Source: Alphaproteobacteria bacterium (lineage in GTDB: Bacteria; Pseudomonadota; Alphaproteobacteria; Rs-D84). Taken from it: a stretch of DNA of 38,739 nucleotides. This document shows, piece by piece, positions 1 to 38,739 of this stretch. The stretch spans positions 1-38,739 of the forward strand of contig JAFGMU010000015.1 in the NCBI GenBank assembly GCA_016927395.1. Reading direction: 5' to 3'. The notes below the pieces were generated by a model that had not been told where the DNA came from, searched no databases, and saw nothing but the letters and a program-made list of their open reading frames with translations. The number at the start of each line of letters is the position of its first letter. Positions within the stretch are counted from its first letter, which is position 1. The position numbers were made by a program, and so were the translations under genes.

Positions 1-506
1 CAATATGGCTTTCCAACAAAAACAGGTTCGCCGCAAAAATGAAAATCTTCGGAATCTGGGTTTCCGATCGGCCAACGACATTGATCACACTTCAAGTTTG
101 CCATTTCCAACGAATGCTGAATTATTCTTTGGTGCATAGCCAGATTTTTTGATGAATTTTTGTCTAGTTTTGTGGTAGTTTTTTCAGCAACTTTCACAGC
201 TGCTTTTTCAATTTTATTATTTACAGGCTTTTTAGCTATAACAACTGTCTTAGCCACAGGTTTTTCAACAGGTGCTTTTACCTTCTTAGTAACCGGAGCT
301 TCTTTTACTTTTTTGACAACCGTCTTTTTTTCAGCTGGCTTGGTATCAACACCACCCGCCTTAGAGTTCCACCCAAGTCTATTTAATTTTCCAACCACAG
401 CATTTTTAGAAATCCCCAATCTTTTGCCAATTTCTGCGGTTGACAATCCTTTACCAGTCAATGCTTTTAACTTTTTTAACGTCGCGTTATCCCAACCTTT
501 GCTCAT
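1..506 (-). CDS. gcrA: GcrA family cell cycle regulator (3' end beyond window)
   Basis: Minus-strand frame from ATG at 506 reads MSKGWDNATLKKLKALTGKGLSTAEIGKRLGISKNAVVGKLNRLG...; C-terminal CDQCRWPIGNPDSEDFHFCGEPVFVGKPY is the GcrA signature. Open to window edge, so absent from the ORF track. Confidence 0.9.
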   Translation of the reverse strand, partial: MSKGWDNATLKKLKALTGKGLSTAEIGKRLGISKNAVVGKLNRLGWNSKAGGVDTKPAEKKTVVKKVKEAPVTKKVKAPVEKPVAKTVVIAKKPVNNKIEKAAVKVAEKTTTKLDKNSSKNLAMHQRIIQHSLEMANLKCDQCRWPIGNPDSEDFHFCGEPVFVGKPY

Positions 507-578
507 TTGAAAATTTCCTTGTTATGATTAATGCAATAATTGTAGCATAGTTACGAATCGAAGGGCAAGAGGAAAAAC

Positions 579-1043
579 ATGTTTTATCAATTGATATTTG
601 CAATTTTATTATTGGGGTCAATCTATTGTGCATATAAAATATCCGTTGCGGATTTTCGCCGCAGAATTATCCCAGATGTCTATTTATTCCCATTTTTAAT
701 TATGGGACTATTGATTGTGACATTTTTTCCATGGATTTCTTCTGTGTCGGACTCTGCCATTGCTGCAGCGTTCGGGTATTCAATCGGTACAATAATTGGT
801 TTTATTTTTGAAAAAACAAAAAAACAAAAAAACGAATTTTCACCAATTGGAATGGGTGATGTAAAGCTGTTGGCTGCTGGTGGAATCTGGCTAGGAATGA
901 CAGGACTGGCAATTGCAATCGTAATATCATGTATAATTGGGATTATTTGGGGACTGCGCAAAAAGCAAAAATATATACCTTTTGCACCTTTCTTTTTTAT
1001 CGGTGGAATTTTGTCTTTGATTAGCCTGTGGTTTTTGATATAA
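579..1043 (+). CDS. A24-type prepilin peptidase (CpaA-like)
   Basis: 154 aa hydrophobic protein with DFRRRIIPD and GMGDVKLLAAGGIWLG motifs of type IV prepilin peptidases. Confidence 0.85.
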   Translation: MFYQLIFAILLLGSIYCAYKISVADFRRRIIPDVYLFPFLIMGLLIVTFFPWISSVSDSAIAAAFGYSIGTIIGFIFEKTKKQKNEFSPIGMGDVKLLAAGGIWLGMTGLAIAIVISCIIGIIWGLRKKQKYIPFAPFFFIGGILSLISLWFLI

Positions 1044-1055
1044 TTAACGCGAGAG

Positions 1056-2012
1056 ATGAAAAAAATTTCTATCTATTTTTTTGCTACTTTTACACCAATA
1101 GCATCTGCATTGGCGGTTGATTTTCCTGTAGCAAGCACCCAGCCATTGTCAAAATATGGCGAAATTCAAAATGTTCAGAATTATTCATCAAATCCTTTTT
1201 GGACCAAGAATGCACCTTATAATCAAAAAATGCCCCAGGTAATTTATGTCCAGGGTGCAGATTTGAACACATCCGAATGCCAATCTGTTGTATCCAGGGT
1301 TGTTGCATCAGTTTGTTCAGCAAAAAACAATTGCAGCGGCACAAAACTTGATGAAGTAAAACCTGCAATTATGGTTCAACTTTCTAATATCCCAGGTCAT
1401 AATTACGTAACTGCATGCAGTGGCTTTGTTGATTCAGCATTTAATGATTATGTTTCACAGTATGGATCTGCGGTCCAAAACACAAATTTTCCAACAGCTG
1501 TATTTCCTGGAAATAATTCTGACGAAAATAAATTCAAAATAGAAAATCCATATGCACCAAAATCGCCCCAATGGCATGGCGAAGAATGGTTTGGTGACAT
1601 CGTTGGTCGTACCAAGGAATTAAATAATTTACAGGCACAGAATGCAGAAGATACAACTTTGACTGCAACCAAGATGCCGGAAACTGCTGCGAATTTAACA
1701 TTCAAAGAAAGAATGGATAATGCCAAAGCAGGTTATGAAGAATGGGCACCGGTTTACAGTACTGATGCAAATGGTAATAAAGTTTGTATAAAAAATTGTT
1801 CTTATCAGGGTCTGAATGTTGAAAGCGACGAAAAATATCTGGAACGCCAGAGACAAAAAAATTATTCAAACAACCCCACCGAAAAAAAAGATTTTGATAA
1901 CAACAATTCTTATAAAAAAGATACAAATTCAAACATTAATCATACACTGAATGGTTCTCAGCAAAAACAACTGGATGATTTTATAGAAGCTATGAAAAAG
2001 GCAAAAAAGTGA
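1056..2012 (+). CDS. Secreted protein of unknown function
   Basis: 318 aa, N-terminal signal-like sequence; next gene starts with GTGA overlap at 2009. Confidence 0.75.
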   Translation: MKKISIYFFATFTPIASALAVDFPVASTQPLSKYGEIQNVQNYSSNPFWTKNAPYNQKMPQVIYVQGADLNTSECQSVVSRVVASVCSAKNNCSGTKLDEVKPAIMVQLSNIPGHNYVTACSGFVDSAFNDYVSQYGSAVQNTNFPTAVFPGNNSDENKFKIENPYAPKSPQWHGEEWFGDIVGRTKELNNLQAQNAEDTTLTATKMPETAANLTFKERMDNAKAGYEEWAPVYSTDANGNKVCIKNCSYQGLNVESDEKYLERQRQKNYSNNPTEKKDFDNNNSYKKDTNSNINHTLNGSQQKQLDDFIEAMKKAKK

Positions 2013-2932
2013 TAAAGAAATTGGTATTTTTCGCTTTTTTATTTTTATCTATTCCAATCTTTGCGTTTGGTGCTGATTGTGAACACCCTGTTAGTTGTGA
2101 AAATGCTATTGGTTGCGAAGTTGTATTTAATTTTGGAAAGATTAATAACGATTATACTATTAACGACTTGATTGCTGATGCTATTCTAAAAAATCTTCAA
2201 GGTGTTTGTTCTGATTTTAAATTTGAGTATGGATGGAATAATTTTAGTGTTGGTGATAATTTGTCTGTGGATTGGGGTGAAATTAAAACAATTGTTATAG
2301 ATAAATTTAATTATGACCCAAATTCCAAAAATTTTACTTTTTTGGTAACTGAAAATCCATGGTATGTGATTGGTGGCAGGGCAACAGGAATAATAGTTGG
2401 TTCTGTTATAGTTGCTGGTGCAGTAGCATGTGCAATTTCTGGTGTATGTGCCGTTGTTGGAGCAAGTACAGCTGTTGGTGCTACTGTTTGGAGTGCTGGT
2501 GCCACTGCTGTAGTTACATCTCAAAATATCGCAATAGCTTCAAGTAAATTAGAAGTAAGAAAAACAATGAGTGATTGGGAAGGGTGTGTTAATATTACAG
2601 ATAACGGTGTTACTGATACTATATCGGATTTATTTACAACAGATGTTATAAGACCGACGTTTCCAGAACTTCGTGGTAACAAATTTGCTTTTAATGCTAG
2701 TAGTGGCAATATTTTGTTCAAGAATGGTGAAATGTTTTCAATGACTGTTGAACAGAAAAATAAGATTATTTCACAAGTACCGAACATTGCAGACAAAGGC
2801 GCGTGTGATGGAAAAATGTGGAAACTCTATCTTTACCCTGTACGAATATTTTTACAAGACATTAATGGTGAAAGCGGACAATGGAAATTTGATCTTCGTA
2901 TGGAAAATGATAGTGTTTTGATAGATAATTAA
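2009..2932 (+). CDS. Secreted protein with central hydrophobic Gly/Ala/Val/Cys-rich segment, unknown
   Basis: 307 aa, signal peptide, GTG start overlapping upstream stop (GTGA), internal segment GIIVGSVIVAGAVACAISGVCAVVGAS. Confidence 0.75.
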   Translation: MIKKLVFFAFLFLSIPIFAFGADCEHPVSCENAIGCEVVFNFGKINNDYTINDLIADAILKNLQGVCSDFKFEYGWNNFSVGDNLSVDWGEIKTIVIDKFNYDPNSKNFTFLVTENPWYVIGGRATGIIVGSVIVAGAVACAISGVCAVVGASTAVGATVWSAGATAVVTSQNIAIASSKLEVRKTMSDWEGCVNITDNGVTDTISDLFTTDVIRPTFPELRGNKFAFNASSGNILFKNGEMFSMTVEQKNKIISQVPNIADKGACDGKMWKLYLYPVRIFLQDINGESGQWKFDLRMENDSVLIDN

Positions 2933-2996
2933 ACTAATAAAACTATAATTTGTATTAATTTTCTGATATAATTATATCCGTACCGAGAGAGAATTT

Positions 2997-4721
2997 GTGG
3001 GAAAGTTTCTTACTGCCTTTGTTTTTGTTTTATTTTTTTCCTGTGCCACTTATGCCCAGGATTTTCCTGATGCACAACAAAATAATATTGAAAATCAAAA
3101 CTATCCAGAAAACCAAGTTTCTGAACCACAAATAATGCAGCCAGATTGCGCGTCCGAAATTTTTGCAAACGCTTTGTCTGAAACATCAAACGAAGTTAAT
3201 GAAACCGATCCAGACTATGTTATCAAAGCATGGATTTATAAAAACTTTCAATCACCTGAAATTATTAAACAAATTTTGAATTGCCAAGAAATTGTAAACG
3301 CAACTGATGATGAAACAATTACATTTCAGCCGATTGAATATCATTTTCCAGAAGGGCGTAGAATAGTTATAAACTATGAAACCCAGCCAAAAATATTAAA
3401 ACAAAGACTGATGGTTGCAAATAAAATGTCACTGCCGGAAACAAACCCCAGTCCACGTATTGGTATGCCTGATGATCCCGCAATTTGGGTAAATACTGAA
3501 CCAGCTTGGTATGGAATTTTGGTTGTACAACACGGTAGTCTGGATAACTTTGTTGGCGAAGGAAAAAATAATACAATTTCACTGAAATATATTGAACAAA
3601 ATATTAATTCTATTTATCCGTCCGGCAATCAATGCACCAGTAAAAGCGCACTGGCAAATAACAATGAAATTGTAAACATTGCTGGCAAAAAAACAGTTGA
3701 TATAAAAGATGACTCTAATGATTATTATGTTGCAGGTGATGTAAATTTACAGTGGATAAGCTATGCAGAAATTGGATTAGATGTTGCTATTACAATTGCA
3801 ACAATTGGAACAGGAACAGCAATTTTAGGAACAACCAAAGCTGTCCGCGCTAGTAAAACTGCAAAAAATTTAGTCGTAGTTATAAAAGATTTAGAAAAGA
3901 TAGATAAAGTTCAAGATTATATAAGACTTGGGGCACAATCAACAAAAATAACACAAGAATTAAGTCAACTTGATAGAGTAAAAGATGCAACTAAATATGC
4001 CGCCAAGGCGGATGAATTAAAAGATATATCAACAAAAATAAAAGAATTAGAAAAAATTGAAAATGTTGAAAAATACAAAAATAGTAGCAAATCTTTTGAA
4101 GAAGTTATGAAGTGGAGACGTGCATTAAAGTCAATAAAAATTCCACAGCGTGGAAACGTTATTGCAAGAGCATGGAAATCTTTTAAAGCGATAAATACTG
4201 GCGGCAAAACAATTAATCGTGGTACAAAAGTTGCACGGGCAAGTATGAAATCTGGAAAAATACTTGACCGTTTATTTCAATCAACATTAAAAAACATTGG
4301 CAAGCTTGGTAAATTAGAACAAGCGACCGGAATTATGTATGGAACATTAAAATTCGCTGGTGATATGTATGACTGGACCGAGACCAGTACCGGGGAATTT
4401 ACAAGTAACATTGAATTCAAACCTTTGGGATTATTATCTGCGGATGATTTGACAGGCCAAGAAAATGTTGTGAATTATGGGATGTGGCTTATGTGGGCCG
4501 GCGATTCAATAAACCAAGCAGATGACGATGCAGCATATTTGCAAGCGATGGACTTTGCATCAAAATTCAGCCAAGACTTGAACGAAACCCAGGAAGACGA
4601 AGGAAACAAAGCGTGTTCCGTTGATATATTTGTTGTTCGTCCAATAATACGAAATCCAGAAACGCCAGATGCACAATTATATTATTTAATTATGAATGAT
4701 CAACCTTGGACAACATATTAA
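2997..4721 (+). CDS. Secreted protein with central hydrophobic segment and Lys-rich helical region, unknown
   Basis: 574 aa, GTG start, signal peptide, hydrophobic IGLDVAITIATIGTGTAILG followed by charged helical stretch. Confidence 0.75.
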   Translation: MGKFLTAFVFVLFFSCATYAQDFPDAQQNNIENQNYPENQVSEPQIMQPDCASEIFANALSETSNEVNETDPDYVIKAWIYKNFQSPEIIKQILNCQEIVNATDDETITFQPIEYHFPEGRRIVINYETQPKILKQRLMVANKMSLPETNPSPRIGMPDDPAIWVNTEPAWYGILVVQHGSLDNFVGEGKNNTISLKYIEQNINSIYPSGNQCTSKSALANNNEIVNIAGKKTVDIKDDSNDYYVAGDVNLQWISYAEIGLDVAITIATIGTGTAILGTTKAVRASKTAKNLVVVIKDLEKIDKVQDYIRLGAQSTKITQELSQLDRVKDATKYAAKADELKDISTKIKELEKIENVEKYKNSSKSFEEVMKWRRALKSIKIPQRGNVIARAWKSFKAINTGGKTINRGTKVARASMKSGKILDRLFQSTLKNIGKLGKLEQATGIMYGTLKFAGDMYDWTETSTGEFTSNIEFKPLGLLSADDLTGQENVVNYGMWLMWAGDSINQADDDAAYLQAMDFASKFSQDLNETQEDEGNKACSVDIFVVRPIIRNPETPDAQLYYLIMNDQPWTTY

Positions 4722-4791
4722 AAATATATTCCCATTGTATTTTTATTTTTTATTACCTATAATCTATATATAAGGAACCAAGGAGATAAAA

Positions 4792-5121
4792 ATGAAAAAG
4801 CTTTCTTTATTTTTTGGAATTGGGTTTATGATTTTTGGTCTATCTGTCAGCGGTGCAAATGCTTATCAGTTATTGTCTTCAAAAGAACTGGGAAAAAACG
4901 ATGCCAGAAATCAAAATGTGGTTGTAAAATGCACAACGGATACCGGAAAGGTATCAACACAAACATGTACTTTGCGCCGTTATGCAAAATGCACAGGCCA
5001 GGGAATGGGGAAAAAATGCAACGGATGGCAACCATGGAAAGATTTGCGTGATCCATCTTCTGGATTTTCTGACTGGCGCAGTGGTGCAGCCGAGTGTTGC
5101 AGATCAAAAGGTCTTAGATAA
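4792..5121 (+). CDS. Small secreted Cys-rich protein, unknown
   Basis: 109 aa, AAGGAG RBS, clear signal peptide, mature part with several Cys. Confidence 0.75.
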   Translation: MKKLSLFFGIGFMIFGLSVSGANAYQLLSSKELGKNDARNQNVVVKCTTDTGKVSTQTCTLRRYAKCTGQGMGKKCNGWQPWKDLRDPSSGFSDWRSGAAECCRSKGLR

Positions 5122-5122
5122 A

Positions 5123-5146
5123 AAAACCGGCAATGCCGGTTTTTTC
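5123..5146 (+). terminator. Intrinsic terminator downstream of 4792-5121
   Basis: AACCGGCAATGCCGGTT followed by T run. Confidence 0.8.
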
Positions 5147-5201
5147 TTGTTGCAAAACCTCATAAGTTGAGTTATTATTCTGCTCGCTTGGTTTCAATTT
5201 C

Positions 5202-5286
5202 GGGCATATGGCGGAATTGGTAGACGCGCTAGTTTCAGGTACTAGTGGGGCAACCCTTGGAAGTTCGAGTCTTCTTATGCCCACCA
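5202..5286 (+). tRNA. tRNA-Leu(CAG)
   Basis: Acceptor GGGCATA/TATGCCC, anticodon loop TTCAGGT, long variable arm, T-loop TTCGAGT, encoded CCA. Confidence 0.92.
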
Positions 5287-5294
5287 AATATTCT

Positions 5295-5370
5295 GGGGTT
5301 GTAGCTCAGTTGGTAGAGCGCTGCGTTCGCAATGCAGAGGTCGTGAGTTCGAATCTCATCAGCTCCACCA
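5295..5370 (+). tRNA. tRNA-Ala(CGC)
   Basis: 76 nt; acceptor GGGGTTG/CAGCTCC, anticodon loop TTCGCAA, T-loop TTCGAAT, CCA. Confidence 0.92.
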
Positions 5371-5427
5371 AAACGAATTCCAAGTAAACCTTGTTACGCA
5401 GGGTTTAAATTATTTTACGGTGGATCT

Positions 5428-5467
5428 GGTCTTGTGGCGGAATGGTAGACGCTGAGGACTTAAAATC
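5428..5467 (+). pseudogene. 5' 40 nt of disrupted host tRNA-Leu(UAA), left island junction
   Basis: ggtcttgtggcggaatggtagacgctgaggacttaaaatc differs at 1 position from first 40 nt of intact tRNA at 5603; similarity then stops. Confidence 0.9.
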
Positions 5468-5545
5468 TTATGGATTGATTGACAGCAACACAAAACAATC
5501 CGGCATAATCAAAGGGTTATTTGTAATTCCGGATTATGGAAAAAC

Positions 5546-5567
5546 TTGTGGCTAACATATGGCTAAC
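5546..5567 (+). repeat. Subterminal direct repeat, left copy (candidate integrase arm-type site)
   Basis: ttgtggctaacatatggctaac, identical 22 bp at 15559-15580. Confidence 0.8.
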
Positions 5568-5602
5568 TTTTGAAATAAAGATTGGCCGAAATTGGTGGAT
5601 CT

Positions 5603-5689
5603 GGTCTTGTGGCGGAATGGTAGACGCTGTGGACTTAAAATCCATTGGCTATTGCAGCCGTGCGGGTTCAAGTCCCGCCAAGACCACCA
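5603..5689 (+). tRNA. tRNA-Leu(UAA), intact, inside the island boundaries
   Basis: 87 nt, acceptor GGTCTTG/CAAGACC, anticodon loop CTTAAAA, variable arm GGCT-ATTGC-AGCC, T-arm GCGGG/CCCGC, CCA. Confidence 0.92.
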
Positions 5690-5699
5690 GAAAACTGCA

Positions 5700-5728
5700 C
5701 CGTTCGGAAATCCCGAACGGTATTTTTT
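5700..5728 (+). terminator. Intrinsic terminator of the island tRNA-Leu
   Basis: CCGTTCGGaaatCCCGAACGG followed by tattttttat. Confidence 0.8.
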
Positions 5729-5839
5729 ATTTATAAATGTTAGCCACAGACCCCGCAGCTAACTTTTCAAGTTTAATACAACCTTGCATTCCAACGTCGA
5801 TTAAAGTAAAATTGAATAAAATAATTAAAGGTGTAATTC

Positions 5840-7366
5840 ATGGCTAAAATATTATTAGCAGGCCCAGGTACGGGCAAGACAACAAAAATTAAAGAATTAT
5901 GTGCAGAAAAAGACGCAAGCGAATTATTGATCGTCTCTTTTACGAACGCGACCATTGAAGACTTGCAAAACGATGTTGAAAAATTGAGTCCACAAAACTG
6001 TAAAACATTACATAGTTTGGCATTTCAACTTTATAAACATTTTTCCGCCGCCCCACAGTATGTTTTATCGAGCGAAGAAATTACATTTTTAGAAAAACTT
6101 GCCGATACGGATGACAAATTTCTATGGCTGATCAAAGAACTAAACTGCATAACTTTTGACACCATGATCTCCGAAGCTATTCAATTGTTAAAAAATAATC
6201 CCGAAGAATGTCAACGGTTCTTTGCAGGAAAAAATCTTTTTATGGCCGACGAAATTCAAGATTTCAATACCAAGGAATTTGAATTGGTTACGACAATAAT
6301 GTCATACATACCAGAAACTATATTATTGGGTGACGACGACCAATGCATTTATAAATTCAAAGGGTCTACACCGGAAATCGCCATCGCGGCATATAACGAT
6401 AACGAAGTTATTGAACACCATCATAAATGCTATAGATGCCCCAAAACAGTAGTTGAAGCAGGAACAGCATTATTGACACATAACACCACCCGAATTCAAA
6501 AAGAGTGGCATTTTATTGAAGATAAGGCGGGAAATATATCGTTTGTGAACAAGTCTAATTTGTCAGATATGTGGCGTTACATAAAAGACACTATTGCCGA
6601 AATAAAAATACATACTCCTGATGCTAGTTTTATGGTGCTTTATCCATACGGGGCATTTGTTGACGGATTGGAAGATGTGTTATCAGAAGTCGGCATTGAG
6701 TGCCTGATTGACGAAAAAGAAAAAACCGCTGGCATACGCCTGCGACACAAAATTATGGCAATGTGGGATCAAAACTCGCACAAGGAGCTGTCTATCTTGC
6801 TGTACTTTATTTTGTCCATATATCGTTCAAAAAAAGCGAAAATAATTATGACCTCTCTTTGGAACACAATTTATCAAAATGCTGTTTCCGTGAATAATTT
6901 AATCGTATGGGGCAAAGAAAACGGAATCGCTGATATTGAAAAAATTGAATCCGGTGTTGCGAAAGAAAAGATTATCGCTGATTCCGCCGGCAAAATAACC
7001 GAAAGTTTCTTTGATAACAATTATTACGACGACAAACCAATATTTGACAAAGAAAAAGTGAACTTTTTAAGCATTCACAAATCAAAGGGCTTGGCAGCGG
7101 ATTACGTTTTTATTGTGGGATTACAACAGCACGTTTTACCGCGTAGTGGATTGTCAAAAGCTGAACACGAAGAAGAACGCAGAAAATTGTTTGTCGCAAT
7201 AACAAGAGGCAAAAAAGGTGTATATCTTATGGCATCACAGTGCCTCCCAGGACATTTTACACACAAACTTTTCTTGCAGGACATAAAGCACGTGTGGAAT
7301 GCGGACAAAACGATAAAGTTACCTGCGTCTCAATTTATTTCTGAAATGGGTTTGGCGGCGATTTAG
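5840..7366 (+). CDS. Compact UvrD/Rep-like superfamily 1 helicase
   Basis: 508 aa; motif I GPGTGKT, motif II FMADEIQDFN, motif III LLGDDDQCIYKFKGS, motif V LSIHKSKGLAADYVFIVGL, motif VI KLFVAITRGKKGVYL. Confidence 0.88.
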   Translation: MAKILLAGPGTGKTTKIKELCAEKDASELLIVSFTNATIEDLQNDVEKLSPQNCKTLHSLAFQLYKHFSAAPQYVLSSEEITFLEKLADTDDKFLWLIKELNCITFDTMISEAIQLLKNNPEECQRFFAGKNLFMADEIQDFNTKEFELVTTIMSYIPETILLGDDDQCIYKFKGSTPEIAIAAYNDNEVIEHHHKCYRCPKTVVEAGTALLTHNTTRIQKEWHFIEDKAGNISFVNKSNLSDMWRYIKDTIAEIKIHTPDASFMVLYPYGAFVDGLEDVLSEVGIECLIDEKEKTAGIRLRHKIMAMWDQNSHKELSILLYFILSIYRSKKAKIIMTSLWNTIYQNAVSVNNLIVWGKENGIADIEKIESGVAKEKIIADSAGKITESFFDNNYYDDKPIFDKEKVNFLSIHKSKGLAADYVFIVGLQQHVLPRSGLSKAEHEEERRKLFVAITRGKKGVYLMASQCLPGHFTHKLFLQDIKHVWNADKTIKLPASQFISEMGLAAI

Positions 7367-7401
7367 TAAAACTAAAAGAAAAACAGACTTTATCTGCTCT
7401 T

Positions 7402-8142
7402 TTATTCAAACACACGATCTTTTCCCAACATATCGCGGATATTCTCAATGTGCTGATTTTCCGTGTCGGTATTTTCGCCATTTTTAACCGCGTCTTGTAA
7501 AACACGCATCACCTCGCGTTTGTCGGTGTAATTGGCCGGTTCGTTATTTTCCATAATTTCATATATAACATCGCATACCCGATGAGCCTTGGTAACATAT
7601 GTTCGCCGCGGCACCATACTGATGTCTTTCAATTCGCAATTGCCATAAAAAACAATAATTGAATAGAATGGTACTTTTTCCCGACAAAGTTGTTTTTGCA
7701 ATTCCAAAATATGGCGGTTGTTTTGCATAATTGGATTATAAAATCGGTATTTATCGCGGCCATACCCCATAATCTGCATCCAATTATTTTGATTGCCACG
7801 ACCAAATATCCAACCGCTGTAATCTTTGATCTCAAACACCAGAATACCCACTTTGGTAGGAACGACAAGGTCAATCTGCGAAAAATCGCCCCGGGGCCTT
7901 TTAACGTATAAATCGTGATATATTGTGGGGGCGGGAATGCCATATTTCAAAAGTTCAACAACCAAATCCCGTTCGGCCCAAGTTCCACGATCGGCAGACG
8001 TTACGGTTTCCATCAACTCGCGATTTCGCGTACTTTCGAAAAACTTCCATTTATACCAGTTATTATTTGTCCGTCGCGTTTTACGAACAACAAACCATAC
8101 CATAACGGTAAAAACGACTATAACCCAAATTGCATTTTCCAT
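7402..8142 (-). CDS. Membrane-anchored NERD-domain (nuclease-related) protein
   Basis: 246 aa; N-terminal TM helix; DFSQIDLVVPTKVGILVFEIKDYSGWIFG NERD core. Confidence 0.8.
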   Translation of the reverse strand: MENAIWVIVVFTVMVWFVVRKTRRTNNNWYKWKFFESTRNRELMETVTSADRGTWAERDLVVELLKYGIPAPTIYHDLYVKRPRGDFSQIDLVVPTKVGILVFEIKDYSGWIFGRGNQNNWMQIMGYGRDKYRFYNPIMQNNRHILELQKQLCREKVPFYSIIVFYGNCELKDISMVPRRTYVTKAHRVCDVIYEIMENNEPANYTDKREVMRVLQDAVKNGENTDTENQHIENIRDMLGKDRVFE

Positions 8143-8158
8143 AATGTATCACATAATC

Positions 8159-9583
8159 CTATTTCGCAAAATACATACTTTCTGCCCAACCCACACAACA
8201 AATCCTGGCTAGTTCAGGTTGCGTTTTTGATTCTAATTCTTTTTTATCATAATATGGCTCTAAAAATTCAACCAATTTTTCTTTGGTGCTTTGAGAATAT
8301 GTGACATACAACCAATCATATATTTCCAACATTGTTTTGCCATTTATAACATTTTTTTGTTGCGATTCAATGAATTTTTGTTGGGCATCTTTATGATTTA
8401 TAATATCATTTGCTGATAACTTTTTTATATCCACAAAAGTTTCTGTTCCGTTTTTGAATATAAGGTACAGTTCTTCATTTACTTCATCAATTATATAGTC
8501 GTCCAAAATAGCCGATACTTTTTTTCCTTGAATTGTCGTTTCGTAAACCCTTTTTATAGAATATCCAAGTACTGGTAATACTTTGTATATATTGTCCTCT
8601 ATATCGCCACCAAAATAATCTGGTATTTTAATAGAGTCCCCGAAAGCTGTATGAATATCTAATAAATCGTTATACTTATCCCGAAGTTCTAAAAATCTGA
8701 TAAATTCCGCCCTACTTGAAATCGGCTGAAACAACAAGTGATAGTCTGATTTTCTGAATCCGCGAATTAAAACTGCCGATTGTTCTCTCTCCATCCAAGG
8801 TCTAAAATGATAGGGATTATTCGTTACAAACAAAAAAGCTTCATCCACGTGATCTGCATCTTGTTCTTTTTTATCCACCTGTCTGTCAATATTGTCAAAC
8901 AGTTGGTGCATTTCATTTTCTGATACCAAAGGACAATTTGCATCAATAAAAATTATCTTAGAATATACAAATTGTTTCTTTAATGCCCTGGTCAGTTGCG
9001 TCCAGATATTTATGTTACCAACTGAATCCGTTTCTTTTTTGTTGCGTAGTTTTGCTTCGACTGAATATTTATTGCCCGTTCTTCTGTTGGTCGCCACAAA
9101 TTCAGGGTGCTGCTCATTCAAATCTTGTTCGTTTTCCAATTCAATGTTATATCCCGCATAAACAAATACAGAAAATACAAACAACTCGTACATTGCACCG
9201 TGAAAGAACCTTTTATCCCGCAGTCTTTTAAGCATAATTTCTTCTAGTTTTGCATTGTTCCCGACGAGAAATAAATAATATGCTAATTTTAACAATGATG
9301 CTGCAGATCCATTTAGCGGTGCTTGGAATAATCCGTGTTTGTCTACAGTTGCATTTTTTTGCAAATCCCCCATCTCTTTGAACCACCGCAGTATTATATG
9401 CTGTTCATTGTCGGATAATTTACTCTGTTCTTGCAACCATTTATAACCAAGCTTAGTTTTCAAAAATTGAATAAGAAAATCGTGAAATGTTTTACCATTA
9501 AATTCAAATGGTATTCGGCCGACAAAAACCCAGTTTTTATTTCCGCATTCGGTTTTAATAATTGGACGGCCTTTGAATATCAT
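8159..9583 (-). CDS. Putative PD-(D/E)XK-like protein of unknown function
   Basis: 474 aa; FHGAMYELFVFSVFVYAGYNIEL...HPEFVATNRRTGNKYSVEAKLRNKK resembles E...ExK nuclease core; 16 bp upstream of the NERD gene. Confidence 0.6.
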   Translation of the reverse strand: MIFKGRPIIKTECGNKNWVFVGRIPFEFNGKTFHDFLIQFLKTKLGYKWLQEQSKLSDNEQHIILRWFKEMGDLQKNATVDKHGLFQAPLNGSAASLLKLAYYLFLVGNNAKLEEIMLKRLRDKRFFHGAMYELFVFSVFVYAGYNIELENEQDLNEQHPEFVATNRRTGNKYSVEAKLRNKKETDSVGNINIWTQLTRALKKQFVYSKIIFIDANCPLVSENEMHQLFDNIDRQVDKKEQDADHVDEAFLFVTNNPYHFRPWMEREQSAVLIRGFRKSDYHLLFQPISSRAEFIRFLELRDKYNDLLDIHTAFGDSIKIPDYFGGDIEDNIYKVLPVLGYSIKRVYETTIQGKKVSAILDDYIIDEVNEELYLIFKNGTETFVDIKKLSANDIINHKDAQQKFIESQQKNVINGKTMLEIYDWLYVTYSQSTKEKLVEFLEPYYDKKELESKTQPELARICCVGWAESMYFAK

Positions 9584-9677
9584 TTTATGCCCATAAATTC
9601 CTTTATAATGCTCGTTTTATCATACATTAAAACGTTGCAAATTCAAGCATTATAAAAATGATAAAATACACTGAACA

Positions 9678-9815
9678 CTAGTATTTTAGAACATTGTTAA
9701 AAACAAAATTTATAATCTGGATCAAGTTATCCCGGATCTTTACTATTTCTGCGTCAGGCAAATGGTTCAGTTCGGGCAGGTATTTTCTGCATTCTTCCAC
9801 ACTCATTGCCGCCAT
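9678..9815 (-). CDS. Small protein (45 aa) paralogous to the upstream small ORF; below ORF-track length cutoff
   Basis: Minus-strand reading MAAMSVEECRKYLPELNHLPDAEIVKIRDNLIQIINFVFNNVLKY* ; resembles ISLAEMRKYIINLDVTDSQLVALYDLMTEIAFMLLEDK of the neighbouring ORF. Confidence 0.6.
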   Translation of the reverse strand: MAAMSVEECRKYLPELNHLPDAEIVKIRDNLIQIINFVFNNVLKY

Positions 9816-9951
9816 TGTTTATTCCTTTGTCTTCCAACAGCATAAATGCGATTTCCGTCATAAGATCATACAACGCAACCAACTGTGAATCAGTTACATC
9901 GAGATTTATGATGTATTTTCGCATTTCTGCCAAAGATATTATTTCACACAT
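9754..9951 (-). CDS. Small protein (65 aa), unknown
   Basis: Begins 3 nt after the lipoprotein stop; C-terminal part overlaps the 45-aa ORF in another frame. Confidence 0.55.
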   Translation of the reverse strand: MCEIISLAEMRKYIINLDVTDSQLVALYDLMTEIAFMLLEDKGINNGGNECGRMQKIPARTEPFA

Positions 9952-9954
9952 TCA

Positions 9955-10743
9955 TTAATATTCTTCGTCTGGTTTGATTGAGGAAAGGCGTTTCAATTTC
10001 AAAACAGTTTTGGTCACCCCAGTTGTTGCAGTATATTGATATGTTCCAACATTCTCAAAATATCCGCCCTGAATACGTTGACTATCAACGGCACCAGAAT
10101 CTGTATTATTTTTGGATATAAAATATACATCATTCAAAGTATGATGACCAAATCGGGAATCGGGTGTTATTAAAGTGCCACCACTAGTTTGTTGCAAAAC
10201 TACAAATTCGCCAAGTTTGAAACCACAGTTTTTTGGAACGGTTCCCATTGTGTAAAGAGCATATATGCCATATTCATCATAAGAACATAATTTTTTACCG
10301 ATTTCCTTTTCTATTTTTTGGATCTCGGCCATTTGTTCCTTTTCAGCGTTTTCTTCTTCAATCCGCAATTCCTCTTGTTTGACTAAGTAGTTTTCATATG
10401 CTTTTACAGACCCTTTTTCACAAACGTAAGCATTCGTAAATTTATCCAATTTCCCGCCATCAGCAAATTTATAGTTTCCGAAAAACAGTTGTTCTTCCAA
10501 TGCCCGGGCATTTCGGTCAAATTTGCAATTGCTGTTGCCTGGGCCGCTTATTACATAATCGCCAAATTTCAACAAATCAGCATTCGTATACTGGCTATTT
10601 TTCATATATTCAACATCTTCGTTCGCAATACAAAAAGCCTCAGCTTTTTCATAAGTGCTGTTTTTATTTACGGTGGCTTTCATACAGGTATATGGTTTGG
10701 CACACCCGGCCAAAAACAAGGCCAATACAATATATTTTTTCAT
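9955..10743 (-). CDS. Putative lipoprotein, unknown function
   Basis: 262 aa; MKKYIVLALFLAGCAKPYTC has a lipobox-like LAGC. Confidence 0.75.
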   Translation of the reverse strand: MKKYIVLALFLAGCAKPYTCMKATVNKNSTYEKAEAFCIANEDVEYMKNSQYTNADLLKFGDYVISGPGNSNCKFDRNARALEEQLFFGNYKFADGGKLDKFTNAYVCEKGSVKAYENYLVKQEELRIEEENAEKEQMAEIQKIEKEIGKKLCSYDEYGIYALYTMGTVPKNCGFKLGEFVVLQQTSGGTLITPDSRFGHHTLNDVYFISKNNTDSGAVDSQRIQGGYFENVGTYQYTATTGVTKTVLKLKRLSSIKPDEEY

Positions 10744-10755
10744 ATTTACTATCCT

Positions 10756-10983
10756 TTATTTATCGTTGGTTAGCCATTCGGCAATATCGTTGACATTTGT
10801 CAAGATCAGCACTACCAGCACAATAATCTCAACGAATATCTGACCTATTACAAAATCTTTCGTTATATTTTCTACGAATGGGATATTTGATACCCAACTG
10901 ACTATTATTCCAGTCAGCAGTATAAAAGTTGATAGCCCAGCGACGATTCCGAAAATATGGTTTATTATCTTTTTCATTTTCAA
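10756..10983 (-). CDS. Small membrane protein with two predicted TM helices
   Basis: 75 aa; two hydrophobic segments; 12 nt from both neighbouring genes. Confidence 0.7.
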   Translation of the reverse strand: MKMKKIINHIFGIVAGLSTFILLTGIIVSWVSNIPFVENITKDFVIGQIFVEIIVLVVLILTNVNDIAEWLTNDK

Positions 10984-10995
10984 ACTCCTTGTTTT

Positions 10996-11247
10996 TTATT
11001 GTTTTTCTCTGATAACGTTTGTTTGGGATTTCGTTATGGCATATTTGATAAACTCCGTTGAATATTTTCCATATTCGGCAGAATCAATTAAGCCCAAAGC
11101 AAACCATGTTTTAATTGCAATCAGACCACCATTGTAAAAATTATCCCAAACCGTGGCTGGATAAAATCCATCTAGTGGTTTGATTACTTGGCGTCTGAAA
11201 ACTTTTTCAATTTTTGATTTTTCAATAATAATGGTTTCTTTCTGCAT
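10996..11247 (-). CDS. Small protein, unknown (MQKETIIIEKSKIEKVFRRQ...)
   Basis: Best start is ATG at 11247 (AAGGAG about 8 nt upstream) rather than the 95-aa call, which begins inside the terminator/RBS region. Confidence 0.7.
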   Translation of the reverse strand: MQKETIIIEKSKIEKVFRRQVIKPLDGFYPATVWDNFYNGGLIAIKTWFALGLIDSAEYGKYSTEFIKYAITKSQTNVIREKQ

Positions 11248-11469
11248 ACCATAAACTCCTTTTTGTATAAAAAAGACCACCATTTGAAAGTGGTGGTCGG
11301 GAGTTTTCCGGTCAATAAGATAACCCCGTTGCCTTTGGGCGAACCCTGTTATATAGCAACAGCATCCCGACCATAAAGTCGGGACATTTGAAAGTTAAGT
11401 CTTATTTGGGCGGAAAAACCCGTTCACACTAACAAATGTCTTTAACGTCCCACAAACAGCAGGGCGTTG
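11248..11469 (-). promoter_or_regulatory. Structured 5' leader / attenuator-like RNA upstream of the small-protein operon
   Basis: Consensus promoter upstream, mutually exclusive helices, intrinsic terminator 11275-11298 directly before the RBS. Confidence 0.65.
11268..11298 (-). terminator. Intrinsic terminator at the end of the leader
   Basis: RNA GACCACCA-CTTTCAAA-TGGTGGTC-TTTTTT. Confidence 0.85.
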
Positions 11470-11474
11470 GTAGA

Positions 11475-11503
11475 ATTATATATGTATACGAGTTAAAAGT
11501 CAA
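11475..11503 (-). promoter_or_regulatory. Sigma70-type promoter
   Basis: Minus strand TTGACT-17 nt-TATAAT. Confidence 0.8.
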
Positions 11504-11515
11504 AATATAAGGAAA

Positions 11516-12472
11516 TTATAAAGAAAATGGCAAAACGTCCCAATTCCAACCATTCGAAACATCGGTCCAAGTTTTCACAAATGCATTTCCCGGTTCAGAG
11601 TGTGTATGCTTTTCCATCTTAGGTATATAAAAAGATTTCAGATCTGGATTATTAAGACTAATCTCAAAACTTTCATTAATAATATTGGCAAAGTTATCAT
11701 TACCTGCTGTAATTTCATATGGCCCATATTTGACACAAAACATTATTATATTCGCTGCAATAGCATTAAGACAGTTTTCAAGCGTAGATTTATTAAAATT
11801 GTCATTTTTTGAATGTTTAGTTTGATTATAAGCATCATACCAAGGTAAAGACGTTGTAGGATTTGTAGCATCCCAAGATTCAAAGGGACGAAGCACTTTT
11901 ATGAAAGGGTGTCGTGAAAATCTTATTTCAAATTCTGCTAGAAACAATGCGGATTTTAATCGCACATATTCGTTTGTTGTCGGTCTTGTTATACTTAAAC
12001 CAGATAATTTCAAATATTCTCCCCAAGAATTTTCAATTTCTGTACAGGAAAGAATCAAAAGTTCGCGTAGCTTGTGGCCATATGTATTAAGACTGTCAGC
12101 AGTGGGTTCCAAATACAACAGAATCTCATCAAGTTTTTGCATTAAAATCTTTAAGTCTATTTTTGATTTTGCACGTTCATCTATCTTTGTTTCTAGAACA
12201 GTTTCAATATTTACCCTCAAACCGGGCCTCCAAACATACTTGATTGCCTGTCCGACATCAAGATCAGTTTCAATTGATGAATCAGCACCAGGTAAAGCCA
12301 AAATATTTATACCAGTTTCTCCTAAAATTACGGGTCTGTCCATATGTTGTAAGTATATTCCTCCAATACTATGAGGAATTGATATGATTTCTTTACCATT
12401 ATCATATACCGCACATACAAATTCATTTCTTGATCCATAAGGACAGTTTTTATATATATAAGCTTTGGGCAT
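11516..12472 (-). CDS. Unknown protein, C-terminal HEPN-like helical region
   Basis: 318 aa; WYDAYNQTKHSKNDNFNKSTLENCLNAIAANIIMF resembles the YN..KH motif of HEPN-like helical proteins. Confidence 0.6.
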   Translation of the reverse strand: MPKAYIYKNCPYGSRNEFVCAVYDNGKEIISIPHSIGGIYLQHMDRPVILGETGINILALPGADSSIETDLDVGQAIKYVWRPGLRVNIETVLETKIDERAKSKIDLKILMQKLDEILLYLEPTADSLNTYGHKLRELLILSCTEIENSWGEYLKLSGLSITRPTTNEYVRLKSALFLAEFEIRFSRHPFIKVLRPFESWDATNPTTSLPWYDAYNQTKHSKNDNFNKSTLENCLNAIAANIIMFCVKYGPYEITAGNDNFANIINESFEISLNNPDLKSFYIPKMEKHTHSEPGNAFVKTWTDVSNGWNWDVLPFSL

Positions 12473-12519
12473 AAAGTCTCCTAAAATTACGTATTATTTT
12501 CAGTCTATAAGATATTTTA

Positions 12520-13191
12520 TCAGTCCACAAACATTATTTCCGCCGTTTCGCGGGATTTTGCATTTGGATTGAATCCGTATTTATTCCCGACACCACGTCT
12601 TTCTTCGGCGATTTGGCACGCTATGGCCGCGATTTCTATTTTTATAACAATCCCCAACCATTTCATATTTAACCCCTGGTATCGCCTTGATTTGTGTTCA
12701 TATCGCATTAAATTATATTCCAGTCCAATCAGCCGCGTTTCCCAATGATTTAATTTGTTAGCCGCACCCCGGATTGCCCGTTTGCGGGTTGTTTTTGCAA
12801 GAATTGGGATCTGTTCCTGTAATTCAATAATACGTGATTCACAGATTGCGATTTGATCTGAATACCATAGTTTCACGCGATCGACCATTTGCATTTTATT
12901 ACGGTATCGTCCCAATAATTCTTCGGCACCCATTTCGGTTGGATTTCCGATTGTTCCGTGCCGTATATCTTCGGCCTCGGCATCACGCCATTCTTTTTTT
13001 GTTTTGCAATTCCGTTCTGCGACTTCGGCAATTTTTATTTCGTGCATTTCCAATTTGGTTAGGGGACGAAAATCAAATTCTTCTTGTTTTTGGCACTTTC
13101 TATTTTCTTTCATGGCGATTCTATTTCTGGAAACCGGGATTTCCATTTCAGCATATTCTTGCCAATTTTCAAAATTTAATTGCAACGACAT
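12520..13191 (-). CDS. Unknown island protein, charged and helical
   Basis: 223 aa ORF in line with adjacent minus-strand genes. Confidence 0.6.
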   Translation of the reverse strand: MSLQLNFENWQEYAEMEIPVSRNRIAMKENRKCQKQEEFDFRPLTKLEMHEIKIAEVAERNCKTKKEWRDAEAEDIRHGTIGNPTEMGAEELLGRYRNKMQMVDRVKLWYSDQIAICESRIIELQEQIPILAKTTRKRAIRGAANKLNHWETRLIGLEYNLMRYEHKSRRYQGLNMKWLGIVIKIEIAAIACQIAEERRGVGNKYGFNPNAKSRETAEIMFVD

Positions 13192-13267
13192 TTGGTGTTT
13201 TCCTTTCCGCGTGGGGTGCGGGTTGATAATGAAAATTTATTAAAAACTGTTCCCGTGTAATTGTTTT

Positions 13268-13308
13268 ATTTATGCGTGATGGGCACGGGCGTTCCCGCAC
13301 GCATAAAT
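13268..13308. repeat. Inverted repeat (11-bp arms) upstream of the 223-aa gene
   Basis: atttatgcgtg ... cacgcataaat. Confidence 0.75.
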
Positions 13309-13330
13309 TATGTGAAATTCTTGGGGATTT

Positions 13331-13522
13331 TTAACCGGTGGAAACCCGGTCGCATTTTTGTTTTTCAAGGTATGTACGAACGTCGGTCATCGCATACAGG
13401 ACGCGACGCTTTACCTTTATCCATTGGATTGGGCATTCGCGATTTGTCCGCCAACGTTCAATCGTGTTCTTTTTGACTTTCAACAAAGCCGCCAATTCGT
13501 TTGTAGTAATGTAATCTTGCAT
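13331..13522 (-). CDS. AlpA/MerR-like HTH, putative excisionase or regulator
   Basis: 63 aa; DYITTNELAALLKVKKNTIERWRTNRECPIQWIKVKRRVLYAMTDVRTYLEKQK. Confidence 0.8.
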   Translation of the reverse strand: MQDYITTNELAALLKVKKNTIERWRTNRECPIQWIKVKRRVLYAMTDVRTYLEKQKCDRVSTG

Positions 13523-13622
13523 TTGAAACCCCTTGTTAAAATTTACAAGGGCATAATAAATCCAAAAACAACCGGATTTATTCGCTTGTGAACAAAAGTG
13601 TATGTATGTTCACAAACGCACA

Positions 13623-14309
13623 TCAATTAAATGTGTTATCTGCACGAATCCAACCATAAATCGTGTTGAACTCTGCGTGTTGTGTCAACGGAGTTTTCCA
13701 ATTTTCAGGGTCATATTTGTCCCGATAAATTTTATCCGCGATTTGACTTTTGCTGATTGATGGATTCTTTTCACGTATTTTGCGGGCTTGTTCCAATGCC
13801 CATATCTTTATCGGCCTTGTTTTATTTGCCTTGCCATCGCCACTCTTTTTATGCGATGCAGATTCCACCAATAAAAATGCTGCCGAGAAATCCACATATC
13901 GACTTTCCCACGCGGAAATGATTGGTTGCATTTTTTCTGTTTTTTCTTTAATTGAAACGCTATCTGCATTTTCAAAACCGATAAAAATATCGGTAAAATA
14001 CAGCATATTTTGGATAGAGCGTGCCGCACCGGCCAAATTCCAATCTCGTTTCGTCAACCCGGATTTTTCAAAACCCAATTTCGTCAGTTCTGTTTTTTCA
14101 ACAATGTTTTTTGCCAATTGTCCAATGCTGATTTTTGCCCGTTTCTCATACATTGATATTGCATTGCGGGTCAACGCAATCACACGATCATATAAAACAT
14201 CTATATTTTCGCAATGTTCGGTCGCCCATTTGCGACGATCCTTGGATTCTTGAAGATTCAATACATTTTGCAATCGCTGCCCGACAAGTTTTATTTCTTC
14301 ATTGATCAT
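13623..14309 (-). CDS. Unknown island protein overlapping the integrase stop
   Basis: 228 aa; start overlaps integrase stop by 4 nt. Confidence 0.65.
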   Translation of the reverse strand: MINEEIKLVGQRLQNVLNLQESKDRRKWATEHCENIDVLYDRVIALTRNAISMYEKRAKISIGQLAKNIVEKTELTKLGFEKSGLTKRDWNLAGAARSIQNMLYFTDIFIGFENADSVSIKEKTEKMQPIISAWESRYVDFSAAFLLVESASHKKSGDGKANKTRPIKIWALEQARKIREKNPSISKSQIADKIYRDKYDPENWKTPLTQHAEFNTIYGWIRADNTFN

Positions 14310-15493
14310 TTTTTACCCTTTTTCTTTGGCTTGACCAATGCGGCCATATCGTCAATCGCGGCCTGTATGCTTGCACGCACCGGGTCAACTTCCACCTGCA
14401 TATAAACGGCCGCGGCGGCCTTGGACTTATCGCCCAACGCCTGTTGTATAATCGTTTCATTGGTGGCACGACGGGTCAGCCAACTGCCATATGTTCGCCG
14501 CAGGTCGTGCATTCTAAAATCTTCAATCCCGGCACGTTGTAAAAAATTACGCCATGACGTTCGCATATCAACAATGTGTGTCTCTGACTTTACAGGGCTT
14601 GGAAATACCCAATCACTTGTTGCTCCTGCTTTCATTTTGCATAACAAGGCAAAAGGCTGATCTGCCAACACGATTGTCTGTGGATCATTATTCTTTGTGT
14701 CTGCGATATAAATAACCCGACGATCAAAATCCACATCTGACCATTTAATCGTCGCCATATTTCCGCGACGCTGACCACACCATAAGCACAGGTATATGTA
14801 ATTTTTGAACAACTCGTTTTCTTCGGATTCCAACGCATTGAAAAATCTTGGCACCTCGTCCGGCAATAAAAAACGGCGGCGGGATTTTTCACGAAACATT
14901 TCAATCCCTCGGGCCGGATTTACGCCATCCGGCAATCCCCACGCCAATGCACGATTATACATATGCCGAATAAGTGCTAACGCACGATTTGCACGATATA
15001 TGCTTTTCTTGCCCATTGTTTTATGCCAAATTTCAATATCCGTATGCGTTATATTCAACATCTTTTTATTATGAAATTGAGCCAATTGAATCCGAAACAA
15101 TGTTTCGTTTGTTTTTTGTGATAATGGCTTGGTTGATAATTTGGAATGACGTGGGGTATAAACTTTTTCAAAAAATTCTTTTAATGTCATATCTGCACGT
15201 ATTTTGCGTTTTTCGTCATTTGGATTTTTGCCTTTGTCCACCACTGGCATATTTTCGGATAAAGCCCGGCGCGCATCTTTCAAATTCATATGATCTGTAT
15301 CACCCAAACGAACAAACATAACCCGACCGGCGATGTTTTTTATCAAATAATAAATTTTACCGGTTTCGCCAATTCGCAGGGCAAGGTTTTTTGTGCTGGC
15401 ATCGCGGACGGTATATCGTTTGCCTCTTGGGGCAAAGGACAGTTTAGCAATACGGGATTCCGTAAATTCAAATTTTCTTGGCGTTTCTTGCAT
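14306..15493 (-). CDS. P4-like tyrosine recombinase/integrase
   Basis: 395 aa; N-terminal arm-binding-like domain; catalytic CGQRRGNMATIKWSDVD, RMHDLRRTYGSWL, VYMQ tyrosine. Confidence 0.92.
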   Translation of the reverse strand: MQETPRKFEFTESRIAKLSFAPRGKRYTVRDASTKNLALRIGETGKIYYLIKNIAGRVMFVRLGDTDHMNLKDARRALSENMPVVDKGKNPNDEKRKIRADMTLKEFFEKVYTPRHSKLSTKPLSQKTNETLFRIQLAQFHNKKMLNITHTDIEIWHKTMGKKSIYRANRALALIRHMYNRALAWGLPDGVNPARGIEMFREKSRRRFLLPDEVPRFFNALESEENELFKNYIYLCLWCGQRRGNMATIKWSDVDFDRRVIYIADTKNNDPQTIVLADQPFALLCKMKAGATSDWVFPSPVKSETHIVDMRTSWRNFLQRAGIEDFRMHDLRRTYGSWLTRRATNETIIQQALGDKSKAAAAVYMQVEVDPVRASIQAAIDDMAALVKPKKKGKK

Positions 15494-15558
15494 TTTTTAC
15501 ATCCGGTCGGTTTATAATCACATCGTGTCTGTTTTATATTATGGTTAATTTTTATCGG

Positions 15559-15580
15559 TTGTGGCTAACATATGGCTAAC
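15559..15580 (+). repeat. Subterminal direct repeat, right copy
   Basis: Identical to 5546-5567. Confidence 0.8.
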
Positions 15581-15701
15581 ATTTCAGATAAAAATCAAAG
15601 ATCATTATATAAAGGAGTATACAGGTAGAACAGGCGGATAGCAAGGGATTAAAGCAATTTTACCAAAGTTTAATAAAGTCCCGAAAAACCACAATTCGGA
15701 A

Positions 15702-15759
15702 GACTTAAAATCCTTTGATCATTGCGATCGTGTGGGTTCAAGTCCCACCAAGACCACCA
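15702..15759 (+). pseudogene. 3' part of disrupted host tRNA-Leu(UAA), right island junction
   Basis: gacttaaaatc + ctttgatcattgcgatcgtgtgggttcaagtcccaccaagaccacca. Confidence 0.9.
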
Positions 15760-15765
15760 AATTTT

Positions 15766-15795
15766 AATCCTGCAAATTTTGCAGGATTTTTTTAT
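15766..15795 (+). terminator. Intrinsic terminator downstream of the displaced tRNA 3' half
   Basis: AATCCTGCAaattttTGCAGGATT then T run. Confidence 0.8.
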
Positions 15796-15844
15796 ATTTC
15801 TCTTGCCCAAAAATTCCAATTTTTGCTAAGATTTGTCTGAAGGT

Positions 15845-18469
15845 ATGAGAATAGTGAAAAAAGTTATTGTTTTTATTACATGTGTGTTAATTTTTACCGG
15901 CTTTGCCAGCGGGACTGTTCGCGACAACAACACATTAACAAGACAAAAAAATACTACACAAATATCAAATTCCAGAACGGCTGCAAACAATCAAAAAAAC
16001 ACATCCGGCAGAAATGCTGTTTCAAAATCTTCTGTGCATGAATCATCTGCCCGGAATGTTTCTGGTGCACGTACTGCGGTCGTACAAAAAAGTAATAACA
16101 ATTCAAAAAATATTTCGTCCAGGTCCGCAACAACTTCTATAAAAAATGAAAGAACAACTATTGCACGTGCAGCAACAATAAACGATGATAATTCTTCGCT
16201 TTCTGAAACGCGTACTGGTGCTGCATATGAACAATGTAAAAATGCTTATTTTACATGTATGGATCAATTTTGTACTTTGAAGAACGAAGATTACAGACGT
16301 TGTTCATGCAGTGATCGTGTGTACGATTTAACAAATGTAAAAACTGTTATGCAGGACGCAAACGACAAATTAACTACTTTCACAGAAAGTCTGGATTCGG
16401 TTGGCATGACTTCAGCCCAGGCAACATCTATGAAAACTGCATCAGAGGGCGAAAGTGCATTAACATCAGATGGTTCTTCATCCAAAGCATTATTACAAGC
16501 AATTATGAATTCCATTCGTGGCGAAGATACAAATGTTGGTGGAAAGTTTTCTGACCTTAACAGCATAAATATTTCTTTTGATACCACTAATGCTTTTGGA
16601 ACAATGGATGCAGGTCAAGCAATTGCAACATATAATGGAAAAAATCTTTATACAGCTGTTTATTCACAGTGCAGAAATGCTGTGAAACCTGATTGTAGTG
16701 ACGCATCTTTACAACGCGCTGTAACTGCATACTTGATGGCAATTGAACAAGATTGTAACACTGTTCAAACTTCCATAAATGAAAACAAAAAAACTCTGAC
16801 GGCCGCAGTTCGCGAAGGAAATGCTATGTTGGATTTGGCGCGAGTTGAAAATCGTAAAAATAATAACTCTGACGATATGAGCACATGTATGAATAACGTT
16901 GAATCTGCAATACTAAGCGAAGAAGTTTGTGGTGCAAATTATCACAAGTGTCTGGATAATGGTGAATTCATAGATATTTCAACAGGTACACCAATCGCAG
17001 GTGTTGTTAAATTTTATGAATTGGAAAATTTGTTAACATTTAACGATAGTGCCAATGTTGCGGATCAAAAACTATCAAAAGTTCCAAATAACCGAACATT
17101 TGTAAAAAACTTTGAAAACCGTACAAAAAAATTTGCAAAACCAGCTTTGAACAAATGTACAGAAAATGCTGATCAAGTATGGTCTGATTATTTAGACAAA
17201 GCTATGTTAGATATTTACTATGCACAAAAATCTAAAGTTGATGAAATTAAACAGGGTTGTTTTGATTTTGTGTCAGCATGTTATGTAAATGGTGACAATG
17301 CTTTGACATCTGCTATGAATGAACTGGTTGGCGATTCCAGTGTTGTTTTACAACCCGATAAAATTACACTTAACTCGGCTGTATGCAAAGAATACGTTGA
17401 ATCATGCGATAATATGTTTGATGGTAATATTGTAAAACAATACATAAATTCCAGAAAAGATACAGATACTTTGACTGCATGTCGCGCAGTTGCAAAACAG
17501 TGCTTTGATAAATTTGGTGGAACAAACTATGAAAACTTTTATTACCCATCCAGTGGATTATTCACAATTGGCGAAGCTGCAAAATGGTTTACGCTCTGCA
17601 ATGGTGTTGACTGTTCCAGCTATGTTTCAGAATGCGCAAAGGAATTGTCTGAAATTGAATCTTGTTCTTCAAAAGACATGATAACACGTGCATTCGGCGG
17701 ATTTGATTTAATCCCTGTAACCCCAAATAACCAAGGAGACGAAATATACGATCCAAATAGTACCATAAAAGATTATGGACTTTTGGATGCAAATAATACT
17801 TTGGCACAGCGCAGTCTTCGACCATCTGGGGTTGCCACAGAAATTTATTATCAAATTATTGATAAACTTTCTACACAATGCACAAACTTGCAGGGTAGAT
17901 TTGTCGAATTACAATTTCTTAGAAAAGATATGTACGAAAATGACAACATATGTCTGGCAACATTCAAAAACGGCGGGTGCCCATCAGGTGAATTTTGTGA
18001 TGCGATAACCAGAAAGTGCAATATAACAACAGAACAAAGTTGCTCAACAAATGGTGAATACTATGTTTTGGCTGATTTATATGGCGTCGGTACAAACGAA
18101 GATATATGCCCACGCGATTACAGATTAAACGTTGATACAAAATCATGGGGTGCATGTATCTGTTGGGAAAATGGTGCCAGACGTAGTAAATGGGGAACAA
18201 GTGTAAAATGTGTTTCAGAACTTCCTGTACCCAGTTCAACAACTGATGGTCAAAGTTGCAATGATATTTCAGGAATAGGAGTTGATAATCCACCAACAGC
18301 AACTATTACACCAGTAAAAACAAATTGGTGCACACAAAACAATATGTCATCTACTAAACAGGTTTGTCCTTTTAAATCAACAGGTACAGCAGGTGGAAAA
18401 TGTTTCTGGAGCAACATTACTTCGGTAGAAAAAATTAATGTTGAAAAAATACCTGATGTTATATTGTAA
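15845..18469 (+). CDS. Large secreted Cys-rich protein, unknown function
   Basis: Signal peptide from ATG at 15845 (MRIVKKVIVFITCVLIFTGFASG), Ser/Asn-rich linker, many spaced Cys pairs. Confidence 0.85.
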   Translation: MRIVKKVIVFITCVLIFTGFASGTVRDNNTLTRQKNTTQISNSRTAANNQKNTSGRNAVSKSSVHESSARNVSGARTAVVQKSNNNSKNISSRSATTSIKNERTTIARAATINDDNSSLSETRTGAAYEQCKNAYFTCMDQFCTLKNEDYRRCSCSDRVYDLTNVKTVMQDANDKLTTFTESLDSVGMTSAQATSMKTASEGESALTSDGSSSKALLQAIMNSIRGEDTNVGGKFSDLNSINISFDTTNAFGTMDAGQAIATYNGKNLYTAVYSQCRNAVKPDCSDASLQRAVTAYLMAIEQDCNTVQTSINENKKTLTAAVREGNAMLDLARVENRKNNNSDDMSTCMNNVESAILSEEVCGANYHKCLDNGEFIDISTGTPIAGVVKFYELENLLTFNDSANVADQKLSKVPNNRTFVKNFENRTKKFAKPALNKCTENADQVWSDYLDKAMLDIYYAQKSKVDEIKQGCFDFVSACYVNGDNALTSAMNELVGDSSVVLQPDKITLNSAVCKEYVESCDNMFDGNIVKQYINSRKDTDTLTACRAVAKQCFDKFGGTNYENFYYPSSGLFTIGEAAKWFTLCNGVDCSSYVSECAKELSEIESCSSKDMITRAFGGFDLIPVTPNNQGDEIYDPNSTIKDYGLLDANNTLAQRSLRPSGVATEIYYQIIDKLSTQCTNLQGRFVELQFLRKDMYENDNICLATFKNGGCPSGEFCDAITRKCNITTEQSCSTNGEYYVLADLYGVGTNEDICPRDYRLNVDTKSWGACICWENGARRSKWGTSVKCVSELPVPSSTTDGQSCNDISGIGVDNPPTATITPVKTNWCTQNNMSSTKQVCPFKSTGTAGGKCFWSNITSVEKINVEKIPDVIL

Positions 18470-18473
18470 TAAA

Positions 18474-18512
18474 AAACCGCACAATTATTGGCGGTTTTTT
18501 TATTTTTTATTT
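18474..18512. terminator. Bidirectional terminator between convergent genes
   Basis: aaaaaccgcacaattattggcggtttttt. Confidence 0.7.
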
Positions 18513-18515
18513 TTT

Positions 18516-19637
18516 TTATTTAATCGTTTTTTCTATATCTTTTACAATTAATTGACTGGCTGTTTTTGTCTTAGACTTACGCCACATTTTATCAGCACGC
18601 GATAAATCTAAAATCATTTTTTTACGATTAACAGGATTTGATAATTTTTTTACCTGATAAATTATATTTTCTGGTGTTGCCTTTTCATTTCCCAATAATT
18701 CTGGATACACTGTTTTTTGTAATAAAATATTTACTAATGAAACCCATTTTGTTTTTACCATTATGCGTGCCAAAAATGTGGTTAATGGATTCATTTTATA
18801 AACAACAATCGTTGGTATGTGCATAATTGCCAACTCCGCAGAAACTGTACCACTTGCAACAATCGCAATGTACGTTTTTGCATACAATTCATAACGTTTA
18901 GATGCCGGAACCAGGTCAGGGTGCACATTCCAATTTTTAACTTCGTGTTTTATATAGTCAACTGTTGTTTCAACTGTTGGTATTGAAAATTTGTAACCAT
19001 TACCCAATTTTTCAGCAACTTGTTTGAAAATAGGAAGCAATTTTTTAACTTCGCTCATACGGCTTCCCGGTATCAACGAAATAATTTTTTCTTTGTTTTT
19101 TATATCTTCTGGATTTAAGCCATCTGCAATTGGGTGACCAACCGGAATTGTCGGCAATCCGTACTTGGTAAAATATGGAACTTCGAAATCAAAAAACGAA
19201 TACAATCTGTCAAATATTCCTGCGAATTTCTTTGCACGGCTCGCACCCCATGCCCAAACTTGTGGTGCAACAACATGATAGAATTTAATTTTTAATTTTT
19301 GATTTTTTGTTTTTGATTTAAATTTTTTAATAACCTGTTTGGCAAAGCTGGGTGAATCAATAGTTAAAACCAAATCTGGTTTTGATTCAATAATTGCATT
19401 AACTGTTTGATTTATGCGATTGGTCAGTGTTTTTGCATGCGCCAAAACTTCCACCAGTCCCATAACAGCCAAATCAGAAATAGGGAATATAGATTTTAAG
19501 CCAGCAACTTGCATGTTTTCGCCACCAATACCAATAAATTGTGCGTTAGACATTTCACGCATAATTTTGGCGCCCAAAACATCACCGGAAACTTCGCCAG
19601 CAATTATAAAAACCTTAATATTTTTTTTATTCAGCAT
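18516..19637 (-). CDS. lpxB: Lipid-A-disaccharide synthase
   Basis: FIIAGEVSGDVLGAKIMREM, FYHVVAPQVWAWGASRAKKF, LPGSRMSEVKKLLP; start likely at 19637. Confidence 0.93.
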   Translation of the reverse strand: MLNKKNIKVFIIAGEVSGDVLGAKIMREMSNAQFIGIGGENMQVAGLKSIFPISDLAVMGLVEVLAHAKTLTNRINQTVNAIIESKPDLVLTIDSPSFAKQVIKKFKSKTKNQKLKIKFYHVVAPQVWAWGASRAKKFAGIFDRLYSFFDFEVPYFTKYGLPTIPVGHPIADGLNPEDIKNKEKIISLIPGSRMSEVKKLLPIFKQVAEKLGNGYKFSIPTVETTVDYIKHEVKNWNVHPDLVPASKRYELYAKTYIAIVASGTVSAELAIMHIPTIVVYKMNPLTTFLARIMVKTKWVSLVNILLQKTVYPELLGNEKATPENIIYQVKKLSNPVNRKKMILDLSRADKMWRKSKTKTASQLIVKDIEKTIK

Positions 19638-20424
19638 TTCCAGAAGTACCAATTCCACGCTTTGAACGGTTTTCTATAAAATCAATCGCGTCCATCGCGT
19701 ATTTATTGTTTTTAACATCTTTGCGAACTTTTGCCAATCTATCAGAAACAGTTCCTTCATTATCTTTGAAAACAGCGGAATATACAGAATGTATAGCATG
19801 TATATCTTCGTTAGTAAATCCATGACGCATTAATCCAACGCGATTTATTGTTCTGTAAACAGCGCGCGGAGAACCATCGTAAATTGCATAAGGAAGAACG
19901 TCATTTCCAACACCACTCATTCCACCAATAAAAGCATTGCGTCCAATACGTGCAAATTGTAAAACCATTGAACCACCAGATAAAATAGCATTATCTTCGA
20001 TTTCTACGTGACCAGCAACCTGTACAAGATTTGACATAACAACATTATTACCAACTTTGCAATCATGTCCGACATGCGCGTTTACCATAATCTGACAATC
20101 ATCGCCAATAACAGTTCCACTGGACGCAGGTGTACCGGAATGGATTGTAACGTATTCGCGGATTCTGCAACGCTTACCAATGGATAAACCTGTCATCGCG
20201 GCTTCATCCTGCCATTTTAAATCCTGGCTCATAACGCCCAGAACAGCAAAAGGGTAAACAATGGAATCATCACCGATGGATGTTTTTCCACCAATAACTA
20301 CGCTGGACATCAACTCTACACGATCCCCCAGAGTAACTTCTGGTCCAATAATGCAAAAAGGTCCTATTTTACAATCTGCGCCAATAACCGCGCCTTCGTG
20401 AATAACAGCCGTTGGGTGTATCAT
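19627..20424 (-). CDS. lpxA: Acyl-ACP--UDP-N-acetylglucosamine O-acyltransferase
   Basis: MIHPTAVIHEGAVIGADCKIGPFCIIGPEVTLG hexapeptide repeats; 265 aa; next to lpxB. Confidence 0.93.
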   Translation of the reverse strand: MIHPTAVIHEGAVIGADCKIGPFCIIGPEVTLGDRVELMSSVVIGGKTSIGDDSIVYPFAVLGVMSQDLKWQDEAAMTGLSIGKRCRIREYVTIHSGTPASSGTVIGDDCQIMVNAHVGHDCKVGNNVVMSNLVQVAGHVEIEDNAILSGGSMVLQFARIGRNAFIGGMSGVGNDVLPYAIYDGSPRAVYRTINRVGLMRHGFTNEDIHAIHSVYSAVFKDNEGTVSDRLAKVRKDVKNNKYAMDAIDFIENRSKRGIGTSGNAE

Positions 20425-20511
20425 TTTTGTAACTCGCTTTATTTTTTGTCTAAGATTGGACTGAATAATAATCTATACGAATTACAAATGGTATTAAAGA
20501 AATCTAACCAA

Positions 20512-21540
20512 TTATAACAAGAACTTTGTTTGTTTTATAACATTCGATTTTGGTAAATTTATCCAGTATAAAATACCAAAAGCGGTTATCAAAGGCAGTG
20601 ATATCATAACTCCAAAAGAACATAACAAAGCAGCCCATAATTTTTTTGACAATTTGTCAGGAATAGATTCAGAATGCCATATTGAAATTGCAAAAGATAC
20701 AAACAATACACCCGACAATCCCAAGAAAACAGGTACAGATTCAGTAAGAACAAACAATATTAAACACAAACCGGCAACAATTCTGGCCATCCATTTTAAT
20801 TTTATAAATGCGCTGTGACGAATTTTTCCACGTGGGTTAATATTTCTAATAGAAAATATTGCAATTGATAAAAAGCTTACTAACAGAACAAAGAACTTGT
20901 GTATTACTGTCAAACTTCCCAATTGTCCGAATCTGAAAAATTCCGGCTGCATTAAAATTATTGTTGTCAGTGCGAAAATTAAAAAAGATGTAAACATAAT
21001 CGGTGATAAACCACGATTCCACGCGCGACCAACCAAAATACCAGACATAACTGCAGCAGACTGCATTAAAAATCCCCATACTGTTGGCATGCCTGCAAAT
21101 CCAGCTGTTACAGATAAAGCTATAAACAAAGCCCATACAAACAATCTTTTACGTTTAATATTCTGGAAACGCGCAGGCATGGGTGGGTTTATAACTTTTA
21201 ACTTCTGAACAATGGATGCCGTAGTAAAGAATAAAATACCGGAAATAATAAATGGTAAATTCGAAGTTGATTCACGTAAAACTTCATAATTTCCGTGCAT
21301 AAGTATAAGCCATATGAAAATAATTAACTCGACACAAAAAGCAAAATTAAAAGTTCTGATTTTTGGATTTGCCAAATCTTTCCATGGCAAACGATTTATA
21401 AAATCATTTCCAAAGAAATAAACCAGCGCAAATAAAGGCAACATCAATAAAGTCGACCAAAAAAAAGTTGGCGCAACTATTGCTGCATTATTAAAACTGC
21501 TTACTGCACTTTGCACAACCAAAGATGGATCCAAAAACAT
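20512..21540 (-). CDS. Multi-pass membrane protein, unknown
   Basis: Many hydrophobic helices; likely start ATG at 21540 (MFLDPSLV...) with AAAGG upstream. Confidence 0.75.
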   Translation of the reverse strand: MFLDPSLVVQSAVSSFNNAAIVAPTFFWSTLLMLPLFALVYFFGNDFINRLPWKDLANPKIRTFNFAFCVELIIFIWLILMHGNYEVLRESTSNLPFIISGILFFTTASIVQKLKVINPPMPARFQNIKRKRLFVWALFIALSVTAGFAGMPTVWGFLMQSAAVMSGILVGRAWNRGLSPIMFTSFLIFALTTIILMQPEFFRFGQLGSLTVIHKFFVLLVSFLSIAIFSIRNINPRGKIRHSAFIKLKWMARIVAGLCLILFVLTESVPVFLGLSGVLFVSFAISIWHSESIPDKLSKKLWAALLCSFGVMISLPLITAFGILYWINLPKSNVIKQTKFLL

Positions 21541-21561
21541 AAACTTGCCTTTATTATTTTG

Positions 21562-22266
21562 ATGAATTATTATACAGCCATGCCACAAAAACAAGATATT
21601 TTTACTGTTATGGGCGGTATGGTTAAATTCTATCCGTCTGATTACAATCCAACATCTGATGCAGTTTGGTTAGCAGCATTTGCAAAACCTGCTAAAACAG
21701 TACTGGATGTCGGAATTGGGACGGGTGGGGCGGCTTTGTGTTTTTTGGCAAATAATCCAATGTCAAAAATAACTGGTTTGGATATTTCTGAAAAAATGCT
21801 TAATATTTGCGAACAGAATGCAGAATTGAATAACCGTGAACTGGAATTGATTAATACAGATATTATGAATTGGAAAACCAATCGCACATTTGATTTGGTT
21901 ATTACAAACCCACCATACTTTCGTGGAACACCGGCCAAACATGGTGCACATCATAATATAAATTTATCCCAATGGACAAAAAAATGTGCTGCACGCGTAC
22001 GCCCCAGGGGATATTTTTGCATAATAGTTGATGCGGCAGTTATATCAGAAGTTATATCTGCATTGAACAACAGCTTTGGCGATATAGGAATCTTTCCACT
22101 TTTTGGTTCAAAAAAAACCATGGCAGAGCGAGTTTTAATAAGTGCCAGATTGGGTTCAAAAGGCGGCACAACCATGTTTTCTGGGCTTTCCATGAATTAT
22201 AAACCTGTATTGCGTGATGGCTTGACTATTTTGGCATCATTGGCTACACTTGACGGTAATGTTTAA
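21562..22266 (+). CDS. TrmN6-like SAM-dependent methyltransferase
   Basis: VLDVGIGTGGAALCFLA and TNPPYFRG motifs; exact start uncertain. Confidence 0.75.
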   Translation: MNYYTAMPQKQDIFTVMGGMVKFYPSDYNPTSDAVWLAAFAKPAKTVLDVGIGTGGAALCFLANNPMSKITGLDISEKMLNICEQNAELNNRELELINTDIMNWKTNRTFDLVITNPPYFRGTPAKHGAHHNINLSQWTKKCAARVRPRGYFCIIVDAAVISEVISALNNSFGDIGIFPLFGSKKTMAERVLISARLGSKGGTTMFSGLSMNYKPVLRDGLTILASLATLDGNV

Positions 22267-23536
22267 CTTTATAACCAGAAATTTTTCATCTCTTTGGGCG
22301 ATGGCATCATGGCCTTTTCGTGCATTATGGCGTGGCATAGTTCGTATATTTCCTGAACGTGATTTTACAATTATGGATACGCAACACGGAAACGTTTATT
22401 GTTTCCACCAAAGCAGCTTTTGGCGCTTTACTAAATTCTGTGGCAAAGCAGGGTTGGTATTATGGGCATCTTGGTCAACATACGTTTTCATGTACCACAG
22501 ACCTTTGCTTCAAAAACGCACAGAACAGTTGGAAGAAGAAAAAACAAATCATGCACGCCAATTAAGTGATTTGTTGGTTTATCTGAAAAAATATAATGAT
22601 TTGGCACGCAATCTTAATAATATTGATTACAAGGCTTTGGATTCAAAAAAGGTAAGTGACAGTGAACGTGATTCTTTGATTAAAAAACGTTTGAACACCT
22701 GGAGTGAACTTGACTTTTTGCAAACACGTTTGAACGGTATGTTTTCTGATGTTGATTATGTACCAGAATTTAGAAATTTATCCGATTTATCTGCACAATA
22801 CGAATTAGTTAAATCAGAAAACGAAGAATTAAAAAAACAAAATCAACTTTTAACCGAGAATATGTTATCTGTATCAGATGCAGATAATCAAATTGTTAAT
22901 CTGGTTTCAAAACTTACAAAAGAAAACACTGATGATTTACGTAAAAGTCTTAAAAAAATAAATAATACTATTGTTAACTTGGGACTAAATGAAAACGTTC
23001 TGATAAAACGCGCAAATGATTTCAGCAGTCACTTGGTTGGGGCGTCTTTTGTTCCATTGCAAATTGATAATGAATTAGATCCCAAATATCAAAAACTGGC
23101 TGACAGTTTAGAATTATGGAATGGACTTTCCAGATTAAATACTATTTTACCACTCGGCGCACCTGTTGATAAAGTTCGCATAACATCAACTTTTGGTATA
23201 CGAAATGACCCATTTAATGGTGCACCTAAAAAACACAAAGGTCTGGATTTTGCTGGTAAAATCGGAACAGAACTTTTTGCAATTGCACCGGGTCGTATAA
23301 TATCTGCTGGCGAACGTGTTGGATATGGAAAAACTGTCGAAGTTGATCACGGTTTAGGTTTTTCGACTCTTTATGCTCATTTATCCAAGATAAATGTTGT
23401 ACGTGGCGATTGGGTTCGTCAGGGGACCGTTGTTGGACTTGCTGGTTCTTCGGGACGCTCAACCGGACCACACTTGCATTATGAAATCAGATACAAAGGC
23501 GTTCCATTTAACCCTGAAAAATTTGTAAAGGAATAA
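22250..23536 (+). CDS. M23-family peptidoglycan metallopeptidase with coiled-coil N-terminus
   Basis: TSTFGIRNDPFNGAPKKHKGLDFAG ... GLGFSTLYAHLSKI ... GSSGRSTGPHLHYEIRYKG. Confidence 0.93.
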   Translation: MTVMFNFITRNFSSLWAMASWPFRALWRGIVRIFPERDFTIMDTQHGNVYCFHQSSFWRFTKFCGKAGLVLWASWSTYVFMYHRPLLQKRTEQLEEEKTNHARQLSDLLVYLKKYNDLARNLNNIDYKALDSKKVSDSERDSLIKKRLNTWSELDFLQTRLNGMFSDVDYVPEFRNLSDLSAQYELVKSENEELKKQNQLLTENMLSVSDADNQIVNLVSKLTKENTDDLRKSLKKINNTIVNLGLNENVLIKRANDFSSHLVGASFVPLQIDNELDPKYQKLADSLELWNGLSRLNTILPLGAPVDKVRITSTFGIRNDPFNGAPKKHKGLDFAGKIGTELFAIAPGRIISAGERVGYGKTVEVDHGLGFSTLYAHLSKINVVRGDWVRQGTVVGLAGSSGRSTGPHLHYEIRYKGVPFNPEKFVKE

Positions 23537-23539
23537 ATT

Positions 23540-23884
23540 ATGTTGGCTTTTACTAACTCTAATGAAAAAACTTCTCCGACTATTATTGGTGCGGGTTGTA
23601 AATTGACTGGTGACATCAGAACAGATCATTCCGTTCAAATTCATGGCACAGTTTTTGGAAACGTTTATGCAGAAACTGTTGTTATCGGACGCGGTGGTAA
23701 AATTGTTGGCAAAGTTGTAACAGGACAATTATTTCTGCATGGAACTATGGAAGGTCCAGCGACAGTTGACATTGCACATGTATTCAGAAATGCCCAAATG
23801 ACTGGTACTTTGTCTTATCACACATTGAACATTGCTGGAAATACAGGATTGGAATGCAAACTGTCAAAAAGAAAGGAAAAATAA
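23540..23884 (+). CDS. Bactofilin
   Basis: IIGAGCKLTGDIRTDHSVQIHGTVFGNVYAETVVIGRGGKIVGKVVTGQLFLHGTMEG. Confidence 0.9.
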   Translation: MLAFTNSNEKTSPTIIGAGCKLTGDIRTDHSVQIHGTVFGNVYAETVVIGRGGKIVGKVVTGQLFLHGTMEGPATVDIAHVFRNAQMTGTLSYHTLNIAGNTGLECKLSKRKEK

Positions 23885-23887
23885 AAT

Positions 23888-24337
23888 ATGAATAAAACTA
23901 TTTCCAAAGTTTACGTTGCATCTGACCATCGTGGGGTAGGGTTGAAATTATATTTAATCGAAATGTTGTCCGCAGCAGGTTATGATAATGTTGTAAATCT
24001 GGGTATTGATGATCCAGAAAAAATGGTCGATTTTCCAGAAGTTGCAAAATCCGTAGCTGATAAGATGCAAGGCGATGAAAATTCACGCGGAATTTTAATT
24101 TGCGGAACAGGTGCCGGTGTACAAATTGCAGCAAACCGTTATCGTCATATTCGCGCCACCAGATGTGATAGACCAGAACAGGCACGTGATGATCGTTTTC
24201 ATGATAATATTAATGTCCTGGCATTGGGCGCTGACGATATTGACATCGAAGTTGCTTTTTTATGCGCACAAACATTCTTAGAAAGTCCATTTGACGCAAT
24301 TGACCGCCGCATAAAACGAATAAAAGAAATTTCTTAA
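23888..24337 (+). CDS. rpiB: Ribose-5-phosphate isomerase B
   Basis: VYVASDHRGVGLK, ILICGTGAGVQIAANRYRHIRATRC. Confidence 0.9.
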   Translation: MNKTISKVYVASDHRGVGLKLYLIEMLSAAGYDNVVNLGIDDPEKMVDFPEVAKSVADKMQGDENSRGILICGTGAGVQIAANRYRHIRATRCDRPEQARDDRFHDNINVLALGADDIDIEVAFLCAQTFLESPFDAIDRRIKRIKEIS

Positions 24338-24348
24338 TAGAAAATTAT

Positions 24349-24376
24349 AAAAAAACCGCCAATTGGCGGTTTTTAA
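24349..24376. terminator. Terminator, near-identical to that at 24872-24898
   Basis: aaaaaaccgccaattggcggttttt. Confidence 0.8.
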
Positions 24377-24615
24377 ATTCCATTTGAAAATAGTTTAAAC
24401 AAAATATGTTTTGGAATTATTTGATTTCCATTTTCGTATTGTAACATTTTACGACGGCTGATACCCAGATTATCTGCCAACTTTTTACGTGTTATGTTTT
24501 TAACCTTACGAGCAGTTTTTATAACATCACCAAAGTATTTTGTTGCAATCAAGATTTTAGTTTCGTGGGTGGATAAAATTGTTTGTTCTTTTTGGTATAT
24601 TTGTTTTTTTTTCAT
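24373..24615 (-). CDS. Small XRE-like HTH protein
   Basis: 80 aa; FGDVIKTARKVKNITRKKLADNLGISRRKMLQYENG; AAAGGAG RBS. Confidence 0.8.
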   Translation of the reverse strand: MKKKQIYQKEQTILSTHETKILIATKYFGDVIKTARKVKNITRKKLADNLGISRRKMLQYENGNQIIPKHILFKLFSNGI

Positions 24616-24830
24616 TTTTATCTCCTTTGTTTTTTAACAAAAAACACCGCCTTGACAAAGGGCGGTTGGAGGTTAAGAACTACTCAGAGAATAGCGTGCT
24701 TATTTGGCAGAGCCTTATTCGCAACCCTCCAACCAAAACTGATTGAATGTTGCAATTTTTTACACATTGTAATTAAACAGTACAACTCTGATACAGGTTC
24801 TTACGCCTCGCACTGGCAGTCAACCAATGC
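24616..24830 (-). promoter_or_regulatory. Structured leader upstream of HTH gene, similar design to the 11.3-kb leader
   Basis: Terminator ACCGCC..GGCGGT+T6 overlapping a 9-bp long-range helix CCTCCAACC/GGTTGGAGG; possible TGGAAA-17-TATAAT promoter. Confidence 0.5.
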
Positions 24831-24871
24831 AGACGAATTATAAATTAAAAAATTTATATTTTCCAGAAAAT

Positions 24872-24898
24872 AAAAAACCGCCAATTGGCGGTTTTTTA
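24872..24898. terminator. Terminator at end of leuS
   Basis: aaaaaaccgccaattggcggtttttt. Confidence 0.8.
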
Positions 24899-27292
24899 TT
24901 TGATTACAAAGTTTACCATTTTACCTGGAACCACGATTGTTTTTACAACTTCGCCCGTCAGATATTTTTCAGCAATTGATTTTGCGGTTGAAATAATTTC
25001 TGATTCTGGTGTTTCAATTGCCACTTCAAAATCTCCACGACGTTTACCGTTTACAGATACAACTATCATTGTGGTCTTTTTGCCCAACTTTGATTCATCA
25101 CATTTTGGCCAAGGTTCGAATACCAGCATATCTTTGTGTCCCAATTTTTCCCACATTTCTTCTGTCAAATGTGGTGCAAATGGATTTAGTACTTGAATTA
25201 AAACTTCATAAGCACGACGTGGCATCTTTCCAGAAAATTCATTTATGAATTCCATCATTGCAGAAATTGCGGTGTTGAATTGCATACCTTCGATTCTTTC
25301 CCCAACATCCTTGGCCAATTGGTTTACAAGACGTTCTTGTTCAGAATTTAATTCATCATCAGTCAAATTATCATACAGGTTTTCAACACGTTTCAAGAAA
25401 CGTTGAACACCCGCCAGCGCACCAGCACTGTACACAGTGTTTGATGTCCAAGGACCCAATGATAATACAACCATACGACTGGCATCTGCACCAACATCTG
25501 AAATTAGTTGAGCGGCTTCAAACCCATTGTTTCTGGATTTTGACATTTTATATCCGTCACTTCCCATCAATAAACCCTGGGCTGTGCGACGTGCATATGG
25601 TTCGGATGTCGGTACTAATCCCAAATCAAATAATGCTTTGTGCCAGAATCTGGAATACAATAAATGACGAGTATCATGTTCATGACCACCATTATAATGA
25701 TCAACTGGTAACCATTTTTTTAACTGTTCTTGGCTGCAAAATTCTTTATCATTTTTTGGATCCAAATATCGCATATAATACCAAGAAGACCCAGCCCAAC
25801 CCGGCATAGTATCGGTTTCTCGATGTGCTGCACCACCACAAATCGGGCAGGTTGTGTTAACCCAATCTGTTGCACGTGTCAGTGGGCTTTCACCATTTTC
25901 AGTTGGTTTATAATCCATCATGTGTGGTTGAATAACCGGCAACTGATTATCTGGAACAGGGACCCATCCACATTTATCACAATAAATCATTGGTATCGGT
26001 TCGCCCCAATACATCTGACGTGAAAAACACCAATCTTTTAATTTATATTGTGTTGCAGGTTTTGCAAATCCACCATCTGTACCAAACTTGATTGCAGCGG
26101 ATATTGCATCTTCTTTGTTCATTCCATTCATAAAGCCAGAATTTATATGTTCCCCATCTTCTTCCCATGCTTTTTCAGAAATGTCACCACCGGCCAAAAC
26201 CTGGATAATTGGCAAATTAAATTTTTTTGCAAAATCGTAATCACGTTGATCATGTGCAGGAACACCCATAACAGCACCATATCCATAATCAGCTAAAACA
26301 TAATCAGAAATAAATAATGGAATTGCTTCACCAGTAAATTGATTAAGTGCGGAAACACCTTCCAGTTTTACACCTGTTTTTTCACGTGTATTATTAGTTC
26401 TATCCATTTCAGATTTGGACTTTGATAATTTGATATAAGCACGAACTTCATCTGCGTTTTCAATATAACCTTCGTTTAACCACTTTTCTACCAATGCATG
26501 TTCAGGTGCCAAAACTGCAAAAGTAACACCGAATATAGTATCAACACGCGTTGTATAAACTTTCATAATTTCGCCACCGGTCACACGAAAATCAACATCC
26601 GCGCCATACGAACGACCAATCCAATTAATCTGGGCAGTTTTGATTTCTTCTTGGTAATCAACATCTTTCAAATCATCAATCAGACGGTCGGCATATTTTG
26701 ACATACCCAAAGTCCACTGTGATTTCATACGCTTTTCGACTGAGCCATGGCAACGTTCACATTTTCCATCTTCCAGCTCTTCATTAGTAAGTGTTGTTTT
26801 GCAAGCAGGGCACCAATTCATAGGTGAATCAGTTTTGAACGCAAGTCCAGATTTAAAGAATTGTATAAACATCCACTGTGTCCATTTTATATACTCAGGA
26901 TCGGATGTTGCAAAAATCGTATCAAAATTAACAGACCAACCTGTTTTACCGATTACATCTGTATAGCTTGGAATTAATTCTTTGGCTACATCAGCTGGAT
27001 GTTTGCCAATTTTAGTGGCATAATGTTCAGCTGTGATACCCATGGCGTCGTATCCGATTGGAAATAAAACATCAAAACCATTACGTCTTCGCCAACGTGC
27101 CATTACGTCAATACCAGAAAAAGTCAGCATATGACCGGCATGCAAACCAGTTCCAGACAAAAACGGAAACTCTATCAGATAATAAAACTTTGGCTTACTG
27201 CCATCATTTTTTGGCACAAAAGAACGAGCTTCAAGCCATTTTTTCTGCCATTTTGCATCACGATCGATAATTTTTTTGATATTTTCGGTCAT
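24896..27292 (-). CDS. leuS: Leucyl-tRNA synthetase
   Basis: LIEFPFLSGTGLHAGHMLTFSGIDVMARW, MSKSRNNG (KMSKS), editing-domain sequence; start likely 27292 (MTENIKK). Confidence 0.95.
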   Translation of the reverse strand: MTENIKKIIDRDAKWQKKWLEARSFVPKNDGSKPKFYYLIEFPFLSGTGLHAGHMLTFSGIDVMARWRRRNGFDVLFPIGYDAMGITAEHYATKIGKHPADVAKELIPSYTDVIGKTGWSVNFDTIFATSDPEYIKWTQWMFIQFFKSGLAFKTDSPMNWCPACKTTLTNEELEDGKCERCHGSVEKRMKSQWTLGMSKYADRLIDDLKDVDYQEEIKTAQINWIGRSYGADVDFRVTGGEIMKVYTTRVDTIFGVTFAVLAPEHALVEKWLNEGYIENADEVRAYIKLSKSKSEMDRTNNTREKTGVKLEGVSALNQFTGEAIPLFISDYVLADYGYGAVMGVPAHDQRDYDFAKKFNLPIIQVLAGGDISEKAWEEDGEHINSGFMNGMNKEDAISAAIKFGTDGGFAKPATQYKLKDWCFSRQMYWGEPIPMIYCDKCGWVPVPDNQLPVIQPHMMDYKPTENGESPLTRATDWVNTTCPICGGAAHRETDTMPGWAGSSWYYMRYLDPKNDKEFCSQEQLKKWLPVDHYNGGHEHDTRHLLYSRFWHKALFDLGLVPTSEPYARRTAQGLLMGSDGYKMSKSRNNGFEAAQLISDVGADASRMVVLSLGPWTSNTVYSAGALAGVQRFLKRVENLYDNLTDDELNSEQERLVNQLAKDVGERIEGMQFNTAISAMMEFINEFSGKMPRRAYEVLIQVLNPFAPHLTEEMWEKLGHKDMLVFEPWPKCDESKLGKKTTMIVVSVNGKRRGDFEVAIETPESEIISTAKSIAEKYLTGEVVKTIVVPGKMVNFVIK

Positions 27293-27355
27293 ATCCTGGG
27301 TACCTTTTTCAATTTGATTTACAATAAGTAATGTTATAAGAATAGGGGGCAAATT

Positions 27356-28078
27356 TCAAGCAATTTTAAGGTCTTTTTTGAACAAAGCCAAGTATTCTAT
27401 ATTTCCACTGCCGCCATGAATTGGTGACTTTATTAAACCATAATTTTCAAATCCTAATTCTTTAAATGCGGGCACAACATTATGTATAGCTGATTGTCTG
27501 TCAGATTCAGATTTTATAATTCCATCGGTTTTTGCAGAAATATTCCGCGCAACTTCGAATTGTGGTTTAATAAGCGTAATAATTGTCCGCGCATTCCATT
27601 TTGCCAAACTGTCCACAATATTGGTCAGCGATATAAATGAAACATCAACCACAATCAAGTCAACTGGCTCAATCGGGGTCAAATTTCGGATATCGGTTCC
27701 TTCTAATGAAATAACACGTTGATTTTGCTTTAATTCTGGAATTATTTGATTTGTTCCAACATCAACAGCAATGACTTTTTTGGCGCCACGACTCAATAAA
27801 ACTTCTGTAAATCCGCCAGTTGAAGCACCAACATCCAAACAAATAAATTCAGTAATATCAATATGAAAAGCGTCCAGAGCATGAGCCAACTTCAAACTGC
27901 CGCGACCAGAAAGATATGGCAGGGCGCCCGCGTTTATTAAATCATCTGTTAAAACATTCTGACTTGGTTTTTGCGCAATAATTCCATTAACCGACACTAA
28001 ACCAGATTTTATGGCCGAAACAGCCTTGGCCCGTGTCGGGTATAAATTTCGATTAACCAATTCAATATCCAATCTCAT
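27356..28078 (-). CDS. tlyA: TlyA family rRNA methyltransferase / S4-domain protein
   Basis: MRLDIELVNRNLYPTRAKAVSAIKSGLVSVNG S4 domain plus FICLDVGASTGGFTEVLLSRGA. Confidence 0.9.
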   Translation of the reverse strand: MRLDIELVNRNLYPTRAKAVSAIKSGLVSVNGIIAQKPSQNVLTDDLINAGALPYLSGRGSLKLAHALDAFHIDITEFICLDVGASTGGFTEVLLSRGAKKVIAVDVGTNQIIPELKQNQRVISLEGTDIRNLTPIEPVDLIVVDVSFISLTNIVDSLAKWNARTIITLIKPQFEVARNISAKTDGIIKSESDRQSAIHNVVPAFKELGFENYGLIKSPIHGGSGNIEYLALFKKDLKIA

Positions 28079-28800
28079 GATGAAATAGGTTAAACGATTA
28101 AATTGTCTTTTTCAATGGTGAAAAAAATTAAAAACATGTTTATTCGAAATACAAATTGTAAAAAATAATTTTTGCTTTCTAAAAATAAAATCTAAAAAAT
28201 TATAACTGCCCAGTAAAATTTTTTATCACGAAAAATTTTTTATAAATATTTTATTTCATTCAACCATTTTATTATAAGTATTATTTGCCCAAACACATAA
28301 ACATAATAAAAACACTAAAAACCCATTTCCCGATATTTACTATAATACAACTATACATAATATACATTATGCGCTTATTGTATATCAATTCCCCCAAGTA
28401 AATTAAATGGTTGGTTTCTCGTGTATAATATAATACGAAACACCGATCGTCTTGTTTATTTCTGTGCCCCCGATTGAAAACGAGTATATAATTATGAATA
28501 TAATCCTGTATAAACAAATAATTAACATAAATAAATTACAAAATATATTAATATCAACTAACCTGTAAAATACCCTTTCAATATGAACCTAAAATCCCAC
28601 AAAAAGCAATCAAAACCTGAATTTTGGCGTAAAAACACCACGAATTACGGGTGTCCGCGCGTGTGCAAACCACACCCCAAAAAACCATCACTCAAAAAAA
28701 AACATAACCAACTCTGTAAATAATATTATTTTATGCGTACAAAAATTGAAGAAAAACCTTGTCCCGATAAAAATCTGGGGACAGATTTTATTCCTTTATC

Positions 28801-29316
28801 TTATTTAATTACTTTCTTGATTTTTCTTTTTATTTTTGAAACCAAAACCGTACTATCAATAATGGATTTCTCGACTTTTTCTGGTTTTACTTCGGAACAA
28901 CAATTTGGGCATTTTGTGGCCATTGCATCTATTGATGATTTACAATATGGACATGTTCTTTTCAGACTTTTACCACGTATCTTATTAACAGTTCGCACAA
29001 ACAAAAACATTGCGAACATAGTTATTAAGAAACTTGTTAAAGAATTAATAAAAAGACCTATATTCAATGTAGTAGCCCCAGCAGATTGAGCAGCAGCAAC
29101 TGTTGAATAACGAGCGCCTTCACCACTTAGAACAATAAAAAGTTGCGAAAAATCGACCCCACCTATTAATAATCCGATCGGCGGCATAATTATATCTTTT
29201 ACCAATGAATTTACAACACCGGTCATTGTGCTTCCCACAATGATACCCACAGCCATATCAATTGCGTTGCCTTTTTCTATAAAAGATTTGAATTCACATA
29301 AAAAGTTATTAAACAT
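28801..29316 (-). CDS. mscL: Large-conductance mechanosensitive channel with C-terminal zinc ribbon
   Basis: EFKSFIEKGNAIDMAVGIIVGSTMTGVVNSLVKDIIMPPIGLL; C-terminal CPYCKSSIDAMATKCPNC. Confidence 0.92.
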   Translation of the reverse strand: MFNNFLCEFKSFIEKGNAIDMAVGIIVGSTMTGVVNSLVKDIIMPPIGLLIGGVDFSQLFIVLSGEGARYSTVAAAQSAGATTLNIGLFINSLTSFLITMFAMFLFVRTVNKIRGKSLKRTCPYCKSSIDAMATKCPNCCSEVKPEKVEKSIIDSTVLVSKIKRKIKKVIK

Positions 29317-29875
29317 CTTTTAATTTCTCTCTTTCTGTATAATCACGTATTGCAGACAAAACCTTAGATAACGTTTTTTGCAAGCTTTCATCCCTGGTTT
29401 CAACAGTTATATCAGCTTCGGAGTATATTTTATACCTTTCATTTATCAATTTTGACAGAATATTCTTACTATCAGCATTCAAAAGTTGTGGTCTGGTATT
29501 GCGGAAATTAGTCCTTTTTACAAGCAGTTCCAGGTCTGCCTTTAACCAAATTGTTAAAGCATTTTCCAAAACCATTTTTCTGACTTCTGGTGTTATAAAC
29601 GCACCCTCGCCCGTGGATACAACTTTCAAAGTTGGTCCGGATTCTAATAATCTGGATATAACCCTCTGTTCAACGCGACGAAATTCATCTTCACCATACA
29701 AAGAAAATATATCAACAACACTGCATCCAGCTGCAGCTTCGATTTCTTTATCAGAATCAACAAAAGGTATTCCCAATTGACGTGACAAAGCCCGTCCAAT
29801 GCTGGTTTTACCAGCACCCATCAGCCCAACCATAACCACTGGTTTAGTTAAAGAAAAATCTAAATTTTCATTCAT
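29309..29875 (-). CDS. aroK: Shikimate kinase
   Basis: VVMVGLMGAGKTSIGRALSRQLGIPFVDSDKEIE. Confidence 0.92.
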   Translation of the reverse strand: MNENLDFSLTKPVVMVGLMGAGKTSIGRALSRQLGIPFVDSDKEIEAAAGCSVVDIFSLYGEDEFRRVEQRVISRLLESGPTLKVVSTGEGAFITPEVRKMVLENALTIWLKADLELLVKRTNFRNTRPQLLNADSKNILSKLINERYKIYSEADITVETRDESLQKTLSKVLSAIRDYTEREKLKDV

Positions 29876-29877
29876 AA

Positions 29878-30942
29878 TTATTTCATATTAGCTAATTGTT
29901 CCATTTGGTCAGCTGCAATCAAAGCATTAATCATTTCATCTAATCCAATACCACCAGCCAAAATATCGTCTAGTTTATACAAAGTTAGCTTTATTCTATG
30001 GTCGGTTACACGTTGTTCAGGAAAATTATATGTTCTAATTTTTTCACTTCTGTCCCCTGACCCAACCATTGTTCTTCTTGATGCATTACTTGAATCAACT
30101 TGTTCAAGTCTTTGTTTTTCGTATAATTTAGCCCTTAAAACATTCATGGCAAAATCTTTATTTTTTAACTGTGAACGCTCATTCTGGCACGCAACAACAA
30201 TGCCGGTTGGTAAATGGGTTATACGAACCGCACTGTCGGTTTTATTAACATGCTGTCCACCCGCACCCTGGGAACGATATGTATCTATACGCAGATCCTT
30301 GTCTTCGATAACAACGTCTATATCCTCGGCTTCGGGCATTACCGCAACAGATGCGGCGCTGGTATGAATACGTCCAGATGCTTCTGTTTCTGGAACACGC
30401 TGAACACGGTGTATTCCGGACTCGAATTTCATACGACCATACGCCCCTGCACCATCTATTTTGAATATTATTTCTTTATAACCGCGCAGTGAAGTAGCGT
30501 TTTCTTCTATTACTTCTATTTTCCAACCTTGGCGCAAAGCATAAGCTTTATATTGATTATACAAATCCCCTGCAAAAAGAGCTGATTCTTCACCACCGAC
30601 ACCAGCACGAATTTCAACAATCGCGCTGTTGTCATCCGCCTCGTCCCGGGGCAAAAGAGCCAATTGAAGTTTTTCTTCAATTTCTGGGAATATTTTCTTG
30701 AGTTCAGCCAATTGTTCCTGAGCAATATCTTTTAAATCAGGGTCGGTTTGCATTGCTTTTGCATCTGCAATTCCTTGGCTAATTTGGAAATATTCTGATA
30801 TTATCGGCAAAACTTCCGACAGGCGAGAATATTCTTTTGACAACTTGGTCAATTCGCCACCGGAAACATTTCCAGAATTCATCATGTTTTCAACTTCTGA
30901 TGCCCTGGTTTGGATATCTTTCAATTTTTTTTCTATTATCAT
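29878..30942 (-). CDS. prfA: Peptide chain release factor 1
   Basis: RSQGAGGQHVNKTDSAVRITHLPTGIVV; start likely at 30942 (MIIEKK). Confidence 0.95.
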   Translation of the reverse strand: MIIEKKLKDIQTRASEVENMMNSGNVSGGELTKLSKEYSRLSEVLPIISEYFQISQGIADAKAMQTDPDLKDIAQEQLAELKKIFPEIEEKLQLALLPRDEADDNSAIVEIRAGVGGEESALFAGDLYNQYKAYALRQGWKIEVIEENATSLRGYKEIIFKIDGAGAYGRMKFESGIHRVQRVPETEASGRIHTSAASVAVMPEAEDIDVVIEDKDLRIDTYRSQGAGGQHVNKTDSAVRITHLPTGIVVACQNERSQLKNKDFAMNVLRAKLYEKQRLEQVDSSNASRRTMVGSGDRSEKIRTYNFPEQRVTDHRIKLTLYKLDDILAGGIGLDEMINALIAADQMEQLANMK

Positions 30943-32234
30943 TTTACAATCTTTAACATTTCTATAGCACAAGATAAAGATAAACTTTGTTGTTCGCCGG
31001 TCTTCATATTTTTCACGGTTAACATTTTATTTTTTACTTCATCTTCGCCAATTATTATACTGAATATAGTCCTAATTTTATCAGAAAATTCAATTTGATT
31101 TTTGAATTTTTTTTCTGTATCTAAATACGGGACCGATGAAATACCTGCATCCCGGAAAGCAGCTAATACTGACATCGAATAAGAGATTTGGTCCTGACCC
31201 ATTACTAAAATCGCAGCAGTTATTGGTTGTTCAAACGCAGATAAATCTATTTTATCGGCTTCCAATAATGCTACCATCAGACGTGAAAATCCGACTGCGG
31301 CACCAACACCTATAATTTTTGTCTTGGAAAATTTGGAAGCCAAATCTTCATAGCGCCCGCCGCCACCAACTGCCCCAAGTTCTGGAAAATTATCCAAAAA
31401 GAATTCAAAAACAATTCCTGTATAATATGCATGACCACGCATAATACCTAAATCTATTTCTGCATTATCTATACCCATTGCACGCAATTGAGATATAAAA
31501 TTATCCAGGCCAAAAATAGCAGAATCCAAGTTAATGTTTTTTTTCAAAAAGGATTTATATCCTTTTGTAAAAACTTCATTTATAACATCTGCATTTTTTT
31601 CACCAATTTCTTCTGTTAATGCGCCCAAAAAATCATTTAGTTTGTCTTTTTTATCAATCAAAACGAATGCTGATCTGGATTGTTTTTCATCCAATTCCAT
31701 ATATTCAAACATCGCATTCCAAAATTTTCGATTTCCAACCTTGATTTTAGTTGGTCCAACAAAATTTGAAATTGATTCATATGCCTTGGAAAGCACCGCT
31801 ACAATTTCAGCATCGTAATTTTCAGAAAGCGAGTCTATACCCAAAATATCCAAATCCATCTGGTAAAATTCGCGATACCGACCACGCTGAGGTCTTTCGC
31901 CACGATAATTTCTGGCAAACTGACATGCACGGAACGGAAAAGTCAAATTCGAGATATTTCCGGAAACATAGCGCGCCAACCCAACTGTTCCGTCATAACG
32001 CAATCCCATTTTGGTTTCGCCTTTTTGGAACAGAAACATCTGGGTTTCAATTTCGTCCCAGTTATCTTTGTCGGTTAAAACCTCGGCACGTTCAATAGCC
32101 GGCAGGTCCAGACGTGCAAAACCTGCTGTTTTTAGTACATTTTGCATTCTACGAGCGCATTCATCAAAACATCGCTGCTGAATTGGCAACAATTCTATAA
32201 ATCCTGATAAAGGCTTGGTGGGTTTCAAGTTCAT
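30939..32234 (-). CDS. hisS: Histidyl-tRNA synthetase
   Basis: FPFRACQFARNYRGERPQRGRYREFYQMDLDILG, AVGGGGRYEDLASKF. Confidence 0.93.
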   Translation of the reverse strand: MNLKPTKPLSGFIELLPIQQRCFDECARRMQNVLKTAGFARLDLPAIERAEVLTDKDNWDEIETQMFLFQKGETKMGLRYDGTVGLARYVSGNISNLTFPFRACQFARNYRGERPQRGRYREFYQMDLDILGIDSLSENYDAEIVAVLSKAYESISNFVGPTKIKVGNRKFWNAMFEYMELDEKQSRSAFVLIDKKDKLNDFLGALTEEIGEKNADVINEVFTKGYKSFLKKNINLDSAIFGLDNFISQLRAMGIDNAEIDLGIMRGHAYYTGIVFEFFLDNFPELGAVGGGGRYEDLASKFSKTKIIGVGAAVGFSRLMVALLEADKIDLSAFEQPITAAILVMGQDQISYSMSVLAAFRDAGISSVPYLDTEKKFKNQIEFSDKIRTIFSIIIGEDEVKNKMLTVKNMKTGEQQSLSLSCAIEMLKIVK

Positions 32235-32508
32235 TTTATTTTTCCTTATTATTATATTAAACCCAAAGCATTAAATATGCTTTATTATATCATAAAAAAT
32301 TAGACATAGCTATAATTCGCCCGACTGGGCGTGATGTGAAGAAAAGGAAAAAACAAAATATTTGTTAGTCATATTCTGATATTAAGCCACTTTTTACAGA
32401 TTTTCAAGAAAATTTTATAAATCGCATTATAACAAGAGTCTCTTTTTTATATTTGGATTTTGGTTTTTGCTAATGTAAAATTAAAATTGATAAAAAGGAT
32501 TCAAACTT

Positions 32509-33258
32509 ATGAAAAAAGTGCTGATTGTTGTAAATCCGACTGATGATTACAATGATGTGTTTTCAAAATCTTTGGAAAACGGTTACATAAACAGAATTAT
32601 AAAAACAATCCCGGAAAATTTCGATTCAGATTTGGATATTGTTCTGGGAAATGGTGAATTGCCGATTTTTATGAAGGGTTTGATAGAAACTTCTGATTTT
32701 ATGCGTCTGATTCTTAAACGCAAAGAATTGTATGATGCTGGTAATTTATTGTCACACTGCGGATTTTTTGATGACAGGTTTATTTTAACAGATGCCGCTA
32801 TGAACCTGAGTCCGGATGCGGAAACAAAATTAAAAATTCTTAACAACGCAATTTATTTGTATAAAAAACTGAATTCTGAAAAAACAGAATTACCAAAAAT
32901 ATCTGCACTGACCCCAGCTGGAAAATTTAATCCAAAAATTCAATCATCTGTTGATGCAGTTTTTCTGGCAGAACAGTTAAAAGATGTCGCAACGGTTGTT
33001 CTGGACCAGCTGGACACTGCAATTTCAACCAAAGCAGCCGAAACCAAGGGTCGCGAATCTGGTCGTCCGGCTGATATAATTTTATGTCATGATTTGGATT
33101 CTGGAAATATTTTGTACAAAGCGTTCACTTTGTTGGGTAATTATTCTGTGGCCGGGTTAATAATCGGTGCAAAATATCCAATTTGCGTTACCAGTCGAGC
33201 GGACAAATTTGATTCAAAGCTAAAATCTATAAAATACGCGTCCAAGATTCTGGATTAA
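32509..33258 (+). CDS. Phosphate acetyl/butyryltransferase family protein
   Basis: ILCHDLDSGNILYKAFTLLGNYSVAGLIIGAKYPICVTSRAD matches the Pta/Ptb C-terminal signature. Confidence 0.75.
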   Translation: MKKVLIVVNPTDDYNDVFSKSLENGYINRIIKTIPENFDSDLDIVLGNGELPIFMKGLIETSDFMRLILKRKELYDAGNLLSHCGFFDDRFILTDAAMNLSPDAETKLKILNNAIYLYKKLNSEKTELPKISALTPAGKFNPKIQSSVDAVFLAEQLKDVATVVLDQLDTAISTKAAETKGRESGRPADIILCHDLDSGNILYKAFTLLGNYSVAGLIIGAKYPICVTSRADKFDSKLKSIKYASKILD

Positions 33259-33965
33259 AAGTATTTATGTAAATTCTGACCATTTTTGGTCAACCATAAT
33301 TTTGCGCGCCCCACCCCGTCACCATAAAGCTGTGATACGGTCGCCCAAAAATGCACAGAATGATCCATATATTTCAAATGTGCTAATTCGTGCATTATCA
33401 CATACCGCATAATATCAACCGGTGCAAAAGCCAAACGCCAGGAAAACGAAATGGTTCCATTAGATGAACAACTGCCCCATCGGCTGGTAGTATCGCGAAT
33501 CGCAATTTTTTTTGGATGAAAATCCATAGGAGCGGTTTTTATAATTTTTTTAACTTCTGATAAAAACTCCGATTTTATAAAATCACGGACACGTCGAGTC
33601 AACATTTCAGGAGCCCCACCAATAATTAAAATATCTTCGCCAGTTTTTTCATCTTTTGAATAAAAGTTTGATTTCTTATAAGAATCGTGGCGAATAATAA
33701 CTTTTTTACCCAAAAATTCTATAATATCGCCATCAGTCAGAATAATTTTTTCTGGTGCATTATCAAATATTTTTTCCAACCATCTGCGTTTTTGTTCTAT
33801 GAATTTGACTGCGCTGGATGTTGATATCAGCCATGGTTTTGAAACTCTGACTTCTCGTATTGGTAGTATTTTTGGACGCAAAGTAATATTACGCAAACCA
33901 CGGCGTGTCTCAATAACAACCGGAATTTCTTCACCTGATGAAGTTTCAAAAACATAATCTGTCAT
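33255..33965 (-). CDS. YgjP/DUF45-type metallopeptidase
   Basis: TTSRWGSCSSNGTISFSWRLAFAPVDIMRYVIMHELAHLKYMDHSVHFW. Confidence 0.92.
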   Translation of the reverse strand: MTDYVFETSSGEEIPVVIETRRGLRNITLRPKILPIREVRVSKPWLISTSSAVKFIEQKRRWLEKIFDNAPEKIILTDGDIIEFLGKKVIIRHDSYKKSNFYSKDEKTGEDILIIGGAPEMLTRRVRDFIKSEFLSEVKKIIKTAPMDFHPKKIAIRDTTSRWGSCSSNGTISFSWRLAFAPVDIMRYVIMHELAHLKYMDHSVHFWATVSQLYGDGVGRAKLWLTKNGQNLHKYF

Positions 33966-35755
33966 TTTAATTTCTTGGAAATTTCAGCCGCGATTACATC
34001 CGCGTCAAAGCCAAAATGTTTATAAACTTCTGCACCATCACCTGATGTGCCAAAATTATCAATTCCCATAACAGCATCTGCAAATTCAAACCAGCCGGCT
34101 GTTGCGCCTGCTTCGATTGCAACAACATAGCCCTGTAAAATTTTGTTTTTATATTCTTTTGGCTGTTCGCGGAATATTTCAACAGATGGCATACTGACCA
34201 CCTGGGCATTTTTTAATTTATTTGCAACGGTGACTGCCAATGGAACTTCGCTGCCGGTTGCGATTATAGTTATTCTAGGGCGTTTTGTTTCAGATTTTCT
34301 GATTACATAACCACCTTTTTTAATATCTTCTAAATCAATAGTATCTATTTGTAAAAATTTCTGTCTGGATAAAACAATGCACGAAGGTCGTGATTTTTCC
34401 GCCAATGCTGCGTCCCATGCATTTGCAACCTCGGCTGCATTACAAGGACGAAAAACATTTAAATCTGGAATCAATCGCAATGATGCCAATTGTTCAATTG
34501 GTTGATGTGTCGGTCCATCTTCACCCAATGCAATACTGTCGTGGGTAAATACATAAATCACTGGTAATTTTGATAATGCAGACAACCTGATTGATGACCG
34601 CATATAATCGCTGAATATCAGAAAAGTCCCACCATACGGACGTAATCCTGTCATACACAAACCATTCATAATCGCGGCCATGGCATGTTCACGAACACCA
34701 TAATTTATAAAATTTCCAGAAAAATCCGTTGGTGTAATATCTTTGTGTAAGAAAGTTTTTGTCCTGGTACTTTCTGCCAAATCCGCACTACCACCAATTA
34801 AATATGGTTCTGACTTTAATAACTTTTCAATGTATTTTCCCGACAATTCACGTGTTGAAATATTATCCGAAACAGAAATATTATTTATCGAATATTTTTT
34901 TTCTTTTCTAGATAATTCTACTGATTTGAATTTTTGCTTTGCAACCCGCGCCCATAATTTCAAACCATTTGCAGATGTGAATTTTTCTTCCAGTTTTAAC
35001 AACTCTGAATCTGATAGTTCAAAAGCGTGTGCATGCGAAGTTCCCGCAACACTGGAACCCAATCCAATAACAGTTGTGCATTGTATAAATGTAGGTTTTT
35101 TGGATTTTTGGGCTGTAATAATTGCACGGTCTAAATCTTTAAAATTGTTGCCATCCACCCGTATTACATTCCAACCAGCAGCCATCATACGCATTGGAAT
35201 ATCCAAATCAGTCAACGCAGTTCCATCAATCGATACACCGTTATCGTCCCAAAACATTATTAAATTGTTTAATTTATACAAACCCGCAAAGGCGATTGAT
35301 TCATTTGCGACACCTTCCATTAAATCGCCATCTGAACATAAACAATAAACATACCCTGAATCATTTTTTCGTTTACTGTTCAATATTTTTTTACCCAGTG
35401 CAATACCGACCGCATTACCAACACCCTGCCCCAGTGGACCAGTTGTTGCAGTTACACCATCAATACCACGTTCTGGATGACCAGGCAATCCAGCAAATTT
35501 TCTGAATGTTTTAAGTGAAGGAATTTTATAACCGGCCAATTTTAATACAGAATACAGCAGCGCACTGCCATGTCCAGCAGACAAAATAAATTCATCCGTG
35601 CCATGACGCAGATAATTCGCATAAATTGTTGTGATTATATCAGCTGACCCCAGTGCAATACCGACATGTCCGCTGTGTGCATTGCGCAATGCGTACAGAC
35701 TGCCCGCACGGACAGCCCCTGACATTTCTTTCAATTGTTTGGAATCAAATTTCAT
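33962..35755 (-). CDS. tkt: Transketolase
   Basis: GHVGIALGSADIITTIYA, GPLGQGVGNAVGIALG, FTHDSIALGEDGPTHQPIEQLASLR. Confidence 0.93.
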   Translation of the reverse strand: MKFDSKQLKEMSGAVRAGSLYALRNAHSGHVGIALGSADIITTIYANYLRHGTDEFILSAGHGSALLYSVLKLAGYKIPSLKTFRKFAGLPGHPERGIDGVTATTGPLGQGVGNAVGIALGKKILNSKRKNDSGYVYCLCSDGDLMEGVANESIAFAGLYKLNNLIMFWDDNGVSIDGTALTDLDIPMRMMAAGWNVIRVDGNNFKDLDRAIITAQKSKKPTFIQCTTVIGLGSSVAGTSHAHAFELSDSELLKLEEKFTSANGLKLWARVAKQKFKSVELSRKEKKYSINNISVSDNISTRELSGKYIEKLLKSEPYLIGGSADLAESTRTKTFLHKDITPTDFSGNFINYGVREHAMAAIMNGLCMTGLRPYGGTFLIFSDYMRSSIRLSALSKLPVIYVFTHDSIALGEDGPTHQPIEQLASLRLIPDLNVFRPCNAAEVANAWDAALAEKSRPSCIVLSRQKFLQIDTIDLEDIKKGGYVIRKSETKRPRITIIATGSEVPLAVTVANKLKNAQVVSMPSVEIFREQPKEYKNKILQGYVVAIEAGATAGWFEFADAVMGIDNFGTSGDGAEVYKHFGFDADVIAAEISKKLK

Positions 35756-35790
35756 TTTATGATATTATAGCATAAAAAGATGGATATTAA

Positions 35791-36219
35791 ATGCTAAAAA
35801 TTTATACAGATGGCAGTTGTTTGGGAAATCCGGGACCTGGTGGTTGGGCATTTGTTGCAACCGATGGAAAAAATACGGCAGAACGCAGCGGTGGTGAGAC
35901 CGACACAACAAACAATAAAATGGAATTGACCGCGGTTATCAAAGCATTATCGGCAGCAAAAAAACACGCAGAGGTTGAAATTCATACCGACAGCCAATAC
36001 GTTAAAAACGGCATGCAGGCTTGGATTAAAAATTGGAAGAAAAACGGTTGGAAAACAGCAGATAAAAAACCGGTAAAAAATCAAGAATTGTGGCAAGAAT
36101 TAGATGAACTGGCACAAAAAATAAAAATTCATTGGCATTGGGTGCGTGGACATGCCGGTCATGAAATGAATGAACGCGTAGATACACTTGCGCGCACAGC
36201 CGCCGAAATGATAAAATAA
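35791..36219 (+). CDS. rnhA: Ribonuclease HI
   Basis: IYTDGSCLGNPGPGGWAFVA, TNNKMELTAVIKAL, HTDSQYVKNGMQAWI, WVRGHAGHEMNERVDTLAR. Confidence 0.95.
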   Translation: MLKIYTDGSCLGNPGPGGWAFVATDGKNTAERSGGETDTTNNKMELTAVIKALSAAKKHAEVEIHTDSQYVKNGMQAWIKNWKKNGWKTADKKPVKNQELWQELDELAQKIKIHWHWVRGHAGHEMNERVDTLARTAAEMIK

Positions 36220-36220
36220 A

Positions 36221-37516
36221 ATGCCTCATAATATTCACAGAAATCTTAACAAATTAAAACATCATTCTGGTATTCATGCTTCGACTGCATTTGTGCCTAA
36301 AAATACTATAAAACATCAAAATAAATTAAAATCATTTCTTATAAATATATATGCTTTTAAATTTTTTAGTGGTTGTGTGTTTTTGTACCCCGTAATGTCA
36401 ATTATGTTTATAGAAAATGGGGTTTCAAATATTCAAGTTTCAATTTTATTTGCAATGTGGGCATTTTTTGTTTTTATTTTTCAACCATTCATGGGGAATT
36501 TCGGCGATAAATATTCCAGAAAGAAGATTTTGTTATTGGGACAATTTGCAAAAATGTTATGTTTTGGAATTTTTATACTTTTTCCAAATTTTACAGGATA
36601 TTTGATTGGATTTATTTTCTGGGGAATCCAATGGGCAATAGAAGCAAGCGTTTGTGAAGCATTTGTTTATGATGAGCTGTTATGTTTAAAATCAAGAAAT
36701 AAATATACCGAAGTATCTGGTAAAATGCTCGCATTCAAGGATTTAGGATTTCTTTTATCAACAACCGGTTCTTTTATTGCGGTGATGATGGGGTATAATT
36801 TTATAATTATGCTAACAATTATAAGTATGTTTTTATCAATATTTTTCATACATAGAATAAATATGATTCAGCCAACATCTTTCTTAAAAACAGAAAAAGA
36901 AAGTATATTAAAAAATATAAAAATTGGGGCACAAGTAATTAAAAAAATAAAATATTGTTTTTTAATAATGTTCATACTTTCATGCGTTGGCGCCATTGCT
37001 GAGCTGGATGATTACATAGGTTTATTAGGAACAGAAATCGGTGTTCCACTTACTTTTATTGGTGGTTTATTTGCAATTGCAAATATTGCTGAAACTATTG
37101 GTGGATTGACTGCAAAATTTTTTACAAAACTTTCTATAAAATTTATTTCCATTATTATATTTATAATGGGTGGTTTGTTTGCTCTTACTGCTTTTTCAGA
37201 CGTAAAAACTATATGGCCTATTTTATTTTTTGTATATTTTTTCTATGCAATTATCAAAATATCTTTGACAGTAAAAATACAAAACGCTGTCCCATCAAGT
37301 CGCAGATCTATGGTGTTGTCACTTTTGGATATGCTGGGTGAACTTTCAATAATGATATTTTATGGTATTGTTACTATTGGTTCTGTACTGGACGGATACA
37401 GGCTGGGTTACTTGTTTTGTGGTGTGGCAATAATGATACTTTCTGTAATTGGAATATTATTTATTAAGGAAATTAAAAAATTAAGAAACCAGCCCTGCTG
37501 CACAATCAAAAATTAA
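36221..37516 (+). CDS. MFS transporter
   Basis: 431 aa, ~12 hydrophobic helices, GNFGDKYSRKKILLLGQ loop motif. Confidence 0.85.
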   Translation: MPHNIHRNLNKLKHHSGIHASTAFVPKNTIKHQNKLKSFLINIYAFKFFSGCVFLYPVMSIMFIENGVSNIQVSILFAMWAFFVFIFQPFMGNFGDKYSRKKILLLGQFAKMLCFGIFILFPNFTGYLIGFIFWGIQWAIEASVCEAFVYDELLCLKSRNKYTEVSGKMLAFKDLGFLLSTTGSFIAVMMGYNFIIMLTIISMFLSIFFIHRINMIQPTSFLKTEKESILKNIKIGAQVIKKIKYCFLIMFILSCVGAIAELDDYIGLLGTEIGVPLTFIGGLFAIANIAETIGGLTAKFFTKLSIKFISIIIFIMGGLFALTAFSDVKTIWPILFFVYFFYAIIKISLTVKIQNAVPSSRRSMVLSLLDMLGELSIMIFYGIVTIGSVLDGYRLGYLFCGVAIMILSVIGILFIKEIKKLRNQPCCTIKN

Positions 37517-37517
37517 T

Positions 37518-38180
37518 TTAACTTTTATATCCCAATGCGACAATAAACATTTCAACGCTATCCTTGCGGGATGCAGGTGGTTTTATATGATGAACACTTT
37601 CAAAATGCTGTTTAATTTCTTTTAACAATTCATTTGTTGTTCCACCAGTAAAAGATTTTGCAACAAATGTTCCACCAGGTTTCAATGCGCGTTTTGCAAA
37701 ATCCCAAGCATATTCCAGTAAAACCATCTGACGTAAATGATCAGTTTTTTGATGACCAGTTGTATTTGGTGCCATATCAGAAACAACAACATCAGTATTA
37801 CCATATTCTGCGGCATTTTGTTCCTGTATATTTAATTTTTCTTCCAACCATTTTAACGCTTCATCGGTTGTAAAATCACCCTGATAAAATTCGACATTTG
37901 GGATTGGTTTTATTTCCAATAAATCCATAGCAAAAATTTTTGAACGTGGAAATTCGCGTGCAATATATTGCGACCAGGAACCAGGCGCTGCACCTAAATC
38001 AACAACAACTTGACCATTGCGTAAAAAATTAAATTTTTCATTTATTTCTATCAGTTTATATGCTGCACGTGCGCGATATCCATCTTTGTTTGCACGTGCA
38101 ACGTATGGATCACTTGCCTGACGTTGCAGCCAAGCGACCGAAGATTTTTTTGCAGCAATTTTTTTATTTGTTATTTTCAA
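37518..38180 (-). CDS. rlmE: 23S rRNA 2'-O-methyltransferase RlmE (FtsJ/RrmJ)
   Basis: YRARAAYKLIEINEKFNFL, VVDLGAAPGSWSQY, VVSDMAPNTTGHQKTDH. Confidence 0.93.
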   Translation of the reverse strand: MKITNKKIAAKKSSVAWLQRQASDPYVARANKDGYRARAAYKLIEINEKFNFLRNGQVVVDLGAAPGSWSQYIAREFPRSKIFAMDLLEIKPIPNVEFYQGDFTTDEALKWLEEKLNIQEQNAAEYGNTDVVVSDMAPNTTGHQKTDHLRQMVLLEYAWDFAKRALKPGGTFVAKSFTGGTTNELLKEIKQHFESVHHIKPPASRKDSVEMFIVALGYKS

Positions 38181-38198
38181 TTTTTTTATAATCCCAAA

Positions 38199-38739
38199 TT
38201 ATCTAACAGATTTAACTGCACGTAAATTACATGCGAAAAAATTTCTTAGTCTTATTGATTCAGAATTTGCATATTCAAAATCACTGTTTGTATCAATAAA
38301 TGACGAAGAGCCCGCTTTTGGATAAAAAAATCCAGTATGTAAACCACCATCAAACATAATGTCTTCCATTTGATAAACAAAGGCACGATTTGGTATAAAT
38401 TCTGTTATTGAATTAAAATCTTTGGATAAAATAATACTATTATATGAGTTAGAAAAATCACTTACCAAAGTAATAGTTTTATATAAACTTGGTTTTATTT
38501 CTATATCTTTTATCCGACAGCCCCCAATTAGCGAAAAAATTCCCAAACTTCCATTACTAACCACTGTTTCATTATCTTGTATTTTTATACCAGATTGTTT
38601 TTCAGAAATATTATAAAAACATGGTTTTGGATTTGTTGTTGAATATCTATCAAGCATTATTGAATTCAAAACATCTTCCATAGAATTGAATTCAAAAGAA
38701 ACACTTTTTATATTATTATAATAATGTTTAATAAGAACA
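38199..38739 (-). CDS. Unknown protein, 5' end beyond window
   Basis: Frame stays open upstream of the annotated Met to the window edge (VLIKHYYNNIKSVSFEFNSMEDVLNS...). Confidence 0.6.
   Translation of the reverse strand, partial: VLIKHYYNNIKSVSFEFNSMEDVLNSIMLDRYSTTNPKPCFYNISEKQSGIKIQDNETVVSNGSLGIFSLIGGCRIKDIEIKPSLYKTITLVSDFSNSYNSIILSKDFNSITEFIPNRAFVYQMEDIMFDGGLHTGFFYPKAGSSSFIDTNSDFEYANSESIRLRNFFACNLRAVKSVR

Follow-up and report, generated by a model that had tools for sequence, protein, structure and literature searches.

A P4-type genomic island that splits a tRNA-Leu(UAA) gene and carries a complete copy of its own

Described elements that replace or restore their target tRNA

Islands that integrate in the anticodon loop of a tRNA gene ordinarily restore their target by means of a tRNA fragment carried at attP (Islander database, PMC4383910). 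Another strategy, tRNA-dependent lysogeny, has experimental precedent in actinobacteriophages and mycobacteriophages (Guerrero-Bustamante and Hatfull 2024, PMC10865867). Replacement tRNAs have also been described for Rhizobium vTRX32-1-like prophages and for phage-related sequences of Sinorhizobium, where the element-borne isoacceptor more closely resembles genes of unrelated species (PMC8631192, PMC11476347). How the tRNA-dependent systems are related in evolution to the restoring ones has been stated to be unclear (PMC10865867).

Here we describe an island from an alphaproteobacterial lineage with small genomes. The window, that is, the whole stretch of 38,739 nucleotides that was analysed, is contig 22 of 46 in a 779-kb assembly that is 92% complete. 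The island resembles tRNA-dependent lysogeny in several respects. It encodes a tyrosine-family integrase with arm-type binding (PF00589, PF13356, and paired arm-like repeats), it shares an 11-bp core with the host tRNA, comparable to the core of about 10 bp in the phage systems, with no tRNA rebuilt at attL or attR, and it brings a whole tRNA whose isotype is that of the disrupted gene (Leu(UAA), 5603-5689); the disrupted host tRNA is otherwise single-copy according to a census of the 92% complete assembly. As in the phage systems (PMC10865867), the restoring mode may be found among related integrases. Unlike those systems, the island does not look like a temperate phage and shows no phage structural genes, its integrase is P4-type (Arm-DNA-bind_3), the targets of such elements include Leu(UAA), Arg(CCG) and Thr(GGU), and the carried tRNA lies beside attP, co-oriented with its target. 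The way the island would work matches tRNA-dependent lysogeny, in which viable integration requires the element's tRNA, as it may here, but we do not class it as a lysogeny system. With the rhizobial prophages it shares an alphaproteobacterial host and the replacement of an inactivated tRNA by an element-borne isoacceptor, but those cases are described as phage or phage-related, and the vTRX32-1 tRNA has no att motif, whereas the tRNA carried here keeps the anticodon-loop core. Ordinary islands (PMC4383910) likewise have a tyrosine integrase, an anticodon-loop crossover and flanking direct-repeat cores; in contrast to them, the attP of the window's island has no tRNA fragment that rebuilds the target.

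The strategy described in the original prediction is already known as tRNA-dependent lysogeny (PMC10865867). What is new, judged against open-licence PMC papers (an earlier report may exist elsewhere), is the strategy in non-phage P4-type islands, its repeated origin and the evidence that the ordinary mode gave rise to at least one case. A mechanism shown experimentally only for phages would thereby be extended to small islands without phage structural genes, in which, going by the sequences, it appears to have arisen at least three separate times. Within one bacterial family, related integrases use the two modes, and an integrase tree with three changes of mode, together with a decayed 3′ half in one element, gives a checkable answer on the order of the modes in at least one case. 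This also implies that horizontal replacement of essential tRNA genes is possible, and that island-finding methods that assume a restored tRNA will miss elements that carry a whole one.

The split gene and the island inside it

At the insertion site, the host genes for tRNA-Leu(CAG) (5202-5286, plus strand) and tRNA-Ala(CGC) (5295-5370, plus strand), both called by ARAGORN, precede 40 nt from the 5′ end of a tRNA-Leu(UAA) gene on the attL side (5428-5467, plus strand), 10.2 kb of inserted DNA (the island, 5468-15712) and the last 47 nt of the same gene with its CCA (15713-15759, plus strand). The native gene is cut in the anticodon loop at the 11-bp core. ARAGORN accepts the joined halves as tRNA-Leu(UAA), in agreement with the claim that they form one 87-nt tRNA; repeats and an empty site in a relative further identify the 5′ half, and sequence comparison identifies the 3′ half. 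The same program calls the predicted intact 87-nt tRNA-Leu(UAA) at 5603-5689 (plus strand), the sole intact one in the assembly. This carried gene starts 135 bp inside one island end, with an integrase arm site on one side of it and the cargo on the other, and directly 3′ of it a terminator scan detected an intrinsic terminator (5699-5721, plus strand).

Native and carried genes differ at positions 28, 42, 46-48, 54-56, 61 and 75, which confirms that the ten differences amount to five changed base pairs. The original prediction took this pairing to tie the outer halves together. Pair 28-42 does span the two halves, but the variable-arm and T-stem pairs are silent on the matching 5′ half because they lie wholly inside the 3′ half, and either chimera of native and carried halves from the window is also accepted by ARAGORN. 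Taken by itself, the pairing is a weaker argument than it seems, and the firm evidence comes from G001, a relative of the same genus in which the site is empty. There, an intact and uninterrupted tRNA-Leu(UAA) gene (L005:6523-6609) stands in the order Leu(CAG)-Ala(CGC)-Leu(UAA); the terminator behind it is homologous, and the gene further downstream is the same as in the window. Its sequence is mixed, with a variable arm as in the native halves and anticodon-stem and T-stem pairs as in the island copy, and it shows 4 differences to the joined native halves and 6 to the island copy. An empty site with the 5603-type tRNA had been named as evidence against the prediction; with so mixed a tRNA (4 versus 6 differences), G001 is not clearly such a site, nor does its tRNA by itself name the donor of the island's tRNA. 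The ARAGORN calls, the empty site and the tRNA census together support a disrupted native gene, a whole second tRNA inside the island and the status of that tRNA as the sole copy.

Direct repeats of 49 nt (98%) and 58 nt (84%) are present at the site. The 49-nt repeat, in a detail absent from the original prediction, extends 9 nt upstream of the tRNA: the leader GGTGGATCT of the carried tRNA (5594-5602, plus strand) equals the native leader at 5419-5427. The identical leaders hint that sequence was copied locally from one 5′ half to the other, and recombination between the 49-nt repeats would bring back the arrangement of an ordinary island. Neither junction forms a tRNA, no significant tRNA 3′ half was found just after the attL core of the window (p 0.1-0.3), and no decayed 5′ half was found at its attR.

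The core GACTTAAAATC, which covers the anticodon loop and two stem bases on each side, is present three times, as direct repeats at attL (5457-5467, plus strand) and attR (15702-15712, plus strand) and again at 5632-5642. A putative integrase arm site of 22 nt, TTGTGGCTAACATATGGCTAAC, at 5546-5567 (plus strand) is directly repeated at 15559-15580 (plus strand), and similar arms occur in G169, G054 and G147. Once the island ends are joined, these arm-like repeats flank the core, as expected of attP arm sites. The attP reads arm-core-arm with the tRNA beyond the left arm site, and the tRNA therefore lies inside one element. The P4-type tyrosine integrase with Arm-DNA-bind_3 is encoded at 14306-15493 on the minus strand (PF00589, 7e-24; PF13356, 1.6e-7), and the gene just downstream, which overlaps it by 4 bases (13623-14309, minus strand), encodes an unknown protein; in G054 and G147 a gene of similar size occupies this position.

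The cargo consists of a UvrD/Rep-like SF1 helicase (5840-7366, plus strand; PF00580, PF13361) and, all on the minus strand, a NERD nuclease-domain protein (7402-8142; PF08378), a protein of 474 aa with no family match in Pfam, NCBIfam or PHROGs searches (8159-9583), a putative lipoprotein of 262 aa with a signal-like start and Cys in its translation and no family above cut-off (9955-10743), a protein matching phrog_19461, of unknown function (11516-12472), and a protein of 223 aa to which the family searches gave no family (12520-13191). Searches of Pfam, NCBIfam and PHROGs found no capsid, tail, terminase or repressor families in the island. The best IMG/VR integrases are at most 30% identical over long stretches, and no phage family was identified among viral relatives. 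Defence-island cargo was also considered; the helicase hits to GajB-type models reflect no more than generic SF1 similarity, the NERD protein weakly matches BREX PglW, and no system was called.

Related elements in the same bacterial family

We surveyed P4-type integrases in the same bacterial family, searching 40 neighbourhoods plus G167 and G169 on both strands for intact tRNAs and orphan halves. Four further elements have both native halves orphaned and carry one complete tRNA of the same isotype: those of G167 (Leu(UAA), 4.7 kb), G054 and G147 (both Arg(CCG), given as 6.5 and 7.8 kb) and G170 (Thr(GGU), 7.0 kb). The core shared with the target consists, in each of them, of the 7-nt anticodon loop with no more than a few additional bases. 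When joined, their native halves again give a recognisable tRNA, and apart from the carried gene no intact copy of the isoacceptor was found. Carried and native genes differ in both halves, at 17 positions in G054 and G147 and at 15 in G167, and in 5/5 complete elements, including that of the window, the carried gene is co-oriented with the split target. One orphan half beside a contig end was seen in four more genomes (G169, Leu; G162, Gly(UCC); G024 and G190, both Arg(UCU)), of which G190 belongs to another family of the same order; in an order-mate, the orphan is the 5′ half of tRNA-Arg(UCU). Ordinary restoring elements, with the restored tRNA and the displaced 3′ half both seen, number 18; another 14 look ordinary from one end or incompletely, and some of these may yet carry a whole tRNA. 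L084, L094, L105, L110/L201, L196, L197, L199 and L330 were left out of the classification. A class-wide sample gave ordinary restoring elements wherever they were classifiable.

At two loci, L201:2763-2836 (G168, Thr-GGU) and L330 (oriented 16872-16946, Val-CAC), an intact tRNA lies directly 5′ of a P4-type integrase, and no displaced 3′ half was found at either. Such loci may represent older events, or islands in which it is the 5′ half that is restored. The Arg(CCG) elements contain a Toprim-AAA_25 protein (L077 12832-14637, minus strand, by Pfam; L074 oriented 12776-14614, minus strand, by eye). As this would be a P4/satellite-like replication gene, the Arg(CCG) islands may replicate outside the chromosome. 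The Thr element of G170 (L107, oriented 11007-13006) has a radical-SAM DUF5131-like protein beside a partner gene.

Probable dependence on the carried tRNA and the origin of its carriage

A genome-wide count of tRNA-Leu(UAA) genes had been proposed as a check. A covariance-model census, with the anticodons read, gave 41 tRNAs and exactly one intact tRNA-Leu(UAA), that of the island, in an assembly of 46 contigs that is 92% complete and from which a second Leu(UAA) gene could be missing. The complete relative G004 also has just one tRNA-Leu(UAA), and genomes of the family as a rule give a single strong match each. In the genes sampled, UUA makes up about a quarter to half of the leucine codons, and TTA is common in host and island genes alike. 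Because the island's gene is the sole intact Leu(UAA) copy and UUA is common, there is a strong inference that the cell depends on it. The predicted addiction-like dependency would concern imprecise loss only, because exact excision should reunite the native halves into a gene that appears sound.

A promoter scan just upstream of the window's carried tRNA found none. There is a weak TTGACA-19nt-CATAAT at 5479-5509, with a spacing beyond the limit of the scan, and read-through from the native tRNA operon seems the likelier source of transcription. The carried genes of G167, G170, G054 and G147 have TTGNNN-16/17-TATAAT-like sequences directly upstream, which were found by eye; these and the 5479-5509 motif are consensus matches only.

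Our main reading, to which we give a probability of roughly 0.87, is that a P4-type island has split the host's sole tRNA-Leu(UAA) gene and supplies a complete copy of its own. Recombination by the integrase would take place between a short core in attP and the single host gene, in its anticodon loop, and, with no 3′ half to mend that gene, the island would destroy it and supply a whole tRNA-Leu(UAA). Transcribed by read-through from the native tRNA operon, and possibly also from the weak 5479-5509 promoter, this tRNA would read UUA codons genome-wide. Precise excision would rejoin the native gene, and the cell would not survive if the island were lost and the gene stayed split, or if an element integrated that did not bring the tRNA. 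A whole tRNA would also free the element from matching host tRNA halves, so that it would need little beyond the conserved 7-base anticodon loop and could thus enter hosts and switch to targets closed to an island with a 3′ half, a host-range step for which G167 is the main evidence.

On a maximum-likelihood tree built from 49 integrases, three changes suffice to explain the whole-tRNA mode, compared to an average of 8.3 with shuffled labels. One whole-tRNA clade of seven (100/100) includes the window and has Leu, Gly and two Arg targets, G167 adjoins an ordinary group that targets Met, and G170 is on a long branch and its placement is unsure. The nearest relatives of the window's integrase (63 to 41% identical) all have unrestored halves, and the mode is therefore probably older than the window's insertion. 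Just inside the 5′ junction of G167 (L066, G167:C11, about 21263-21220, minus strand) there is a likeness to a tRNA-Leu 3′ half, with 23/38 matches and many of the mismatches being transitions. Its p value is about 5e-5 against 36,668 local windows at a length of 38, one of four lengths tried, the others giving 0.0003 to 0.001. This degenerate 3′ half is a likely relic of an ordinary restoring ancestor. The acceptor stems of target and carried tRNA in G167 differ (GGGGATA versus GGTCTTG) and chimeras of the two fail ARAGORN, so an element with only a 3′ half could not have restored the gene, whereas a whole tRNA can replace it. The tree and the decayed 3′ half are evidence that in at least one case, G167, restoring would have come first and the whole tRNA later. 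Incompatibility of the 3′ half does not explain every case, as the window chimera passes ARAGORN and a whole tRNA is not strictly needed there. The more general view, that whole-tRNA carriage is derived and was reached repeatedly by P4-type islands from the ordinary mode with a 3′ half, that it allows a single integrase lineage to move among targets (Leu, Gly, two Arg genes) and between hosts whose tRNA halves are incompatible, with foreign tRNAs taking the place of essential host ones, and that the G167 3′ half is a fossil of the change, has in our estimate an even chance of being right.

Other explanations of the locus have to be weighed against the single-island reading. Three copies of the core (starting at 5457, 5632 and 15702) could mark two tandem elements, a remnant at 5468-5642 and an island at 5643-15712, and the inner tRNA would be the right kind of junction for a second island that restored its target in the ordinary way. 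The original prediction had named this arrangement as contrary evidence. It is improbable and we rejected it on the placement of the arm sites and the parallel cases: an insertion would not duplicate a complete 5′ half with its 9-nt leader, the repeats at 15559 and 5546 flank the outer cores and make one attP, and G167, with the same layout and unrelated arm sequences, and the Arg and Thr elements share the one-element plan with unrelated sequences between. An assembly chimera is also unlikely, given that the plan recurs on five independent contigs. It might further be argued that the inner tRNA came along by chance or is an extra copy, and that the insertion disrupted a redundant gene and is now decaying, since mobile elements can carry tRNAs for codon supply or for resistance to tRNA-cleaving defences (PMC10865867). 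With only one intact Leu(UAA) gene found, one strong match per genome as the family rule, and a carried isoacceptor identical in kind to the disrupted one in 5/5 complete cases, we regard this as very improbable indeed.

The island might also have begun as an ordinary one that restored its target with a 3′ half, followed by local duplication of the host leader and 5′ half (49 nt, 98%). Between the inner and native copies, the 5′ half with its 9-nt leader differs at a single base, compared with 9 positions in the 3′ half, and the repeat recombination mentioned above would return the ordinary arrangement. This proposal concerns the origin of the island and not its present function. Host copying is not general, as the carried tRNAs of G054, G147 (17 differences) and G167 (15) depart from the native ones in both halves, and the unrestored halves of all the nearest integrase relatives point to a mode that probably predates the insertion; we consider such a later doubling unlikely, yet less so than either tandem elements or a passenger tRNA. 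One further feature is common to the group: the anticodon stem next to the core differs between carried and native tRNA in 5/5 complete elements, which might reduce self-integration and could equally be ordinary divergence.
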